A stretch of DNA of 64,000 bases from Salinirubellus salinus. Lineage in GTDB: Archaea; Halobacteriota; Halobacteria; Halobacteriales; Haloarculaceae. The stretch lies in the NCBI RefSeq assembly GCF_025231485.1, contig NZ_CP104003.1:682001-746000 (forward strand), read 5' to 3'. The position numbers and the translations under genes are program-made. Each line of letters begins with the position of its first letter. Positions within the stretch are counted from its first letter, which is position 1. The notes under the pieces are model-generated. The model had not been told where the DNA came from. It worked only from the letters and a program-made list of their open reading frames with translations, and did no database searches. Positions 1-64,000 of the stretch are shown here, piece by piece.

Positions 1-381
1 CCCGATGAGGGCCTCGCTGTCGCCGTTGAGCACCTCTGGGACCGCGAGGAAGTGACAGGCGTCGCGCGTCGCGTCGGTGACGTGGCGCGGGCCGGACGGC
101 TCGTGGATGGCCGGGACGGGGCCGTACTCCAGCAGTCGGAACGTCTCCTCGGTGTTCTCGCCCGTCACGTCGGCCGACCCACCGACGGAGACGGCGCTCG
201 TGTGGCCGAGATAGAACGGGTACGCCAGCGGCAGGCGCTTGGCCTCCTCGGGGTCGACCTTCGTCACGTGGGTCCACGCGGCCGGCACGCGGTTCGTGTC
301 CACCGGGAGGAACGCCCGGACGCCGAGACGCGCGGTCTCCACCGCACGCCCGACACGGACCGCGAACTCGTCGGCGTTCAT
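1..381 (-). CDS. Geranylgeranylglyceryl phosphate synthase (PcrB/GGGPS) family, N-terminal part
   Basis: This is the first 127 codons of a leftward gene that runs off the window; no stop is reached. GGGPS-family enzymes join glycerol-1-phosphate to geranylgeranyl diphosphate, the first ether-lipid committing step. Support is a pattern I recognise from haloarchaeal GGGPS: THVTKVDPEEAK near residue 40, then VGGSADVTGENTEET, then a strand ending in IHEPSGP, then FLAVPEVLNGDSEALIG, which corresponds to the phosphate-binding region. The ATG at 381 lies about 26 nt from a TATA-like element (407-414, minus strand), so a leaderless mRNA is likely. Haloarchaea often carry more than one GGGPS-like protein, so this could be a paralogue and not the main enzyme. 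Confidence 0.7.
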   Translation of the reverse strand, partial: MNADEFAVRVGRAVETARLGVRAFLPVDTNRVPAAWTHVTKVDPEEAKRLPLAYPFYLGHTSAVSVGGSADVTGENTEETFRLLEYGPVPAIHEPSGPRHVTDATRDACHFLAVPEVLNGDSEALIG

Positions 382-406
382 CGACCGAACGAGCGGCGGT
401 CACGCT

Positions 407-414
407 CATAAACG
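407..414 (-). promoter_or_regulatory. TATA-like element of the GGGPS-family gene
   Basis: CGTTTATG on the minus strand, about 26 nt before the ATG at 381. This is the normal spacing for a leaderless haloarchaeal transcript. Confidence 0.5.
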
Positions 415-500
415 TCCCGAAGCGGAAACGGCAGGTGCCCGGACGCCCGGTCCCGCTGGCGATAGCAACCCCTTTGGACGTGGCGTGGGCACTCCCGCCG

Positions 501-1619
501 ATGCTCCGCCTCCGTGACCGCCTCTCCCGGCGGGTGCCGCCACTGGCCCGCGCGTTCGGCCGCTACGTCTCACAGCACAGGGACCCGTACCTCCTCGCCG
601 TCCTCGCCCTCCGAGAGTCCGTCGACGATACGGTCGACAGCGTCACCGCCGACCTGTTCGCCGAGGTGGAGCGTGCGCTCGAACACGAACTGGAGGCCGG
701 TGACCTCGAACTGGTGGATGGTGCCGACGCGGTCCGCTTCGACTACGACACGCGGCTCGTCCTCCCCGCGATGCTGACGCTCGGCCGGGTCCGCGAACTC
801 GCAGGCGACGTGCCCTACCTCCGGCAGGTCCGGCGCGTCGACACCGACCTCGCCCGCGAGGGCGAGCGCGTCACCTACGAGATCATCCGGGCGTTACTGG
901 ACGGCGACATGCGCGACGCCATCAACGACGACGAGTACGAGGACTTCGAGACGACGGTCCGACCCCGCGCACGGGCGGCCGAGGTGGCTCAGGCCACCCT
1001 CGAGGAGGGCGTGGAGTCGTGGCTCGCTGCCCCCGAGACGCCCGACGGTGTCGCCAGCGCCTACCGCCACGCCGTCTCGCTCTCGGAGGGCCACCAGGAC
1101 ACCGACGAGGCGTTCCGGGACCTGCTCGAACGGCACGCGAACGCCGAGGGCGACGAGCGCGGGCGCCTCGCCGACGAGATCGAAGCTCGCTACAAGTACG
1201 CCCCGCCACAGGAGTCGTCGCCGCTGTTCGAGGAGGAGCAGTACGTCCCGTACTTCACCACCCAGTACGAGCGCGTGGGCATCCTCTACGAGGACATGCT
1301 GAAGATGTACGAGGCGGCACTCGGGGTGGAGCTGGGCGAGTCGTTCTGCCGCGCCATCGTGCTGATGGTCGTCGCCGCACAGATCGGCCTCGACGACATC
1401 GACGACTTCCCGGAGGACCGCGGCGAGCAACTCACCCCCGTCACGGCCGAACTCGCGCTGAAGGGGACGGCGGGACTGGACGACGTGGGGCGGCTGGTCG
1501 ACCGCTACCTCGACGCCGCGGCCGCGGCGGCCGAGACACACCTCACCGGGATGGCCATCGCGTACATCCGCGAGGAGGCACACGACCGGCTGGCGGCCCT
1601 GCGCGCCGAGCTGGACTGA
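501..1619 (+). CDS. Conserved haloarchaeal protein of unknown function
   Basis: 372 residues beginning MLRLRDRLSRR. The frame is open from 435, but the ATG at 501 gives the more natural start. The protein is acidic, predicted mostly helical and soluble, with no signal peptide or obvious transmembrane segment. It has Asp/Glu-rich stretches around NDDEYEDFETT and a more hydrophobic helix, SFCRAIVLMVVAAQIGL, about two thirds along. I do not recognise a functional family. It is divergent from the GGGPS-family gene on its left, with about 120 nt between the start codons. The coding call rests on length, acidic composition and strong GC-ending codon bias. Confidence 0.75.
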   Translation: MLRLRDRLSRRVPPLARAFGRYVSQHRDPYLLAVLALRESVDDTVDSVTADLFAEVERALEHELEAGDLELVDGADAVRFDYDTRLVLPAMLTLGRVRELAGDVPYLRQVRRVDTDLAREGERVTYEIIRALLDGDMRDAINDDEYEDFETTVRPRARAAEVAQATLEEGVESWLAAPETPDGVASAYRHAVSLSEGHQDTDEAFRDLLERHANAEGDERGRLADEIEARYKYAPPQESSPLFEEEQYVPYFTTQYERVGILYEDMLKMYEAALGVELGESFCRAIVLMVVAAQIGLDDIDDFPEDRGEQLTPVTAELALKGTAGLDDVGRLVDRYLDAAAAAAETHLTGMAIAYIREEAHDRLAALRAELD

Positions 1620-1664
1620 CGTCGGGTCCACCGGGCTCTCACGCTCCGCGCACACCCTCACCGT

Positions 1665-1673
1665 TCTTATATC
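1665..1673 (+). promoter_or_regulatory. TATA-like element of the CoA-binding protein gene
   Basis: TTCTTATAT, 24-32 nt before the ATG at 1697; typical leaderless haloarchaeal promoter spacing. Confidence 0.55.
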
Positions 1674-1696
1674 CAGAGCGTCCCCTATCTGGTGAC

Positions 1697-2107
1697 ATGC
1701 CCGTCCACGCGGTCGACCAGTTGCGCGAGATACTCGAGTACGACACCATCGCCGTCGTCGGCGCCTCGACCACGCCGGGGAAGGCCGCCCACGGCGTCCC
1801 GCAGTACCTCATCGACCACGGCTACACCGTGATCCCCGTCAACCCCTTCGCCGACGAGGTGTTCGGCCTGGAGGCGTACGACTCGCTGGAGGACGTCGAG
1901 ACGGAGATAGACGTGGTGGACGTGTTCCGCCCCAGCGAGGAGACCGGTCCAATCGTCGACGCGGCCATCGAGCGCGACGACGTGGCGGCCGTCTGGCTCC
2001 AGCTCGGTATCCGCAACGACGAGGCCGGCGAGCGGGCGGAGGCGGCCGGCAAACTGTTCGTCCAGGACAAGTGCATCAAGGTCGAACACCAGCGGCTGAT
2101 GGGCTGA
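1697..2107 (+). CDS. CoA-binding domain protein (YccU-like)
   Basis: 136 residues forming a single Rossmann-like CoA-binding domain, as in the N-terminal part of ADP-forming acyl-CoA synthetases but without the ligase parts. Visible signatures are TIAVVGASTTPGKAAHG near residues 18-35 (the Gly-rich nucleotide/CoA loop), YTVIPVNPFADEVFG, DVVDVFRPSE, AVWLQLGIRNDEA and the end VQDKCIKVEHQRL with a conserved Cys. Length is normal for the stand-alone family. The exact role is not established; CoA binding is inferred from the family. The gene has its own promoter and is followed by about 270 nt without a gene. Confidence 0.88.
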   Translation: MPVHAVDQLREILEYDTIAVVGASTTPGKAAHGVPQYLIDHGYTVIPVNPFADEVFGLEAYDSLEDVETEIDVVDVFRPSEETGPIVDAAIERDDVAAVWLQLGIRNDEAGERAEAAGKLFVQDKCIKVEHQRLMG

Positions 2108-2377
2108 GCGTCCCCGAGTTCAGAGGCGTGTCCGCTGGATTCGCGTCCGGACCCTCCGTCGCCACCTGTATCGAGACGTCCTCACCGAGCGGCCGCCGTA
2201 CGGCGTCTGTCTCTCCGTGACCGGTGGGACGTCTCGCGCCGGGTCGGGCCAGCGTTCGGGCGACCACCGGTACCGGGCCACGCCGTCGGCGCCGAGGAGA
2301 AACACGACCGGCGGGCGGGAGGCCCGGCCCGTCACCACGGGGGCAACACTGAGGGGGGTGGGCCGACCAGTCGGCCT

Positions 2378-3268
2378 GTGCAGGACTCGTACGGCGTCGT
2401 CCTCTTCGTCGCGTTCGCGCTCGTGTTCGTCCCGACGTTACTCGGGGTACTGGCGACGGACGACAGCGCACGGGACCGCCTCGCCTCCCACGGCACCTCC
2501 GTGGGCGAGGTGGCTGTGGCCGTGGTCGCCGTTACGGTACTCCTGGCGGGATTGCTCTGGGTGGGCAGCCCCGAGGACGGCGGTGGCTTCGCGTCGCCTG
2601 CCGTGGGCCTCTACCTCTCCGCCGTTGGGCTAGTGGTCGCGCTCGGCTACGCGCGACGGCTCTCGTGGCTGGTCCGAGCCGACCGCACCGCGACGGGTGG
2701 CGTGGGGGCCGGCCGCGTCGCCGTCACGGGCACCGTCGAGTGTGTGGACCCGTCGGAGACGCCGTTCTTCGAGCGACCGGCGGCAGCGTGGTCGTGGGCG
2801 GTGGCGGTGAAGAACCGCCACGGGACGAACTACGAGGGACGGCGCGCGTGGGCCGTCGAACGCACCGGCGTGGGCGGCGTCCCGTTCACGCTGGACGACG
2901 GCTCTGGGCCGGTCCGGGTGGACCCGACCGAGGCACGCCTCGAACTCGCCGACGAGCGAACCGAGGACCGCTCGCCGGGCGACGTCCCCGGCCGTGCCGG
3001 GACGGTGACGGACCTCGGCATGGGGGGTGAGCGGTTCCGGTTCACGGAGCGCGTGCTCCGCCCTGGCTCGAGGGCGACGGTGGTCGGACGCCTCACCGAC
3101 GGTGCGTTCGGCGCGAGCGACGAGTCACTCCTCGTCGCCAGCGGTACCGCCTCGGGGCTTCGGCGGCGCCTCGCCGCGCTCGCGGCCGCCCTGGGGGGTG
3201 CGTCGCTGGTCGGTGGGTGGCTCTGTCTCCGACTCCTCGTGACGACGCTCGGTGTCTCGCTCCCCTGA
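2378..3268 (+). CDS. Membrane protein with a GIDE-like domain
   Basis: 296 residues from a GTG start. There are three hydrophobic segments in the N-terminal 95 residues (YGVVLFVAFALVFVPTLLG, VAVAVVAVTVLLAGLLWVG, GLYLSAVGLVVALGY), a large soluble middle part, and a last transmembrane helix at the C-terminus. The middle (VAVTGTVECVDPSETPF, then PFTLDDGSGPVRVDPTEA) resembles the GIDE domain found in MUL1-type E3 ligases and in many prokaryotic membrane proteins. No RING finger is present, so ligase activity is not implied. Its stop codon directly abuts the stop of the convergent gene at 3269. The preceding 2108-2377 shows no convincing gene or structured element. Confidence 0.7.
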   Translation: MQDSYGVVLFVAFALVFVPTLLGVLATDDSARDRLASHGTSVGEVAVAVVAVTVLLAGLLWVGSPEDGGGFASPAVGLYLSAVGLVVALGYARRLSWLVRADRTATGGVGAGRVAVTGTVECVDPSETPFFERPAAAWSWAVAVKNRHGTNYEGRRAWAVERTGVGGVPFTLDDGSGPVRVDPTEARLELADERTEDRSPGDVPGRAGTVTDLGMGGERFRFTERVLRPGSRATVVGRLTDGAFGASDESLLVASGTASGLRRRLAALAAALGGASLVGGWLCLRLLVTTLGVSLP

Positions 3269-3580
3269 TTACTGCTCGCCGCCGTCCGTCTCCGCCTCCT
3301 CGACGATCGCCTCCTCCGCGTCGGGAACGGGTTCGGCCTCCTCGATGGCCGCCTCGGCGTAGAGCTGGTCGACGTCGATACCCTCCTTCTCCGCGAGCGC
3401 CTCCAGCAGGACGGCCTGTCGGTCCACGCGGTGTTCCATCGCGTCGACCCGCGTCCGCGTCTCGGCGACGTCGTCGCGCATCGCGTTGACCTGTGCGCGG
3501 ACCTCGTTCAGCCGCTCGTAGAGTTTCTCCGCGGTGTCGGCCACCTGCTGAATCTTCTTCGTAGCGCTTCCGAGTCCCAT
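3269..3580 (-). CDS. Small coiled-coil protein (DUF5798-like)
   Basis: 103 residues beginning MGLGSATKKIQQVADTAEK. The central part has regular heptads (NEVRAQVNAMRDDVAETR, then VDAMEHRVDRQAVLLEALAE) predicting a coiled coil of about 55 residues; the tail is very acidic. It matches my memory of the haloarchaeal family DUF5798, whose function is unknown. The frame extends upstream without a stop, but the ATG at 3580 fits the family start. The gene is convergent with the GIDE-like gene with no spacer. Confidence 0.82.
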   Translation of the reverse strand: MGLGSATKKIQQVADTAEKLYERLNEVRAQVNAMRDDVAETRTRVDAMEHRVDRQAVLLEALAEKEGIDVDQLYAEAAIEEAEPVPDAEEAIVEEAETDGGEQ

Positions 3581-3685
3581 ACCTCCCCCGAGCGCCCCCG
3601 CGTAGGTGACTGTTGTGGCTCGCACGCCACGGAACACGCCGACTGGGTCCGTCGGGTTCAAGGACTGGCCGGGCGCACTCCGAGT

Positions 3686-4090
3686 ATGGACCCCGTGGAA
3701 CGCCCGCCGACGGTGGGTATCGTCGCGTGTCTGCTCGTGCTGGCGACGCTGGCGTGGCCCTACCTCTCGGAACCCGTCGCGGCCGTGTCGGCGTACTACG
3801 CCACCGCGGCCATCACGCCGCTGGCCGCCGGGCTCCTCGCACTCGTCGCCGTCATCGTCTTCGCCGCCGGTCGGCAGGGCCGCTCGGACCCCGAACTGGT
3901 CGCCGGGGCCGGCCTCGTCTTCGGGCTGTTCATCGCCGGTATCGGCCTCTCGTTCGCGTTCTCCGCGCGCATCGACGTCATCGGCGGGTCGAGCGCGTTG
4001 CTCTCGTACCAGCGCTGGGTACTGGCCGGCGCGGCCCTGCTGGTGCCGCTGACGTCGGTGTGGTACGCGCGGGTGCTGCGACTGTTCTGA
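3686..4090 (+). CDS. Four-helix integral membrane protein, unknown function
   Basis: 134 residues from the ATG at 3686. Four hydrophobic segments are visible: TVGIVACLLVLATLAWPYL, TPLAAGLLALVAVIVFAAG, AGAGLVFGLFIAGIGLSF and WVLAGAALLVPLTSVWYA, with short polar loops between. No catalytic motif is apparent, and I cannot assign a family with confidence. The gene is divergent from the coiled-coil gene (start at 3580) and is followed by the SRP RNA transcription unit on the same strand. Confidence 0.78.
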   Translation: MDPVERPPTVGIVACLLVLATLAWPYLSEPVAAVSAYYATAAITPLAAGLLALVAVIVFAAGRQGRSDPELVAGAGLVFGLFIAGIGLSFAFSARIDVIGGSSALLSYQRWVLAGAALLVPLTSVWYARVLRLF

Positions 4091-4144
4091 CGTGGCGGGC
4101 ATCGTCCGTCCGTGCGGGAGAACCACGCGGCGACGGCGGTGTCG

Positions 4145-4156
4145 AAAAGCCCATAA
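4145..4156 (+). promoter_or_regulatory. Promoter of the SRP RNA gene
   Basis: AAAAGCCCATAAG places a purine-rich BRE-like stretch and an AT-rich TATA-like hexamer about 26-30 nt before the inferred 5' end of the 7S RNA. Confidence 0.5.
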
Positions 4157-4177
4157 GTGCCACCGGACTACCATCGG

Positions 4178-4462
4178 ACCGGACTAGGCCGGGCAGTTAG
4201 GCCACTGCTCTCCCGCCCAAACGGTCTTCAAGGGGGCCGACCACCGAGGGCGTCCGAGCCGACCGGTTCGGGCCCCGCGAGCGGACGTCGAAGCCTCGTC
4301 CCACGAGGGCAGCGGTCCGTGCTCTGCCATCTGCAGGGATGGTACGACGCGGTTGACCGCGGGAAATCCACCAGGCGCGGAAGCGAGCAGTGGTACCGTG
4401 GACACCTGTCGCCCGTGGGGTCGCGGGGTGGAGGAAGCGAGCGGGATTCCCCGTGCCGGAAC
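4178..4462 (+). ncRNA. ffs: 7S signal recognition particle RNA
   Basis: Archaeal SRP RNA, the scaffold that binds SRP19 and SRP54 and targets nascent membrane and secreted proteins. The decisive element is helix 8 at about 4368-4394: CAGGCGCGGAAGCGAGCAG has the GGAA tetraloop, a CGC/GCG stem and the asymmetric internal loop with AGCAG seen in SRP54-binding sites. The 5' part, CTAGGCCGGGCAGTTAGGCC followed by CCCGCCCAAAC, matches the archaeal 5' domain (helices 2-4). The 5' end ACCGGAC can pair with GTGCCGG at about 4453-4459 (helix 1), which sets both ends to within a few bases. Total length of about 285 nt is close to other haloarchaeal 7S RNAs. Open reading frames crossing this stretch are artefacts. 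Confidence 0.92.
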
Positions 4463-4522
4463 GCTCGGGCAATCTCGACGTCCACCATTCATCCAGTCAT
4501 CGACCGCCGAGCGGCGCGTCGG

Positions 4523-4831
4523 TCAGTACCAGCCGTGCCCGAGTGCGCCCGTTCGGACGGCGTCGTCCGTGTCGTTCGCGTCCGCTTCACCGCTCGAGTC
4601 CTCGACTCCGGCGTCGTCGCTCCCCCCGCCAGTGGCTCCGTCACCTCCGCCGTCGTCCGGCCCGCGGGCGAGGTGTGCGAGCGTGCCACCGAACAGGCCG
4701 AGGCTGCCGATGCCCAGGCCGAGCGCTGCGATTCCCTCCACCCCGTAGCCACCCATCGTGTCGATACCGCTCGCGATGGCGTACGCGACGACGAGGAGGC
4801 CGAACCGGTACGTGTTGCGTGCGAGGACCAT
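4523..4831 (-). CDS. Small membrane protein with acidic Gly-rich tail
   Basis: 102 residues. There are two hydrophobic helices, YRFGLLVVAYAIASGI and IAALGLGIGSLGLFGGTLAHL, followed by a hydrophilic tail of Gly, Asp and Ser (GPDDGGGDGATGGGSDD onward). The ATG at 4831 has a TATA-like CTTTTCAC (4855-4862 region, minus strand) about 27 nt upstream, which supports transcription. I recognise the general type from haloarchaeal genomes but know no function. It points toward the SRP RNA 3' end. Confidence 0.75.
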   Translation of the reverse strand: MVLARNTYRFGLLVVAYAIASGIDTMGGYGVEGIAALGLGIGSLGLFGGTLAHLARGPDDGGGDGATGGGSDDAGVEDSSGEADANDTDDAVRTGALGHGWY

Positions 4832-4982
4832 ACCGGGATGGGAGTGTGGGGGAGTGAAAAGCCACCGACAATGCGGGCGACTGGAGATGGAGTGCGGGCG
4901 GTGCTGTGCGGTCCAGTGCTCTCACCCGCTACGAGCGCCGCAGACGCGAGTGGCGCAGTCGTGGTTCAGTTTCCGTGACGAG

Positions 4983-5005
4983 GGGTGCCCGCTCCGCGGG
5001 CACCC
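4983..5005. repeat. Perfect 10-bp hairpin with TCC/GGA triloop
   Basis: GGGTGCCCGC, then TCC, then GCGGGCACCC: a perfect 10-bp stem with a 3-nt loop, 20 nt beyond the stop of the leftward mscS gene. Read on the mscS strand, the apex is GC-GGA-GC. No U-run follows it in the direction of mscS transcription, so it is not a classic intrinsic terminator. It shares its apex with the hairpins near 16.5 kb and 44.6 kb. Confidence 0.8.
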
Positions 5006-5024
5006 GAGGAAGGAGAACTGGTGG

Positions 5025-5954
5025 CTAGTCGTCGTCGGCTCTGACCCCGACCAGTTCGGCCGGCGCGGCGATGGAGACGTCGCCCGAGAGGTCCCGCTGC
5101 GGGAAGGGGATCTCGATGCCCTCGGCGTCGAACCGCTGTTTCACGTTCTTGACGTACTCCGCGCGGGTGCGGACCCAGTCGGCCCGCGAGGGGTTGGCGA
5201 TCCAGATGCGCGACTGGAGGCCGACGTAGGAGTCGGCGAGTTCGGTCAGGCGCACGCTGGGTGCCGGGTCGTCGAGTATCTCGTCGTGCTGCTCCGCCTC
5301 CTCCACGATGATGTCCGTGGCCGTGTCGATATCGTCGTCGTAGCCGATGCCGAAGACGAACTTCAGCCGGAGCTTGTCCTTCGCGACGGGGTTCTTGATG
5401 ACGCCGTCGGTGAGCTGGCTGTTCGGGACGGTGAGCAGTTCGTTGTCGAACGTCCGCACGCGGGAGACGCGCAGGGAGATGTCCTCGACGATGCCGGCGT
5501 TGCCGTCCCACTCGATCCAGTCGCCGATGCGGAACGGTTTGTCGGTGTAGATGAACACGCCCGCGACGAAGTTCTTGAGGACGTCCTGCATCGCGAAGCC
5601 GATGGCGAGGGTGGCCGCGGCGGCGACGGTGGCGAGCGACTGGAGGAAGTTCCCGAAGCCGGCGAGGCCGAACGCCGCGGAGATGGCGACGAAGACCACG
5701 ATGATGCTGACGATGCGTCGGAGCGGGCGCCGGGCGTGTTCGTCGAGGTCACGACGTTCGAGGACTCGATCGAAGAGCGGGGAGATCAGCGCCTTCCCGG
5801 CCGCGTAGATGACGACGAACGCGACGAGGAAGACCACGGCGGCGGCGATGGCGTCGGCGATGCCCGGAGGTACCCCGATGCCGTTCAGGAACTCCGCGAC
5901 GGTGTCCACCAGCGTGATGGCGTTCTGTAACGGGACGGGCGTGGGCGGGTTCAT
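5025..5954 (-). CDS. mscS: Small-conductance mechanosensitive channel, MscS family
   Basis: 309 residues. MscS channels open under membrane tension to release solutes at hypo-osmotic shock. Three N-terminal hydrophobic segments end in the pore helix, ATVAAAATLAIGFAMQDVLKN, with the Gly/Ala-rich packing typical of TM3. It is followed by the beta domain signature FRIGDWIEWDGNAGIVEDIS and VPNSQLTDGVIKN, then an alpha/beta C-terminal domain. Length is normal. Its ATG overlaps the stop of the upstream YhbY-like gene by 4 nt, so it is the last gene of the rnp4-YhbY-mscS operon. A 10-bp hairpin follows its stop. Confidence 0.93.
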   Translation of the reverse strand: MNPPTPVPLQNAITLVDTVAEFLNGIGVPPGIADAIAAAVVFLVAFVVIYAAGKALISPLFDRVLERRDLDEHARRPLRRIVSIIVVFVAISAAFGLAGFGNFLQSLATVAAAATLAIGFAMQDVLKNFVAGVFIYTDKPFRIGDWIEWDGNAGIVEDISLRVSRVRTFDNELLTVPNSQLTDGVIKNPVAKDKLRLKFVFGIGYDDDIDTATDIIVEEAEQHDEILDDPAPSVRLTELADSYVGLQSRIWIANPSRADWVRTRAEYVKNVKQRFDAEGIEIPFPQRDLSGDVSIAAPAELVGVRADDD

Positions 5955-6199
5955 CGCGTGAACACCGCCGTGTGACCGCGGGTCTGGAACACCTCCGCGC
6001 CGGCGAGGTCGGCCAGCCGCTCGGCCAGTTCCTCGCTGGTGGTCCCGCCCCGGGCCGAGCGGAGGAACTTCACCTTCACCATCTCCCGGTCACCCAGCTG
6101 TGTCCGCAGTTCGTCGGCCACCGCGTCGACGCCGGCCTTTCCGACCCGTAGCGTGGCGTCCATGTCGTGGGCGCGACGACGGCGTTCCTGCTCGTTCAT
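5951..6199 (-). CDS. YhbY/CRM-domain RNA-binding protein
   Basis: 82 residues. It begins MNEQERRRRAHDMDATLRVG and has the GKAG-containing loop VGKAGVDAVADELRTQL, then VKVKFLRSARGG, then EVFQTRGHTAVFTR: the whole small CRM/YhbY fold. Relatives associate with pre-ribosomal particles and bind structured RNA. The ATG at 6199 is chosen because the longer open frame adds unrelated basic residues. Its position directly after the RNase P subunit gene and before mscS, with a 4-nt overlap, suggests an RNA-processing transcription unit with a channel gene attached. Confidence 0.9.
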   Translation of the reverse strand: MNEQERRRRAHDMDATLRVGKAGVDAVADELRTQLGDREMVKVKFLRSARGGTTSEELAERLADLAGAEVFQTRGHTAVFTR

Positions 6200-6263
6200 G
6201 TGGCGAGGGGTTCGGGCGGGCCCCCTTTCAACGTTTAGACTTCCACGGTGCGTTCGCCGCCTC

Positions 6264-6545
6264 TCACTCCGTATCATAGGGGTAGCGCGTCTGCGAGCCA
6301 CAGTCACACGTCACGACGACGTGGCCCGACCGGGTCCGGACGCGGGCGTTACGGCCGGGACGGAGGTAGACGTCACACCGGTCGCAGGTGAACCGGTCGA
6401 ACTGCCGTGGCAGCGACAGGCGGTTGCGCTCTGCTACCCGTCGCGCTCGACGGACGTACGACCGCGAGCGGTCGTCCTCCCCCTCGGTGGCCGCTCGCCG
6501 GGCCAGTTCGTGCAACCGCTCGATGCGCTCGGCCGCGATACTCAC
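6264..6545 (-). CDS. rnp4: Ribonuclease P protein component 4
   Basis: 93 residues from a GTG start. Rnp4 (Rpp21 family) is a protein subunit of archaeal RNase P, which matures tRNA 5' ends. The N-terminal helical half (IAAERIERLHELARRAA, then RSYVRRARRVAERNR) carries the usual basic helices. The C-terminal half has the zinc site: Cys54, Cys57, Cys80 and Cys82 (FTCDRCD and VTCDCGSQTRYPY). The GTG start gives the family's expected N-terminus; the open frame upstream antisense to the 809-residue gene is not used. Probably the first gene of the operon with the YhbY-like gene 64 nt downstream. Confidence 0.92.
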   Translation of the reverse strand: MSIAAERIERLHELARRAATEGEDDRSRSYVRRARRVAERNRLSLPRQFDRFTCDRCDVYLRPGRNARVRTRSGHVVVTCDCGSQTRYPYDTE

Positions 6546-6656
6546 GCCGCGACGTTCCGGGCGGGTGGTCAAATGGGTTCCCACTCGCTCCCCGCAGTCG
6601 TGTCTCCTGCCGAGGCCGCCGGAAACTATTTTCCGTCGCCCCCGCCACCTCGTGGC

Positions 6657-9086
6657 ATGAACACCCGTACGGTCGCGGACGTCGAATCCTGGGAGCGCCG
6701 CCCCGCCGGCGGTGACCTCGGGTCCGTCGTCGACCGAGGGTTCTCGGGCGCCCTCAAGGCCGGCGACAGTTACGCGTTCGTCGTCGCCGGCCGTCCGGTC
6801 GGCGTCTTTGACTACCGCGAGGACCCAGCCGGCGACCCGACCGTCACATCGACCGACGTGGACGCGGTCGCGACCCCCGAGGAGGCCTTCGTCGCCCCGC
6901 ACGACGCGCTCCCCCTGCTGTACGCGATGCAGGCGACCGGGGGAGAGACCCGCGGTCGCTACTACAGCAACGACACCCCGCTAGCCGAGGTGGACCGCAC
7001 CCTCAAGGACGGTGGGTTCACCGGCTACGTCGAACTCTCGGAGAACGTGCTCTCGGGCGACTACTACCTCGTCTATCATGGCGGCACCCGCCGTGCGGTG
7101 GCGTTCGTGGGCCAGTCACGGCGGCTGAAGACCGACGACGAGGCGTTCGACCTCGCGTGCGACGAAGTCGGCATCTACACCGTGGAACGTGCCTCGCTCC
7201 CGAGGCTCTCGTTCCCGGACGACGTGGCGTCGTCCAGTGCCGCCGCCGCGGGAGCGGGCGGGGTCGGCGCCGGGGCCGCCGCGGGTGCGGTGGGCGCGAC
7301 CGACACTGACGACACCTCGGCTGCCGACGACACCTCGGCTGCCGACGACACCTCGGCCGCGACCGACACGCCGGCACCTGGCGAAGCCGCTATCGACGCC
7401 GACCCGACCGAGGTCACCGCAGAGGAGTCGACGCCCGACGAGCCGACGCCAGAGGCCGCCGGGGCGTCGACCGCCGAGTCGTCCGCCACGAGCGGCACGA
7501 GCGACATCGACATCGACATCACGCCACGGAGTCGCCGGCAGGCTGAAGAAGCGGAGGCGGCGGCCGACGAGACACGGACGGCGTCGGCCGCGGCTGAGAG
7601 CGCCGATCGCCCCGCGTCCGACACGACGGCCGAGGGCGGTCCCGCCGAGGGGGGCCGGACCGACACGACGGACGACGCCGACCTGAACATCCCCGACGAC
7701 GCCCCCGTCAGGGCGTCCGCGGGGGCGGAGGAGACGGACACCGCCGACCCGGACGACGGCGAGGCCGCCAGTGCCTCCGGCGACGTTGCCGAAGAGGTGA
7801 ACGACGACGCTGCGCCGACGGCGCCGGACACGGCGACGGCGGCGGCGGACAGCGAGGCGGACCCCGCCGACGCCGCGCCGGCCATCGTCCGCGTGGCCGA
7901 GTCCGACGACTCCTCCGAGGAGACCGAGGGTGAGGCCAGTCAGGAGGACGTGGCGGCGGCGACAGCCGCCGTCGACGTCGAGGAGGAGCGGGCGTCCGGG
8001 GCGGACGAAGCGGCCGACACCCCCGACGGGGATTCGGTCGACCCGGACCACGTCGTCCCGTCGGTCGACCCCGACCGGACCGCCTCACCGCAGGCGGACC
8101 CCACCGAGAACGGCTCGGGCGCGGCCGACACCTCGGTGGCGAACGCCGACGCCTCCGGGACCGCCGAGGCGACGGACGAGACGGTCGAACGCTCCGTCGA
8201 CACGGTCATCGACGGGGACACCGTGGCCGGTCTGCGGTCGGAGCTGGCGGCCCGGGAGTCCACCGTCGAGGACCTCCGCGAGCGACTCGCTGCGGTGGAG
8301 ACGGAGAACGAGGACCTCCGCGAGCAGGTCGCGGCGCTCGAACGACGTCTGGAGGCGGCCGGCGCGGCCCCCGACTCGGCCAGCGAGACCCTCTCGCCGG
8401 CCGAGGCGCTGGCTGGGACGAGCCTCTTCGTCCGGTACCGGTCGAAACGCGACCCGACGCTCGACGACGTCCTCGATGGTGCAGACCCCGACGCGGTGGC
8501 CGAGAACCTCAGACTCGAACACCACACGCAGTTCGACGCCGCGGCGGTCTCCGTCGACGGCCGGGCGTTCGACCCGTTCCTCACCTCGACGCAGGGGTAC
8601 GCCTTCGTCGAGTGGCTGGTGACGGCGCTGCCGTACGAGATCCGCGATACGGGGAACGCCGACTCGCTGGGGGCGCTCTACGAGTCGCTGCCGGGACTCG
8701 ACCGCATCGAGTTCGACGGCGAGGTGGACGCGGGTGAGGCGACAGTCACGTTCGACCTCGTCGGGCGCGACCGGATGGGCCAGCCGCTGTTCGTGGCGAA
8801 CCTCGAGGACGTCCGGAACCCCACCGACGAGCACACGCTGGGGACGCTGGTCAACGACGCGACGGCCGTCGCCGAGCGACACGAGACGCTTGCGGGGTCG
8901 TTCGGCGTCACCAGCGCCTACTTCGAGCCGGCGGCGCTCGAGACGGCAAACGAGGCCACCAGCGGGAGTCTCCTCTCACGGAGCAAGCGAAAGTCGTTCG
9001 TGAAACTCTCGCGGAACCAGGGGTTCCACCTCTGTCTCGTCGAGGACAGAGACGAGTCGTTCTATCTCTCGGTACCCGAGCTCTGA
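6657..9086 (+). CDS. Large haloarchaeal protein with disordered acidic linker and coiled coil
   Basis: 809 residues. It has an N-terminal domain (about 1-180) beginning MNTRTVADVESWERR, containing YYSNDTPLAEVDRTLKDGGF and GDYYLVYHGGTRRAVAF. Next is a long low-complexity linker (about 190-520) dominated by Ala, Asp, Glu, Thr and Ser. A predicted coiled coil follows (about 522-570; LRSELAARESTVEDLRERL onward), then a globular C-terminal domain (about 580-809) starting SLFVRYRSKRDPTLDDVLDG. I believe it is the conserved haloarchaeal family DUF7527; its function is unknown. The ATG at 6657 is preceded by a TATA-like AAACTATTTT about 27-35 nt upstream. Divergent from rnp4. Confidence 0.85.
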   Translation: MNTRTVADVESWERRPAGGDLGSVVDRGFSGALKAGDSYAFVVAGRPVGVFDYREDPAGDPTVTSTDVDAVATPEEAFVAPHDALPLLYAMQATGGETRGRYYSNDTPLAEVDRTLKDGGFTGYVELSENVLSGDYYLVYHGGTRRAVAFVGQSRRLKTDDEAFDLACDEVGIYTVERASLPRLSFPDDVASSSAAAAGAGGVGAGAAAGAVGATDTDDTSAADDTSAADDTSAATDTPAPGEAAIDADPTEVTAEESTPDEPTPEAAGASTAESSATSGTSDIDIDITPRSRRQAEEAEAAADETRTASAAAESADRPASDTTAEGGPAEGGRTDTTDDADLNIPDDAPVRASAGAEETDTADPDDGEAASASGDVAEEVNDDAAPTAPDTATAAADSEADPADAAPAIVRVAESDDSSEETEGEASQEDVAAATAAVDVEEERASGADEAADTPDGDSVDPDHVVPSVDPDRTASPQADPTENGSGAADTSVANADASGTAEATDETVERSVDTVIDGDTVAGLRSELAARESTVEDLRERLAAVETENEDLREQVAALERRLEAAGAAPDSASETLSPAEALAGTSLFVRYRSKRDPTLDDVLDGADPDAVAENLRLEHHTQFDAAAVSVDGRAFDPFLTSTQGYAFVEWLVTALPYEIRDTGNADSLGALYESLPGLDRIEFDGEVDAGEATVTFDLVGRDRMGQPLFVANLEDVRNPTDEHTLGTLVNDATAVAERHETLAGSFGVTSAYFEPAALETANEATSGSLLSRSKRKSFVKLSRNQGFHLCLVEDRDESFYLSVPEL
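7311..7364 (+). repeat. Three in-frame 18-bp tandem units
   Basis: GACACCTCGGCTGCCGAC occurs twice exactly, and a third copy diverges in its last third. The array encodes repeated DTSAAD within the disordered linker of the 809-residue protein. The 18-bp period keeps frame, so copy number could change without frameshift. Confidence 0.9.
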
Positions 9087-9099
9087 ACGGGCGGTCGCG

Positions 9100-9405
9100 T
9101 CAGCCCTCGATCTCCGGGACGTCGTCGATCTTCATGCCGTCGAGTTTCTCGACGATCTCGTCGAGTTTGCCGTCGAGGTCGCCGACGAACTCGGCGGTGT
9201 CCTCGGTGGTGATGGCACCCTGGCTGGACGGTTCGATGAGGTTCTCCTCCTCGAGGACGCGCAGGGAGTAGCGCACCTTGTGGTGTGGGTAGCCGGTCTC
9301 GTTCGACATCTTGACGATACCGATAGGCTCGTTCTCGATGACCATCCGCAGAACCTGGAGGTGACGTTCGAGCATATCGACCTCTTTCTCAAGTCGGTCT
9401 ATCAT
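9100..9405 (-). CDS. Predicted winged-helix transcriptional regulator
   Basis: 101 residues. A short coiled-coil N-terminus (IDRLEKEVDMLERHLQVLRM) is followed by a winged-helix-like region: IGIVKMSNETGYPHHKVRYSLRVLEEENLIEPS, with recognition helix around HHKVRYSLRVLEEE. The C-terminal part (FVGDLDGKLDEIVEKLDGM) is again helical. It fits the small haloarchaeal regulators resembling COG3432. It has a strong TATA-like TTTTAAAC at 9432-9440 on its strand and is divergent from purA, with about 195 nt between starts. Its targets are not visible from the sequence. Confidence 0.85.
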   Translation of the reverse strand: MIDRLEKEVDMLERHLQVLRMVIENEPIGIVKMSNETGYPHHKVRYSLRVLEEENLIEPSSQGAITTEDTAEFVGDLDGKLDEIVEKLDGMKIDDVPEIEG

Positions 9406-9431
9406 GGCACTTGTTAACTCGTGTTAGCGTG

Positions 9432-9440
9432 GTTTAAAAG
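9432..9440 (-). promoter_or_regulatory. TATA-like element of the winged-helix gene
   Basis: CTTTTAAAC on the minus strand, 27-35 nt before the ATG at 9405; an unusually good match in this GC-rich context. Confidence 0.6.
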
Positions 9441-9561
9441 TTGTCCTCTGTCAGACGCCGAAACCGGCGCCCCCCCGCGATGATGGTGGTGCTACGCCCG
9501 TGGTCCGTGGTAACTGTTCCGACGTGACGCGGTTTCGCCCATCCGTCCGAGGTGGACCAAT

Positions 9562-9577
9562 CCGAAATCGGTTTAGG
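9562..9577 (+). promoter_or_regulatory. BRE/TATA promoter of purA
   Basis: CCGAAATCGGTTTAGG: purine-rich BRE followed by TATA-like GGTTTAG centred about 27 nt before the ATG at 9601. It is nearly the same string as the pyrG promoter at 50804-50820. Confidence 0.65.
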
Positions 9578-9600
9578 ACGGCCCTCGAAACCTCGGCCCG

Positions 9601-10974
9601 ATGACCGTAACCATCGTCGGTTCCCAGCTGGGCGACGAGGGCAAAGGCGGGATCGTCGACGTGTTCGGCGAGGCCGCCGATGTCGTCGTCCGGTACCAGG
9701 GTGGGGACAACGCCGGCCACACCGTGGTCCACGGCGACGAGGAGTACGCCCTCTCGCTCGTCCCCTCCGGCATCGTCCGGGGGAAGACGGGCGTCCTCGG
9801 CAACGGCTGCGTCGTGAACCCCGCCACCCTCTTCGACGAACTCGACACGCTACAGGAGCGTGGCCTCGACCCGGACGTCCGGGTCGCAGAGCGTGCCCAC
9901 GCCATCCTGCCCTACCATCGCGTCCTCGACGGTCTCGAGGAGGAGGCCAAGGGTGACGACCTCGCCGCCGGCACCACCGGCCGCGGCATCGGTCCCACCT
10001 ACGAGGACAAGGTCGGCCGCCGCGGCGTCCGCATCGGCGACCTGCTCGACCCCGAGACCCTGCGCACGCGACTCGAGTACGCCGTCCCGCAGAAGCGACG
10101 GCTCGTCGAGTCGTTCGGCTTCGACCCGGACGCCGGCCGCTACGACGACGCCTTCGACCTCGAGGCGCTCTACGAGGAGTACCGTGCCTACGGCGAGCGA
10201 CTGGCAGAGGAGGGGATGCCGGTCAACTGCGGCGCGTTCCTCGCCGAGCGACGCGACGCGGGCGACCGCATCATGTTCGAGGGCGCGCAGGGCACCCTGC
10301 TCGACATCGACCACGGCTCGTACCCGTACGTCACCTCCTCGAACCCGTCCGCCGGCGGCGCCGCGGTCGGCTCCGGCCTCGGTCCGACGGTCGTGGGTCA
10401 GGGCGAGGTCGTCGGCATCGTGAAGGCCTACACCTCGCGCGTCGGGACCGGTCCGCTCCCCACCGAACTCGGCTTCGTCGAGGGGCAGACCCCCAGCGAC
10501 GGCGGGGACACCTCCGCAGAGGCGGAGGAGCTCGCGACGTACATCCGGGACGCGGGTGGCGAGTACGGTACCGTCACCGGCCGGCCGCGCCGGGTCGGGT
10601 GGCTCGACCTCCCGATGCTCCGGCACGCCGCACGTGCCAACGGGTTCACCGGCCTCGCCGTGAACCACGTCGACACCCTCGCGGGCCTCGACGAGGTGCA
10701 GGTCGGGCACTCCTACACGCTCGACGGGGAGGAGACGCCCACGATGCCGGCGACCACCGAGCAGTGGGCGCGGTGCGAGGCGAACTACCGGACCTTCGAG
10801 GGCTGGCCGGAGGCCGACTGGGCCGCCGTCGCCGCCGAGGGGTACGAGGCGCTCCCGGAGAACGCCCGCACCTACCTCGAGTACCTCGAGGCCGAACTCG
10901 ACGCGCCCGTCTACTGTGTCGGCGTCGGCCCCGGCCGCGACGAGACGGTCGTCGTCGAGTCGCCCTGGGCGTAG
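9601..10974 (+). CDS. purA: Adenylosuccinate synthase
   Basis: 457 residues, cytoplasmic. It converts IMP, aspartate and GTP to adenylosuccinate in AMP synthesis. The GTP-binding start SQLGDEGKGGIVD (GDEGKG at residues 11-16) holds the catalytic Asp. The family hallmarks GGDNAGHTVV, TGRGIGPTYEDK, FEGAQGTLLDIDHG and the IMP/GTP region TGRPRRVGWLDLP are all present. Length is normal for the enzyme. The ATG is preceded by a BRE/TATA element with leaderless spacing. The GNAT gene that follows has its own start and a TATA-like stretch inside the intergenic region, so co-transcription is possible but not required. Confidence 0.97.
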   Translation: MTVTIVGSQLGDEGKGGIVDVFGEAADVVVRYQGGDNAGHTVVHGDEEYALSLVPSGIVRGKTGVLGNGCVVNPATLFDELDTLQERGLDPDVRVAERAHAILPYHRVLDGLEEEAKGDDLAAGTTGRGIGPTYEDKVGRRGVRIGDLLDPETLRTRLEYAVPQKRRLVESFGFDPDAGRYDDAFDLEALYEEYRAYGERLAEEGMPVNCGAFLAERRDAGDRIMFEGAQGTLLDIDHGSYPYVTSSNPSAGGAAVGSGLGPTVVGQGEVVGIVKAYTSRVGTGPLPTELGFVEGQTPSDGGDTSAEAEELATYIRDAGGEYGTVTGRPRRVGWLDLPMLRHAARANGFTGLAVNHVDTLAGLDEVQVGHSYTLDGEETPTMPATTEQWARCEANYRTFEGWPEADWAAVAAEGYEALPENARTYLEYLEAELDAPVYCVGVGPGRDETVVVESPWA

Positions 10975-11021
10975 ACGCTCTCACCCCCGCACTTTTCGAG
11001 CTGGCCACCGACACGGCGAGC

Positions 11022-11468
11022 GTGACGCTCGAACTCGTCCCCGCCGACGGCCCGGCGCGCACGACGCTCCTCGGGTTCCTCCGCGAGGCCGACCTGCCGA
11101 CCACCGGGGTCCGGGACGGGCCCGGACGCTTCTATCTCGCCGTCGCGGACGACGAGGCCATCGCGGGTGGCGGCGTCGAACCGTACGGTGACGCCGCACT
11201 GCTCCGGTCGGTCGTCGTCCGCCCCGATCGACGGGGCGAGGGTGTCGGCGCGACACTCGTCACCCGCCTCCTGGACGTGGCAGGGGCGACGGGCGCCGGG
11301 TCGGTCTGGCTCCTGACCGAGACGGCCGAGTCGTTCTTCGCCGGTCTGGGCTTCGAGACGGTCCCCCGCGAGGCGGCGCCAGCGGCGGTCCGCGACAGCC
11401 CGGAGTTCGCCACGGTCTGCGACGAGCACGCCGCCTGCATGACCCGCGCACTCGGTGGGAACGTCTGA
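11022..11468 (+). CDS. GNAT-family N-acetyltransferase
   Basis: 148 residues from a GTG start at 11022, chosen because a TATA-like CACTTTTCGA lies about 25-30 nt upstream and no ATG precedes it. It carries the acetyl-CoA motif A region, LRSVVVRPDRRGEGVGATLV (R-x-x-G-x-G/A loop), preceded by a strand FYLAVADDEAIAGGGVEPYG and followed by GSVWLLTETAESFFAGLGFE. This resembles the arsenic-resistance-adjacent ArsN2-type acetyltransferases in length and order, but I cannot fix the substrate. Confidence 0.85.
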   Translation: MTLELVPADGPARTTLLGFLREADLPTTGVRDGPGRFYLAVADDEAIAGGGVEPYGDAALLRSVVVRPDRRGEGVGATLVTRLLDVAGATGAGSVWLLTETAESFFAGLGFETVPREAAPAAVRDSPEFATVCDEHAACMTRALGGNV

Positions 11469-11513
11469 CGCCCACCCGGCACGTTTTTGACTCGGACGGG
11501 CGTCGACTGGGAT

Positions 11514-11708
11514 ATGAAGGAGTCCTTGCTGGACATCATCTGCTGTCCGCTCGACAAGCACGACCTCGAACTCGAGGCCATCCACCGCGAGGACGACGAG
11601 GTGATGGAGGGACGGCTGATCTGTACGGAGTGTGGCGAGGAGTATCCCATCGAGGACGGCATTCCGAACCTCCTCCCGCCAGACATGCGCGAGGAGGCTT
11701 CGGCGTAG
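11514..11708 (+). CDS. Trm112-family methyltransferase activator
   Basis: 64 residues with the Trm112/UPF0434 zinc-ribbon fold: LLDIICCPLDKHDLELEA at the start, then ICTECGEEYPIEDGIPNLLP. Cys pairs CCP and CTEC supply the metal or structural site, and the end NLLPPDMREE is the usual family terminus. Trm112 proteins activate several tRNA, rRNA and release-factor methyltransferases by heterodimer formation; haloarchaeal Trm112 is known to have multiple partners. The ATG at 11514 has a TATA-like ACGTTTTTGA about 27 nt upstream. Confidence 0.9.
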   Translation: MKESLLDIICCPLDKHDLELEAIHREDDEVMEGRLICTECGEEYPIEDGIPNLLPPDMREEASA

Positions 11709-11765
11709 ACACGGGCACTCACCCACCCGAACCATTTTTGAGCGGTCCGAGCGACCCCGTGTGAC

Positions 11766-12335
11766 ATGGACACCCTCGCCGCGGACGTGAACCGGACGGG
11801 CATCCAGACCCTCTCGGTCCCGGACGCGTTCGAGACGGACGGGTCGTTCACCGTCGAACTCCGTAACCACGGTGAGGCGACCCACGTCCACCTGCACCTC
11901 GACGACGCTCTCTCCTCGGTCGCTGAGCTCGATGCGGGGAACCACTACGTCGAGGCCGACGCCACCCGCCCCGTTCGGGTCTCGGTCCGCGACGGTGACC
12001 GTGAGGAGACGGTCCGGGGGAAACTGAAGGTCGTCACCGCCTACGGGTCGAACACCCACTGGGTCGACGTGACGCTCACCCCGACCAGGAAACAACCCGT
12101 GGAGGTGGACCCCGAACTCTCGAAGCCGCAGGCCAAGCCGGCCTCGGCCGGCGACGGCGGCACCCCGCTCGACCGGTCGGCACTCCTCTCGGCACTCCCG
12201 GCGGTCGTCCTGAGCGCGGTCGCCGTCGTGTTCGCGCTGGCGGCCGTCCTCGGCCCCGGCGGGACGGACGCGGTGCTGGCGGTGCTCGCCGTCGTCGCCG
12301 GCGCGCTCGCCGCGGGCTACATCGCCTTCCAGTGA
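11766..12335 (+). CDS. Haloarchaeal protein with C-terminal membrane anchor (DUF7524-like)
   Basis: 189 residues. The N-terminal 115 residues look like a beta-sandwich (SFTVELRNHGEATHVHLHLDD, RPVRVSVRDGDREETVRGKL). A Pro/Lys-rich linker leads to two C-terminal transmembrane helices (LLSALPAVVLSAVAVVFALA and AVLAVLAVVAGALAAGYIAF). There is no signal peptide, so the soluble part probably faces the cytoplasm. It resembles the haloarchaeal family I know as DUF7524; function unknown. A TATA-like CATTTTTGAG precedes the ATG by about 30 nt. Confidence 0.8.
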   Translation: MDTLAADVNRTGIQTLSVPDAFETDGSFTVELRNHGEATHVHLHLDDALSSVAELDAGNHYVEADATRPVRVSVRDGDREETVRGKLKVVTAYGSNTHWVDVTLTPTRKQPVEVDPELSKPQAKPASAGDGGTPLDRSALLSALPAVVLSAVAVVFALAAVLGPGGTDAVLAVLAVVAGALAAGYIAFQ

Positions 12336-12392
12336 GCTCCCCGTCAGCCGTCACCTGACGGCGACGGGCCGCCCGTTCGCCCGTCGCGTCGG

Positions 12393-12746
12393 TCAGTTGC
12401 TCCGCACGTCCCCGAGGTAGCCGCAGGCGGCCTCTGCCGCCTCCAGCAATCCCTCCAGGTTCCGACCGGGGGCGTACTGGTCGCCGCCCTCTCGGACGAT
12501 CACGCCACTCGAGTCGAGTTGCGGGAGGTGGACCGACTCGAGGTCGCGCTGGATGGACTCTCGCGTCCCGCCGTCGACACGCTCGGGCGGGATGCGCTGT
12601 TCGCGCGCGGCCAGCATCGTGCTCAGTGCGCCGGTACTCAACGGGTGGTCGGCCTCGCCCACGGCCGCCGCGACCGCCCACCGCCGCTCCTCGCTCAACA
12701 ACGAGAACGCCGTCGTCACCGACAGGTCCGCACGGCTGTCGGTCAC
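12393..12746 (-). CDS. DUF7344-type HTH regulator
   Basis: 117 residues from a GTG start at 12746, which has GGAGG 4 nt upstream, one of the few Shine-Dalgarno-like sites here. The sequence TTAFSLLSEERRWAVAAAV, then EQRIPPERVDGGTRESIQRD, then LPQLDSSGVIVREGGDQY has the layout of the haloarchaeal winged-helix domain DUF7344: an N-terminal helix hairpin, a recognition helix, then a wing with HLPQLDSSGVI. A TATA-like TTTATACG lies further upstream near 12809, implying a leader of about 35 nt, in keeping with the SD-like site. Target genes unknown. Confidence 0.83.
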   Translation of the reverse strand: MTDSRADLSVTTAFSLLSEERRWAVAAAVGEADHPLSTGALSTMLAAREQRIPPERVDGGTRESIQRDLESVHLPQLDSSGVIVREGGDQYAPGRNLEGLLEAAEAACGYLGDVRSN

Positions 12747-12847
12747 ACTGCCTCCAGTCGTCGTGGGTCGCAACTCGCTCGCATGGCTGGGGGTCAGGAA
12801 TCCCCACGTATAAATCCGGTGGCTGGACCGACCCCTCCGCTCTCTGG

Positions 12848-13540
12848 TCAGTCGTCCGCTTCGACGGCGCCAGCGGCGTGGTCTCCCTCGTCGGCGGTCC
12901 CGTCGCCCGCCGCGAACGTCTCGTGGTGGACGATCTCTGCCACCGACCGACGGCTCTTCCGCTCGTTCTCGATGTCCGCGGTCCCCTCGGCGGGGTAGCC
13001 GAGCGTGACCAGCATGACGGGTTCGTACCCCGCCGGTGCGTCGACGACGTCGAGGACGCCCTCGGGATCGAACCCCTCCATCGGACAGGAGCCGACGCCG
13101 AGGTCCCACGCGGCGTACATCAGCGTCATCGCCGCGAGCGAGGTGGACCGCGTCGTCCAGAGCCGGTTCTCGGCGTCCGGCTGGTCGCCCATCCCCTCGA
13201 CCTGTCCGAGCAGGTCGTCGCGGACCGCCTCACTGGGGAGGTACCCCTTGTCGAGCCAGTCGTCGAACACGCGCTCTGCGTGGGCGGCCGGGTCCGTGTT
13301 CCCGAGGACGACGACGGCCGCAGCTGCCTCTTCGACGTGCTCCTGCCCGTACGCGGCCTCGGCCAGCGCCGCCCTGTTCTCGGGTGCCTGCAGGACGACG
13401 AACTCCCACGGCTGGAGGTTGTAGCCAGAGGGCGTGAACCTGACACGGTCGAATATCTCCGCCAGCGTCTCCTCGGCTATCGGTTCGTCGCTGTACTCGT
13501 GGACCGAGCGGCGGCTCCGGATGAGTTCGTCGGCTTCCAT
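12848..13540 (-). CDS. Nitroreductase-family flavoprotein
   Basis: 230 residues. FMN-dependent NAD(P)H oxidoreductase family. The FMN-binding start IRSRRSVHEYSDEPI is followed by RFTPSGYNLQPWEFVV (the S-x-x-N-x-Q-P-W motif), and the C-terminal half has DLGVGSCPMEGFDPEGV and VMLVTLGYPAEG. Length is normal. Substrate cannot be told from sequence; relatives reduce nitroaromatics, enones or other electrophiles. The C-terminal tail is unusually acidic and Gly/Ala-rich. Upstream 13541-13655 holds no recognisable feature beyond the promoter space. Confidence 0.92.
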   Translation of the reverse strand: MEADELIRSRRSVHEYSDEPIAEETLAEIFDRVRFTPSGYNLQPWEFVVLQAPENRAALAEAAYGQEHVEEAAAAVVVLGNTDPAAHAERVFDDWLDKGYLPSEAVRDDLLGQVEGMGDQPDAENRLWTTRSTSLAAMTLMYAAWDLGVGSCPMEGFDPEGVLDVVDAPAGYEPVMLVTLGYPAEGTADIENERKSRRSVAEIVHHETFAAGDGTADEGDHAAGAVEADD

Positions 13541-13655
13541 CGACTGACGATTCGCGCGGGGAGGTCATCACCCCGTCCGTGCCGGAACCGACCACCGATT
13601 CCAGTGTGGTGTCGTCCCGCAGCCGTCACCGGGTTACGCGGGGGCCACCGACGTG

Positions 13656-14096
13656 TCAACGGACGACCGTCACCGGGACGGGTGAGCGCCGGACCACCAC
13701 CTCGGCGACGCTCCCGAGCAACACGCGAGCGACACCACTGCGACCGTGGCTCCCGATGACGATGGCGTCGACGGCCGGGCCGTCCTCGATACTCTCGGGG
13801 TACTCGACGATGACACGCGAGGGCTGGCCGACCGCCGTCTCTTCGCGCAACTCGATGTCGGTCCCGGCGACCCGCTCCCGTACCGTCTCGAACAGTTCCT
13901 CGGCGGCCGCCTCCTCGGCCTTGAACCACTCCTCCGAGGAGGTGGGGATGCCGACGCTCGCGCCGTAGGTGGCACGGGCCGGGTCGATGACGTGCAGCAC
14001 CGTCACGGTGGCGTCCGGCTCCGTCTCGACGACGTGGTCGAGGGCGTCCCACGAGGGATCGGAGCCGTCCAGCGGGACGAGGAGATGTCGGGACAT
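13656..14096 (-). CDS. Universal stress protein, UspA family
   Basis: 146 residues, one Usp domain. It begins MSRHLLVPLDGSDPSWDALD (the nucleotide-binding D-G-S loop), has TVTVLHVIDPA, and ends with GSHGRSGVARVLLGSVAEV, the G-2x-G-9x-G-[S/T] ATP-binding signature, then SPVPVTVV. An ATP-binding type is therefore likely. The ATG at 14096 gives the standard family N-terminus. Physiological role is not deducible; haloarchaea have many copies. Confidence 0.94.
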   Translation of the reverse strand: MSRHLLVPLDGSDPSWDALDHVVETEPDATVTVLHVIDPARATYGASVGIPTSSEEWFKAEEAAAEELFETVRERVAGTDIELREETAVGQPSRVIVEYPESIEDGPAVDAIVIGSHGRSGVARVLLGSVAEVVVRRSPVPVTVVR

Positions 14097-14160
14097 GCCT
14101 CCCGCTATCACGCAGGGGGACAAAACGCTGGTGGCGTCGGTCGGCACCCCACGAGCGTCG

Positions 14161-16020
14161 CTACTCGCGGCCGTGCCGGGTCAGACAGGTCGACAACCCC
14201 ATGATCTCGACCGGTTCGGAGTTGTCCGGCGAGTAGACAACCATCTGCCCCTTCTCCATGTAGGGGACCTTCCCCTCGAGGTTGCTGGGGATGTTCACGG
14301 CCTTGATGGCGTCCTCGTCCCCGAGGTTGAGGACGACGGTGGTGTTCACCTGCTTGAACACGGGGTCTGCCACGTCCTGCGGGTCCTGCGTGACGAGGAA
14401 CAGGCCGAGTCGCTCCTTGCGGCCCTGCTTGGCTGCCTCGGAGAACTTCCCGATGACCTTCCGGGCCTGCACGCTGTCGGCGTCGGTGAGGAAGTTGTGC
14501 GCCTCGTCCATCCCGAGGACGACGGGCGTCTCCTTGATACGGTCGTAGCGCGGGTCGTTCGACAGTTTCTCGTCGACGAGCAGGGAGGCCACCGCGAGCA
14601 CCACCGTCGTCGTCTTCCGGGAGTCGTTGACGTGGTAGGTGGGCACGACGGTCAGCCCTCCGGGACGGACGAACTCGTCGACCATCTCGGTGATGGGCCG
14701 GGCGTCCGTGTCGAACACGTCGCCGAAACCGTACGTCCGGCGCTTCACGGCGTCGAACGTGGCCTCGTGTATCTGGCCGGACTCGTGGAGTTCCTCGCGG
14801 AGCGTCGGGTCGTCGAGGAACGAGCGGAACTGTCCGTAGGTCCCCGCGTTCCCGTGTTTCGAGAAGAACCGCTTCAGGAGTTGCTGGAGTGCGGGGTACT
14901 GGTTGTCGTTGAGTCCGCCGGCGGCGACCAGCCACGGGCGCGAGCGGACCATCGAGAACGGGAGCGTGAACGCCACCTGCTCGGCTCGGTGGTGGTCGGC
15001 CGCGTAGGTGGCGTCACCGACCTTCGGGACGAACGCGACGGTGTCGGCCACACCGCCGTGGGCCACGCCCTCGCGCTCGCACTGGCGGGCGAACTCGTCG
15101 GTCATCGCCGGGTTGTCGTCGTGCATCTGGGCGTACTCGTCCTGCGGGTCGAACATCACGACGGCCGGCCGGACCGAGCGGTCCTCGACCGGGTAGGTCC
15201 GGTCCGCCGCGAGGTACTGTCGGAGGACGTTCTTCGCGCCGTGGGTCTTGCCCGACCCCGTGCCCCCCGCGACGAGCGTGTGCCGGAAGACGAGCGGGTC
15301 GCCAGAGTCGTAGTCGTCCTTCAGGCGGTAGTCGATGGTCGGCGGCGAGGCGGCGGTCCGGACCTTCTCGCCCCCGACGGCGAGGTGGCCGAGGAAGACG
15401 CCGTCGTCGGGTATCTTCAGACCGGTCTTTATCTCGGCCGGGTCGGTGGCCTGCCCCACCACCGTCTCCGGTTTGGGGACGCGGTCGGCCATCCGGCGTC
15501 TCATCTCGCCGCCGTCGTCGTAGAGGACCGCGAGCGGCTCGAGCGACGCCATGAACTTGTAGTCCTGCTCGTCCACGCCGTCGCTCCGCATCGCGCGGCG
15601 GGCGTGGATCTCCGTGGCGTCGTCGGACTGGAACTCCTGTGCGTACTCCAGCGCGACGATTCGACAGAACAGTTTCTCGCCGTCGGGGTAGGAGGCGACG
15701 AGGTACGAGCCGATGCGCACGAGCGCCCGGTTGCCGACGGTGATGTAGGCGCGCAGGCGGGTGTCCTGCGGGTCCTCGCTGACGACGAGTCCCTCGGCGG
15801 CCGAGAGCGTGCCGATGCCGGTGTCGCTCCCGACGGGCGAGACGTCCACCGGCTCGAACGGTTCGTCTGCCTCAGCGTCGGCCTCACCGTTCGCGTCGGC
15901 ACGGTCGACACCGGCAGTCGAGTCGGTCGCCTCGGCACCCTGCCCGGTCGGTTCGGCGTCCGGAGGGTCGTCCGCGCCGCCGTCGCCGTCGAAGTCCTCG
16001 AAGTCGCCGAGGTCGGTCAT
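14161..16020 (-). CDS. herA: HerA-family DNA-translocating ATPase
   Basis: 619 residues. HerA is a hexameric DNA pump that acts with the NurA nuclease in DNA end resection. The Walker A motif GGTGSGKT is at residues 252-259. Walker B is VLGMDEAHNF with DEAH at 505-508. DPQDEYAQMH and FLVTQDPQDVADP are further family motifs, and the C-terminus has the arginine-rich tail seen in relatives. The region before Walker A fits a HAS-barrel. An acidic, Asp/Glu-rich extension of about 70 residues precedes the barrel. nurA lies 593 nt upstream on the same strand, with one small opposite-strand gene between, supporting the pairing. A paralogous DUF87 ATPase with another partner remains possible. Confidence 0.88.
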   Translation of the reverse strand: MTDLGDFEDFDGDGGADDPPDAEPTGQGAEATDSTAGVDRADANGEADAEADEPFEPVDVSPVGSDTGIGTLSAAEGLVVSEDPQDTRLRAYITVGNRALVRIGSYLVASYPDGEKLFCRIVALEYAQEFQSDDATEIHARRAMRSDGVDEQDYKFMASLEPLAVLYDDGGEMRRRMADRVPKPETVVGQATDPAEIKTGLKIPDDGVFLGHLAVGGEKVRTAASPPTIDYRLKDDYDSGDPLVFRHTLVAGGTGSGKTHGAKNVLRQYLAADRTYPVEDRSVRPAVVMFDPQDEYAQMHDDNPAMTDEFARQCEREGVAHGGVADTVAFVPKVGDATYAADHHRAEQVAFTLPFSMVRSRPWLVAAGGLNDNQYPALQQLLKRFFSKHGNAGTYGQFRSFLDDPTLREELHESGQIHEATFDAVKRRTYGFGDVFDTDARPITEMVDEFVRPGGLTVVPTYHVNDSRKTTTVVLAVASLLVDEKLSNDPRYDRIKETPVVLGMDEAHNFLTDADSVQARKVIGKFSEAAKQGRKERLGLFLVTQDPQDVADPVFKQVNTTVVLNLGDEDAIKAVNIPSNLEGKVPYMEKGQMVVYSPDNSEPVEIMGLSTCLTRHGRE

Positions 16021-16141
16021 ACGAGAGCCTCCCGCCCCTTCGGCAAAAGGGGTTCGCCGCGGACCGGAACTGATGGCGGTCCACCGGCGGGCGGGTCGAC
16101 CACCGCACTGCACGCTCCTTATCCGGTGGGACCGCGTAGAA

Positions 16142-16495
16142 ATGTGCATGATGCTCATCCGCGGTCACGCCGGTGGGACGGCGCTGACGGGGACGCTGTA
16201 CGAACGTGGCGAGGAGCCACCGGCGTTCAAGGGGGCGCCCGACGAGGGCGCGCCGTACGTCTGGGTCTGCGACGCCTTCTACGAGGTCGAGAGCGGCGGC
16301 CAGCCCCAGACCATCGGCGACCGCGAACTCAACGTGGCGTTCGAGACGCCGATGCCCCGTGGGTTCGACACCCGCGACGCTGCCGTCGAGGCGGCCAAGG
16401 AACACCTTCGCACCCAGTTCGCCCGCGTGGGCGTCGCGGAGAGCGAGGTGGAGATAGAGGTCATCAAACGAGAACCGGGCGTGGAACAGGGGTAA
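16142..16495 (+). CDS. Small conserved haloarchaeal protein (DUF7113-like)
   Basis: 117 residues starting MCMMLIRGHAGGT; the ATG at 16151 is an alternative start. The first ATG is favoured because TATA-like CCTTATCC sits about 26 nt before it. Soluble, mixed alpha/beta: TALTGTLYERGEEPPAFKG, YVWVCDAFYEVESGGQ, GFDTRDAAVEAAKEHLRTQF. I believe it corresponds to DUF7113; no function known. It sits on the opposite strand between nurA and herA, convergent with nurA. Two GAGCGGAGCGA-core hairpins occupy the 117 nt between its stop and the nurA stop. Confidence 0.82.
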   Translation: MCMMLIRGHAGGTALTGTLYERGEEPPAFKGAPDEGAPYVWVCDAFYEVESGGQPQTIGDRELNVAFETPMPRGFDTRDAAVEAAKEHLRTQFARVGVAESEVEIEVIKREPGVEQG

Positions 16496-16523
16496 AGCGT
16501 CGCGACGTGCCGGTGCACTCACC

Positions 16524-16546
16524 CGCCGCGAGCGGAGCGAGCGGCG
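16524..16546. repeat. GAGCGGAGCGA-core hairpin, copy 1
   Basis: Arms CGCCGC and GCGGCG (6 bp, perfect) flank the 11-nt centre GAGCGGAGCGA. The centre can fold as two G-A/A-G mismatches, two GC pairs and a GGA triloop. It is followed by TTTT four bases later. Lies between convergent stops. Confidence 0.85.
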
Positions 16547-16574
16547 CGTTTTGATACTAAAGTTGTGCCGGAGC

Positions 16575-16599
16575 GGTTCGCGAGCGGAGCGAGCGAACC
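16575..16599. repeat. GAGCGGAGCGA-core hairpin, copy 2
   Basis: Arms GGTTCGC and GCGAACC (7 bp, perfect) flank the same 11-nt centre GAGCGGAGCGA as copy 1, 28 bp away. The arms differ completely from copy 1 yet remain self-complementary, which is what selection for the fold would give. Confidence 0.85.
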
Positions 16600-16612
16600 C
16601 GACGCGAAAAGT

Positions 16613-17875
16613 TCAGAGGTCGAAGCCGGCACCCACGCCCCACCGCTCGTCGTCGTACGTCGTGTCCATGTCGGCGTCGAGCGCGTCCTCCAGCGCCCGC
16701 CGGAGCGCCACCGTCTCCTTCCGCGATATCGAGGCCAGCGAGTCGGCCTTCGCCACCGCCGCGGGCGGCCCGCGGGCCGTCGCCACGTCCTTCAGCACCT
16801 GCATCGTCAGCTCCTCGCGCCGGTCCTCGTCCTCGGTGAACGCGCGCGGTGCCTCGACCCGGTAGACAGTGTCGGTCCGGGGGTCGTACACCATGCAGAA
16901 GGTGACCTCGTACCGCTCGGGTTCGAAAGCGAGCGTGAGGTCGTACCGCCCCTCGGCCATCGCCCGGTCGGCCGGGCCGCGGGAGACGAACCAGTTGGTG
17001 AACGTCAGGGCGTCCTCGTGGCGTTCGTAGTGGCCCTCGGCGTCCCACGCCCCGCGTTCGAGCACCTGCGAGAAGAACGCGGCATCGTTGACCCACGGCG
17101 CCGACCCCTGCTTCTCGCGGATGGTGCGCGTGACCAGCCCCGTCATCGGCGTCTTGACGAACCCGAGGACGGGCACGTCACGGCGCATGAACGACTCGAC
17201 GAGCTGGACGTACTCGCCGATGACCTCGCGGGGGGTCCGCTCGCCAGCCAGCAGGTCGGCGAGTTCGCGGTTGCGGTTCTCCCACGTCAGCAGCCCCTTC
17301 GGGTAGATGGGGCCGTCCATCACGAGCAGGTCGTCGACGAGTTCGGCCTGCCCGCGGGCGTGTTCGACCTCCGCGAGGTAGAGGGCGAGTTCGTGGACCA
17401 CGGGCGTGACCGAGCGGTCCGCGCGGGGGACGTGCAACACGCGACTCTTGACGTAGCCCTCGTCGTCCACCTGCCAGTCCTGGCCGAAGTGGACCGTCGC
17501 CTCGTTGGAGTGGACGGCCTTCACGATGGTCCGACAGCGGTGCAGGTCGAGGTCCGAGGGGACGGCCGACATCGCGGCGACGGCCACGTCGACCGTGAGG
17601 CCGTTCTTGAACGTCGTCGGGTTGATGGTGCCCGAGTCGAGCCCGTGCTGGGTGGGGAAGTAGTCCTCGCCGAGGGCGGCGTCCTCGACGTCCACCTTCC
17701 GGCGGCGCAACTCACCCATCGGCTCCAGCAGGGTCCGTCCGTCCGCGACGAGCGGGTCGAGGAACTCCTCCCAGACCACCTCCGCGAACTCCCGGTGCTC
17801 GCGTTCGTCCACCTCGTGACTGATGCTCCCGGCCAGTCGGGTGATGGCCTTGAAGTGCACCGGGTCCAGCGTCAT
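16613..17875 (-). CDS. nurA: NurA 5'-3' nuclease
   Basis: 420 residues. NurA forms a dimer that sits on the HerA ring and degrades the 5' strand at double-strand breaks. The RNase H-like core has candidate metal-binding Asp residues at D96 (LTVDVAVAAMSA) and D187 (DLLVMDGPIYPKG), the latter in the typical family context. PVLGFVKTPMTG and the end region KADSLASISRKETVALRRAL also fit. The start MTLDPVHFKAITRLAG at 17875 is preceded by a TATA-like GTTTTT near 17900, about 27 nt upstream. The partner gene herA follows on the same strand after DUF7113. Mre11 and Rad50 are not in the window. Confidence 0.87.
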   Translation of the reverse strand: MTLDPVHFKAITRLAGSISHEVDEREHREFAEVVWEEFLDPLVADGRTLLEPMGELRRRKVDVEDAALGEDYFPTQHGLDSGTINPTTFKNGLTVDVAVAAMSAVPSDLDLHRCRTIVKAVHSNEATVHFGQDWQVDDEGYVKSRVLHVPRADRSVTPVVHELALYLAEVEHARGQAELVDDLLVMDGPIYPKGLLTWENRNRELADLLAGERTPREVIGEYVQLVESFMRRDVPVLGFVKTPMTGLVTRTIREKQGSAPWVNDAAFFSQVLERGAWDAEGHYERHEDALTFTNWFVSRGPADRAMAEGRYDLTLAFEPERYEVTFCMVYDPRTDTVYRVEAPRAFTEDEDRREELTMQVLKDVATARGPPAAVAKADSLASISRKETVALRRALEDALDADMDTTYDDERWGVGAGFDL

Positions 17876-18015
17876 GTCCGCGACTGACTCGCCGTCGGGC
17901 AAAAACCCTCGGAGTGCGCGGCGCGACTGGTCCGGCCGGGCCGGCTCCGGTCGGCCAGGAGCGACCGACCCCCGATACCGAAACCGTGTTACGCTCACCG
18001 GGACTCCCCCGGGAC

Positions 18016-19539
18016 ATGAGAGCGGCGCTCGTGATACTCGACGGGTGGGGCATCGGCTCCGGTGAGGCGACGGGCGACCACCGTGACGCCGTGACGACGG
18101 CCGAGACTCCCGCGTTCGACGGCTACACGGAGGAGGGCGCCTTCGGCACCCTCCGCACCGACGGGCGGAACGTCGGCCTCCCCGAGGGCCAGTTCGGCAA
18201 CAGCGAGGTCGGACACCTCAACATCGGGGCCGGCCGCGTCGTCGTCCAGGACTCCACGCGGGTGAGCGACGCCGTCGCGGAGGGCACCCTCGGCGAGAAC
18301 GACGCCATCGCGAGTGCGTTCGACCACGCCGACGCGAACGACGGCCGTGTCCACCTCCTGGGCCTCGTCAGCGACGGCGGCGTCCACTCCTCGCAGGAAC
18401 ACCTCCACGCCCTGCTCCGGGCCGCCGCGGCGCGCGACACCGACGCCGTCACCCACGCGTTCACCGACGGCCGGGACACCGCGCCGAAGTCGGGCGCGGG
18501 TTACCTCGCGGACCTCCAGTCCGTCGTCGAGGACGCCGGCACCGGCCACGTCGCCTCCGTCACCGGCCGGTACTACGCGATGGACCGGGACGAGAACTGG
18601 GAGCGCACGAAGCGGGCCTACGACGCCATCGTCAACCGCGAGGCCCCACACGAGGCCTCCGACCCTGTCACCGCCTGCGAGCGCTCCTACGAGCGCGGCG
18701 ACACGGACGAGTTCGTCGAACCCACGCTCGTCGCGGGCGGTCCGGCGCTCGCGGCTGGGGACGCGGTCGTCCTCTTCAACTTCCGCGCCGACCGGGCGCG
18801 CCAGCTCACCCGGATGCTCGCCGACCTGCGCCCGGAGTGGGCGTTCGACACCACGCCCCCGGAGACGCGACTGGTCACGATGACCGAGTACGACGCCACC
18901 TTCGGCCTCCCGGTCGCGTTCGAGCCGAACCAGCCAGAACAGGTCCTCGGCGAGGTGGTCTCGGCGGCGGGCCTCACCCAGCTCCGCGTCGCCGAGACCG
19001 AGAAGTACGCCCACGTCACCTACTTCCTCAACGGCGGCCGCGAGGTCGAGTTCGACGGCGAACTGCGCGAGATCGTCCCCTCGCCGGACGTGCCCACCTA
19101 CGACCTGCAGCCGGAGATGGCGGCGCCGGCGGTGACCGACCAGACGGTCGACCTCGTGGGGCTCGAGGACCCCGACCTGCTCGTGTTGAACTACGCGAAC
19201 CCGGACATGGTGGGCCATACGGGCGCGTTCGACGCCGCGGTCGCGGCCTGCGAGGCCGTCGACGACTGTCTCTCGCGACTCGTCCCGGCGCTGCGGGACG
19301 CCGGTGCGCACGTCCTCCTCACTGCGGACCACGGCAACGCCGACGATATGGGTAGCGTGTCGGACCCGCACACGGCCCACACGACCAACCCGGTCCCGTT
19401 CGTCCACCTGCCGCCCGAGGGCGCCAGTGACCGGTCGGTCCGCGACGGCGGCGTCCTCGCCGACGTGGCCCCGACCCTCCTCGAGCTGATGGGACTGGGC
19501 CAGCCGGCCGAGATGACCGGCACCTCGCTGCTCGACTGA
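18016..19539 (+). CDS. gpmI: 2,3-bisphosphoglycerate-independent phosphoglycerate mutase
   Basis: 507 residues. It interconverts 3- and 2-phosphoglycerate in glycolysis and gluconeogenesis using two Mn ions. Metal and catalytic motifs: LVILDGWG at residues 6-12 (Asp9), GNSEVGHLNIGAGR with the phosphorylated Ser63, FTDGRDTAPKSG, YANPDMVGHTGAFDA and TADHGNADDMG. Length matches the bacterial-type iPGM. The ATG at 18016 is chosen because the longer open frame adds a basic, unrelated leader. It ends 9 nt from the convergent amidohydrolase stop. Confidence 0.97.
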   Translation: MRAALVILDGWGIGSGEATGDHRDAVTTAETPAFDGYTEEGAFGTLRTDGRNVGLPEGQFGNSEVGHLNIGAGRVVVQDSTRVSDAVAEGTLGENDAIASAFDHADANDGRVHLLGLVSDGGVHSSQEHLHALLRAAAARDTDAVTHAFTDGRDTAPKSGAGYLADLQSVVEDAGTGHVASVTGRYYAMDRDENWERTKRAYDAIVNREAPHEASDPVTACERSYERGDTDEFVEPTLVAGGPALAAGDAVVLFNFRADRARQLTRMLADLRPEWAFDTTPPETRLVTMTEYDATFGLPVAFEPNQPEQVLGEVVSAAGLTQLRVAETEKYAHVTYFLNGGREVEFDGELREIVPSPDVPTYDLQPEMAAPAVTDQTVDLVGLEDPDLLVLNYANPDMVGHTGAFDAAVAACEAVDDCLSRLVPALRDAGAHVLLTADHGNADDMGSVSDPHTAHTTNPVPFVHLPPEGASDRSVRDGGVLADVAPTLLELMGLGQPAEMTGTSLLD

Positions 19540-19548
19540 CCCGCGAGT

Positions 19549-21144
19549 TCAGGCTCGGTAGACGACGCGGCCGTCGACCACAGTCCGCCAGACCTCGACG
19601 TCGCCGATCGCCTCGTCGGCCACCGACCACGGCGACTCCTCCAGCACTACGAGGTCCGCGAGGGTACCCGCCTCGACGGTCCCCATCCGTCCCTCGTCGA
19701 AGCCCGCGTAGGCGGCGCCGCGGGTGTAGGCGGCGAGCGACTCGGTGACCGAGAGGCGCTGGCCGGCCGCCGGTGCGGTCACGGCCTGCCCCACCCCGTA
19801 GAGCGGCCCGAGCGGCATGCTGTCGCTCCCGAACGCGAGGGGGACGCCCGCCTCGGCGAGTGCGCCCAGCGGGTTCGTGCCGCTCGTGCGCCGCGCACCG
19901 AGTCGTGACTCGTACAGCCCGCCCTCGCGCGCCCACCGGTGGAAGTTCGGCTGGACGCTGGCGACGACGTCGCTCTCCGCGAACTCCCGAACGTGTGCCT
20001 CGTCGAGTATCTCCGCGTGTTCGACCCTGTGGCGGGCTTCGTCCGGTGCCGCCGTGTCGCGGTAGGCGGCGAGCGTCTCGCGGACGGCCACGTCGCCGAT
20101 GGCGTGGGCGGTGAACTGGAACCCGGCCTCCTCGGCCCGGTCGACCCACTCGCGGAGTTCCTCGGGGGTGACGACCCACTCGCCGTGCCCGTCCTCGTCG
20201 CCCTCCTCCTCGGCGTCGGCGTAGGGTTTCGACACCTTCGCCGTCCGCCCACCGATGGAGCCGTCGGTGAACGTCTTGATGGCGCCCGTGCGGACGAACT
20301 CGCTCCCGGCGTTCGTCACCAGCCCAGCCTCGCTGACGGCGTCGAGGTGGTCGGTCCAGTAGTTGATGCGGACTCGCAGGACGAGCGAACCCGCCGTGTC
20401 GAGTTCGCGGTAGACACGCGCGACGTGTCCACCGCGGACCATGTCGTGGACGGCCGTCACCCCGAGCTCGTGGGCGTGGTCGCGTGCCGCCACGACGCGA
20501 CGGCGGGTCGTCGCCACGTCCGGTGCGATGGCCTCGTTCAGCACCTCGACGGCGCTCTCGGTCAACACGCCGGTCGGGCGGCCGTCCTCGGTCTGGACGT
20601 TCGGGTGGTCGGCCGAGAGTCCGAGGATGTCCAGCGCGATGCCGTTGACCGACGCGGTGTGGAGGTCCTCGCGGAAGGCGACCACCGGGCGCGTCTCGCT
20701 GACCTCGTCGAGTTCCTCCCGGCGCAGGTACGCCGTCTCGCCCCACTCGGACTCGTCGTAGCCGTACCCCTGCACCCACCCATCGCTCTCGCGGGCCTCG
20801 ACCCTGAGTCGGGCGACGGCGTCGGCCCGCGAGTCCGCGCCGCCGAGGTCGGCGTGGACTAGTCGACGACCCACCACCTCCATGTGCGTGTGGGCGTCGA
20901 CGAACCCGGGCAGGAGGACCCGCCCGCCGCAGTCGACGACGGTGGTGCCCGCCCCTTCGAGGAACTCGACCTCGTAGGCCGTCCCGACGCGGACGATACG
21001 GCCGTCCCGCACGGCGACGGCGCCGTCCTCGAACACCCCGTCGTGTGCCTCGGCGTCCGCGACGAGGCCAGCGTGTCCGTCCGGTGGCGCCGCGAGCGTG
21101 TGCACTTCCGCGTTCGTGAGGACCAGGTCGGCGGGTCGCGTCAT
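19549..21144 (-). CDS. Amidohydrolase family protein (YtcJ-like)
   Basis: 531 residues with the composite amidohydrolase-3 domain: the small beta-domain start LVLTNAEVHTLAAPP, metal-site motif LPGFVDAHTHMEVVGR, then QGYGYDESEW, GAIKTFTDGSIGGRTA, TAHAIGDVAVRETL, HRVEHAEI and a late AFGSDSMPLGPLYG, ending DLVVLEESPW. These match the YtcJ group of metal-dependent hydrolases. Substrate is unknown. The start at 21144 is a plain ATG followed by the usual N-terminus; upstream are about 95 nt to the divergent hmgA start. Confidence 0.9.
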   Translation of the reverse strand: MTRPADLVLTNAEVHTLAAPPDGHAGLVADAEAHDGVFEDGAVAVRDGRIVRVGTAYEVEFLEGAGTTVVDCGGRVLLPGFVDAHTHMEVVGRRLVHADLGGADSRADAVARLRVEARESDGWVQGYGYDESEWGETAYLRREELDEVSETRPVVAFREDLHTASVNGIALDILGLSADHPNVQTEDGRPTGVLTESAVEVLNEAIAPDVATTRRRVVAARDHAHELGVTAVHDMVRGGHVARVYRELDTAGSLVLRVRINYWTDHLDAVSEAGLVTNAGSEFVRTGAIKTFTDGSIGGRTAKVSKPYADAEEEGDEDGHGEWVVTPEELREWVDRAEEAGFQFTAHAIGDVAVRETLAAYRDTAAPDEARHRVEHAEILDEAHVREFAESDVVASVQPNFHRWAREGGLYESRLGARRTSGTNPLGALAEAGVPLAFGSDSMPLGPLYGVGQAVTAPAAGQRLSVTESLAAYTRGAAYAGFDEGRMGTVEAGTLADLVVLEESPWSVADEAIGDVEVWRTVVDGRVVYRA

Positions 21145-21239
21145 GGAGAGAGGGCCGGCGCCGGCTGGCAAAATGGTTGTGGGGCCCGGTGCGAGACGGT
21201 GACGGAACTGATTAGGCACGAGGGGCCGCAGGGCGGGGT

Positions 21240-22463
21240 ATGACCGATACGGACGCCGACGCGGCCGAACTCGCCGAGCGAGTCCGCGACGGCGACCTGC
21301 GACTGCACGAACTGGAAGCACACGCGGACGCCGACACGGCCGCGGCGGCCCGTCGTCGCCTGCTCGAGACGGAGACGGGCGCCGACCTCTCGACGAGTGG
21401 GGCGTACGCGTTCGACGCCGCGGTGGCCGACTCGGCCATCGAGAACATGGTCGGCGCCACGCAGGTTCCCCTCGGAATCGTCGGCCCCATCGAGGTTGAC
21501 GGGGGCGCCGTGACGGACACGAAGTGGCTCCCGCTCGCCACGACCGAGGGGGCGCTCCTCGCCTCGGTCAACCGAGGCGTCTCGGCGACGCGGAAGGCCG
21601 GCGGTGCGACGGCGCGCGTCCTGAAGTCGAAGATGACCCGCGCGCCCGTGTTCAAGGTCCGCGACGTGGCCGAGGCCGGCGAGGTCGTCTCGTGGGTCCG
21701 CGAGAACGAGGCCCACCTCCGCGAGGCGGCCGAGTCGACCACGAGCCACGGCGAGCTCCTCGAGGTCACCCCGTACGTCGTCGGTGACAACGTCTTCCTG
21801 CGGTTCGGCTACGACACGAAGGACGCGATGGGGATGAACATGGCCACCATCGCCACGCAGGAGGCCTGCGAGGTGGTCGAAGCCGAGACGCCCGCCGACC
21901 TCGTCGCGCTCTCGGGGAACCTCTGTACCGACAAGAAGCCCGCCGCCATCAACGCCGTCGAGGGGCGGGGGCGGACCGTCTCGGCGGACGTGGAGATCCC
22001 ACGCGAGGTGGTCGAGTCGGTGTTCAAGACCACGCCCGAGGCGATGGCCGAGGCGAACACGCGGAAGAACCTCGTCGGGAGTGCGAAGGCGGGGTCGCTC
22101 GGATTCAACGCGCAGGCCGCGAACGTGGTCGCCGCGGCGTTCCTCGCGCTCGGACAGGACATCGCGCAGGTGGTCGAGGGGAGCAACGCTATCACGACGA
22201 TGGACGTGCGTGACGGGTCGCTCTACGCGAGCGTCACCCTCGCCTCACTCGAGGTCGGGACCGTCGGGGGCGGCACCAAGCTCCCGACGCAGGCCGAGGC
22301 GCTCGACGTGGTCGGGGTCCGCGGCGGCGGCGACCCGGCCGGGTCGAACGCCGACGCGCTCGCCGAGGTCATCGCGGTGGCGGCGCTCGGCGGCGAACTC
22401 TCGCTCGTCGGGGCGCTCTCGGCGTCGCACCTCGCGAGCGCCCACGAGGAACTGGGCCGGTAG
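21240..22463 (+). CDS. hmgA: Hydroxymethylglutaryl-CoA reductase (NADPH), class I
   Basis: 407 residues. It reduces HMG-CoA to mevalonate, the committed step to archaeal isoprenoid lipids, and is the target of statins. Motifs: ENMVGATQVPLGIVGP (69-82), TTEGALLASVNRG with catalytic Glu103, YDTKDAMGMNMATIATQ (191-207), LCTDKKPAAIN with the catalytic Lys, LGQDIAQVVEGSNA with the Asp, and the C-terminal ASHLASAHEELG with the His. No membrane anchor, as in other archaea. TATA-like TGATTAGGC lies about 28 nt before the ATG. hmgB is in the same window but 38 kb away. Confidence 0.97.
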   Translation: MTDTDADAAELAERVRDGDLRLHELEAHADADTAAAARRRLLETETGADLSTSGAYAFDAAVADSAIENMVGATQVPLGIVGPIEVDGGAVTDTKWLPLATTEGALLASVNRGVSATRKAGGATARVLKSKMTRAPVFKVRDVAEAGEVVSWVRENEAHLREAAESTTSHGELLEVTPYVVGDNVFLRFGYDTKDAMGMNMATIATQEACEVVEAETPADLVALSGNLCTDKKPAAINAVEGRGRTVSADVEIPREVVESVFKTTPEAMAEANTRKNLVGSAKAGSLGFNAQAANVVAAAFLALGQDIAQVVEGSNAITTMDVRDGSLYASVTLASLEVGTVGGGTKLPTQAEALDVVGVRGGGDPAGSNADALAEVIAVAALGGELSLVGALSASHLASAHEELGR

Positions 22464-22505
22464 CGAGTCGACGGTCGTTCTGCCCGGTCCGCACCACACC
22501 CCCCG

Positions 22506-22964
22506 TTAGACGAGATTCCGCGACTGCGCCGCGAGCGCCAGCATCCCGCCCACGACGACCAGCACGCCCGCGAGCAACAGCGTCCCCGACCCCACGGCGA
22601 GCCCCAGCAAGAACGCGCCGAACCCGACCCCGGCGACGCCGTGGGCCAGCCCCACGAGCCGCTCGCCGCGGGAGAGGAACACCGCCGCGCCGAGGTTCAG
22701 CCCGACGACGAGGCTGAGCGCCGAGAGGCCGACCATCCGGACCTCGAGACCGCCGACGGCGACGGGGTCGACGACCGGCTCGACGAGGAAGAACAGGCCC
22801 GCGAGGCCGACGAAGGTGCCGACGACGAGGGGGCCGGCGTCGAGGTCACGGAGCGTCACCTCCTCCGATCCGAGGTCGGGGCCGGCACTCGCCCGTGGGT
22901 CCGGGTCGTCGCCCGTCACGGTGCGGGCCTCGAGCCGCCGTGTCCGTTCGTCCGCTCCATACAC
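22506..22964 (-). CDS. Multi-helix membrane protein, unknown function
   Basis: 152 residues. A hydrophilic N-terminus of about 40 residues (MYGADERTRRLEARTV) precedes four hydrophobic segments: LVVGTFVGLAGLFFLVEPV, MVGLSALSLVVGLNLGAAVF, LAHGVAGVGFGAFLLGLAV and GTLLLAGVLVVVGGMLALAA. It ends AQSRNLV. No motif I recognise. It lies convergent to hmgA, 42 nt beyond its stop. Confidence 0.75.
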   Translation of the reverse strand: MYGADERTRRLEARTVTGDDPDPRASAGPDLGSEEVTLRDLDAGPLVVGTFVGLAGLFFLVEPVVDPVAVGGLEVRMVGLSALSLVVGLNLGAAVFLSRGERLVGLAHGVAGVGFGAFLLGLAVGSGTLLLAGVLVVVGGMLALAAQSRNLV

Positions 22965-23028
22965 ACGGTTGGGGCCAGGTCTTCAAAGGAGTCCCGCCCG
23001 CGGCAGCCCGGATGCTGCCACACGCCGG

Positions 23029-23553
23029 TCAGAGCAGTCGGTAGCGGCCCCCGGACTCGCTGACCTCGCCAGCCCGCGAGAGCTTCTGCAGCGCGCGGTC
23101 GACGTACTCGGCGGGGACTCCCGCGTCGGTGGCGTACTCGCGGACCTCCGCCGCCGTGGGTCGGTCCTGTTCCCGGAGGGCGTCGAGCACCACCTCGCGA
23201 CGGGAGCGCGAGCGATTCTGTCCACGCTCCGCACGTTCGCCCGCGGCGGCCACCTCCGAGGTGTCGACGCCGCTCGCCTCGAGGTACTCGTCCTCGTCGA
23301 CACCCGCGCGCTCCGCCTCGCGGCCGAGTGTCTCGAAGTCATCGAGGTCCTCCAGCGAGTCGGCGTGGCCGCTCCGGGTCGCGAAGAGTCGGGAGCGAGC
23401 CTCGCGGGCCTCGGTGGCGTCGGGCGTCTCGTGGAACTTCTTCAACTTCCCGAAGCGGTGGCGCTTCTCACAGCGCGGACAGGAGGTCGAGTCGGGCCGT
23501 CCCTCCACCACCCAGAGGGCGTCACAGTTGCTGCAGCCGACGACCGCGTACAT
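23029..23553 (-). CDS. Zinc-ribbon plus winged-helix protein (DUF5817-like)
   Basis: 174 residues. N-terminal zinc ribbon: MYAVVGCSNCDALWVVEG and SCPRCEKRHRFGKLKKF, with two Cys-x2-Cys pairs. An acidic, charged middle follows (residues 50-115). The C-terminal winged-helix-like part is REVVLDALREQDRPTAAEVR, then VPAEYVDRALQKLSRAGEV. This resembles the haloarchaeal DUF5817 proteins, possible DNA- or RNA-binding regulators. A GTG two codons earlier (23559) is an alternative start; MYAVVGC is the common family beginning. Confidence 0.85.
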   Translation of the reverse strand: MYAVVGCSNCDALWVVEGRPDSTSCPRCEKRHRFGKLKKFHETPDATEAREARSRLFATRSGHADSLEDLDDFETLGREAERAGVDEDEYLEASGVDTSEVAAAGERAERGQNRSRSRREVVLDALREQDRPTAAEVREYATDAGVPAEYVDRALQKLSRAGEVSESGGRYRLL

Positions 23554-23626
23554 GGCCACGGCTACCGCTCACTGGCAGTTGAACCTGTGGATGACACGGC
23601 GGCCGAGAGGAGTGTCACGGCTGGAG

Positions 23627-24202
23627 TCAGCCCAGGAGGAGCTTCAGCCACCGGTTGTTCTTCACGAACTCCAGTTGCTCCAGATAGGCGTCGACGCCGA
23701 GGATGCGACCGGCTCCCATCGCACCGAGACCGAACAGCAGGAACGCGTAGACGAGGTGGTCGTCGACGACCCACCCGTGCGCGACGGGGAGACCCTGCAG
23801 GAGGCCACCCGTCAGACTGGCGAGCCAGAAGAACAGCATCATCACGGCACCCCAGAACGCGTTCCAGCGCACGGCGGCCCCGCTGATGAGGCCGAGCCCG
23901 GTGAGGGTCAGCCCCCACATGACGAGCATGTCGATGGTCGCGCTCCCGGCCATGCTGGCGAAGAACCCAGCCAGCGGGTTCCCCTCCGGGATGGCGTTGG
24001 CGAGATAGCCGGCGGCGGTCCAGTTGTCGCTGGCGTCCGCGTTCAGGTAGGTGACGAGCTTGGTCAGCCCGCCCTGCAACAGGACCCAGCCCATCGTCAC
24101 CCGCATGAACACCATCGCGTACCCGACCCAGTGCTCGGAGTACTCGAACGACACCTGTCGTCCGAACATCTCCGCTTCCATCCGTGTGGTACCTGTCGAC
24201 AT
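23627..24202 (-). CDS. DoxX-like membrane protein, tandem copy A
   Basis: 191 residues with four hydrophobic helices: GYAMVFMRVTMGWVLLQGG, TIDMLVMWGLTLTGLGLIS, WGAVMMLFFWLASLTGGLL and DDHLVYAFLLFGLGAMGAG. The first helix with MGWVLLQGGLTKL, plus the RILGVDAYLE end, fits the DoxX/DoxD family, whose relatives include subunits of an archaeal thiosulfate:quinone oxidoreductase. Function here is unproven. It is very similar along its length to the gene at 24353-24931, upstream on the same strand. A 15-bp palindrome (24209-24223) lies just before its ATG. Confidence 0.85.
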   Translation of the reverse strand: MSTGTTRMEAEMFGRQVSFEYSEHWVGYAMVFMRVTMGWVLLQGGLTKLVTYLNADASDNWTAAGYLANAIPEGNPLAGFFASMAGSATIDMLVMWGLTLTGLGLISGAAVRWNAFWGAVMMLFFWLASLTGGLLQGLPVAHGWVVDDHLVYAFLLFGLGAMGAGRILGVDAYLEQLEFVKNNRWLKLLLG

Positions 24203-24208
24203 GGTAAG

Positions 24209-24223
24209 AGGCAATCGTTGCCT
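24209..24223. promoter_or_regulatory. Palindrome upstream of DoxX-like copy A
   Basis: AGGCAA-TCG-TTGCCT, a perfect 6-bp inverted repeat between a weak TATA-like ACTTCTAAGT (24230-24240 region) and the ATG at 24202. Position fits an operator or 5' leader hairpin; copy B lacks it. Confidence 0.4.
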
Positions 24224-24352
24224 GCATGACTTAGAAGTACCCCCGAGTCGGACTGTACGCCGATCCGGACTCACCGACGGCGTCGCTACGATGGTCGAGC
24301 CGTCGAAGAAGCCGCCGAGAGAACCGGGAGAGGAAGACGCTCGGCCGACTGC

Positions 24353-24931
24353 TCAGCCGAGGAGGTACCGGAGCGCCGGAATCCGCTCGACGAAGTCCAT
24401 CTTCTCGAGGTAGGCGTCGACGCCGAGGATGCGGCCGGCACCCATCGCACCGAGGCCGAACAGCAGGATGGCGTAGATGAGGTGGTCGTCGACGACCCAG
24501 CCGTGGGCCACCGGCAGGCCCTGCAGGAGGCCGCCCGTCAGGCTCGCGAGCCAGAAGAACAGCATCATGACTGCTCCCCAGAACGCGTTCCAGCGCACGG
24601 CGGCCCCGATGATGAGACCGAAGCCGGTGAGGGTCAGGCCCCACATGACGAGCATGTCGATGATCGGGCTTCCGGCGAACGCCCCCCAGAGGCCCATCAG
24701 GGGGTTCCCCTCGGGGATAGCGTGCATGAGGAAGCCGGAGGCGGTCCAGTTGTCGCTGGCGTCCGCGTTCAGGTAGGTGACGAGCTTGGTCAGGCCACCC
24801 TGGAGGAGGACCCAACCCATCGTCACCCGCATGAACACCATCGCGTAACCGATCCAGTGCTCGGAGTACTCGAACGATACATCACGGCCCAGCATCTCGG
24901 TCTGCAGCAGTTGACGGTTTTTCGTTGCCAT
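24353..24931 (-). CDS. DoxX-like membrane protein, tandem copy B
   Basis: 192 residues, same four-helix plan as copy A and collinear with it. Long blocks are identical between the two, for example MRVTMGWVLLQGGLTKLVTY and WGAVMMLFFWLASLTGG. The differences concentrate in the N-terminal 15 residues, the loop after NWTA and the last 20 residues. It has its own TATA-like CGTATATCGG at about 24957-24966, 27-35 nt before the ATG. The two genes therefore arose by tandem duplication. Specific function unknown. Confidence 0.86.
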   Translation of the reverse strand: MATKNRQLLQTEMLGRDVSFEYSEHWIGYAMVFMRVTMGWVLLQGGLTKLVTYLNADASDNWTASGFLMHAIPEGNPLMGLWGAFAGSPIIDMLVMWGLTLTGFGLIIGAAVRWNAFWGAVMMLFFWLASLTGGLLQGLPVAHGWVVDDHLIYAILLFGLGAMGAGRILGVDAYLEKMDFVERIPALRYLLG

Positions 24932-25072
24932 AACGAGTGAGAGATGGCAGAGAAGACCGATATACGGGGGGAGTGAGTCCCACGAGGTGGGAAAGTCTTC
25001 GGAGAGAGCCGATCTGAGGGTGGTCCGTGGTCACGGGGGTACGGTTTTGCCGACGGGCGCCGTGGTGTCGTC

Positions 25073-25414
25073 ATGGAACGCGTTCCGCTCGCGGAGAGCG
25101 ACACGGTCGAGGCCGTCCCGGACGTCCACCTCGCGCAGCTGGCCGCCGGCGAGAGGATGAGCGTCCAGCACTTCCGTATCGACCCCGGTGCCACCGTGCC
25201 GGAGCACAGCCACCACCACGAGCAGGCGGGGTTCGTCTACCGTGGCGAACTCACGTTCTCCCTCGCCGACGGTGAGGAGGTGGTGGTCGGTGCGGGTGAC
25301 GCCTACGACATCGCAGGCGAGGAGGTCCACGGCGCCGAGAACCGCGGCGAGGAGCCCGTCGAGGGGGTCGACATCTTCTCGCCGCCGCGACCGGACCCGG
25401 ACTGGGCCGAGTGA
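25073..25414 (+). CDS. Cupin-domain protein
   Basis: 113 residues. A single cupin barrel: FRIDPGATVPEHSHHHEQAGFVYRGE carries the metal-binding His cluster and Glu of motif 1 (H-x-H-H-H-E). Motif 2 is YDIAGEEVHGAENRGEEPV with the second-motif His. The short barrel without extra domains is typical of the small haloarchaeal cupins, often of unknown enzymatic role. The stop at 25414 is directly followed by the ATG of the first lipoprotein gene, so the four genes to 28120 probably form an operon. Confidence 0.9.
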   Translation: MERVPLAESDTVEAVPDVHLAQLAAGERMSVQHFRIDPGATVPEHSHHHEQAGFVYRGELTFSLADGEEVVVGAGDAYDIAGEEVHGAENRGEEPVEGVDIFSPPRPDPDWAE

Positions 25415-26308
25415 ATGTCGGACCGGCGTGTGCCCCTCGCGCTGGCGACGGTCGTCTGTCTGCTCGTGGCCGGGTGTAGCGGGTTCGCACCGGCCGCCTC
25501 GCCCGAGCCGACGTCGCCGACGGCGACGCCCGTGGAGGTACCACGGGCGCCCGACCTCGACGGCGGACGATTGCTGGCCGCCGGCGTGAGCGCGAACGGC
25601 GTCTTCGACCCCGAGGCGCTCGCGAGCGCCCACCGCGACCGGCTGGCCACGACGACCTACCACCTCGTCCGGAACCGTACGGTTCGCTACGCGAACGACT
25701 CCCGGGCCGCTCTCCGGCCGCGTGAGTCGCTCGACTTCGTCCACGAGGAGAGCGTGGTCGTCCCCGCGGCGGACGCCTACACGTTCACCAAACTGGAGAC
25801 CTCGCGCCGGGCGTGGACGGCCGCCGCATCCTACGCCCGTGTCGACGTCTGGTTCCACGAACCCGTGGTCCGCAACCGGTTCGTCGACGCCGGCGGCACC
25901 GCACGCTACTGGGGGTTCGACGACGAACGGTCCGGCGGGCCACTGGCCGACCCGTCGAGTCACCGTCTCGTCGCGGCCGACCTCGCCGCTGTCGAGACCC
26001 GCGTCACCGGCCAGGAGACGGTCGACGACGTGACCCGGTTCCGACTCCGGGGGTCGTCCCGCGCGGACGCTGCGAACCTCTCCACCCCGCCGCTGGCGCG
26101 GGACCCCCGGAACGTGACGTTCGTCGGGGTTGTCGACGAACGGGGGCTCGTCGTCTCGTACACGCTGGCCTACGACGCGACGTTCGCCGCCGACGGGTCG
26201 CGACTCCGGGTTCGACAGACCCACCGGTTGCGACAGGTCGGCGACGTCGACACCGCCCGACCGTCGTGGCTGCCCGCCGCCAACGAGAGCGTCGTCGGGA
26301 GTCGTTGA
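25415..26308 (+). CDS. Lipoprotein, tandem member 1
   Basis: 297 residues. Sec-type lipoprotein signal: LALATVVCLLVAGCSGF, with the lipobox LVAGC giving a lipidated Cys. A Pro/Thr/Ser spacer (PEPTSPTATP) is followed by an extracytoplasmic domain: RDRLATTTYHLVRNRTVRYAND, YARVDVWFHEPVVRNRF, RLRGSSRADAANLS and a last region LVVSYTLAYDATFAADG. This plan recalls the haloarchaeal lipoprotein family DUF7537, function unknown. ATG starts right at the cupin stop. Confidence 0.82.
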   Translation: MSDRRVPLALATVVCLLVAGCSGFAPAASPEPTSPTATPVEVPRAPDLDGGRLLAAGVSANGVFDPEALASAHRDRLATTTYHLVRNRTVRYANDSRAALRPRESLDFVHEESVVVPAADAYTFTKLETSRRAWTAAASYARVDVWFHEPVVRNRFVDAGGTARYWGFDDERSGGPLADPSSHRLVAADLAAVETRVTGQETVDDVTRFRLRGSSRADAANLSTPPLARDPRNVTFVGVVDERGLVVSYTLAYDATFAADGSRLRVRQTHRLRQVGDVDTARPSWLPAANESVVGSR

Positions 26309-26309
26309 G

Positions 26310-27164
26310 ATGGCCGTTCGACCCCTCCTCTTCGTGGTCTGCCTGCTCCTGGCGGGGTGTGGGTCGGTCACGGACGGTCCCGGGGGCGCCGACGGCGGCG
26401 GGGCCGAAGCGACGCCGACGGTCACGCCGGCCCCGCTCCCCTCCGAGACCCCGTCCGAGGCCACCCCGACGCCGCCAGCGGGGTCGCCCGTGGCCGTCGC
26501 GTCACTGCGCGACCTGCCCACAACGCACGCCGCCGCGCTCTCGAACCGCTCGTTCACCGCCGTAGAGCGCCGCGTCGTCCTCGAGGGGGGCGGTGCGCTG
26601 TACGACGTCACGACGCGCCTCCGCGTGGACGGCGGGCGCTACCGCTACGAACGCACCCGCATCGCCGACCCCTCCTATCCGGGACCCCAGGGCATCGACA
26701 CGCTCTCGCTCTACCACGCCGGGAATCGGACCGCGTTCCGCGACGAGGACGACGGCGGCGTCCGCTACGGCGTCGTCGACGGGCCCTTCCGATTCGGGCC
26801 GGACGGAGACCAGACTGGACAGGCGTTCCTGGCCGACCTCCTCCCCGCGTTCGGGACGTGGACGGCCGCGCCGGTCGGCGACGCGACGCTGCTGCGCGGG
26901 TCTACCCTCGTCGACCCCGAGGCGCTCGAGGTGGACCGCCGGCTCGGGGCCGCAGACGTCGCCTCGGTTCGGATACGTGTCTCCCCGACCGGTCGGGTCT
27001 CGTCGCTCGACCTGACGTACGAGGCAACGCTGAACGGGCGGCGCGTCACCGTCCGCGTCGAGCGACGGTACACGGCCGTCGGGTCCACGACCGTCCCCGA
27101 ACCGCCGTGGCTCGGGCGTGCACTGGGGACCGAGACGCCGAGCGCGTCGATGGTGCGACCGTGA
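26310..27164 (+). CDS. Lipoprotein, tandem member 2
   Basis: 284 residues. Signal peptide VRPLLFVVCLLLAGCGSV with lipobox LLAGC, then a Thr/Pro-rich spacer (ATPTVTPAPLPSETPSEATP). The domain shares the tandem-family plan: LRVDGGRYRYERTRIADPSYPG, LSLYHAGNRTAFRDED, then VRIRVSPTGRVSSLDLTYEA. Starts 1 nt after the stop of member 1 and ends with a 4-nt overlap with member 3, so translation is probably coupled. Confidence 0.82.
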   Translation: MAVRPLLFVVCLLLAGCGSVTDGPGGADGGGAEATPTVTPAPLPSETPSEATPTPPAGSPVAVASLRDLPTTHAAALSNRSFTAVERRVVLEGGGALYDVTTRLRVDGGRYRYERTRIADPSYPGPQGIDTLSLYHAGNRTAFRDEDDGGVRYGVVDGPFRFGPDGDQTGQAFLADLLPAFGTWTAAPVGDATLLRGSTLVDPEALEVDRRLGAADVASVRIRVSPTGRVSSLDLTYEATLNGRRVTVRVERRYTAVGSTTVPEPPWLGRALGTETPSASMVRP

Positions 27165-28120
27165 ACCGAGCGTCGCGCGGCCCCGGAGTGGGAGCTCTCG
27201 CCCTCGTGGTCCTCGTGCTCCTGGCTGGCTGTGGCGGTGGCGTCGACGCAGGGGGTCCGGAGGGGGCAGACGGGACCCGGTCGACCTCCACGGCCACGCT
27301 GACGCCCGTCCCCGTCCCCACGGAGACGCCGGACCGGACGGCGACGGCGACTGCCACGCCGATGCCGACCCGGTCCCCGTCGACCCCCGGTGGTGCCCTC
27401 GTGGTCCCCGGCCTGACCGCCGGTGGGGTCGCCGACCCGTTCAGGTTCGCCGACGGCCACCGCGATGCCATCGGCGACGGCCCGTACCGCGTCCGGACCA
27501 ACGTCACGCTCGTCGACGCTGACGGGACGACACTCTACGTCCAGCGGACCCGTCTCCACGTGGGGGCCGACGGCGAGCGCTACGTCTACACCAGTCGGAC
27601 CGGCACGGACGAGTCGTACCCGGTCACGGCGTTCGCGTCACGGCTCGACCTCTGGTACGACGGTGCGGTGGCGACGTTCCGCATCGAGCGGCCCGACGGC
27701 GTGGAGTACGAACGTGTCCCCGCGACCGGGACCGGACCCGTGACGGACCTCACGGGTCACGACAGACTCGTCGGGCTCGTCTCGAACGCTGACCTCCGAC
27801 TCGTCGGCCGGGGGGTCGACGGGGACTACCGCGTCGCCGGCCAACAGTTCGCCACGCTGTCGGTACTGCGGGTCCCGCCGTTCCTCGCCGCGCCGCGGAA
27901 CGCCACCCTCTCGATGGTCGTCGCCGAGGACGGCCTCGTCAGGGGCCACCGACTCACCTACACGACGACCTACGAGGGCCAGCGGGTACGGGTGGTTCGC
28001 GAGCGAACGTTCGAGCGGGCGGGACCGGTGGCCGAACCGGCGTGGGTCCGGGAGGCGGTGAACGCGAGCCGGCAGTCGCCGACGGAGAGCGAGTCACGGC
28101 GGGTGGTGCGGGGACGGTAG
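27161..28120 (+). CDS. Lipoprotein, tandem member 3
   Basis: 319 residues from a GTG start that overlaps the previous stop (GTGA). Signal region VGALALVVLVLLAGCGGG has lipobox LLAGC, followed by a long Thr/Pro spacer (VPVPTETPDRTATATATP). The domain has RLHVGADGERYVYTSRTG, SRLDLWYDGAVATFRIERPD, LRLVGRGVDGDYRVAGQQFA and GHRLTYTTTYEGQRVRVVRE, the same order of motifs as members 1 and 2. A surface solute-binding or envelope-maintenance role is possible but not shown. Confidence 0.82.
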   Translation: MNRASRGPGVGALALVVLVLLAGCGGGVDAGGPEGADGTRSTSTATLTPVPVPTETPDRTATATATPMPTRSPSTPGGALVVPGLTAGGVADPFRFADGHRDAIGDGPYRVRTNVTLVDADGTTLYVQRTRLHVGADGERYVYTSRTGTDESYPVTAFASRLDLWYDGAVATFRIERPDGVEYERVPATGTGPVTDLTGHDRLVGLVSNADLRLVGRGVDGDYRVAGQQFATLSVLRVPPFLAAPRNATLSMVVAEDGLVRGHRLTYTTTYEGQRVRVVRERTFERAGPVAEPAWVREAVNASRQSPTESESRRVVRGR

Positions 28121-28278
28121 GGTGAGCGTCGCCCCGTGTCGCCCACGGGCGCCGCACCTCGCGGCGACCGGACCTCGTCGGCCGCTCCCGCTCGATCCGC
28201 CGTGGTACGCGCTCACTCCGTTCGCTCGGAACACGCATCCGTCACCCTCTTGCCCTCCCACCCCGCACTCGAACACAG

Positions 28279-29565
28279 ATGGCCCGGTACCACATCGAGA
28301 CGTACGGGTGTACCTCCAACCGGGGTGAGAGCCGGGAGATAGAGCGCCGCCTGCGCGACGCCGGCCACCACCGGACACCGCTCGAGGAGGCGGACGTCGC
28401 CATCCTCAACACCTGTACCGTCGTCGAGAAAACGGAGCGCAACATGCTCCGACGGGCCGAGGAACTCGAAGCGGAGGTCGCGGACCTCTACGTCACGGGC
28501 TGCATGGCGCTGGCGCAGGGCGACGAGTTCGCCGACGCCGGCGTCGACGCGCAGGTCATGGGCTGGGACGAGGTGCCCGAGGCCGTCACCAACGGCGAGT
28601 GCCCGACCACGACGCCCGACGCCGAACCCATCCTCGACGGCGTCGTCGGCATCCTCCCCATCGCTCGCGGCTGCATGAGCAACTGCTCGTACTGCATCAC
28701 GAAGTTCGCCACCGGACGCATCGACTCCCCGCCCGTCGAGGAGAACGTCCGCAAGGCCGAGGCGCTCGTCCACGCCGGCGCGAAGGAGATCCGCGTCACC
28801 GGGCAGGACACCGGTGTCTACGGCTGGGACACGGGCGACCGGAAGCTCCCCGAACTGCTCGACCGCATCTGCGACATCGACGGGGAGTTCCGCGTCCGCG
28901 TGGGGATGGCGAATCCCGGCGGCGTCCACGGCATCCGCGAGGAACTGGCCGACGTCTTCGCCCGGAACGAGAAGCTCTACGACTTCATCCACCTGCCCGT
29001 GCAGTCCGGGAGCGACGAGGTGCTCGAAACGATGCGTCGCCAGCACCGCGTCGACAAGTTCCGCGACATCGTCGAGACGTTCGACGAGCGACTGGACCAC
29101 TGGACGCTCTCGACGGACTTCATCGTCGGGTTCCCCACCGAGACGGACGCGGATCACCAGCAGTCGATGGACCTCCTCGCCGAGGTGCGCCCGGAGAAGG
29201 TGAACGTCACGCGCTTCTCGAAGCGTCCCGGCACCGACGCCGCCGACATGAAGGGTCTCGGCGGGACGCTGAAGAAGGAGCGCTCGAAGGCGATGAGCGA
29301 ACTCAAGCGCGAGGTCGTGAGCGAGGTCCACCGCGAGATGGTCGGTTCCCGGCGAGAGGTGCTGGTCGTGGAGCAGGGGCACGGGGACAGCGTGAAGTGC
29401 CGCGACTCGGCCTACCGTCAGGTGATCGTGCAGGACGCGAGCGAGCACGGCGTCGAACCGGGCGACTTCCTGACGGTGGAGGTCACGGGCGCCCAGCCGA
29501 TGTACTGCTTCGGCGAACCGGTCGACTCGCTCGCCGAGCGAGAGCCTGCTCCGGCGGACGACTGA
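28279..29565 (+). CDS. tRNA (t6A37) methylthiotransferase, MtaB/CDKAL1 type
   Basis: 428 residues. A radical-SAM enzyme with two Fe-S clusters that adds a methylthio group to t6A at position 37 of tRNA. The N-terminal UPF0004 domain binds one cluster through Cys11, Cys46 and Cys75 (YGCTSNRGESREIE, LNTCTVVEK, VTGCMAL). The radical SAM cluster is CMSNCSYC (132-139, C-x3-C-x2-C). Further motifs are VTGQDTGVYG, HLPVQSGSDEVLE and STDFIVGFPTETD. A C-terminal TRAM domain (REVLVVEQGHGDSVKCR onward) binds tRNA. Length and order are those of the archaeal/eukaryotic branch. Confidence 0.94.
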   Translation: MARYHIETYGCTSNRGESREIERRLRDAGHHRTPLEEADVAILNTCTVVEKTERNMLRRAEELEAEVADLYVTGCMALAQGDEFADAGVDAQVMGWDEVPEAVTNGECPTTTPDAEPILDGVVGILPIARGCMSNCSYCITKFATGRIDSPPVEENVRKAEALVHAGAKEIRVTGQDTGVYGWDTGDRKLPELLDRICDIDGEFRVRVGMANPGGVHGIREELADVFARNEKLYDFIHLPVQSGSDEVLETMRRQHRVDKFRDIVETFDERLDHWTLSTDFIVGFPTETDADHQQSMDLLAEVRPEKVNVTRFSKRPGTDAADMKGLGGTLKKERSKAMSELKREVVSEVHREMVGSRREVLVVEQGHGDSVKCRDSAYRQVIVQDASEHGVEPGDFLTVEVTGAQPMYCFGEPVDSLAEREPAPADD

Positions 29566-29637
29566 GCGTCCGGTGTCGTCGAGGCTGGCAGCCCGACCCA
29601 AATAGTGATAGCCCAGCCGAACGTACCGGGACGGGTC

Positions 29638-30177
29638 ATGCTCAAAGAGCCCATCGAGGCCGCGCTGAACGACCAGATCAACGCCGAACTCTCCTCGGAG
29701 TACGTGTACCTCTCCATGGCGGCCTACTTCGAGGACAGCGGCGTCCCCGGGTTCGCATCGTGGATGCGGGCGCAGGCAGCGGAGGAGCACGCCCACGCGA
29801 TGCGGCTCTACGACTACGTCCACGAGCGGGACGGGCGGGTGACGCTCGACGCTATCGACGCCCCGCAGCGTGAGTGGGCGAGCCCGAAGGCCGCCTTCCA
29901 GGACGCCTACGAGCACGAAGTGAAGATATCGGGGATGATCGACGACCTCGTCGCCCTCGCCCGTGAGGAGAACGACAACGCGACCGAGAACATGCTCCAG
30001 TGGTTCGTCGCAGAGCAGGTCGAGGAGGAGGCCACGGCACGCGACATCCTCGACAAACTCGAACTCGTGGGCCAGGACGGACCGGGCCTGCTGATGGTCA
30101 GTCAGGAACTCGGCCAGCGCGGCAGCGGCGGTGGGGCCGGCGACGACGGTGGGCCCGACGCCGAGTCGATGGAGTAG
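29638..30177 (+). CDS. ftn: Ferritin
   Basis: 179 residues. Iron storage and detoxification 24-mer subunit. Four-helix bundle with ferroxidase ligands: NAELSSEYVYLSMAAYFE (Glu of site A), WMRAQAAEEHAHAMRLYDY (E-x2-H), a long helix FQDAYEHEVKISGMIDDLV, and TENMLQWFVAEQVEEEATA. It has the extra Gly/Asp-rich C-terminal tail common in haloarchaea. TATA-like AAATAGTGAT is 29-38 nt before the ATG. The 5' frame extends upstream but MLKEPIEAALNDQ is the normal start. Confidence 0.94.
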   Translation: MLKEPIEAALNDQINAELSSEYVYLSMAAYFEDSGVPGFASWMRAQAAEEHAHAMRLYDYVHERDGRVTLDAIDAPQREWASPKAAFQDAYEHEVKISGMIDDLVALAREENDNATENMLQWFVAEQVEEEATARDILDKLELVGQDGPGLLMVSQELGQRGSGGGAGDDGGPDAESME

Positions 30178-30249
30178 GCGGCCGCAGCAGTCGAACCGTC
30201 CGCCATGCCCGGTGGACTCACTTTTGTCTTCGCCCCGTGAGGGGCCGGT

Positions 30250-31179
30250 ATGCCGACACCAGACCACCATCTCTCGCACGAGGATGCCCTCCACCACGAC
30301 TGGGACCCGACCCGCGACCCCGCACTCACCGTCTCGCCGGGCGAGGTGGTCCGCTTCGACTGTCTGGACGCCAGTGGGGGCCGCCTCTCGCCCGGCACCG
30401 GCGTCGAGGAACTCCGGAACGCGGAGTTCCTGGGTCACCCACTCACCGGTCCGGTCGCCGTCGAGGGTGCCGAACCGGGTGACGGGCTCGTGGTGGAACT
30501 CCTCTCGGTCGAGACGGGCGACTGGGGCGTGACCTACACCTATCCGGGCGACGACGGCGGGTCCGGTCTCCTGCCCGACACCGCGCCCGACGGCGTGGTC
30601 CACCACTGGGACCTCACGGGGGACACCGCCGAGTTCCGCGGCTGCGAGATACCGCTCGCGCCGTTCCCCGGGAACCTCGGGCTCGCGCCCGCTGACGGCC
30701 CCTCCTCCACCGTCCCGCCGCGGAACGTCGGCGGGAACCTCGACGTCCGCCACCTCGTCGCCGGGTCCCGGCTCCACCTCCCCGTGGCGGTCGCTGGCGG
30801 CCGGTTCTCCATCGGCGACGGCCACGGCGCACAGGGCGACGGCGAGGTCTGTATCACCGCCATCGAGTGCCCGACGACGGTGGACGTGCGGTTCGAGGTC
30901 GTGGACGACGCCCCCGAGGTGCCGTGGTTCGAGACGCCCGGCGGAGGGCAGGACTGGCGCGAGGGCCCCGCGCTCTGCACGACCGGCATCGGCCCGGACC
31001 TCCACGCGGGTGCGGAGCAGGCGCTCTCGGGGATGCTCGACAGGCTGGAGGAACGTGGGTTCGACCGGCCGGACGCCTACGTGCTCTGCTCGGTCGCCTG
31101 CGACCTGCAGGTGAGTCAGGTCGTGAACGCGCCGAACTGGACGGTGACGGCCCGACTGCCCGAGCGGGTGTTGCCGTAG
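30250..31179 (+). CDS. Acetamidase/formamidase family protein
   Basis: 309 residues. The FmdA/AmdA family hydrolyses formamide or acetamide to ammonia and the acid. Recognisable segments: EDALHHDWDPTRDPALTV at the start, DCLDASGG, EPGDGLVVELLSVETG, then GCEIPLAPFPGNLGLAP, PPRNVGGNLDVRHLVAGSRL and the acid-rich metal/substrate region GDGHGAQGDGEVCITAIE, and later ACDLQVSQVVNAPNWTV. Length is normal. A TATA-like ACTTTTGTC lies upstream of the ATG at 30250. Substrate specificity is not readable. Confidence 0.92.
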   Translation: MPTPDHHLSHEDALHHDWDPTRDPALTVSPGEVVRFDCLDASGGRLSPGTGVEELRNAEFLGHPLTGPVAVEGAEPGDGLVVELLSVETGDWGVTYTYPGDDGGSGLLPDTAPDGVVHHWDLTGDTAEFRGCEIPLAPFPGNLGLAPADGPSSTVPPRNVGGNLDVRHLVAGSRLHLPVAVAGGRFSIGDGHGAQGDGEVCITAIECPTTVDVRFEVVDDAPEVPWFETPGGGQDWREGPALCTTGIGPDLHAGAEQALSGMLDRLEERGFDRPDAYVLCSVACDLQVSQVVNAPNWTVTARLPERVLP

Positions 31180-31220
31180 CGGGAGAAGACACTTACCGGC
31201 ATGCGGACAGGTACTGGTCG

Positions 31221-32033
31221 ATGCCCTCCAGACGTTCGGTGCTGTCGACCTGCGGTCTCGCGCTCGCCGGTCTCGGTGGCTGTGTGGAGGGACCGACCGG
31301 CGGCGCCGAGTCTGATACGGTCTCACCTACACCGCCGCCGACTGCCACCGATTCGCCGGTCGACGTGTCCACGCCTCGCGTCCGAGACGCCGTCGTCGGC
31401 CACGACTCACCGGATTCGATGACCGCTCGCGACCCCGAGGGGTGGTTCGTCCTCGCGTCGGTCCGTGCGAACGAGTCGGACGACCAGCCACAGCGCGCCG
31501 GGGCGTTCTCCCTCGCCCTCGACGACCGGCCGGTCTCGGCGGTCGACCCCCGGACGCTGACGCGCTACCGCGTCGACGGGTTCGGCACCCCGTACCGGCG
31601 CGACGACCCCGACGGCTGGGTCGCGTTCGAGGTGTCCGCCGAGGCCGGTGTCTCGACGGCCGAGGTCCGAGTCGGACCCCACCGCTGGCCGCTTCCGGAC
31701 AGCGTGGTCTCGCGGCTGAACGAGCCGACGCCGAGGTGGTCGCTCGACGTATCCTTCCCCGACCGTCTCGTCACCGGCGAGCGCTTCGAGGTGACGGTCA
31801 CCGCCCGGAACACCAGCACCGTCCCCGGAACGTTCTGCGGTGCGCTGAACGTCGCCGAACTCCGGTACGCGTACTACCCCTACCCGTTCGCCGAATCCGC
31901 TGCCCCGGACGAGACGGCGACGGTCACGCACAGCGACTCGGTGCCCGAGGGTGCGACACACCCGTCGTTCTACCTCCGCACGCAGGCCGGGAGCGAGTCG
32001 CGCTCGTACGAGGTACGGGACTCAGAGCAGTAG
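31221..32033 (+). CDS. Tat-exported lipoprotein
   Basis: 270 residues. The signal MPSRRSVLSTCGLALAGLGG contains a twin arginine followed by a hydrophobic core and a lipobox-like LGGC, so the protein is probably exported folded and lipidated. A Thr/Pro spacer (TVSPTPPPTATDSP) leads to a beta-rich domain: WFVLASVRANESDDQP, AGAFSLALDDRPVSAVD, ERFEVTVTARNTSTVPGTF. The last segment resembles domains that repeat in haloarchaeal secreted proteins. Its end overlaps the convergent site-2 protease gene by 12 nt. Confidence 0.82.
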   Translation: MPSRRSVLSTCGLALAGLGGCVEGPTGGAESDTVSPTPPPTATDSPVDVSTPRVRDAVVGHDSPDSMTARDPEGWFVLASVRANESDDQPQRAGAFSLALDDRPVSAVDPRTLTRYRVDGFGTPYRRDDPDGWVAFEVSAEAGVSTAEVRVGPHRWPLPDSVVSRLNEPTPRWSLDVSFPDRLVTGERFEVTVTARNTSTVPGTFCGALNVAELRYAYYPYPFAESAAPDETATVTHSDSVPEGATHPSFYLRTQAGSESRSYEVRDSEQ

Positions 32034-33839
32034 CGAGACGGCCAATATCACCACGAGCACACCCAGCATCGCCATGGTCAGGCCGATAGCGACCCACTCC
32101 GCCCGCTCGGCTGGGTCGGGCCACCCCTGTCGCTCGCCGAGCGCCGCGACGCCCGACCGGACCAGCCGCCCACCGTCGAGCGGGTAGGCGGGGATGCAGT
32201 TGAACGCCGCGAGCTGGATCTGGAGCCACGCCGACCAGAACAGCGCGTTGGCGAGGACGAACGCGCCGTCGCCGAGCGGTGCGAGCACCCCCGAGACGAC
32301 GAACGCCTCGCGTGCCGTGCCGACGAACCCGGCGAACCCGAACGGGGCGAGACCCACCACGCCCGCGAGCGGCAGGAGGAGGAACGCGAACCCGCGCTGG
32401 AGGGGGCCGTCGGCCGCCCCCGGCAGGCCCGCCCCCCTGAGCGCGCCGTGATAGGTGTCTGCTGGGTACGGTTCGACCCCGAAGTCGGTCAGGACGAGTC
32501 CCGAGACGCCGGGTTCGGGGAAGATACCGAGTATCGGGTCGGACTCACCGCTCGCTTCCGAGGGCTCCCTTCGGTCGCCCTCCCCACCGAGCGTCAGCTC
32601 GAACGTGTCGAGGTCGCCCTCCTCGAACGCCTCGACGGTGACCGTCTCACCGGGCTGGCGGTCGGCGAGCGCCCGCCCGAGGTCCGCACGGTCCAGCACG
32701 CGCTCGCCGGCGACGCGGACGAGGACGACTCGCCCGTCCGGCGCGGCACCCGCCTCGTCGAGTGGGCCGTCGGGCGCGACTCGACCCGCCAGCCCCGGCT
32801 TCAGTGCGTAGCCGCCCGGACTGCCGTCGGGCGCCTCGAGGGTCAGTTCCGCTCGGCGGTCGTCCGCGAGCGCCTCGCGGAACGCCGCCACCGTCGAGAC
32901 GTTCCGGCCGTCGACGGCGAGGATACGGACGCCCGGTTCGAGGTCGCTCGCCTCGCTCGTCGCGACGACCGTGACGCTCCGCTCGACGGTGACTGCCGGG
33001 GCGTCGCGCCGTCCGACGCGGACGGTCCCGGAGGCGTTCGCCAGCGCCGCGTGCAGCGAGTCGTCGTCTCCGACTGCCCGTCCACCGAGGCTCGTCAGCA
33101 CGTCGCCGCGCTCGAGGCCGGCGTCGGCTGCCGGAGAGTCGGCGAACACGCCACCGACAGCGACACCCGCGACGGGCGCGACGCTCCCGAGCACCACGAG
33201 GAGTGCGAGGAAGCAGACGCCGGCACCGACGAGGTTCGCCGCGGGGCCGGCGGCGTAGAGCCGCGCCCAGCCGAGGCGGTGGCCGCGCTCGTGGTCACTG
33301 TCGGCCTCGTCACCGCCGTCCAGACCTGCCGGCAGGACGTACGCGCCGGCGGGGACTACCGCGAGGAGGAACAGGCCGACGGACTCCACCTCGATGTCGC
33401 CGGCACGCGCGAGGACGCCGTGGGCGCCCTCGTGGACCACCAGGCCGAGCAGGACGCCGAACAGGAGTTCCGGCGCTGCCGCCAGCGGCAGGAACGGGTT
33501 GACGCCGGGGACGACCAGCACGCTCCCCGGTGACTCGATGGGGCTGCTGGCGGGGTCGAGGACGGCCGCGACGCCCGCGAGGACGACGCCGACGGCGGCG
33601 AGGACGACCAGTCCAGCGACGATGGCGAGACCGGCCGTCCCGAGGAGCCGCCAGAGCCAGCGGGGTCGAGCGACCCGGTCGAGCAGCGTCCGCCCGCGGG
33701 TCGAGGAGAGCGTGAGGAACGGGCCGGTGGCCGAGACGCCGGGAGGGAGGCGCTCGCTCCGATCGAGGAGTTCGGCGACGACACCGAACACGAGGAGGCC
33801 GAGGAGGACCGCAACCGCCGGCGAGTCGTGGAGGGACAC
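32022..33839 (-). CDS. Site-2 protease-like metalloprotease (M50) with PDZ domains
   Basis: 605 residues, intramembrane zinc protease of the M50/S2P family. The zinc motif is VVHEGAHG with HEGAH at 136-140, inside a helix. The second signature, PAYPLDGGRLVRSGV, is near residue 565. Between them are PDZ-like regions (VAVGGVFADSPAADAGLERGDV and a second one at ASDLEPGVRILAVDGRNV). At least eight hydrophobic helices are visible. S2P enzymes release membrane-tethered regulators; no substrate is evident next to it. It may be the last gene of a leftward run starting near 38170. Confidence 0.88.
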   Translation of the reverse strand: MSLHDSPAVAVLLGLLVFGVVAELLDRSERLPPGVSATGPFLTLSSTRGRTLLDRVARPRWLWRLLGTAGLAIVAGLVVLAAVGVVLAGVAAVLDPASSPIESPGSVLVVPGVNPFLPLAAAPELLFGVLLGLVVHEGAHGVLARAGDIEVESVGLFLLAVVPAGAYVLPAGLDGGDEADSDHERGHRLGWARLYAAGPAANLVGAGVCFLALLVVLGSVAPVAGVAVGGVFADSPAADAGLERGDVLTSLGGRAVGDDDSLHAALANASGTVRVGRRDAPAVTVERSVTVVATSEASDLEPGVRILAVDGRNVSTVAAFREALADDRRAELTLEAPDGSPGGYALKPGLAGRVAPDGPLDEAGAAPDGRVVLVRVAGERVLDRADLGRALADRQPGETVTVEAFEEGDLDTFELTLGGEGDRREPSEASGESDPILGIFPEPGVSGLVLTDFGVEPYPADTYHGALRGAGLPGAADGPLQRGFAFLLLPLAGVVGLAPFGFAGFVGTAREAFVVSGVLAPLGDGAFVLANALFWSAWLQIQLAAFNCIPAYPLDGGRLVRSGVAALGERQGWPDPAERAEWVAIGLTMAMLGVLVVILAVSLLL

Positions 33840-33864
33840 GACTCACCGCGCGGTGCGGTGCCCC

Positions 33865-34437
33865 TTAGCCCTCCCGCTCGGTCCCGCGCTCCGTCGAGGG
33901 GTCGCTGTCGGCACGGACGGCGGGGAGCCCCTCGTCGGACCACGCCACGTCGCCCGAGAGTCGGACCCCGCCGTCGGGTTCGCGTATCTCCGCGCGCCCC
34001 CTCGCCCCGCAGGCACAGCGGTACTCGACCCACGCGGCGTCGGTCCGGCCGGGCTCCTCGATGGCGGAGCCGGTGGCGGCCTCGACGGGCTCGTCGCAGG
34101 CGGCACACCGGAGCGTGCCGACGCGTTCGGCGTCCACCCACAGCGCCACCGCCGCGTGGACCATCCACTCCCACGACCAGAACCGCGTGTTCCCGAGGAC
34201 GTGCCAGTCGAGCACCCAGTCCAGCCAGCGGTCGAACGCCCACACGTCCTCCACGCCGGCGTGCTCGAGGAACGAATCGAAGTCCGGGAAGTCGGTGTGT
34301 TCACGGACGAAGGTCTCGGTGAACAGTGCGTCGACGACGCCGTCGGGGTCGTCGAGCAGTTCCGTGTCCGCCTCGAGGAGCGCCCGCTCCAGCGTCTCCG
34401 CGTCCGGGCCGTCTCGGTCGTCCCGTCGCCCCTGCAC
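33865..34437 (-). CDS. Uncharacterised protein with C-terminal zinc ribbon
   Basis: 190 residues from a GTG at 34437. N-terminal two thirds are helical and acidic with several Trp (VEDVWAFDRWLDWVLDWHV, TRFWSWEWMVHAAVALWVD). The C-terminus has a C-x2-C ... C-x-C zinc ribbon (GTLRCAACDEPVEAA and YRCACGARGRAE). I know no function. It follows the DAG-kinase-like gene by 62 nt and precedes the S2P gene by 25 nt on the same strand. Confidence 0.7.
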   Translation of the reverse strand: MQGRRDDRDGPDAETLERALLEADTELLDDPDGVVDALFTETFVREHTDFPDFDSFLEHAGVEDVWAFDRWLDWVLDWHVLGNTRFWSWEWMVHAAVALWVDAERVGTLRCAACDEPVEAATGSAIEEPGRTDAAWVEYRCACGARGRAEIREPDGGVRLSGDVAWSDEGLPAVRADSDPSTERGTEREG

Positions 34438-34499
34438 GACCCGGGATTGTGGTCCGTGGCGCTTGAGTCCGGCGGTCCCCGCAGTCCAGCCAGAGCGCG

Positions 34500-35411
34500 T
34501 CAGAACCCGGCCGGGTACGCGAACCGGAGCGCACCCGGGACCACGGCGAGGTGGGCCTCGCACACGGGGTCGTCGACGACGGTACCGTCCACCTCGACCG
34601 GGAGCCCCGACGGCGACGAGAGGTCGAACGCCGGCGAACGGTGGTAGTGGACGGCGGGGTGCTCGACCTGGCGACCGGCGGGGCCGGCCCGCGTGATGGC
34701 GAGGACGTCCCGGAGGTCCGTGGCCTCGACGACCAGCGCGTGGAGGTCGCCGTCTGCCGGCCGTGACCCGGGGAGGAGGTCGAAGCGCGAGCCACGGTAC
34801 CGCCCGCCGCCGACGGCGACGAGGTGGGCCGGCCCCTCGAACAGCGGCTCCTCGTCCGCTTCGAGCCGGACCTCGACCGGGTCCTCGCGGAGCACTGAGC
34901 GGCCCATCCCGAGCAGGTACGCGAGGGGGCCGGGGAGCCACCCGAACGCCTCGCTGGCCTCGACCGCGGCGCGGAACAGCCCCCCGGTGAACCCGAGCAG
35001 GAAGTAGCCCGTCTCGCCGTCGGCCTTGTACCGGCCGGCGTCGACGGGTCGGACCTCGAAAGCGCGACCGACTCGGCGCGCGACGGCCCGCCAGTCGTGC
35101 TCGCCGTAGCAGTGCCGGTAGAGCGAGTTCCCCCGACCGCCGGGGACGACGTACAGTGGCGGCGGCTCGCGCCCCTCGGCGAGGTACGCGCTCGCCACCT
35201 CGCGGACGGTGCCGTCGCCACCGACGACGGCGAGGAGTTCCCGGTCGGCGAACGACCGGCCCGCGTCGTCAGCCTCCCCCGGCCCGGAGAGCACCGTCGC
35301 GTCGACACGCCACCCGTCACCGAGCGCGGCACGGAGCGTCTCCAGCATCGTAACCCCACGCCCGTCGCCGGAGACGGGGTTGACGACGGCGCCCGCGCGC
35401 CGCTCCGTCAC
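34500..35411 (-). CDS. Diacylglycerol/lipid kinase catalytic-domain protein
   Basis: 303 residues. The DAGK_cat domain is visible: AGAVVNPVSGDGRG (phosphate loop region), the invariant GGDGTVREVASAYL and VVPGGRGNSLYRHCYG, followed by a second beta-rich domain with FLLGFTGGLFRAAVEAS. Bacterial and archaeal members phosphorylate diacylglycerol, sphingosine or archaeol-type lipids; the substrate cannot be read. Its ATG overlaps the MmgE/PrpD gene's stop by 4 nt, so the two are coupled. A lipid-metabolism context is plausible. Confidence 0.88.
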   Translation of the reverse strand: MTERRAGAVVNPVSGDGRGVTMLETLRAALGDGWRVDATVLSGPGEADDAGRSFADRELLAVVGGDGTVREVASAYLAEGREPPPLYVVPGGRGNSLYRHCYGEHDWRAVARRVGRAFEVRPVDAGRYKADGETGYFLLGFTGGLFRAAVEASEAFGWLPGPLAYLLGMGRSVLREDPVEVRLEADEEPLFEGPAHLVAVGGGRYRGSRFDLLPGSRPADGDLHALVVEATDLRDVLAITRAGPAGRQVEHPAVHYHRSPAFDLSSPSGLPVEVDGTVVDDPVCEAHLAVVPGALRFAYPAGF

Positions 35412-37030
35412 CGGTGTGGCACCTCGGGCGCGGCGGCCGTGCCGCGGGAGACGAGGGCGGCCACCTCCTCGAGTGACACCGGCCCATCGGGGTCACGGAG
35501 CGCCTCGACCGCGGGCCGCACGGGGGCGTCGGCCCCGGCGAGTTCCACGAGCGCCCCCTCGCACTTGCGGCGGGCGACGGCACGCGTCTCCGAGAGCGGC
35601 CGCCCCGCGAACCCCATCGGGTGTGGGCACTCGGCGGTGACGGACTGCCCGTCGCTGAGGTGGACCGTCACTCGGGCGCCGAGGCGTTTCTCCGCGGCCG
35701 AGAGGTCCGTCGGGAGTGGGCGCTTGCGGACGAACCGGAGCAGCGTGGGCAGGTTCGCCACCGTCGCCCCCCCGCCGACGGTCTTCGCGGAGTACGGGAG
35801 GACGAGCGGGCCGACCCGACGGAGCATCGCCCCGAGCGGCACCTCCGACCGGAGGGCGTCCGTCGTGAACTCGGCGTCGTGTTCCAGTTCGACCCGGTCG
35901 GCGAGCTCCCAGACGTCGCGCTTCCCACGGCGAGCGTCGGCGAACTGCCGGGGCGTGTGCTCCCCGTCGAGGAGGGCGACGGCGACGTTGTACGGCACCG
36001 AGAAGTTGAGCGCCGCGAGCGTCGAGTCCGGGCCCCGGACGTACCGACTCGCACGTTCGTCGACCTGCGTGGTGAACAGTGACGTCTCGACGGTGACGTG
36101 GCTGACGGGGACGGTCCCGTCGAACCGCCGGTCGAGTTCGCGCCGGGCGTCGAGGGCGGCCTCGACGGGTGCCGAGACGTACGCACAGCCGGGGTGCGCC
36201 TTCACCGTCACCGCACGGGTGTGCCAGCGTCCCTCGACCGGGCCGAACCGGTCACCCGCCTCGCGCTCCGGAAGGCCCCCGAGGAACTCCGGGAGCGGGT
36301 AGTCCGCGAACGAGTCGAGGAAGCCACCCTCGGCCGTCACCACCTCGCGGTTCCCGGCGAGCCCCTCGCGGGCCGCACCGACGGCGTTCAGCCCCGCGAG
36401 GACGGGCTCGGCTGCGGTCAGTACCTTCGCGTCGGAGCCGAGGAACCCCGCGTCGAGCGGCCACGGTGGCTGCGAGAGGGCGATGGCCATCGCGTCGGCG
36501 AGCGTATCGGCGTCGTCGCCCTCGACCACGGCCCGACCGACGGCCGCACAGAGCGCGTGGACGTACGCCGTCTGCTGGCCGCGGAAGGGACCGACGGCGG
36601 CGGCACTGGCGACGCGGGCGGCCACCTCGTTGGCGGCGACGTGGGCGAGGACCGCTCGACGCCAGTCGGCCCCGGCCACCTCGGCGTACGCGAGGGGGAC
36701 GAACACGGCCGAGTGACCGGTGTGCCCGCCGAGGACGGTGTCGTCGAAGTCGAGTGCCATCCCGAGCGCGGCGTGGCCGTACGCGGCGGCACGAGGTGCG
36801 ACGCGGCCGCCACCGAGGAGCGTCGCCTCCCCCGCGGTGTCGAACTCGGCCCGGACGGTTCGGTGGATGCGCTCACCGACCGGGAGCGAACAGGTCCACG
36901 CGGCGGCACCGATCGCGCTCAGCCGCTGCGCGCCCGCGGCCCGCCGCACGTCGGGCGGCAGGTCGTGGAAGTGCAGGCCCGTGGCCCATCGAGCGGCCGT
37001 CTCGAGGAAGGGTGCATTCTTCTCCGTCAT
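35408..37030 (-). CDS. MmgE/PrpD family protein (2-methylcitrate dehydratase-like)
   Basis: 540 residues. The MmgE/PrpD fold includes 2-methylcitrate dehydratase, cis-aconitate decarboxylase and relatives. N-terminal helical half: ETAARWATGLHFHDLPPDVR, VAPRAAAYGHAALGMALDFDDT, GGHTGHSAVFVPLAYAEVA. C-terminal half: VTVKAHPGCAYVSAPVEAA and NFSVPYNVAVALLDGEHTP, a typical PrpD region. At about 540 residues it is somewhat longer than many members. A 4-nt overlap with the DAG-kinase-like gene downstream suggests functional pairing, although the reaction is unknown. No methylcitrate synthase gene is nearby. Confidence 0.85.
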   Translation of the reverse strand: MTEKNAPFLETAARWATGLHFHDLPPDVRRAAGAQRLSAIGAAAWTCSLPVGERIHRTVRAEFDTAGEATLLGGGRVAPRAAAYGHAALGMALDFDDTVLGGHTGHSAVFVPLAYAEVAGADWRRAVLAHVAANEVAARVASAAAVGPFRGQQTAYVHALCAAVGRAVVEGDDADTLADAMAIALSQPPWPLDAGFLGSDAKVLTAAEPVLAGLNAVGAAREGLAGNREVVTAEGGFLDSFADYPLPEFLGGLPEREAGDRFGPVEGRWHTRAVTVKAHPGCAYVSAPVEAALDARRELDRRFDGTVPVSHVTVETSLFTTQVDERASRYVRGPDSTLAALNFSVPYNVAVALLDGEHTPRQFADARRGKRDVWELADRVELEHDAEFTTDALRSEVPLGAMLRRVGPLVLPYSAKTVGGGATVANLPTLLRFVRKRPLPTDLSAAEKRLGARVTVHLSDGQSVTAECPHPMGFAGRPLSETRAVARRKCEGALVELAGADAPVRPAVEALRDPDGPVSLEEVAALVSRGTAAAPEVPHR

Positions 37031-37072
37031 ACCGGGAGGAGACCGTCGAGCGTCGAAAACGTGTCGGCGGGG

Positions 37073-38170
37073 TTACGCCCGGGGCAGGTGAAGTTCGACG
37101 GCGGTCGACTCGCCCGGGATCACCTCGAGTCGGCCGCCGGACCGCGAGAGCAGGAGTTCGGCCATGTAGATGTCGACACCCTGGTGGAGGCTGGCGGCGT
37201 ACCGTTCGCTCCCGCCGGCGTCGGCGTCGGTGTCGTCGGCCACACCGGACGAGAGACGCCGACCCCACCCCGAAGCCCCCCCACCGTCTGCCGCCGTCGA
37301 CGACCCTCCCTCGTCGTCCCGAACCCTGACGACGACGTCTTCGGGGGTGACGTGGGCCCCGACGACCACGCCGTCGCTCACCCCCGCGCGCTCGAGCACC
37401 ACCGTCTCGACGGCCTCGGTGAGCGTCTCGTCACCGAGCACCGACAGGTCGGGCACGGGTTCCTCGACGGCGACGTTCGCGGTCCCGTACACGCCCTGCG
37501 CCCGCCCCACCGACTCCTCGACGATGGTCCGGAGCCGACGCGGCTTCGGCTCGGGTTGCTCGTTGATGCGGTCCGTGAGCTCGCTCACCCGTTCGACGAG
37601 GCCCACCACCTCGTCACCGCGCCGGCGGATGGTCCGGAGTTCGTGGCCCGGCTCCTCGGTGCGGCGTTCGAGTTCCTCGGCGCTGGCGAGGATGATGTTC
37701 ATCCCGTTGAGGAGGTGGTGTCTGAGCATCCGGTTGAGCACGTCGAGTCGCTCGCGTTCGGCCTCGAGCCGCGCCCGCTGGCGCTGGGAGAGCACGTCGT
37801 ACAGCCCGATGCCGAGTCCGGCGAGCGCCCCGCCGACCACCGTCTCGGCGACGAGCAGCTCCCCCCGGAGGAGTTCGTACTCTCCGGCCAAGGCGACGAC
37901 GATCATGGCCGCGAAGCCGCCGACGGTGAGGCTCCCGGCGAGACTCCAGCCGGCGATACGCCGGAACTCGGGGGCGGTCAGGTCGCTCCGGAACGCGAGC
38001 CAGAGCCCCGAGACGACGAGTGCGAGGACGAGGCCGATCGGCAACAGCCCCCCGAACACCAGGGCGAAGGGTGAGGGAGTCGGCCCGAGCCCACCGATAG
38101 CGACCACGAGCACGACGGCTCCCGCCGTGAGGTAGCCCACCGCACTCCCGAGTCGGAGACCCTCACGCAT
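37073..38170 (-). CDS. Membrane histidine kinase-like protein with degenerate ATP-binding domain
   Basis: 365 residues. Four hydrophobic helices occupy the first 125 residues, then a coiled linker (SQRQRARLEAERERLD) and a dimerisation helix, LNRMLRHHLLNGMNIILASA, with candidate phospho-His at 151 or 152. The C-terminal HATPase-like domain has lost landmarks: the N-box position reads LTEAVETVVLERAG, without the Asn expected in sensor kinases. The D-box region reads VRVRDDEGGSS, not DNGPGI, although the end VDIYMAELLLSRSGGRLEV keeps the fold. It may be a pseudo-kinase. No response regulator is adjacent. Confidence 0.8.
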   Translation of the reverse strand: MREGLRLGSAVGYLTAGAVVLVVAIGGLGPTPSPFALVFGGLLPIGLVLALVVSGLWLAFRSDLTAPEFRRIAGWSLAGSLTVGGFAAMIVVALAGEYELLRGELLVAETVVGGALAGLGIGLYDVLSQRQRARLEAERERLDVLNRMLRHHLLNGMNIILASAEELERRTEEPGHELRTIRRRGDEVVGLVERVSELTDRINEQPEPKPRRLRTIVEESVGRAQGVYGTANVAVEEPVPDLSVLGDETLTEAVETVVLERAGVSDGVVVGAHVTPEDVVVRVRDDEGGSSTAADGGGASGWGRRLSSGVADDTDADAGGSERYAASLHQGVDIYMAELLLSRSGGRLEVIPGESTAVELHLPRA

Positions 38171-38260
38171 TGTGGACTCTCGGCGGTACCGGAACTTAAA
38201 GGGCGAGTCCCTTTCGGCAGTAGAACCGACCGAAGGCAGACCATCGCGGTCGCCTGCGGC

Positions 38261-38953
38261 TCAGGGCTCCACCGGCTCGACGAGCGCCGGGGAGTCGTTC
38301 GACGGGTCGTTCACCAGTCGCGAGACGGGGTAGGCCCGCATCCGATCGGCGGGGTACGGGTCGAGCAGGTCTCGGGGGTCGTCCTCGGTCAGCCAGCGCT
38401 CCTCCTCGTCGGGGGCGAGCACCACGGCCATCCGGTGGTGGAGGTCGGCCACCACCTCGTTCGGCTCCGTCGTCAGTATCGTGAACGTCTCGAGCGGGTC
38501 GACGGAGCGGTCCGGCCCGTCACCCCCGAAGTCCCCGAGGCCAGTCTGTTTCTGCGGAGGCGTCCAGCGCTCCCAGAGCCCCGCCATCGCGAACGGTTCG
38601 TCGCCCTCGAGTGCGACCCGGTAGGGTCGCTTGCCGTCCTCCGTCGACACCCACTCGTAGAAGCCGTCGGCCGGTACCAGACAGCGCCGGGCGCGGTAGG
38701 CCTCGCGGAACGCGGGCTTCTCGTGGACGGTCTCGCTCCGTGCGTTGATAAGGCCCCCCGAGTCGTCGTCGCTCCACGAGGGGACGAGCCCCCACGTCAG
38801 GTGGCTCAGGCGGTCGGGGGCCTCGGCCGTGACGACCGGGAGCGACTGACCGGGCGCGGCGTTGTACCGCTGGGGGAACGTCTCCGGGACGACGACGCCG
38901 AACCGGTCGGCCAGCTCGGCCGGCGGGGTGAACAGGCTGTATCGGCCGCACAT
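38261..38953 (-). CDS. SOS response-associated peptidase family (YedK/HMCES)
   Basis: 230 residues. HMCES/YedK proteins form a stable thiazolidine crosslink with abasic sites in single-stranded DNA. The catalytic Cys2 is present (MCGRYSLFTPPAELADRF). So are the conserved Asn in LINARSETVHEKPAF, the Glu in RCLVPADGFYEWVST, and the His in DLHHRMAVVL. PQRYNAAPGQ and AGLWERW also fit. Length is typical. The initiator Met must be removed to expose Cys2, which fits this start. Divergent from menF. Confidence 0.94.
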   Translation of the reverse strand: MCGRYSLFTPPAELADRFGVVVPETFPQRYNAAPGQSLPVVTAEAPDRLSHLTWGLVPSWSDDDSGGLINARSETVHEKPAFREAYRARRCLVPADGFYEWVSTEDGKRPYRVALEGDEPFAMAGLWERWTPPQKQTGLGDFGGDGPDRSVDPLETFTILTTEPNEVVADLHHRMAVVLAPDEEERWLTEDDPRDLLDPYPADRMRAYPVSRLVNDPSNDSPALVEPVEP

Positions 38954-39113
38954 ACCACGACCGAGGGGGGCGATGGGGAAGAACCCATCCCCGACGGCCC
39001 GCGTGCGGCTGGTCGGTCAGCGTCGTGGCGGCGCCCCACCGGCCGGGACCTTCCGTCCTCGGTGAACCACCGGGATAGTTACCATCAAAACGCTGGAGTC
39101 CGAACTACGGGTG

Positions 39114-40484
39114 ATGGAACCACTCCGCGGCGAGGAGGCCGCCTCACGCACGTCGGCCCGTGGGCCGGTCGTGAGCCGAGCCGTCGAACTCTCGTCGGCG
39201 CCGCCGGCCCGCGCGGTGCTCGGCGGGGCCGAGGCGCCGCGGCTGTACTGGGCCGCCCCAGCCGAAGCGACGGTGGTGGGGGGCGGCGCCGCCACGACGG
39301 TCACCGCCACGGGTGACGACCGGTTCGAGTCGGTCCGTGCGGCCGCGGACGACCTGTTCGCCACTGGCGACGTCCACGCGGGGACGCTCGCCGCTCGTCC
39401 CCGCCTGTTCGGGGGGTTCGCCTTCCACGACGACCACGCTGGCGCGCCCCCGTGGGTCGGCTTCCCGGCCGCGGGGTTCGTCCTGCCCGAGACGCAGGTG
39501 ACCTACACCGACGACGCGGCGTGGCTCACCGTGAACGCCGCTGGACCGGACGCCGACGCCGAGACGGTCGAACGCCGCGTCGAGGAGGAACGCGAGCGAC
39601 TCGCCGACCTGCCGGACCCCGGCCCGATCGGCCCACCACCCGGCGTCACGAGTCGGGAGCGAACCACCTCACGCGAGGCGTGGCGCGAGTCCGTGACCGC
39701 CGCGACCTCGCGCATCCACGCGGGCGAACTCCGGAAGGTGGTGCTCGCACAGGCGCTCCGGACGGACCTCGACTCGCCGGTCTCCGTCCCGGACGTGCTG
39801 GCCCGGCTCGGCGAGACGTACCCAGACTGCTATCGCTTCCTCGTCGAGCCCACGGCCGGCGACGGAGAGACGGACACGGCGGGCGGGTTCCTCGGTGCGA
39901 CGCCCGAGCGACTCGTCGCGCTCCGGGGGCGGACCGTGGAGACGGGCGCGCTCGCGGGGACGACGGGCCGGGGCGACACCCCCGAGGAGGACGAGTGGCT
40001 CGCACGCGAACTGATGGACGACGAGAAGAACCGCCACGAACACGAACTCGTCGCGGACGCCATCCGCGAGCAACTCGACCCGTTCGCGGCGAGCGTCGCG
40101 GCCGGTGAACGACGCGTTCGACGTCTGGCGACCGTCCAGCACCTCGAGACGCCCATCACGGCAGAGCTGGAGCGTGACGAACACGTCCTGACGCTGGTGA
40201 AGGCGCTCCACCCGACGCCCGCGGTGGGCGGCCTGCCGCCGGACCGGGCGCTGGAGACCATCCGGGAGACCGAGCGGTTCGACCGGGGCTGGTACGCCGC
40301 CCCTGTCGGGTGGTTCGACGCCGCCGGGTACGGCTCGTTCGCGGTGGCGCTCCGGTCGGCCGTCGTCAGGGACGCCACGGCCACCCTCTTCGCGGGCGTC
40401 GGTATCGTCGGTGACTCGGACCCGGACCGCGAGTGGGACGAGGTGGACCTGAAGTACCGTCCGATGCTGGACGAACTGGAATGA
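39114..40484 (+). CDS. menF: Isochorismate synthase
   Basis: 456 residues. Converts chorismate to isochorismate, the entry to menaquinone synthesis. The chorismate-binding C-terminal half is clear: LRKVVLAQALRT, FLGATPERLVALRGRTVETG, ALAGTTGRGDTPEEDEWLA, LETPITAELERDEHVL, LVKALHPTPAVGGLPPDRAL, and DRGWYAAPVGWFDAAGYGSF with FAGVGIV near the end. The N-terminal half is the usual variable beta-rich part. A GTG at 39111 immediately before the ATG is an alternative start. TATA-like ATCAAAACG is about 26 nt upstream. Its stop overlaps menD by 4 nt. Confidence 0.94.
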   Translation: MEPLRGEEAASRTSARGPVVSRAVELSSAPPARAVLGGAEAPRLYWAAPAEATVVGGGAATTVTATGDDRFESVRAAADDLFATGDVHAGTLAARPRLFGGFAFHDDHAGAPPWVGFPAAGFVLPETQVTYTDDAAWLTVNAAGPDADAETVERRVEEERERLADLPDPGPIGPPPGVTSRERTTSREAWRESVTAATSRIHAGELRKVVLAQALRTDLDSPVSVPDVLARLGETYPDCYRFLVEPTAGDGETDTAGGFLGATPERLVALRGRTVETGALAGTTGRGDTPEEDEWLARELMDDEKNRHEHELVADAIREQLDPFAASVAAGERRVRRLATVQHLETPITAELERDEHVLTLVKALHPTPAVGGLPPDRALETIRETERFDRGWYAAPVGWFDAAGYGSFAVALRSAVVRDATATLFAGVGIVGDSDPDREWDEVDLKYRPMLDELE

Positions 40485-42328
40485 GCGGTGAGCGTCGCCC
40501 GCCGGTAGCGGACTCCGCCGACTGGCCCGATGCGGTGGCCGACTCGCCGAACGAGAGCACGCTCTGGGGACGCGTCGTCGTCGACGAACTCTACCGCGCT
40601 GGCGTCGACGCGGCCTGTCTCGCACCCGGTTCGCGCTCGACGCCGCTGACGATGGCGTTCGCCGACCACCCGGGCGTCCGCGTCTTCTCGCACCTCGACG
40701 AGCGCTCGGCGGCGTTCTTCGCGCTCGGCCGGGCGAAGCGGACGGGGCGACCGACCCCCGTCGTCACCACCTCCGGGACGGCGACGGCCAACCTCCACCC
40801 CGCGGTGATCGAGGCGAACCAGGCACGCGTCCCGATGCTGCTGCTGACGGCCGACCGGCCGCGCGAACTCCAGCACTCCGGGGCGAACCAGACCGTCGAC
40901 CAGGAGAAGCTCTACGGCGACGCCGTCCGACACTACCGGAGCCTCCCCGACCCGGCGTTCGACGGCCGGAAACTCCGTGCGGTCCGGACGGCCGTCTCGC
41001 GCGCGGTCCACACCGCGAGCGACGGCGCGAACCCCGGACCGGTCCACCTGAACTGTCCGTTCCGCAAGCCGCTGGAGCCGACGCCGACGGACCCGCCCGA
41101 GGGGTGGGCCGAGGCGTCGCCGCTCGGGGCGCGTGGCCGTCCGGACGGGACCCCGTTCGTGGCCGTCACCGAGGGGCGGACGGAACTCGCGTCGGCCGAC
41201 CGCGCGCGCCTCGTCGAGGCCGTCGAGGGGGCCGACGCGGGGGTCCTCGTCTGCGGGCCGGCCGACGCGCCGACCCCTTCCCGCGACGCGATGCGGGGGC
41301 TCGCGCTCTCGACCGGGTTCCCGGTGCTCGCCGACCCGCTCTCGGGGCTACGCTGGGGCCAACACGTCGACGCCGACGGGGTGACGGTCTGCGGGGGCTA
41401 CGACGCGTATCTCGGGGCGCTCGAGACGTACCCGGACGTCGTGCTGCGGTTCGGCGCCTCGCCCACCTCGAAGCCCCTGCGACGGTACCTCGCCGAGGCG
41501 GGCCGTCGTGGCGCCCGGCAGTTCGTCGTCGACCCGGCTGGCGGGTGGCGTGAGGCGGCGTTCACCGCGACGGACCTCGTCGTGGCCGCACCGACGCCGC
41601 TGGCCGCGGCACTCTCGGGTCGCGTCGAGCGCGAGGCTGGTGGGTTCGAGGTGCGGCTCGCGGACCTGGAGACGGCCTACTGGGACCGGGTGGCCGACGA
41701 GTCGCGGTTCCTCGAGGGCGACGTGCTCGGCGACGTGGCGGCGCTCGCTCCCGACCCGTCGACGGTGTTCGTCTCGAACTCGATGCCGGTCCGTGACCTC
41801 GACCGATTCGGCCGGCCGCACGACGCCGACCTGACCGTCCTCGGGAACCGCGGGGCGTCGGGCATCGACGGCATCGCGTCGACGGGGCTGGGCGCCGGGA
41901 GCGCGAGCGAGGGGCCGCTCGTCCTCGTCACCGGCGATCTCGCGTACTACCACGACTCGAACGGGCTCCTCGCCGTCGCACGGAGCGGCGTCGACGCCAC
42001 CGTCGTCCTCGTGAACAACGACGGCGGCGGCATCTTCCACCTCCTCCCGGTCGAGTCGTTCGACCCGCCGTTCACCGAACAGTTCACCACCCCGCACGGG
42101 CTGGACTTCGAGCCGACCGCCGACCTCTACGGACTCGAGTTCGCCCGCACCGACGACCGTGAGACCTTCCGCGACCTGTTCGCCGAGAGCGTCGCCACCG
42201 ACGGAACGCAGGTGATAGAGGTCGTCTTCGACGGGGAGGCGAGCCACCGGGGGCGGGAGACGCTCCAGCAGTCGGTCCACGAGTGGGTCCGGAGTCGTGA
42301 CGGCCGCGACGCCGGCCACAACGACTAA
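40481..42328 (+). CDS. menD: SEPHCHC synthase (MenD)
   Basis: 615 residues. Thiamine-diphosphate enzyme joining isochorismate and 2-oxoglutarate (2-succinyl-5-enolpyruvyl-6-hydroxy-3-cyclohexene-1-carboxylate synthase). The N-terminal Pyr domain has CLAPGSRSTPLTMAFADHPG, SHLDERSAAFFALG, VVTTSGTATANLHPAV and LTADRPRELQHSGANQTVDQ. The C-terminal PP domain has the ThDP/Mg site GDLAYYHDSNGLLA to VVLVNNDGGGIFHLLP. Length is normal. ATGA overlap with menF indicates one operon. menB follows 1.3 kb downstream. Confidence 0.96.
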   Translation: MSGERRPPVADSADWPDAVADSPNESTLWGRVVVDELYRAGVDAACLAPGSRSTPLTMAFADHPGVRVFSHLDERSAAFFALGRAKRTGRPTPVVTTSGTATANLHPAVIEANQARVPMLLLTADRPRELQHSGANQTVDQEKLYGDAVRHYRSLPDPAFDGRKLRAVRTAVSRAVHTASDGANPGPVHLNCPFRKPLEPTPTDPPEGWAEASPLGARGRPDGTPFVAVTEGRTELASADRARLVEAVEGADAGVLVCGPADAPTPSRDAMRGLALSTGFPVLADPLSGLRWGQHVDADGVTVCGGYDAYLGALETYPDVVLRFGASPTSKPLRRYLAEAGRRGARQFVVDPAGGWREAAFTATDLVVAAPTPLAAALSGRVEREAGGFEVRLADLETAYWDRVADESRFLEGDVLGDVAALAPDPSTVFVSNSMPVRDLDRFGRPHDADLTVLGNRGASGIDGIASTGLGAGSASEGPLVLVTGDLAYYHDSNGLLAVARSGVDATVVLVNNDGGGIFHLLPVESFDPPFTEQFTTPHGLDFEPTADLYGLEFARTDDRETFRDLFAESVATDGTQVIEVVFDGEASHRGRETLQQSVHEWVRSRDGRDAGHND

Positions 42329-42355
42329 CCCGGGCGTCCGAGTAGCCGGCTGCGT

Positions 42356-42601
42356 ATGTCCACCGCCCTCCGTGTCCTCCCCAGCGAACTGCTGTACACG
42401 CTCGCTGCCCTCGCCGTCGTCCTCGTCGTGAGCTTCGTCTTCGGGTTCACGAACGTCTTCGGTGCGCTCTCGGCAGCCGTCTCCATCGCCATCTCGCTCG
42501 TCGTCCTCTGGCTGTTCTGGCGACTGGTGACGGCGACGGAGCGGATCGCCCGGGCCACCGAGTCGCTCGCGGACGACTCGCTCGCCGGGCACGAGGACTA
42601 G
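42356..42601 (+). CDS. Small two-helix membrane protein
   Basis: 81 residues. Two hydrophobic helices, LLYTLAALAVVLVVSFVFGF and LSAAVSIAISLVVLWLFWRL, separated by a Phe/Asn loop, then a short charged tail. It follows menD by 27 nt and may be co-transcribed; it ends in a 4-nt convergent overlap with the DnaJ membrane gene. Function unknown. Confidence 0.75.
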   Translation: MSTALRVLPSELLYTLAALAVVLVVSFVFGFTNVFGALSAAVSIAISLVVLWLFWRLVTATERIARATESLADDSLAGHED

Positions 42602-43458
42602 AGCGTCGCGCCGCCGACGAGCGCGCTCACGCAGAGTGCGAGCGGCACCGCCGTGAGTAGGAACGCGAGCGCGCCCGAGAGCGACAGCACGCCCAGCCCG
42701 GCGACCGAGAGCGCCACCGGCAGGAGCGCCAGCCACCCCCCGAAGACGGGGATGCCGAGCTCCGGCTTCAGCACGAGGTAGGCGACGACGAACAGGGTGC
42801 AGACGCCGACGATGGCGTTGACCGGCAGCGGGAACCACGGTGCGACGGTGCTCCCGAGGAAGACGGGGTAGGCGACGAAGACGGCGAGCGCGAGCGGCCC
42901 GCTCGCGGGCGTCAGCCGGGACTGCCACGCCTCCAGCAGCGCCGTGGTGAGCCGGACCCACCGGGCGGCGCCCCGCTGTACCGTCCCGTAGTCCTCGGCA
43001 CGGTCCCGGTCGGTCCGCGTCCGCTCGCTCGCCGTGGTCGCCCCGTAGCCGGGGCGGCCGTGTCGCGTCCATCGGGTACCACGGGTCTCACTGGCCCGCG
43101 TGGTTCCCCCGGCATCGGTGGCACTCGCCGCGGTGGCGCCCGGCGCTGTCCCCGTCTCGTTCCGCGCTCGGGCCCCCGGCGCGGTAGAGTCCGGTTCCCG
43201 GCCGTCGTCGGCGTCGACCCGTTCGGCCGCGAGGTAGCCCTCGTGGCCCAGTCGGTCGTACCGGCGGCGCTCCGCGGGGTCTCCGAGCACCTCGTGGGCA
43301 CGCTTGACACGGCGGAACCGGTCGGCCGCGTCGGCGCCCTCGGCCACGTCGGGGTGCGTCTCCTTCACCCGTTCGCGGTAGGCCTCCCGGATGGCGTCGG
43401 CGCTGGCGGTCCGCTCCAGCCCCAGCACGCCGTAGAAGTCCCCACCCTCGTCTGCCAT
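42598..43458 (-). CDS. J-domain membrane protein
   Basis: 286 residues. N-terminal J domain of about 65 residues: FYGVLGLERTASADAIREAY, KETHPDVAEGADAADRFRRV with the HPD tripeptide, then VLGDPAERRRYDRLGHEGYL. A Gly/Thr/Arg-rich, low-complexity linker (about 70-165) is followed by four or five C-terminal transmembrane helices (ALAVFVAYPVFLGSTVAP, AIVGVCTLFVVAYLVL, LALLPVALSVAGLG, LAFLLTAVPLALCVSALVG). It is therefore a membrane-tethered DnaJ co-chaperone, probably recruiting DnaK to the membrane. Specific client unknown. Confidence 0.88.
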   Translation of the reverse strand: MADEGGDFYGVLGLERTASADAIREAYRERVKETHPDVAEGADAADRFRRVKRAHEVLGDPAERRRYDRLGHEGYLAAERVDADDGREPDSTAPGARARNETGTAPGATAASATDAGGTTRASETRGTRWTRHGRPGYGATTASERTRTDRDRAEDYGTVQRGAARWVRLTTALLEAWQSRLTPASGPLALAVFVAYPVFLGSTVAPWFPLPVNAIVGVCTLFVVAYLVLKPELGIPVFGGWLALLPVALSVAGLGVLSLSGALAFLLTAVPLALCVSALVGGATL

Positions 43459-43603
43459 CGCCGGGGGTGAGTTCCGTCGGTGCAAAACGCTTGGCCTTCG
43501 GTCGCTCGACACAACGGGCTGGCGTCGCGCGACAGTAGCCACCCGCGGAGTGATCACCTCCGCCGCCGAGAACGCTTTTGTCGCCGCCGGGCGTCGCTCA
43601 GGC

Positions 43604-44521
43604 ATGGTATCCGAACTGTTCGACCCGGACCGCTGGGAGGCGGTCGACGCGTTCGACTTCCGCGACCTGACCTACCACCGCGCGACCGACGTGGGTGCCG
43701 TCCGAATCGCCTTCGACCGGCCCGAGGTCCGCAACGCCTTCCGGCCCGAGACGGTCGACGAACTCTACGTCGCGCTCGACCACGCGAAGCGACAGACGGA
43801 CGTGGGGTGTGTCCTCCTCACCGGCAACGGCCCCTCGCCCAAGGACGGCGGGTGGGCGTTCTGTTCCGGCGGCGACCAGCGCGTTCGTGGCGACGCGGGC
43901 TACGAGTACGAGGACAGCGCGGAGCCGAGCGAGGACGAGACCGAACGAGAGAAGCGTGCCCGACAGGCCCCGCGACTCCACATCCTCGAGGTCCAGCGGC
44001 TCATCCGGACCATCCCGAAGCCCGTCGTCTGCGTCGCGCCCGGCTGGGCCGTCGGCGGCGGTCACTCGCTCCACGTCGTCTGCGACATGACGCTCGCGAG
44101 CGAGGAGCACGCGAAGTTCCTCCAGACGGACCCCGACGTCGCCAGCTACGACGCCGGCTACGGGAGCGCCTACCTCGCCCGGCAGATCGGTCAGAAGAAG
44201 GCCCGCGAGGTGTTCTTCCTCGGTAAGACCTACTCCGCCGATGAGGCCGTCGAGATGGGGATGGCCAACGAGGCCGTCCCCCACGAGGAACTGGAGACAG
44301 TCGCACTCGACTGGGCCGAGCGCATCACGTCCAAGTCACCGATGGCCATCCGGATGCTCAAGTACGCGTTCAACGCCGTCGACGACGGGATGATGGGCCA
44401 GCAGGTGTTCGCGGGCGAGGCGACCCGACTCGGCTACATGACCGACGAGGCGAAGGAGGGCAGAGACGCGTTCGTGGAGGGGCGGGAGCCGGAGTTCCAG
44501 CGGTTCCCCTGGCACTACTAG
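43604..44521 (+). CDS. menB: 1,4-dihydroxy-2-naphthoyl-CoA synthase
   Basis: 305 residues. Closes the second ring of the naphthoquinone in menaquinone synthesis, from o-succinylbenzoyl-CoA. Crotonase fold: FDRPEVRNAFRPETVDELYV, VLLTGNGPSPKDGGWAFCSGGDQ (oxyanion-hole Gly region), KPVVCVAPGWAVGGGHSLHV and the MenB-specific DVASYDAGYGSAYLARQIGQ. The end ReEPEFQRFPWHY is typical. ATG at 43604 has TATA-like GCTTTTGTC about 25-30 nt upstream. A cluster of hairpins follows its stop. Confidence 0.96.
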   Translation: MVSELFDPDRWEAVDAFDFRDLTYHRATDVGAVRIAFDRPEVRNAFRPETVDELYVALDHAKRQTDVGCVLLTGNGPSPKDGGWAFCSGGDQRVRGDAGYEYEDSAEPSEDETEREKRARQAPRLHILEVQRLIRTIPKPVVCVAPGWAVGGGHSLHVVCDMTLASEEHAKFLQTDPDVASYDAGYGSAYLARQIGQKKAREVFFLGKTYSADEAVEMGMANEAVPHEELETVALDWAERITSKSPMAIRMLKYAFNAVDDGMMGQQVFAGEATRLGYMTDEAKEGRDAFVEGREPEFQRFPWHY

Positions 44522-44545
44522 GCGACCAACCTTTTCTCGTCGGGT

Positions 44546-44674
44546 GCGCCTTCGGCGCGAAGCGCTCTCTGCTCGCGGGCGCTGCGCGCCCGCTCGCATG
44601 GTGCGTGGTGGCGGAGCCACCACGCTACTCGAAAACTCTGGATGCAGAAGGCGGCGCTCGCTCCGCTCGCGCCG
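44546..44674. repeat. Cluster of five short hairpins between menB and the SDR gene
   Basis: Five inverted repeats with 3-nt loops or the 11-nt centre: 44546-44558 (GCGCC-TTC-GGCGC); 44555-44565 (GCGC-GAA-GCGC, overlapping the first); 44575-44593 (8-bp GCGGGCGC-TGC-GCGCCCGC); 44603-44625 (10-bp GCGTGGTGGC-GGA-GCCACCACGC); and 44652-44674 (6-bp arms CGGCGC/GCGCCG around TCGCTCCGCTC, the reverse complement of GAGCGGAGCGA). On one strand each loop is of GNA type. The stretch 44522-44794 has no convincing gene. Confidence 0.85.
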
Positions 44675-44794
44675 GGTGAGCGCTGTGGACGTTCCAGCAC
44701 CGCCCCGCTCTGCCCCGCACCGCTACCGCCCAGCACCACCCTCCAGACTGGCCGCTTGGGAAACACGGATACGGCGTCCGGGACTCCTCACCCT

Positions 44795-45490
44795 ATGGAC
44801 AAGACGGTAGCCATCACCGGAGCGAGCCGAGGACTGGGCGCGGCCGTCGCCCGCGCGTTCGGCGCCGAGGGCGCACACCTCGTCCTCTCCGCCCGCGACA
44901 CCGATGCGCTGGACATGGTCGCCGCGGACGTGTTGGAGGCCGGCGGGAGCGTCTCGACGGTACGAGCCGACGTGCGCGACGAGTTCGACGTCGAGCGGTT
45001 CTGCGAGGAGGCCGCCCGAGAGAGCGACGGGGGTATCGACGTCCTCGTCGCGAACGCCGGGGTCTACCACGGCGACGTGGGGCAGACCCGCCTCGCCGAC
45101 GAGTCCTACAGCGCGTTCGACGACCACCTCCGCACCAACGTCCGGGGCGTCTACGCGACGATCCGGGAGGCCGTCCCCCACCTCGCCCCCGAGGCTCGCG
45201 TCCTCGTCCCGTCCGGACAGATCGCCCGTGAGGCCAAGTCGGGCCTCGGCTCCTACGCCGTCTCCAAGGCGGGGGCCGAGGCGCTCGTCCGGCAGTTCGC
45301 CGCCGAACTCGAGCAGGCGGTCGGCGTCGTCGACCCCGGTCAGGTGTCGACCGACCTCACCGGCAACGGGCCGGGCCGTGCCCCCGCGGACGTGGCCGGG
45401 ATGTTCGTCTGGGCCGCGACGGCGGCCGATGCCGAGGAACTCGACGGCGGGGTCCTCGACCTGCGGGCGTGGAAGTCGGCGACACGCTGA
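44795..45490 (+). CDS. Short-chain dehydrogenase/reductase
   Basis: 231 residues. Classical SDR: cofactor loop TVAITGASRGLGAAVARAFG (T-G-x3-G-x-G), then LVANAGVYHGDVG (NAG motif), the Ser in ARVLVPSGQ, and the catalytic Y-x3-K as SYAVSKAGAEALV. The Ala-Arg at the end of strand 2 (LSARDTDALDMVA) suggests NADP(H). Substrate unknown. It begins 273 nt after menB across the hairpin-rich stretch, so a shared transcript is uncertain. Confidence 0.9.
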   Translation: MDKTVAITGASRGLGAAVARAFGAEGAHLVLSARDTDALDMVAADVLEAGGSVSTVRADVRDEFDVERFCEEAARESDGGIDVLVANAGVYHGDVGQTRLADESYSAFDDHLRTNVRGVYATIREAVPHLAPEARVLVPSGQIAREAKSGLGSYAVSKAGAEALVRQFAAELEQAVGVVDPGQVSTDLTGNGPGRAPADVAGMFVWAATAADAEELDGGVLDLRAWKSATR

Positions 45491-45567
45491 GTGCGCACGA
45501 CGGGTTTCGTGACCCGCACAATCGGTCGAGCAGAGGGCTTATTAACGAGAGAACTCGAGTTGTGAAC

Positions 45568-46437
45568 ATGGAGGTCGAGACCGAGCGGGAGGCCACGACG
45601 TCGCCGGCGTTCGGCAGGCCGTCGCTGGTCGGTGCCGGGTCCGTCGTGGTGCTCGTGGCGCTGACCGCGGTGGGCTACGCCGTGGGCCTGTGGAAGGTGC
45701 TGGTCATCGCGTGGGTCGCGTTCGTCGCGATGGCGGGGTTCGCCCCCTTCGGGGCCCGCGCCGCCGGGACGAACGACGCCCGCCGACTCGTCTGGGGCTA
45801 CGGGCTCGCTGCAGGGGCGATGGTCACCTCGGCCGCGGTGTTCCTGCTCCCGCAAGCCATCGGACTGGACACCCGCATCGGCGGTTTCGGCGTCGCCGCC
45901 GGACTGCTCGTCGGGTACGGCTCACACACGCTGGGGCACCGCCTCGCACACCTCGAGACGCCGTTCGACAAGACGACCGTCGAGATCAGCGCCCACGCGC
46001 TCTCCGCAGGACTCATCATCGGGCTGGTCTACGCCGCGATGCCGGGACTGGGACTACTGCTCGGCCTGGCCATCGTCTCGCACAAGGGGCCGGCGGGCTA
46101 CGCGGCGGCGCGCCGGCTCGCTGGTCGGGGGAAGTCCCCCGCCGTGTTGCTCTTCCCGGCCGCCGGCGTCGGCCTGACGGCCATCCCGATCGCGTTCCTC
46201 ACACCACCGAGTACCGCCGCCGTCAACGCGGCCATCTTCGGGTTCGCCGCGGGCGTCTTCCTCCACGTCGCGATGGACTTCCTCCCGCGATGCGAGCAGG
46301 GGAGCGAGGTGGGCGAGGTTGCGGCGCTCTCCGACGACGCGCACGCACTGCTCGACCGACTCCGGACCCACGCCGTCCTCAGCACGTCGCTAGGGGCAGC
46401 CGCCGTCTTCGTCGCGTGGCTCGCCGTCGGCGCTTAA
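45568..46437 (+). CDS. ZIP-family divalent metal transporter
   Basis: 289 residues, seven to eight hydrophobic helices. His-containing helices characteristic of ZIP transporters: SHTLGHRLAHLETPF, then EISAHALSAGLIIGLVYA and AIVSHKGPAGYAAARRLAG, and FLHVAMDFLPRCEQG near the end, giving probable metal ligands. The family imports Zn, Fe or Mn; the metal here is not readable. ATG at 45568 is supported by TATA-like CTTATTAACG about 25-30 nt upstream. GTG at 45562 is an alternative. Confidence 0.85.
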   Translation: MEVETEREATTSPAFGRPSLVGAGSVVVLVALTAVGYAVGLWKVLVIAWVAFVAMAGFAPFGARAAGTNDARRLVWGYGLAAGAMVTSAAVFLLPQAIGLDTRIGGFGVAAGLLVGYGSHTLGHRLAHLETPFDKTTVEISAHALSAGLIIGLVYAAMPGLGLLLGLAIVSHKGPAGYAAARRLAGRGKSPAVLLFPAAGVGLTAIPIAFLTPPSTAAVNAAIFGFAAGVFLHVAMDFLPRCEQGSEVGEVAALSDDAHALLDRLRTHAVLSTSLGAAAVFVAWLAVGA

Positions 46438-46598
46438 CCACGCTCGTCGGTGTCACGGCGAGCGGCGCGCTCTGCGTCCTCGCGCCGCATCTCCTCGCGC
46501 TCGTCGTGTTCGGACCGTACCAGCGCGTACAGCGCGAGTGGTGCGGCCAGCGCGAACAGGAGGACGACGAGGACGAACGCCGCCTCGACGGCGGCCAT
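46434..46598 (-). CDS. Very small single-pass membrane protein
   Basis: 54 residues. One transmembrane helix, AAFVLVVLLFALAAPLALYA, then a strongly charged tail (SEHDEREEMRREDAERAARR). Its start shares one base with the stop of the zinc-ribbon gene upstream (TGATG), so the two are probably translated together. Function unknown; short but the coupling supports a real gene. Confidence 0.65.
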   Translation of the reverse strand: MAAVEAAFVLVVLLFALAAPLALYALVRSEHDEREEMRREDAERAARRDTDERG

Positions 46599-46816
46599 CA
46601 GCCGAGGAACACGTCCACGATGTCGTTCGACCCCGGCGTGCTGTCCCGGTAGAGTTCCGAGTACCCGCAGTTCGTACAGGAGACGACCTTGAACGTGTTC
46701 GTCTGGATGTCGAAGAACTTCGAGAGGCCGTCGCCGGTGGTCGAGATCTTGCCCACGTCGGTGCCGTCGTGACCGCACTTCGGACAGCCGCGCTCGTCGC
46801 TCGTGTTGGGGACCAT
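46598..46816 (-). CDS. Zinc-ribbon nucleic-acid-binding protein (YpzJ-like)
   Basis: 72 residues. Two Cys-x2-Cys knuckles: RGCPKCGHDGTDVGK and VVSCTNCGYSELYRD, separated by about 30 residues containing TGDGLSKFFDIQTNTF. The spacing is that of the small COG3478 zinc ribbons, resembling the TFIIS/RPB9 type. Likely binds nucleic acid; role unknown. The tail TPGSNDIVDVFLG is typical. Confidence 0.88.
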   Translation of the reverse strand: MVPNTSDERGCPKCGHDGTDVGKISTTGDGLSKFFDIQTNTFKVVSCTNCGYSELYRDSTPGSNDIVDVFLG

Positions 46817-46842
46817 ACCCGCGGGTTCCCGAGCGCCGCGTA

Positions 46843-47352
46843 TCAGTCTTGTGGGCCGAGCGACAGCTCGTAGACGTACTCCCGGTGTTCGACGCCGTCC
46901 GTCTCCCCCGCCCGTTCGTCCACCCGCTCGAAGCCGTACGACTCGTAGAACGAGACGCCCACCGGGTTCTCCGCGAGGACGACGAGTCGGAGGCGCTCGG
47001 CCCGCACGGGCAGTCGGCCGCGGAGGTGGTCGACGAGGCGGCCACCCACCCCCTCGCCCCACCGGCCGGGGTGGACGTAGAGGCGTCCGAGGTGGTAGGT
47101 GCCCCGTTCGCCAGGCTCCGGGCCCGCGTCGGCGACGCCCACGACGGCACCCGCGTCCGTCGCCACGAGGAACGCCCGTTCCTCGGCCACCGCAGCCCCG
47201 CGGAGCGACTCGACGCCCCACCACTGGTCGACGACACGGTCGACCCGGTCCGGGCCGAACACGTCGTCGTAGGCGGCGTGCCACGCGGCACGGCCGAGTG
47301 CGTGTATCGCCTCCGCGTCGTCGGGGTCGGCTGGACGGACGGTGACGTTCAC
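46843..47352 (-). CDS. GNAT-family N-acetyltransferase
   Basis: 169 residues from a GTG at 47352. The motif A region is YHLGRLYVHPGRWGEGVGG with R-W-G-E-G-V-G, followed by RLRLVVLAENPVGVSFYESYGFE. N-terminal VTVRPADPDDAEAIHALGRAAW is a common GNAT start. Substrate unknown. It is divergent from the Tat lipoprotein gene, with about 100 nt between starts. Confidence 0.88.
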   Translation of the reverse strand: MNVTVRPADPDDAEAIHALGRAAWHAAYDDVFGPDRVDRVVDQWWGVESLRGAAVAEERAFLVATDAGAVVGVADAGPEPGERGTYHLGRLYVHPGRWGEGVGGRLVDHLRGRLPVRAERLRLVVLAENPVGVSFYESYGFERVDERAGETDGVEHREYVYELSLGPQD

Positions 47353-47454
47353 GTCCCGCGTGACGGACCCCACACCGTTGGTTCTTTCGTGGAGAGTCGA
47401 CCGCGCGTTCGAGACGCCACGAGACAGTTGCCGGTCCCCTACCCACTCGAGCCC

Positions 47455-47994
47455 GTGCGACGCCGCGACCTCCTCTGTACCGGTGCGCTCGCCCTCCCTG
47501 TCGGACTGGCTGGCTGTCTGGGTGAATCCGTCCCGGTCACGGACGACGTGTCGATGGCCGACCCGCTCGCCACCGACGAGCACCCGGCCAAGTTGCGTGT
47601 CGAGACGACGACCACCACCGTGACCGACTACGTCCTCGGGGAACGACCGGCCGTACAGGGTCCCCACGTCACCAGCCAGGACGGCGCGCTCTACCTGATG
47701 CCGGTCCACGACGGGAAACCCACGGACCTCGTCGAGCCGGGGTGCTGGGCGCTCACCGAGCACGTCGCCGTCACCACCGAGTACGGCACCGTCGAGGGGC
47801 CCGCGGGTGAGTCCATCGCGAGTGAGTCGTTCCCCTACGGCCACGTGGATGCCGAGAGCGACTGTCTGGCGGCGGGCGACCACCGCGTCGGCGTCGGCGG
47901 CCGGGCCGCCGAGGACCCGCCCGGTCTCCCCGGGAACGACGACGACGCCACCGAGTTCTCGTGGGGCTTCACGCTGAACGTCCAGGACGGCTGA
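47455..47994 (+). CDS. Tat-type lipoprotein, unknown function
   Basis: 179 residues from a GTG start. The signal VRRRDLLCTGALALPVGLAG has a twin arginine and ends in a lipobox LAGC. The mature part is short and beta-rich: AKLRVETTTTTVTDYVLGER, ALTEHVAVTTEYGTVEG, ATEFSWGFTLNVQDG. No family recognised. The GTG is chosen because it places the RR motif at the N-terminus; the frame is open far upstream. Confidence 0.78.
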   Translation: MRRRDLLCTGALALPVGLAGCLGESVPVTDDVSMADPLATDEHPAKLRVETTTTTVTDYVLGERPAVQGPHVTSQDGALYLMPVHDGKPTDLVEPGCWALTEHVAVTTEYGTVEGPAGESIASESFPYGHVDAESDCLAAGDHRVGVGGRAAEDPPGLPGNDDDATEFSWGFTLNVQDG

Positions 47995-48009
47995 TTCGAC
48001 CGCGACGAC

Positions 48010-48774
48010 TCAGAGTCCCGTCGGGTGCTCGATGTACGTCGTCTCGAGGCCCTCGTCCCACCCCGTCACCACGTCCTGCAGCGCTCTGACGCCGAACGTC
48101 TCGGTGGCGTAGTGGCCGGCGAGGAAGACGTGGATGCCGGCCTCGCGGGCCTCGTGGTACGCCGGCTGTTTCCCCTCGCCGGTGACGAGCGCGTCGACGC
48201 CGAGTTCGCGGGCCTCGTCCAGCCAGTCGGTGCCGGCGCCGGTGAGGACGGCCACGTCCTCGATACGGTCCGGGCCGAACTCGAGGACCTGCACACCGTC
48301 GTTCTCGAGGGGCTCAAGTCGCTCGGTCAGCGAGTCGACGGTGTGCGGCTCGTCCGCCCGGGCCCGGACCCCGACGGTGGCCGGGCCATCGCGACCGAAC
48401 CCGTCGACCACCTCCAGTTCGAGGAACTCGGCGAGTCGGGCGGCGTTGCCGAGTTCGCGGTGGGCGTCGAGCGGCAGGTGGACCGCGTACAACGCGAGGT
48501 CGTTCGCCAGCAGCGCGTCGAGCCGGTCGTACTCCTTGCCGGTGACGCGGTCGATGCCGCCCCACGAGATGCCGTGGTGGACGACGAGCACGTCCGCGTC
48601 GCGGGCGGCGGCCTCCTCGAACGTGAGTTCCACGCCGTCGACGGCGAACGCGGCCGTCGACACGTCGGCATCCTCCGGGCCGACCTGCAGGCCGTTGACG
48701 GCGTAGTCGAGGCCGTCCAGTTCCTCGACGTCCAGCAGCTCGTCCAGTCGGTCGGCGAAGGTAGCGAGTTCCAT
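48010..48774 (-). CDS. NIF3-like dinuclear metal-centre protein
   Basis: 254 residues. The NIF3/YbgI family forms hexameric toroids with a two-metal site. Metal-binding motifs: LVVHHGISWG (His-His) and VYAVHLPLDAHRELGNA, and at the C-terminus FLAGHYATETFGVRAL with His and Glu. GLDYAVNGLQVG at the start is the usual N-terminal signature. The biochemical role of the family is unsettled; some members act as GTP cyclohydrolase-like or structural factors. It follows agmatinase by 4 nt, third gene of the eIF5A operon. Confidence 0.93.
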   Translation of the reverse strand: MELATFADRLDELLDVEELDGLDYAVNGLQVGPEDADVSTAAFAVDGVELTFEEAAARDADVLVVHHGISWGGIDRVTGKEYDRLDALLANDLALYAVHLPLDAHRELGNAARLAEFLELEVVDGFGRDGPATVGVRARADEPHTVDSLTERLEPLENDGVQVLEFGPDRIEDVAVLTGAGTDWLDEARELGVDALVTGEGKQPAYHEAREAGIHVFLAGHYATETFGVRALQDVVTGWDEGLETTYIEHPTGL

Positions 48775-48778
48775 ACCC

Positions 48779-49585
48779 TCACCGACTGGCGGCGTGGTGA
48801 TAAACGAACTCCCGGAGGAGTTTGCCCGCCAGCGACGCGGCCTGACCGTCGTCCCGGTCGTTGACCTCGACGACGTCGAACGCCGTGGCTCGCGGGGCGA
48901 CGGCCCGGACCACGTCACGCATCTCGCGGGGGGTGAGGCCGAACGGCTCCATCGTCCCCGTCCCCGGGGCGAAGCCGGGGTCAGCGCCGTCGATGTCGAC
49001 CGAGAGGTACACCTCGCGGTCCGAGTCGAAGTCGGGGGCCCACGCTGCCACGTCCTCGGGTGCGACGACGGTCACGTCGGCCTCGCTGGCGCGCTCCCAC
49101 TCCTCGGGCGACCCGGTGCGCGCGCCGAGGACGATGGCCTCGTCGGCCACCTCGAGCGCGTGGCGGGTCGCGGTGGCGTGAGAGAGGGGGTTCCCGTCGT
49201 ACTCTGCCCGGAGGTCGAGGTGGGCGTCGAGACAGACGAACACGTCGGGGTCCGCCGCGCGCACGCCGGCGACCGAGACGGTGTGCTCGCCGCCGACGAG
49301 GAGCGGGACGGTCCCCGCGGCGTGGAGGTCCGAGAGCGTCCCCTCGAGGAAAGTGAGGTACTCCTCGGCGTCGTCCCACGCGCGCTCGTCGCCGGCGTCG
49401 TGGACCGCGAGCTCGGTGAAGAACTGGTCGGTGTGGTGGTCGTAGTCGTCGAAGGTGTGGGCGAACCGGCGGACGCGCTCCGGCCCGAAGCGGGTGCCGG
49501 GCTGGAACGTCGTCGAGACGTCGAGCGGCGCCCCGAGGACTGCGTAGTCGGCGGTCTCTCGGTCGGCTATCGCCCCGGGAAACAT
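48779..49585 (-). CDS. speB: Agmatinase / agmatine ureohydrolase
   Basis: 268 residues. Ureohydrolase fold with a dinuclear Mn site: VGGEHTVSVAGV (His), CLDAHLDLRAEYDGN (D-A-H-x-D) and SVDIDGADPGFAPGTGTMEP (S-x-D-x-D-x2-D-P). It lies 16 nt downstream of the eIF5A gene on the same strand. Known work in halophilic archaea links this context to eIF5A modification, where agmatine takes the place of spermidine, so the physiological substrate here may be agmatine attached to eIF5A instead of, or as well as, free agmatine. The extension GTRFGPERVRRF is typical of the family. Confidence 0.94.
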   Translation of the reverse strand: MFPGAIADRETADYAVLGAPLDVSTTFQPGTRFGPERVRRFAHTFDDYDHHTDQFFTELAVHDAGDERAWDDAEEYLTFLEGTLSDLHAAGTVPLLVGGEHTVSVAGVRAADPDVFVCLDAHLDLRAEYDGNPLSHATATRHALEVADEAIVLGARTGSPEEWERASEADVTVVAPEDVAAWAPDFDSDREVYLSVDIDGADPGFAPGTGTMEPFGLTPREMRDVVRAVAPRATAFDVVEVNDRDDGQAASLAGKLLREFVYHHAASR

Positions 49586-49601
49586 GGTGGGTAGTGCCCG
49601 T

Positions 49602-49976
49602 TCAGACGATCTTCCGCTGGCTCTCGTACTCGAGGAACTCAATCTCGTCGTCCGACGAGGGGCTGAGGTCGTCCGGGACGCGCATCGTGAACGTCTCGTA
49701 GGTCTCGAGGTCCATCACCTGCATCTCGCCGCCGGAGGTCGAGAGGACCTGCCCCTGCTTCCGGGTGATGATGGGGACCCAGACCTTCGCGTCGACCGGC
49801 TGGGTGAAGTTGCGTTTCTGGTTGTCGAAGACGCCCGTCCCCTCGACACGAGCCTTCGCGCTGCCGTGCTTGCCCGGCTTCGAGGTGGAGTAGGAGGTGA
49901 TCTTCGAGGGCACGTCGTTTATCATGACGTAGTTGCCCTCCTGGAGTTCACGAACCTCGGTCTGCTCTCTCGCCAT
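49602..49976 (-). CDS. eif5A: Translation initiation factor 5A (eIF5A, hypusine-containing)
   Basis: 124 residues. Helps peptide-bond formation at stalled ribosomes. The N-terminal SH3-like domain carries the modification loop [17 protein letters not shown], with Lys36 as the hypusine site; a C-terminal OB-fold follows ([19 protein letters not shown]). Standard archaeal length. ATG at 49976 lies about 24-30 nt from the shared TATA at 50000. The agmatinase gene directly downstream fits agmatine-based deoxyhypusination. Deoxyhypusine synthase is not in the window. Confidence 0.97.
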
Positions 49977-49999
49977 ACCCGGCCTTCCGGCCATGTGGG

Positions 50000-50006
50000 T
50001 ATAAAC
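50000..50006. promoter_or_regulatory. TATA-like core between eIF5A and the hydrolase gene
   Basis: TATAAAC on the plus strand, GTTTATA on the minus. Spacing is 24-30 nt to the eIF5A ATG at 49976 and about 33-40 nt to the hydrolase ATG at 50040. Good for eIF5A; for the hydrolase the fit is weaker, so another element may be used. Confidence 0.5.
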
Positions 50007-50039
50007 GGTACGGAACGGCGACGGTGCCCTACACGCGCG

Positions 50040-50690
50040 ATGGGGGCGTTCAAGCGGGTGGGGGGCGAACCGCCGACCGTGTCCGAGACCGTCCTCGTCC
50101 CCGGCGCCCGCGACGTGCGGGCCACGGTTGACTCGCCCGACGCCGACGCCTGCGTCGTCGCCTGCCCGCCACACCCGCAGATGGGCGGCACGCGTACCGA
50201 CCGCCGACTCCGTGCCGTCGCCGATGCCCTCGCACCCGGCGTGGCCTGTCTCCGCTTCGACTACGGCCCGTGGACGGAGGGCCACGGGGAGGTGACCGAC
50301 TGCCGGAACGCACTCGCGTGGGCGCGGGAGGCGTACGGCGATGAGAGCGGCGAGCGGGTGGGGCTGTTCGGCTACTCGTTCGGTGCCGGCGTGGCGCTGG
50401 TCGCCGCGGCCCGTGAGTCCGCCGACGGGACGTGCCCGGCGGCCGTCTCCGTCCTCGCCCCGCCGGACCGACTGAACGACCTCGACGCAGTGGGGGCTGT
50501 CCCCGATATCGCGTGCGACCTGCAGGTGCTGTACGGCGAGCGCGACACGACGGTCGATTCGGGGCCGGTCGTCGAGGCGGCCCACGAGCACGGTGCCGAG
50601 GTGACGGCGCTCCCGGCGGACCACCACTTCGTCGGCCAGGACCGGAAGGTGGGCGAGGCCGCCGCGGCGTTCCTCCGCGACCGGCTCTGA
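50040..50690 (+). CDS. Alpha/beta-hydrolase family protein
   Basis: 216 residues. The nucleophile elbow G-x-S-x-G is seen as [11 protein letters not shown], after the strand [17 protein letters not shown]. The catalytic Asp is probably YGERDTTVD and the His DHHFVGQD near the end. This is the short dienelactone-hydrolase-like or esterase-type fold. [15 protein letters not shown] near residue 40 supplies the oxyanion region. Substrate unknown. Divergent from eIF5A. Confidence 0.88.
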
Positions 50691-50803
50691 GCAGACCGCA
50701 GGCCGGTCTCCCCCCCGGCGTCCGCCAGCCCCCCGTCGGGCCGTTGTAGAACCGATTACAGGACCGGCCGGTGGGTGCGAGCGCGGCGCAAACGACCCCC
50801 GCT

Positions 50804-50820
50804 CCGAAACGGTTTAGTCC
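50804..50820 (+). promoter_or_regulatory. BRE/TATA promoter of pyrG
   Basis: CCGAAACGGTTTAGTCC: BRE-like CGAAAC and TATA-like GGTTTAG centred about 27 nt before the ATG at 50841. Nearly identical to the purA promoter. Confidence 0.65.
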
Positions 50821-50840
50821 GAAGTCCGCACACGGTCAGT

Positions 50841-52502
50841 ATGCCGACAGAGGGTGTCGCGGAGTACGACCCGACACTGGGGAACAAGTTCGTTTTCGTC
50901 ACCGGCGGCGTCATGTCGGGCCTGGGAAAGGGCATCACGGCCGCGAGCACCGGCCGGCTGCTCGCCAACGCAGGCTTCGACGTGACCGCCGTCAAGATCG
51001 ACCCGTACCTGAACGTGGACGCCGGGACCATGAACCCGTACCAGCACGGTGAGGTCTACGTGCTGAAAGACGGGGGCGAGGTCGACCTCGACCTCGGGAA
51101 CTACGAACGGTTCCTCGATGTGGACATGACGTTCGACCACAACGTCACCACCGGGAAGGTCTACAAGGAGGTCATCGAGAACGAACGGGCCGGTGACTAT
51201 CTCGGGAAGACCGTCCAGATCATCCCGCACATCACCGACGACATCAAGCGGCGCATCCGGGAGGCCGCCGAGGGTTCCGACGTCTGTCTCATCGAGGTCG
51301 GCGGCACCGTGGGCGACATCGAGGGGATGCCGTACCTCGAGGCACTGCGCCAGTTCGCCCACGAGGAAGACGAGGAGGACATCCTGTTCGTCCACGTCAC
51401 GCTCGTCCCGTACTCGAAGAACGGTGAACAGAAGACCAAGCCGACCCAGCACTCCGTGAAGGAACTTCGCTCCATCGGCCTCCAGCCGGACGTCCTCGTC
51501 GGCCGTTCGGAGGACCGCCTCGACCCCGAGACGCGAGAGAAGATCGCCCTGTTCTGCGACGTGCCGACCGACGCCGTGTTCTCGAACCCGGACGTCGAGG
51601 ACATCTACCACGTCCCGCTGATGGTCGAGGAGGAGGGCCTCGACGAGTACGTGATGGAGCGGCTGAACCTCGCCGCCGACGCGCTGCCCCACAGCGAGCG
51701 GGACAACCGCTGGCGGGACATCGTCACGCAGGAACAGACCGGCGAGGTGGACGTGGCACTCGTCGGGAAGTACGCGCTGGAGGACGCCTACATGTCCATC
51801 CACGAGGCGCTGAAACACGCCGGCTTCGAGCGCAACGTCAACGTGAACGTCCTCTGGGTCGACGCCGACGAGATGAACGCGGCCCACGAGGACCGACTCG
51901 AGCGCGCCGAGGCCATCGTCGTCCCCGGCGGGTTCGGGGCCCGCGGCACCGACGGGAAGGTAGATGCCATCAACTACGCCCGCGAGCACAGCGTCCCCTT
52001 CCTCGGACTCTGTCTCGGCTTCCAGATGGCCGTCATCGAGTACGCCCGGAACGTCCTCGGACTGGAGGGGGCGAACAGCGCCGAGATGGACCCGGACACA
52101 CCCCACCCGGTCATCGACATCCTCCCCGAACAGTACGAGGTGGAGGACATGGGTGGGACGATGCGTCTGGGTGCCCACGAGACGGACATCTCGCCGGGTA
52201 CCATCGCCCACTCGCTCTACGGTGCCGACTCCTGCACGGAGCGACACCGCCACCGCTACGAGGTGAATCCGGAGTACATCGAGCGACTGGAGGACGCCGG
52301 CCTCGTCTTCTCCGGGAAGGCGAACAACCGGATGGAGATACTGGAACTCCCGGCCGACGAGCACCCGTACTTCGTCGGGACGCAGTTCCACCCCGAGTTC
52401 CGCTCGCGGCCGGGCCGCGCGAGTCCGCCGTTCGTCGGCCTGCTCGACGCCGCCATGACCGAACAACGTGAGGCTGCCGCGGACGAGGAGGTGACGCTCT
52501 GA
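50841..52502 (+). CDS. pyrG: CTP synthase
   Basis: 553 residues. Makes CTP from UTP, ATP and glutamine. Synthetase domain: [20 protein letters not shown] (P-loop), [40 protein letters not shown]. Glutaminase domain: [21 protein letters not shown] with nucleophile Cys391, and [14 protein letters not shown] with His and Glu. The ATG at 50841 is preceded by a strong BRE/TATA. It ends with a 1-nt overlap with guaAB (TGATG), so the CTP and GMP synthesis genes are coupled. Confidence 0.97.
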
Positions 52503-53419
52503 TGGTCGACGCCGAGGCGTTCGTCGAGGAGAAGGTCACCGAGATACGCGAGGCCGTCGGCGACGGACACGCCATCATCGCGCTCTCCGGCGGGGTGGAC
52601 TCGTCCACCGCCGCCGCGCTCGCCTACGAGGCGCTCGGCGAGGAACTCACACCCGTCTACGTCGACACCGGCCTGATGCGCAAGGGCGAGACCGAGGAGA
52701 TCCGCGAGACGTTCGACTACATGGAGTCGCTCCGCATCGTCGACGCGCGCGAACGGTTCCTCGACGAACTCGCCGGGATCACCGACCCCGAGGAGAAGCG
52801 TCACGCCATCGGCGAGCAGTTCATCCGCGAGTTCGAGACGGTCGCCCGCGAGGAGGACGCGGACTACCTCGTCCAGGGGACCATCTACCCGGACCGCATC
52901 GAGAGCGAGGGGACCATCAAGTCCCACCACAACGTCGGCGGCCTCCCGGAGGTCGTGGACTTCGAGGGTATCGTCGAGCCGATGCGCGACCTCTACAAGG
53001 ACGAGGTGCGCGAGGTGGCCCGCCACCTCGGCCTCGAGTCCGTCATCTCCGAGCGGATGCCGTTCCCCGGTCCCGGCCTCGCGGTGCGTATCGTGGGCGA
53101 GGTGACCGAGGAGAAGGTCGAGGTCGTCCGCGAGGCGACCCACGTCGTCGAGGACGAACTCGAGGAACACGACCCGTGGCAGGCGTTCGCCGCGGTCCTC
53201 GGGAAGGCGACGGGCGTGAAGGGTGACAACCGGGTCCACGGCTGGGTCGTCGCCGTCCGTTCGGTCGAGTCGCGCGACGGGATGACCGCCCGGGCACAGG
53301 AACTCCCGTGGGACGTCCTCCAGCGCATCCAGTCACGCATCACCGGCACGAGCGAGAACGTCTCGCGTGTCGTCTACGACGTGACCCACAAACCGCCCGC
53401 GACCATCGAGTACGAATGA
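52502..53419 (+). CDS. guaAB: GMP synthase, ATP-pyrophosphatase subunit B
   Basis: 305 residues. Archaeal GMP synthase is split: this subunit adenylates XMP and accepts ammonia from the separate glutaminase subunit A, which is not in the window. PP-loop motif [36 protein letters not shown], then [26 protein letters not shown], and the dimerisation domain [20 protein letters not shown], ending [20 protein letters not shown]. Length is normal. Overlaps pyrG by one base, implying translational coupling. Confidence 0.96.
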
Positions 53420-53489
53420 GTCGGCGCTCGTGTCCGTCGCGTGATACAGGCGTGGCCCCGATTTATGTGGGTGGGGTGGGGAGTCTCCG

Positions 53490-53810
53490 ATGACCATGGC
53501 AGTAGTTGCCGGTCCGGACGAGGACGGTCTGGGGGACGCACTCGAAGTCGGCGGGGCGACGGTGAACCGCGCGGGGGGGACGGCGGCACGCCCGCAACTC
53601 GAGGAGGCCGGCATCGTCGACGCGGACCTGTTCGTGTTGACGGACGCGCGCCTCGCCACCTCGATCCCGGTGGCGAAAGACCTCAACCCGGACGTCAGGG
53701 TGGTGGTCTACGCCCGGGACACGGTGCCCGAGTTCGCTCGGGGGCAGGCGGGCCACATCGTCGACCCGCGGTTGCTGGACGCGGAGACGGTGGCCGAGGA
53801 GTTGCTCTAA
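53490..53810 (+). CDS. Small Rossmann-like protein next to the nucleotide genes
   Basis: 106 residues: MTMAVVAGPDEDGLGDALEV, EAGIVDADLFVLTDARLATSIPVAKDLN, VRVVVYARDTVPEFARGQAG. The layout (Gly-rich start, Asp-containing strand, Ala-x-P loop) suggests a nucleotide- or dinucleotide-binding half-domain like TrkA-N or CTP-synthase-associated proteins, seen by me as DUF7126 in haloarchaea. Function unproven. ATG at 53490 sits 27 nt after TATA-like ATTTATG at 53461, so it has its own promoter. MAVVAG at 53496 is an alternative start. Confidence 0.78.
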   Translation: MTMAVVAGPDEDGLGDALEVGGATVNRAGGTAARPQLEEAGIVDADLFVLTDARLATSIPVAKDLNPDVRVVVYARDTVPEFARGQAGHIVDPRLLDAETVAEELL

Positions 53811-53955
53811 GCCGACGCGCCTGGCTCGCTTCGCACTCCCCGTCGATATCGGATCGGGACACGTCCCGGGTAGACTCTCTCGGATTCGGGATATTCGGAG
53901 ACTCTGCTGGCACGTGACAATCTGTATCTAAATACTCTCGATACGAATACTTGCC

Positions 53956-54510
53956 GTGCAATCACGACGTACGTTCTTGCAGACTGTCGGTGTTGTGGGC
54001 GCAGTTGGTACCCTCGGTGTGGGTGTCACGGCAGCACGACCGCCGCGCGATGGTGACACCATCGTCGACGTGGCCATCGCAGCGAACACGGAGGGTCCGT
54101 TCGCCGGCGAGCTCGACACGCTCATCGCGGCCGTACTCGCGGCCGAACTGGACGGCCCCCTGAGTGGGAACCGCCAGCTGACGGTCTTCGCGCCGACGGA
54201 CGACACCTTCGCTGCGGTGGGGCTCACGGTCGACCAGGACGGTGTTCTCCAGGTGGCCCCGGCGACAGCGGATCTGCTCGCCGACGCGGGGCTCACGCTC
54301 GCGGACGTCCTCCTCTACCACGTGCTCCCCGGCCGACGTAAGGCACAGTCCATCCTGCCGGTGTCGGGCGTGCCGACGCTGTTCGGGGCTCGTGTCGAGG
54401 TGGACGGAACGACCCTCAACGACGGGCAGGCGAGCATCATCGCCACCGACATCCCAGCCTCGAACGGTATCGTCCACGTCATCGAGGGCGACAGCGTCCT
54501 CCTGCCGTAA
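53956..54510 (+). CDS. Tat-exported fasciclin-domain protein
   Basis: 184 residues from a GTG start. The signal VQSRRTFLQTVGVVGAVGTL has a twin-arginine motif (R-R-T-F-L). The mature part is one fasciclin (FAS1) domain: TLIAAVLAAELDGPLSGNRQLTVFAPTDDTF (H1 box, TVFAPT), LLYHVLPGRRKAQSIL and HVIEGDSVLLP (H2 region). FAS1 proteins are secreted or envelope-associated adhesion modules. Upstream 53811-53955 is AT-rich relative to the window, with TATA-like TCTAAATAC at about 53926-53936. The neighbouring MBL gene is convergent. Confidence 0.9.
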   Translation: MQSRRTFLQTVGVVGAVGTLGVGVTAARPPRDGDTIVDVAIAANTEGPFAGELDTLIAAVLAAELDGPLSGNRQLTVFAPTDDTFAAVGLTVDQDGVLQVAPATADLLADAGLTLADVLLYHVLPGRRKAQSILPVSGVPTLFGARVEVDGTTLNDGQASIIATDIPASNGIVHVIEGDSVLLP

Positions 54511-54520
54511 CGGGAACGAC

Positions 54521-55225
54521 CTACTCCTCGATTCTCTCTCCCAACTCCGCCAGCCGAACGGCCCCTGCACGGACGAACGGGGTCCCGTGGCCCATGGCCA
54601 GTATCTCGACGGCGGGTTCGCGCTCGGCCAGTTCGTGGATGCTCTCGGTGACGGCCTCCGTGTCGTACGAGAGCGCCCACGGCGACGGCGAGAGCTCGCC
54701 GTGGTTCTCCATGACGAGGTCCCCGACGAACGCGACGTTCCGGACCTCGGAGACGTACGCGGTGTGCCCCGGCGTGTGACCGGGGGTGTGGTAGGCGGTG
54801 AACGACCCGATCTCGGCCTCGTCGGCGACGAGTTCGGGGTCGGCGTTCGGCTGTGTCGTCACCGGGCCGAGGAGCCGCTGGAACAGCCCCTTGTGGTGGA
54901 ACGCGGGCGGTTTCTCGCGGCCCATCAGGAACCCGGCGTCGCCGGCACCGACGTAGCAGGTGGCCCCGGAACTCTCGAGCAGGCTGGCCAGTCCCCCGAC
55001 GTGGTCGACGTCGTAGTGGGTCACGAGGATGCGTTCGAGGTCGGCGACCTCGTGCCCCGTCTCCCGGATCGCCGCGCGGATGCGGCCGCCGTCGCGCGGC
55101 GTGCCCGTGTCGACGAGCGTCAGGTCACCGTCGTCGTCGACGAGGTAGGCGTTCACCCTGGTCCACCGGCTCGGGCCGGCACCACAGGGTATCTGCCAGA
55201 CACCGTCACCGAGTTCCGTAATCAT
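54521..55225 (-). CDS. Metallo-beta-lactamase-fold hydrolase
   Basis: 234 residues. MBL fold: N-terminal strand LTLVDTGTPRDGGRI with the metal-adjacent Asp, then VTHYDVDHVGGLAS, HTPGHTPGHTAYV and VAFVGDLVMENHGE, ending ILAMGHGTPFV. In the first motif H-x-H-x-D-H the second His is Asp: the sequence reads THYDVDH. That pattern occurs in a subgroup of MBL hydrolases (H-x-D-x-D-H), so one metal site may be altered. Substrate unknown. Its ATG at 55225 is MITELGDGVWQIPCG. Confidence 0.88.
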   Translation of the reverse strand: MITELGDGVWQIPCGAGPSRWTRVNAYLVDDDGDLTLVDTGTPRDGGRIRAAIRETGHEVADLERILVTHYDVDHVGGLASLLESSGATCYVGAGDAGFLMGREKPPAFHHKGLFQRLLGPVTTQPNADPELVADEAEIGSFTAYHTPGHTPGHTAYVSEVRNVAFVGDLVMENHGELSPSPWALSYDTEAVTESIHELAEREPAVEILAMGHGTPFVRAGAVRLAELGERIEE

Positions 55226-55288
55226 GAGGGTGGGTAGGCCACGCCCTGTCAAGATACTGTCGCAACTCCGGGTGGGTCCGTCCCCCGT

Positions 55289-56116
55289 TCAGACGCCCAA
55301 CCGCGACCGGACGGCGCCCGTCAGCGCACGGACCTTCGAGGGTCGTCGGATGCGCTCCATCTCGTCGTCCGTCAACTCGAAGTCGAACACGTCGCGGTTG
55401 GCGGCGATGTGCGTCCGGGAGGTGGCCTTCGGGATGACGCTGACGTTGGGGTGCTGGAGACACCAGCGGATGGCCACCTGCGCGGCGGACTTCCCGTAGC
55501 GGTCGCCCACCTCGGCGAGGACGTCGTCGTCGAGCACGCCGCCGTGGCCGAGCGGCGAGTAGGCCGTCAGCAGCAGGTCGTGTATCTCGCAGTAGTCGAG
55601 GAGTTCACGCTGGTCCCAGTAGGGGTTGAACTGCACCTGGTTCGTCAGGAGCTCGTGGTCGGCGGCCTCGCGGGCGGCGTGGAGGCGGTCCACGTCGAAG
55701 TTCGAGACGCCGATGTGGCGAACCTTCCCGTCGTCGACGAGCGTGTCCATCGCTCGGAGCGTCTCGGCCACGGGCACCCGCTGCATCGGGTTGTGTATCA
55801 ACAGGAGGTCGACGTAGGAGGTGCCGAGTTTCGCCAGCGACTCCTCCGTCGAGCGGCGCACCGCGTCGTGGTCGCGGTTGCCGTTGCCGAGCTTCGTGGT
55901 GAGGAACACGTCCTCGCGGTCGACCTCGCTCGCCGCGAGCGCGTCGCCGACCTCGCGTTCGTTGCCGTAGGCCTGCGCGGTGTCGAGGTGTCGGTACCCG
56001 AGTTCGAGGGCCTCGCGCACCGCGCGCTCGCAGGACTCGCTCGTGAGCCGCCACGTTCCGAGGCCGAGCGCCGGGACGTCGACGCCCTGTACGGTCACGT
56101 CGGGGATGCCGGTCAT
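55289..56116 (-). CDS. Aldo/keto reductase
   Basis: 275 residues. NADPH-dependent carbonyl reductase with the AKR TIM barrel. Catalytic tetrad: LDTAQAYGNEREVGDAL (Asp and Tyr), VFLTTKLGN (Lys), and LLLIHNPMQ (His). NADPH-binding region near the end: AIRWCLQHPNVSVIPKAT. Cofactor- and substrate-loop regions are typical. Substrate not identified. The ATG at 56116 gives MTGIPDVTVQGVDVPALGLG, the common short-form start. Confidence 0.94.
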   Translation of the reverse strand: MTGIPDVTVQGVDVPALGLGTWRLTSESCERAVREALELGYRHLDTAQAYGNEREVGDALAASEVDREDVFLTTKLGNGNRDHDAVRRSTEESLAKLGTSYVDLLLIHNPMQRVPVAETLRAMDTLVDDGKVRHIGVSNFDVDRLHAAREAADHELLTNQVQFNPYWDQRELLDYCEIHDLLLTAYSPLGHGGVLDDDVLAEVGDRYGKSAAQVAIRWCLQHPNVSVIPKATSRTHIAANRDVFDFELTDDEMERIRRPSKVRALTGAVRSRLGV

Positions 56117-56163
56117 GCCGGTCCTACGGCCGGCGGGCAAAAAGCGGTGACGCAACCGGCGTC

Positions 56164-56553
56164 TCAGACGCGGACCACGCGGAGTTCGTAGCCGTCACCG
56201 AGGCCGTGGACCTCGCGGAAGGTGGCGTCGACGAACTCCGCGGCGTGTTTCGCGTCGGCGATGACCGAGACGTACACGACGCCGGCGTCGGCCTTGCGCG
56301 TCTCCGGCTGCTTGAGTTTGAAGACGGGGAACGACCCGAGGAGCTCGTCGAGGCGCTCGCGGGCCGCGTCGTCGAGCTCGAGACGGAGCACCCGGTCGGT
56401 GTACTCGACGACGGGAGCGGCCGAGTCCCCGTCGGCGGCGACAGGGTGGCCCTCGAACCTGACGCCGTCGCTGCTGCGCGCGCGGTGGGCGGTCACGGCG
56501 TCGACGGCCAGTCCCAGCCGGTCGGCCGGGTCGGTCGCTTCGAACCGGGTCAC
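56164..56553 (-). CDS. Conserved haloarchaeal protein, unknown function
   Basis: 129 residues from a GTG at 56553 (MTRFEATDPADRLGLAVDAV). A TATA-like GGTTTTTGA lies about 27 nt upstream near 56580. Mixed alpha/beta: VVEYTDRVLRLELDDAARER, LDELLGSFPVFKLKQPETRK, GVVYVSVIADAKHAAEFVDA. No motif recognised. Adjacent to the aldo/keto reductase gene by 47 nt on the same strand and possibly co-transcribed. Confidence 0.78.
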   Translation of the reverse strand: MTRFEATDPADRLGLAVDAVTAHRARSSDGVRFEGHPVAADGDSAAPVVEYTDRVLRLELDDAARERLDELLGSFPVFKLKQPETRKADAGVVYVSVIADAKHAAEFVDATFREVHGLGDGYELRVVRV

Positions 56554-56693
56554 GGCGTCCGAGAGGTGGCCGGTCCTCAAAAACCCTCGCGAAGTGGGGG
56601 CGAGCGGCGGGATGCGAGTCCTTGGCCTGCCACCGAGACACGCGCTCGGGCCGAGGGAAAAGGCATATCCCCGTGCCACGGTACCTGCCGAGC

Positions 56694-57269
56694 ATGAGCG
56701 AATCCGGGGCGTACTACACCGAGGAACGCTGGAACAACTGGCTCGACAGGCTCCGCGAGGAGGACGTCGACCCGGAGGACGAGGACGCCGCGCGACTGTT
56801 CTTCAACCTGATGGACGACGCGGCCATCGCGGTAGCGAAGGTGCTGACCGAGCTCGAGGAGGGTGAACTCGACGCCGAGGCCGCCCAGTCGGAACTCGAG
56901 CGTATCCGCGAGATCGTGATGACCGAGGTCGAGTTCGACGACGAGGAGAAACTCGTCTTCGTCGACACGATCCAGACGTCGCTCCTCTCCGTGTTCTACG
57001 CCGCCGAGGAGTACGTCGCCGCCGGCCCCGCCGAGGAGGGGACACCGGAGGAGTACGTCGAAGCCGCCGCCGACGCCGAGGCCGAGGAGGACGTCGACGC
57101 CGCGCTGATGTACTGCGTACAGGCCGGTACCCTCATCATCGACGGCGAGGAGTTCGACACCCGGCTGGCCGAGGAGATAGAGTACGGGTACGTCGCGAAC
57201 TTCGTCGACGGGCTGACCTCCCTGCAGGAGGCGCTCGCCGACCCCGAACTCGTCGAAGAGGAGGACTGA
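56694..57269 (+). CDS. DUF2150-family protein
   Basis: 191 residues, very acidic, helical: WNNWLDRLREEDVDPEDEDA, DAAIAVAKVLTELEEGELDA, EEKLVFVDTIQTSLLSVFYA, LIIDGEEFDTRLAEEIEYGY. It matches the conserved archaeal family DUF2150, of unknown function. TATA-like AAAAGGCATAT lies about 30 nt before the ATG at 56694. Two central hydrophobic stretches are too short for clear membrane spans. Confidence 0.85.
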   Translation: MSESGAYYTEERWNNWLDRLREEDVDPEDEDAARLFFNLMDDAAIAVAKVLTELEEGELDAEAAQSELERIREIVMTEVEFDDEEKLVFVDTIQTSLLSVFYAAEEYVAAGPAEEGTPEEYVEAAADAEAEEDVDAALMYCVQAGTLIIDGEEFDTRLAEEIEYGYVANFVDGLTSLQEALADPELVEEED

Positions 57270-57346
57270 CGTCGCCAGCGTCCCGACCGATTTCACGTCC
57301 GACACGTCCGTACTGTTTTTACCGGCCTGCCCTGTAGGTTGAGTGA

Positions 57347-58627
57347 ATGAGGGGCTGGAGCGACGAGCGCGGGCAAGCGATCCAGGTGGGAGCGATCATC
57401 CTGTTCGGGTTCCTCGTCGTCGCGTTCGCGGGTTACCAGGCAGTCTCGGTGCCGAGTCAGAACCAGAACGTGGAGTTCCAGCACTCGATGGCGGTCACGG
57501 ACCAGATGCAGGAGTTCCGTGCGGACACCATCGAAGCGGCGAGTACGGGAGCGACCCGGTCACAGGCGTTCAAACTCGGCACCTCGTATCCGGCACGACT
57601 GTTCGCCGTGAACCCCCCGCCAGCGAGTGGTCGGCTCGCGACGACGACGTTCGGTGGCGGGGAGTACGTCCTCGACGCGCCGGGGGCGAGCCTGGAGGAC
57701 ATTTGTGGGTTGAGTACGGGCTCCGGGAACAGCGTGGGTTCGCAGGCGCTTGTGTACGAACCGGACTACAACGAGTACACGCAGGCACCGAACGTGGTCT
57801 ACGAGAACACGGTCACCTATCGAGAGTTCCCGGGCAAGGTACGACTGGACTCAGGGCAGACGATTATCGACGGAAGCACCCTGACGTTCGTGCCTCTGAC
57901 TGGGGATGTGAGTGAGTCGGCGAGCGCGACTCGAACAGTGGACATCTTCCCGGGTCCCGCTGGAGTCGAGAACATATCTCCTACCAGTTCATTCCAACTT
58001 CGTATTCCGACGGCTCTAACCGCGGATGATTGGCGGACACTACTGTCAGACGAGTTCACTCCTGATGGAAACGTCCAGAGCGTTACCTCGTCAGGAGGGG
58101 ACGTAGTCGTCACGCTGAGTGGGGGCGAGTATACCGTACTATGCCCCGTGAATGGGCTTGGTAAAACCCCAGCAAACGAACCTTCGCAAGAACTGAACAG
58201 AGGGGGAGATGGGGGCTCCAGTTTGAACCCTGGTGATGCGGGTGATGTTCGTCTGGATAGTATCGAACGTAGTGATGATGACAAGGACAATATTGTACTT
58301 ACGTTCGAAAATACGGGGGATGACGTGAGATTGACCGAGGGACGTTTCAATTTCTACTTCTCTAGCAACCAGAATGGTCCGGAACAGCTAGATGTACTCA
58401 ACACGACAGCTCCAGAAGTGTTGATGGCAGAGCTTCAAATCAGGGGTGAAACAAAAGATTCGTCTCCGGAGCAGATTTTCTCCGGCGGAGGAAGCAACAC
58501 TAAGTTGACAATCAGTTTCGATACTTCCGGAAATGCCAAAGTGCAAAAGAAAGACTATTTCGTCGTCCTACTTCGCTTCTCGGACGGTCAAGAATCTCTC
58601 TACTTCGTCGATATACCACAGAACTGA
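57347..58627 (+). CDS. Pilin-like secreted surface protein with AT-rich C-terminal part
   Basis: 426 residues. N-terminus MRGWSDERGQAIQVGAIILF continues GFLVVAFAGYQAV: a charged lead, then a hydrophobic helix, resembling a type IV pilin-like or class III signal near RGQAIQVGAI. A conserved-looking domain follows to about residue 205 (FQHSMAVTDQMQEFRADTI, FKLGTSYPARLFAVNPPP). From about base 57960 the GC content falls from about 65% to roughly 45% and codons ending in A or T become common. The C-terminal part (RFNFYFSSNQNGPEQLDVL, FVVLLRFSDGQESLYFVD) looks variable and surface-exposed. Function unknown; it precedes another pilin-like gene by 14 nt. Confidence 0.78.
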   Translation: MRGWSDERGQAIQVGAIILFGFLVVAFAGYQAVSVPSQNQNVEFQHSMAVTDQMQEFRADTIEAASTGATRSQAFKLGTSYPARLFAVNPPPASGRLATTTFGGGEYVLDAPGASLEDICGLSTGSGNSVGSQALVYEPDYNEYTQAPNVVYENTVTYREFPGKVRLDSGQTIIDGSTLTFVPLTGDVSESASATRTVDIFPGPAGVENISPTSSFQLRIPTALTADDWRTLLSDEFTPDGNVQSVTSSGGDVVVTLSGGEYTVLCPVNGLGKTPANEPSQELNRGGDGGSSLNPGDAGDVRLDSIERSDDDKDNIVLTFENTGDDVRLTEGRFNFYFSSNQNGPEQLDVLNTTAPEVLMAELQIRGETKDSSPEQIFSGGGSNTKLTISFDTSGNAKVQKKDYFVVLLRFSDGQESLYFVDIPQN

Positions 58628-58641
58628 GACCACAACAATCT

Positions 58642-59583
58642 ATGAGTGTCGGCTCACAAAGCGGCACAAACTCCCGCGCCCAGACCTCCACCCTCGGCGT
58701 CCTCTTCGCCGTCCTCCTCGTCCTCGTCTCGGTCACGGCCGTCTCCGTCGCGGCGCTCGGTACGCTCGACACCGAGGACTCGACGTTCGTCGGCGTGAGC
58801 GTCGAGGTGACGACCGACGCCGTCGTCGTCTCCGGGGAGGGAGGAGAGTCGGTGCCCACGAGCGACCTCACGTTGATCGTGGACCGCGACACGACCCAGC
58901 GGTACGGCTTCGAGACGCTGACGGCCAACGAACGGTTCGGCCCCGGGGACAGGGTGCGACTGGAGCTCTCACCGCTCGAGTCGTTCGGCGACCTCCTCGG
59001 GGTCCGTGTCGTCCACGAGCCGAGCCAGCGGTCACTGTTCACCGACCGGCTGGTGGTCCGGCGGGCGACCCCGGTGCCGGTCGGGGCGGGGCGGCCGGTC
59101 GGGGCAGCCTCGGTCACACCGACGAGCACACGGACACCAGTGGGGACGGACTCGCCAGCAGCGACCTCGACTCCCACGGCGACCCCGACGGCCACCGCGA
59201 CCCTGACAGCGACCGTCACCACGACCCCCATCCCGACACCCACGCCGACGGCGACACCGACACCGACCGAGACGCCGACGCCCCAGGTGCCCACCATCGA
59301 GTCGGTGTCGACGGACGCCTACAAGAGCAAGAACACGGACCTCGTCTCCGCGACGGCGAGCCTCTCGGGCGTCGATGGCGACGAGCGGGTCGTCTTCGAA
59401 CTGCGAGATAGCGAGGGGACGCTGCTCGACGGGGCCACCGACGAAGGGTCGGGCGACGGACGTGTCGCTGCGCTCCTCGGCGCCTCGCGTGGGGACAGGG
59501 ACAAGCGCTACAGCCTCGTGGTGACGGTGTACGAGGGGGAACGGGTGGTCGACTCCGTGACCGTCGCGCTCGACGCCCCGTGA
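58642..59583 (+). CDS. Type IV pilin-like protein with Thr/Pro linker
   Basis: 313 residues. N-terminal QTSTLGVLFAVLLVLVSVTA is a pilin/archaellin-type helix (short basic-polar leader, then a long hydrophobic segment). A beta-rich part follows (TFVGVSVEVTTDAVVVSGEG, DRVRLELSPLESFGD). A linker of about 60 residues is almost wholly Thr, Pro and Ala (PTATPTATATLTATVTTTP region), probably O-glycosylated. The last part is ATASLSGVDGDERVVFELRDS. It starts 14 nt after the previous gene, so both may be one surface-structure operon. Confidence 0.75.
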   Translation: MSVGSQSGTNSRAQTSTLGVLFAVLLVLVSVTAVSVAALGTLDTEDSTFVGVSVEVTTDAVVVSGEGGESVPTSDLTLIVDRDTTQRYGFETLTANERFGPGDRVRLELSPLESFGDLLGVRVVHEPSQRSLFTDRLVVRRATPVPVGAGRPVGAASVTPTSTRTPVGTDSPAATSTPTATPTATATLTATVTTTPIPTPTPTATPTPTETPTPQVPTIESVSTDAYKSKNTDLVSATASLSGVDGDERVVFELRDSEGTLLDGATDEGSGDGRVAALLGASRGDRDKRYSLVVTVYEGERVVDSVTVALDAP

Positions 59584-59664
59584 GCGTCCTCCACACGCAT
59601 GATTTCGACGACTGTCGATACGAGCGTCGACAACCACTTGTACCGGGACGCGATATCTGCTTGC

Positions 59665-61002
59665 ATGACAGACGTCGGAATCGACGCCATCGAGATACAC
59701 GCGGGGAAACTCAAACTCGACCTGCCGGGGACGTTCGCGCCGGCGAAGGGCGAGGACCCGGAGAAGTACACGAAGGGGCTGGGGCTCCACGCCTCGTCGC
59801 TCCCGGACGTCTACGAGGACATCGTGACGATGGGTGCCAACGCGGCGAGGAAACTGATGGACCGCAAGGGCCTGGAGCCGGCGGACATCGGCCGCATCGA
59901 CGTGGCGACCGAGAGTGCGTTCGACAACTCCAAACCCGTCTCGACGTACATCGCGGGCTGTCTGGAACAGGTGTACGAGGGTGACTTCCGGCACGCGAAC
60001 AAGGGCGAGCGGAAGTTCGCCTGCGTCGCGGGGACGCAGGCCATCGACGACGCGTACAACTGGATTCGCGCGGGGCGCAACCGTGGCCGCGCGGCGCTCG
60101 TCGTCGCCACCGACACCGCCCTGTACGCCCGCGGCGACGCCGGCGAGGCCACGCAGGGTGCCGGTGCGGTGGCGATGCTCATCGACGAGGACCCGAGTCT
60201 GGTCTCGCTCTCGACCGAGCAGGGCTACGGGAGTATGGACGAGACGGACTTCCTCAAGCCGAACCAGCAGTTCCCGAGCGTCGACGGCAAGCGCTCGGTG
60301 CAGGTGTACCTCGCCCGCATGCGCGAGGCGCTGACCGACTACGAGAGCGTGGCGACGGACACCCACCCGGACGACTTCGTGATGGTGCCGTTCCACACCC
60401 CGTTCCCCGGTATGGTCCGGAAGGCCGCGTTGCTCGGGTACCGACACATGATCCGTGACACGGAGATCGAGGAGGCGCTCGCGGACGAGATCGGGCGTCA
60501 ACCCCGCCCCGAGGCGTTCGAGGACGACGAGTCGTACCTCGACGCCATCGCCGAGTACACGGACAAACTGAAGGGGACCGACCGGTACCGTGAGTGGTAC
60601 GCCCGGTCCATCGACCCGACGCTCGAACTCGCCCGGCACGTCGGGAACTGGTACACCGGGTCGGTCCACGTCGCCCGCGCCTCCGGCCTGAAACACGCGC
60701 TGGAGAACGACCTCGACATCACCGGGAAGCAGCTCCTCGTCGCCTCCTACGGCTCGGGTGCGCAGGCGGAGGTCCACTCCGAGACGGTCCAGCCCGACTG
60801 GGAGGAGGAGATCGCCGGTCTCGACATCGACGACCAGCTCGCGGCACGCCGCGACATCACGTTCGAGGAGTACGAGACGGTCCACGACGTGCACAACCAC
60901 GACGAGGAGACGGACGTCGACCCGTTCACCTCGCCCGAGGCGGAGTTCGTCTTCGACGGCTGGGGCCGCATGGGCGAGCGCCAGTACCGCTACGTGGAGT
61001 AA
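59665..61002 (+). CDS. hmgB: Hydroxymethylglutaryl-CoA synthase
   Basis: 445 residues. Condenses acetyl-CoA and acetoacetyl-CoA to HMG-CoA in the mevalonate pathway. Start MTDVGIDAIEIHAGKLKLDL is the archaeal N-terminus, so the earlier in-frame ATG at 59599 is probably not used. The catalytic general base is likely Glu83 (ATESAFDNSKPVSTY) and the nucleophile Cys120 (RKFACVAGTQA). FHTPFPGMVRKA contains the His and YGSGAQAEV is a late family motif. IDI-like gene follows in 141 nt. hmgA is also in the window. Confidence 0.96.
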   Translation: MTDVGIDAIEIHAGKLKLDLPGTFAPAKGEDPEKYTKGLGLHASSLPDVYEDIVTMGANAARKLMDRKGLEPADIGRIDVATESAFDNSKPVSTYIAGCLEQVYEGDFRHANKGERKFACVAGTQAIDDAYNWIRAGRNRGRAALVVATDTALYARGDAGEATQGAGAVAMLIDEDPSLVSLSTEQGYGSMDETDFLKPNQQFPSVDGKRSVQVYLARMREALTDYESVATDTHPDDFVMVPFHTPFPGMVRKAALLGYRHMIRDTEIEEALADEIGRQPRPEAFEDDESYLDAIAEYTDKLKGTDRYREWYARSIDPTLELARHVGNWYTGSVHVARASGLKHALENDLDITGKQLLVASYGSGAQAEVHSETVQPDWEEEIAGLDIDDQLAARRDITFEEYETVHDVHNHDEETDVDPFTSPEAEFVFDGWGRMGERQYRYVE

Positions 61003-61142
61003 TCGGGCTCGACGCGGTGCGCGCCACGTCGACGACCGTCCCGGTGGCCCCGACCGTGGCTGGTGAGCCGCCCACGTTCTGCCGAACTCGACCGTCCCGC
61101 AGAGTCGAAGCTACCTTAACGACCGTGGGTGTCTCCGATGGT

Positions 61143-61742
61143 ATGAGCACGGACACGGACCTCGACCCGGCGACGGGTAGCGAGGCGTCGGCGGAGACGA
61201 CGGAGCACGAGAACGCGGCGCAGCAGGTGGTCGCCGTCGACTCCGAGGACAACGAGCAGGAGGTCGTGAACCGCCTCAAGGCGCACACCGGTGACGGCAT
61301 CCGCCACCGCGCCTTCACGGTCCTCGTCTTCGACCGTGACGACAACGTCCTCCTGGCTCAGCGCTCGCCTGACAAGCGGCTCTGGGACACCCACTGGGAC
61401 GGCACCGTCGCCTCCCACCCCGACCCCGGACAGAGCCAGGAGGAGGCGACCCGAGAGCGACTCGAGGAGGAACTCGGTGTCACGCCCGACCAGTACGACG
61501 ACCTGCGTATCACGGACAAGTTCGAGTACAAGCGCTACTACCTCGACGAGGGGCTCGAGTGGGAGGTCTGTGCGGTGCTGAAGTGTACGCTCTCGGACCG
61601 GACGCTCGACCCCGACCCGGCCGAGGTCGGCGGCTGGATGTGGGTTCCCTACGAGCACCTCTGGAACAACCAGCGGCTCTACCGGCAACTCAGACTCTGT
61701 CCGTGGTTCGAGATGGCGATGCGGCGCGACCTGACCGAGTAA
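61143..61742 (+). CDS. idi: IDI-like Nudix protein (isopentenyl-diphosphate isomerase family)
   Basis: 199 residues. Nudix-fold family containing type I isopentenyl-diphosphate isomerase: N-terminal disordered acidic part (1-45), then GIRHRAFTVLVFDRDDNVLL, RLWDTHWDGTVASHPDPGQS and the Nudix helix QEEATRERLEEELGV, later RYYLDEGLEWEVCAVL with Glu139/Glu141. In E. coli Idi and human IDI1 the essential Cys sits in SVCGHP/TCCSHP. Here the same position is Ala90 (TVASHP). It could therefore be a non-isomerase Nudix enzyme or a changed isomerase. Position after HMG-CoA synthase supports an isoprenoid role. TATA-like TACCTTAACG precedes it. Confidence 0.85.
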   Translation: MSTDTDLDPATGSEASAETTEHENAAQQVVAVDSEDNEQEVVNRLKAHTGDGIRHRAFTVLVFDRDDNVLLAQRSPDKRLWDTHWDGTVASHPDPGQSQEEATRERLEEELGVTPDQYDDLRITDKFEYKRYYLDEGLEWEVCAVLKCTLSDRTLDPDPAEVGGWMWVPYEHLWNNQRLYRQLRLCPWFEMAMRRDLTE

Positions 61743-61866
61743 CCACGCCCGACCCGTGGACACGCTCACGGGGCCTGTCGGGTCAGCGCCGGCCGCGGCG
61801 GCGGTGGCCGTCTCGCGGCCGGCCGAGTGAGTACGGCTTTTGCGTCACCGGCACCTCCTGCCGACC

Positions 61867-62580
61867 GTGACAGACACGGACCTCGACCCGGAGCTCCACG
61901 AGACACTCGACGGACAGGTGGCCCTCGTCACCGGTGCCAACCGCGGTATCGGCGCCGAGATCGCCCGACGACTGGTCGACCACGGCGCGACGGTGTACGC
62001 CGGCACGCGCTCAGGGTCGAACGAGACACCCGAGGGGACCGAACGGGTCCTCCTCGACGTGACACAGGAGGGTGAGATCGAGGACGTGGTCGACGGCATC
62101 TTCTCCGAGGTCGGCCGGCTCGACGTCCTCGTCAACAACGCCGGTGTGTTACACTCGGGTAACGACCTCGTGGCGGAGCCGACCCGCGAGATAGACCGGA
62201 CACTCGCGACGAACCTTCGCGGCCCGATGCTGACCTGCAAGCACGCGGTCCCGTTGCTCCTCCAGCACGAGGGCGGCAGGGTCGTGAACGTCTCCTCCGG
62301 GATGGGGGCGCTGGGCGAGGCCCAGAGCGGCGGGACGCCGAGCTACCGCGTCTCGAAGACCGGCCTGAACGGCCTCACGGCGTACCTCGACGGCGAGTAC
62401 GGCGGCGAGGGGCTAATCGCCAACAGCGTCTGTCCGGGGTGGGTCCGGACCGACATGGGCGGGGAGAACGCGAGTCGGAGCGTTGAGGCTGGCGCCGAGA
62501 CACCGGTGTGGCTGGCCCGGTTCGCCCCCGGCGCTCCGAGCGGGAGGTTCTGGCGGGACAAGCAGGCGCTCGACTGGTAG
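61867..62580 (+). CDS. Short-chain dehydrogenase/reductase
   Basis: 237 residues from a GTG at 61867, chosen because TATA-like GGCTTTTGC lies 25-31 nt upstream. SDR motifs: QVALVTGANRGIGAEIARRL (T-G-x3-G-x-G), DVLVNNAGVLHSG (N-N-A-G), the Ser in NVSSGMGALGE and Y-x3-K in SYRVSKTGLNGL, then NSVCPGWVRTDMGG. The Thr-Arg after strand 2 (YAGTRSGSNETPEG) suggests NADP(H). A TTG start at 61840 is possible but less likely. Substrate unknown. Confidence 0.9.
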   Translation: MTDTDLDPELHETLDGQVALVTGANRGIGAEIARRLVDHGATVYAGTRSGSNETPEGTERVLLDVTQEGEIEDVVDGIFSEVGRLDVLVNNAGVLHSGNDLVAEPTREIDRTLATNLRGPMLTCKHAVPLLLQHEGGRVVNVSSGMGALGEAQSGGTPSYRVSKTGLNGLTAYLDGEYGGEGLIANSVCPGWVRTDMGGENASRSVEAGAETPVWLARFAPGAPSGRFWRDKQALDW

Positions 62581-62589
62581 GCGCCCGAA

Positions 62590-62802
62590 TCAGACGCTCC
62601 CGCGCGACGTGCCGACGAGGAGGACGCCGACGACGAGGATGGTGACACCGATGGCCCCGAGGATGATCTCGAGTGCCATCGACTCGATGGGAGCGAACGC
62701 CATCGCGCCGATGAGCGCCATGCCGATGAGCATCCCCCCCGTGCCGAGTCGGGTCTTCTGTGTCGGGTCGAGTTCCTTGGCCGCGGCGACCGCCTGTGAC
62801 AT
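62590..62802 (-). CDS. Small two-helix membrane protein
   Basis: 70 residues. A short amphipathic start (SQAVAAAKELDPTQKTRLG) is followed by two hydrophobic helices, TGGMLIGMALIGAMAFAPI and EIILGAIGVTILVVGVLLVG. TATA-like TTCATATCCC is 21-30 nt upstream of the ATG at 62802. Function unknown. Confidence 0.75.
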   Translation of the reverse strand: MSQAVAAAKELDPTQKTRLGTGGMLIGMALIGAMAFAPIESMALEIILGAIGVTILVVGVLLVGTSRGSV

Positions 62803-62972
62803 ACTAGTCGCTTCGCCCGACGGGATATGAACGCCACGCTATCGCGCCGCCACAGGCGTGTTGACAACCATCACACTGCGCGCGAGGGTCGATGCGCTGC
62901 CAGTCACGCCGTCTCGGCTCCCGGCAGGCCGAACCTCTCGGCCACTTGTGGACGGATGGCGGGTCTAGAGCG

Positions 62973-62989
62973 GTTATACGTATTATAAC
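62973..62989. promoter_or_regulatory. 17-bp AT-rich palindrome
   Basis: GTTATA-CGTAT-TATAAC, 6-bp perfect arms with a 5-nt spacer, in an AT-rich pocket 91-107 nt before the 58-residue HTH-like gene. Could hold TATA elements for either strand or be a regulator site. Confidence 0.45.
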
Positions 62990-63006
62990 TCACGCGTTTC
63001 CACACA

Positions 63007-63044
63007 AAACCTTGCGTTAGTGGTCTATTATTCTCGCAAGGTTT
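63007..63044. promoter_or_regulatory. Perfect 10-bp inverted repeat overlapping a TATA box
   Basis: Arms AAACCTTGCG (63007-63016) and CGCAAGGTTT (63035-63044), 18-nt spacer. The right arm runs directly into the TATA-like TTTAAA (63042-63047) that would serve the ATG at 63080. A protein bound here would block TBP. Read on the minus strand, the left arm also gives CGCAAGGTTTTG, a possible divergent BRE/TATA. Confidence 0.6.
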
Positions 63045-63079
63045 AAACTACGGCAACACAACGCCGTAGACGTTACCAG

Positions 63080-63256
63080 ATGACCACCGACGCACTGCGG
63101 ACGGCTATCGTGCTGTACACCAGCGGGACCATCGACGACGCGGCGGCGGCGCGGTACCTCGGTCTCTCCCCGGAGCGGTGGGCGACCTATCGCCGGACGC
63201 ACGGGCTCACGGCTCCCGGTCGTGACACGACCCGCGAAGACCCGATGGCCGTCTGA
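63080..63256 (+). CDS. 58-residue HTH-like protein
   Basis: 58 residues, shorter than usual annotation cut-offs: MTTDALRTAIVLYTSGTIDD, then AAAARYLGLSPERWATYRRT and the tail HGLTAPGRDTTREDPMAV. The central part reads as a helix-turn-helix: helix AIVLYTSG, turn TID, helix DAAAARYLG, then the likely recognition helix SPERWATYRRTH. It resembles small haloarchaeal HTH proteins such as the family I know as DUF7317. The upstream inverted repeat overlapping the TATA box could be its own operator. No partner toxin is visible; the next gene is 84 nt downstream. Confidence 0.75.
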   Translation: MTTDALRTAIVLYTSGTIDDAAAARYLGLSPERWATYRRTHGLTAPGRDTTREDPMAV

Positions 63257-63339
63257 GAACCGTCCACGAACTGTTCTGCACAGTTCAGGAGACAGTTAAT
63301 GCGTGGGTAGTTATCGACGTATACGACAGTCCTCCGGCT

Positions 63340-64000
63340 ATGACACGAGAGTCGGAAACTCCTGTCGACGGTCGGTCTACGGCGCCATCCCGACGGTCCG
63401 TCCTCCGGGCCATCGGTGTCGGCGGTGGTGTCGCCATGCTCGGCGGTGTGGCCTCGGCCAGGCCCGGCGAAGGCCGTGGTCGGGGTCGTGGCCGCCCGGA
63501 CGAGCGTCAGTCCGAGGACGGCCCCGGCGGGTCGAACGGCGCCGACCCGAAGGCGGCCTGTGGGGAGTGCTCCGAGGGCTACTACTACGAGAAGATAGAC
63601 GGCGCGCCGGAGAAGGGCGACGAGTACACGCTGGAATCCGGCGCCACCATCATCATCACCGACGTCGAGAAGAACGACGACGGTGAGGTCGTCTGTATCA
63701 AGTTCGACTCCGACGGCATCGTCGAGAAGCTCTGCATCAAGGGTGGCCCGGAGACGAAGGTGTACGACGACGTCACGCTCGCTGACTACGACGAGAGGTG
63801 GTTCTGTGCGCCGGACAACCCGAACTCGGGGAAGAAGTACGAGATTAGCAACGTCGCCTACTGCAACTCGCCCGCCGTGATGTTCCAGGCCGACCTCGTG
63901 GTCGGACCGGCCATCTGCCAGTTCGACGAGTCCGAGGGCGTGACCTACAACGCTCAGAACCGCATCCTCAACTCGACGACGTTCGCGTTGCCGGCGGCCG
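63340..64000 (+). CDS. Tat-exported protein, truncated by the window end
   Basis: 220 complete codons are visible and no stop is reached. The signal region has RRSVLRAIGVGGGVAMLGG, with a twin arginine and a hydrophobic core, then ASA-R as a cleavage-like site. The mature part begins with a Gly/Arg-rich stretch (RPGEGRGRGRGRPDER), then a Cys-containing domain: ACGECSEGYYYEKIDG, EVVCIKFDSDGIVEKLCIKG, RWFCAPDNPNSGKKYEI. Function unknown. TATA-like TAGTTATCG is about 25-32 nt upstream of the ATG. Confidence 0.85.
   Translation, partial: MTRESETPVDGRSTAPSRRSVLRAIGVGGGVAMLGGVASARPGEGRGRGRGRPDERQSEDGPGGSNGADPKAACGECSEGYYYEKIDGAPEKGDEYTLESGATIIITDVEKNDDGEVVCIKFDSDGIVEKLCIKGGPETKVYDDVTLADYDERWFCAPDNPNSGKKYEISNVAYCNSPAVMFQADLVVGPAICQFDESEGVTYNAQNRILNSTTFALPAA

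Follow-up and report, generated by a model that had tools for sequence, protein, structure and literature searches.

The stretch analyzed here, hereafter the window, comprises 64 kb of the Salinirubellus salinus genome and contains a pair of hairpins between two convergent genes, which a sequence-only reading had singled out. The flanking genes encode a DUF7113 protein (PF23425; 16148-16495, plus strand) and a NurA-domain protein (PF09376; 16613-17875, minus strand), whose ends at 16495 and 16613 face each other. As had been described, the hairpins lie on the plus strand at 16524-16546 (CGCCGC-GAGCGGAGCGA-GCGGCG) and 16575-16599 (GGTTCGC-GAGCGGAGCGA-GCGAACC), 28 bp apart, and a third one (CGGCGC-GAGCGGAGCGA-GCGCCG) is found on the opposite strand at 44652-44674. 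The core GAGCGGAGCGA is thus present three times in the window, while shuffled windows carry it 0.20 times on average and never three times. The coordinates of the pair were correct, but its extent was not: both hairpins are parts of one composite element, reaching from about 16503 to 16631 and including T-tracts and a long outer stem, which the sequence-only reading had missed.

This composite scores 101.4 bits (E 7.8e-23) against R1, a covariance model built from 20 copies, this one among them. Along its GA strand, here the plus strand, hairpin 1 (16524-16546) has 6-bp arms, a tandem GA/GA and a GC-GGA-GC interior, and it is followed by a T-tract (TTTT, 16549-16552) that is CTTTTTC in most other genera. 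The left part of the outer stem (16557-16561) pairs with the right part (16612-16616) with one A-C mismatch in alignment A1, and the right part overlaps the minus-strand NurA stop codon (16613-16615). At the base of hairpin 2, a GAG (16571-16573) forms a tandem G-A with 16601-16602, beyond which come a G-C pair and a bulge of 1 nt; this conserved tandem-GA base had also gone unnoticed. Hairpin 2 itself (16575-16599) has 7-bp arms and likewise a tandem GA/GNA center. An opposite-direction T-tract (16607-16610, TTTTC on the minus strand) starts 2 nt behind the NurA stop codon. The RNA folds predicted for hairpins 1 and 2 reach -13.6 and -13.3 kcal/mol on the plus strand and -11.5 and -11.2 kcal/mol on the minus strand, respectively, and the GA strand is therefore favored by a predicted 2.1 kcal/mol per hairpin.

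R1 finds two further composites in the window. One (4906-5034, plus strand, 87.6 bits) extends to the stop of a gene on the minus strand, and its hairpin 1 has a 5-bp inner helix and a GCA loop. The other (44512-44695, minus strand, 57 bits) follows the stop (44521) of an enoyl-CoA hydratase-family gene on the plus strand and has the hairpin at 44652-44674 as its hairpin 1; that this third hairpin belongs to the same composite family had been overlooked. At the gathering threshold, the only Rfam match in the window was an archaeal SRP RNA gene (RF01857, 4177-4487), which the composite at 4906 follows after about 420 bp, and the composite itself matched no family.

Hairpins of this type were counted in sampled stretches of the 4.38-Mb genome, 464 kb and then 1.26 Mb (about 29% of the genome). 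In the 464 kb, with arms of at least 6 bp, 11-nt centers of the GA..GA type numbered 20, while AG..AG centers numbered 1 and second-order Markov sequence gave 4, and no other center length gave a comparable excess. The stricter form GA-2bp-GNA-2bp-GA, with G-U pairs allowed and arms of at least 6 bp, was found 15 times and its reversed form never. When only Watson-Crick pairs were accepted and any triloop was allowed, GA/GA reached 14 in the same 464 kb and all other 2x2 mismatch types 2 or fewer, except TC/TC, whose score consists of GA/GA hairpins read on the opposite strand. An origin by chance or composition was rejected on the basis of these reversed and Markov controls. The bare 13-nt GAGCGGAGCGAGC shows no excess in this genome (14 versus 17 for the reversed string) and was rejected as the signal; it is the structured form and the wider core CGAGCGNAGCGAG (95 against 43) that are in excess.

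In the 1.26 Mb, 28 GA/GNA hairpins with arms of at least 5 bp were found, of which 23 lie outside genes, at about 21 times the intragenic density. Neither of the conditions named as refuting the sequence-only reading was thus borne out: the structured form exceeds its controls, and it is far from equally common in coding regions. A C-G pair adjoins the GA in 25 of the 28. The GGA triloop proposed from the sequence is one variant, as the loops are GAA (16), GGA (7), GCA (3) and GTA (2). Arms of GA hairpins are up to 12 bp long and nearly all distinct. Some GA hairpins stand alone, with no T-tract and in mixed contexts, such as GAGGGC-GACCGAAGGGA-GCCCTC, which lies within a gene on the minus strand of the window (32560-32582). 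The hairpin motif is thus found apart from the composite. Three stand-alone hairpins (L017:19498, L021:18948 and L049:1402) lie about 40 bp upstream of predicted starts, near the expected promoter position, and have the GA strand in antisense orientation to these genes.

Since the flanks of GA hairpins can be aligned with one another, the unit is larger than a single hairpin. A profile search of the own-genome stretches found 31 copies of a composite of about 110 bp in 1.26 Mb; in the control comparison, the profile gave 32 matches versus none in reversed and none in Markov sequence. The ends of the composite, judged by eye, show weak mutual similarity, and no empty site was near enough in sequence to fix its borders. 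On the GA strand, the order is hairpin 1, T-tract, left half of the outer stem (which includes a second T-tract), GAG, hairpin 2, A-tract and right half of the outer stem, which reaches or overlaps the opposite-strand gene's stop codon. The outer stem encloses hairpin 2 and is closed by pairing between the T-tract and the A-tract. Hairpin 1 has outer arms of about 6 bp, a tandem GA/GA at a fixed place (kept at its two positions in 18 and 19 of the 20 own copies) and an inner helix of 2-6 bp, usually with a GNA triloop. At the base of hairpin 2, GAG faces CGA through G-A pairs with a 1-nt bulge, and columns 81-112 and 82-111 are G-A/A-G in 18/20 and 20/20 copies. The invariant columns of A1 are GAG..G and CCCG, and the arms are variable.

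Two further features were seen in these alignments. In many A1/A2 composites (for example L047, L023 and 16503-16631 of the window), the T/A-tract pairing and the outer arm are separated by a conserved G-G mismatch, which may reflect a constraint on sequence rather than on pairing. Several copies from genus g5 (L163, L196, L203, L207, L251 and L252) carry, upstream of hairpin 1, an extra hairpin with the GAGCGGT..ACCCG base motif seen in hairpin 2.

The sequence-only reading had proposed a defined fold, and covariation in two alignments strongly supports one that has tandem G-A mismatches and a triloop of the C-GNA-G type. In A1, which was not fitted to a model, 89% of cells are paired across the 20 own copies, and 75 cells are changed on both sides, compared with 22.9 after shuffling and at most 19 for slid structures. 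Among 34 distinct copies, mostly from other genera, there are 197 double changes versus 61.2 shuffled and at most 34 slid; this alignment, having been fitted to the model, is biased in its favor. The tandem GA is retained in 30 of 34 distinct foreign copies. These comparisons strongly support the composite as a conserved and selected fold, which may act as RNA or as single-stranded DNA. Wobble pairs, which could tell the strands apart, gave a mixed answer overall: G-U exceeds A-C by 16 to 3 in the model-fitted alignment and by 7 to 0 in unique own-genome hairpins, favoring RNA of the GA strand, and the counts at other loci are 11 and 8. Minimum free energy folding of the whole 16503-16631 composite did not separate it from shuffles, because the two hairpins are able to pair with each other. 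A kink-turn (a 3-nt bulge beside a tandem G-A) was rejected at both sites, as the loop of hairpin 1 is a symmetric 2x2 and, at the base of hairpin 2, the bulge is 1 nt long and separated from the tandem G-A by one pair.

The enrichment at convergent 3' ends was borne out. With genes called by a custom codon-usage script and not by curated annotation, 13 of 30 own copies lie between convergent genes (background 63/563, p 8e-6) and a single one between divergent genes (background 202/563, p 3e-5). The remaining 16 copies lie between codirectional genes (background 298), 13 with the TC strand and 3 with the GA strand as sense. A TC-strand stop is adjacent in 24/31 own copies, compared with 18% under random placement (p 1e-12). 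At foreign loci, a manual count gave 16 of 29 convergent and none divergent. Runs of at least four Ts within 60 nt of the stop are present in 13 of the 23 element-bearing TC genes, versus 47/386 and 9/124 of other genes. Copies from other genera mostly have CTTTTTC behind hairpin 1, and their opposite-direction tract is mostly TTTTTC, with TTTTC also seen. A T-tract ending in C close behind the stop, as in the T5C signal, is found on the TC side and is weak on the own GA side. In many copies, hairpin 1 read on the GA strand is a GC-rich hairpin followed directly by a T-run; hairpin 2 read on the TC strand is not.

Taken together, the fold retained among copies, their T-tracts and their position at gene ends suggest a module that would end transcription from both sides. 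Several observations speak against such a terminator. T4 is absent in 10 of the 23 TC-side own copies, and among the 8 own genes on the GA side, only 1 has a run of at least four Ts in the 60 nt behind its stop. Unlike in an intrinsic terminator, the T-tract on the TC strand comes before hairpin 2, and the RNA of that strand would carry weaker U-C mismatches. Also, 13 of the 16 codirectional pairs have the GA strand as antisense, and most such genes would therefore never make the more stable RNA form; the stand-alone hairpins are likewise left unexplained by termination. It is unlikely, in our judgment, that the composite is instead a 3'-UTR element for stability or processing, protecting transcripts from the exosome or offering an endonuclease site with no role in termination. 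Its place behind stops and its RNA-like conserved fold would suit this role, but the stable strand is antisense in most own codirectional copies and the T-tract enrichment points to termination.

The history of individual copies was examined by comparing relatives. By inspection, none of 22 relatives with the NurA gene carries the element behind it; this copy thus either arose in the S. salinus lineage or has been lost from others. Orthologous copies from another genus, whose flanks are 81% identical, differ little from each other, one difference being a compensatory C-G to T-A change in hairpin 2. In the orthologs L204 and L163, hairpin 1 has been replaced whole while the T-tract, hairpin 2 and A-tract are identical. 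At most of the sites compared, two close strains carry nearly identical copies, and 19 of 25 element loci of strain G059 align to an element-bearing locus of its close relative G114. Six tandem copies with a period of 154 bp are present at L157 (G059), as opposed to one at L187 of the near-identical G114. This array difference is a possible typing marker, and duplicate arrays also exist in L152 and L153. In the riboflavin synthase gene of S. salinus and a few related lineages, an in-frame insertion of about 50-60 nt with two GA-type hairpins (ASEASGGSSYERSEYDG, L031:3104-3158) also occurs in L213, L217 and L222 and in a shorter form in L226; most relatives lack it, and it was seen in 4-5 of the lineages read and in none of the others. 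A twin-hairpin stretch of about 55 nt within the composite of L261 (about 1050-1110) is absent from L266 of a close strain. Extra twin-hairpin stretches of this kind lie between the two T-tracts in L261, L250 and L253.

The presence or absence of twin hairpins, the tandem arrays and the insertions in genes indicate that some mechanism spreads or rebuilds these palindromes. One candidate is mutation alone: self-primed fold-back copying at GNA mini-hairpins would rewrite one arm and mimic covariation. Arms are often perfect and arbitrary, as this predicts, and hairpin 1 of L204/L163 was swapped whole between identical neighbors. We nevertheless consider this highly improbable, as it leaves unexplained why the T-tracts are conserved, why there is a second tandem-GA site with a bulge, why the spacing is fixed and why the copies sit at gene ends. 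Moreover, the left arm in riboflavin synthase is new sequence that does not derive from the old flank, and the single C-G to T-A change suggests that compensatory changes arise one at a time and not in runs.

The live rival is a REP/BIME-like mobile palindrome copied as single-stranded DNA, to which we give a real but clearly minor chance. A transposase or replication enzyme would then act on the folded GA strand, and the location at gene ends would reflect tolerance, with some copies co-opted. About 30 copies in 1.26 Mb, the in-frame GA hairpins inside genes such as riboflavin synthase, the L261/L266 difference, the six-copy array and the orthologous NurA gene ends lacking the element all agree with mobility. 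Copies nonetheless diverge strongly in sequence while keeping their structure, most occupy the same site in close strains (the 19/25 loci above), and tolerance fails to explain the strict orientation relative to stops and the avoidance of divergent regions.

The covariance model matches 97 of 116 Halobacteria genomes, representing 42 of 46 genera (E 0.01 or better). In a phylum-wide sample of 197 genomes, matches (E 1e-4) were confined to 23 genomes of the same order; it should be noted that the non-haloarchaeal genomes in this contrast were not GC-matched, and composition may contribute to it. A search with the consensus gave no match that would indicate a phage source. Four plasmid matches (H1-H4) are partial copies in intergenic gaps and did not sharpen the relation to stop codons. 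No earlier description was found under haloarchaeal REP, MITE, tandem G-A or bidirectional terminators, and the core string led to unrelated papers only, in searches mostly outside subscription journals.

Among the roles proposed by the sequence-only reading, whose interpretation of the hairpin pair is partly supported, a transcript end fits best. We consider it reasonably probable, judging from sequence comparisons, that the composite is a module of haloarchaeal 3' ends at which transcription arriving from either side stops. Archaeal termination is known to involve U-tracts and aCPSF1/FttA, and RNA structure is usually deemed unimportant in it. On the GA strand, the layout would be plus-strand gene stop, hairpin 1, CTTTTTC, outer stem with TTTTTG, hairpin 2, AAAAAGG and minus-strand gene stop. 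A polymerase transcribing the GA strand would make hairpin 1, kept compact by the tandem sheared G-A and the GNA triloop, and would immediately meet a U-tract, with the second U-tract and the hairpin 2 stem beyond. A polymerase on the TC strand would meet TTTTC about 2-20 nt past the stop codon and then the hairpin 2 palindrome. Release at the U-tracts, possibly with aCPSF1/FttA cleavage, would leave short 3' UTRs and block convergent read-through. That transcripts end at the composite, that the G-A pairs are sheared and have a role there, and that any protein takes part are points we infer.

Termination and REP-like mobility can both hold. It is conceivable, although we would not bet on it, that a self-spreading twin-hairpin palindrome, folding on its GA strand by way of tandem sheared G-A pairs and inserting at stops, has been domesticated across haloarchaea as a ready-made bidirectional terminator. 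If so, the gene ends of haloarchaeal genomes would be built in part by a domesticated mobile palindrome, and the composite would show a short palindrome spreading while its sequence changes and its fold does not. With a covarying module at gene ends, models of the Haloferax type would also allow a direct test of whether RNA or DNA folding has a part in archaeal termination, and annotators would gain a model for marking transcript ends.

The hairpin center combines what we take to be two known motifs, the d(GCGNAGC) mini-hairpin and the CGAG tandem sheared G-A. Unlike these motifs alone, it forms part of a genomic element whose arms vary, and its stability is predicted. REP/BIME sequences (GTAG-/CGTC-tagged, PMC3733652) are likewise dispersed short extragenic palindromes, often paired and in tandem arrays. 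The composite differs from them in conserving structure over sequence and in having no fixed stem sequence; neither GTAG nor CGTC is invariant among the conserved columns of A1. In Haloferax volcanii, the T5C motif gives 95% termination in vivo, and hairpins lie upstream of 503 end sites, one tested hairpin giving 59% termination (PMC7237163). The composite shares with this signal TTTTTC at gene ends and hairpins that are sometimes upstream of the end; however, T5C is a short motif with no defined fold, whereas the composite is a two-hairpin module that covaries, contains tandem G-A pairs and has a T-tract for each direction. Finally, like bacterial bidirectional intrinsic terminators, it places a GC-rich hairpin between convergent genes with T-runs in both directions, but its T-run precedes hairpin 2 both ways, its internal mismatches are conserved and the polymerase is archaeal.
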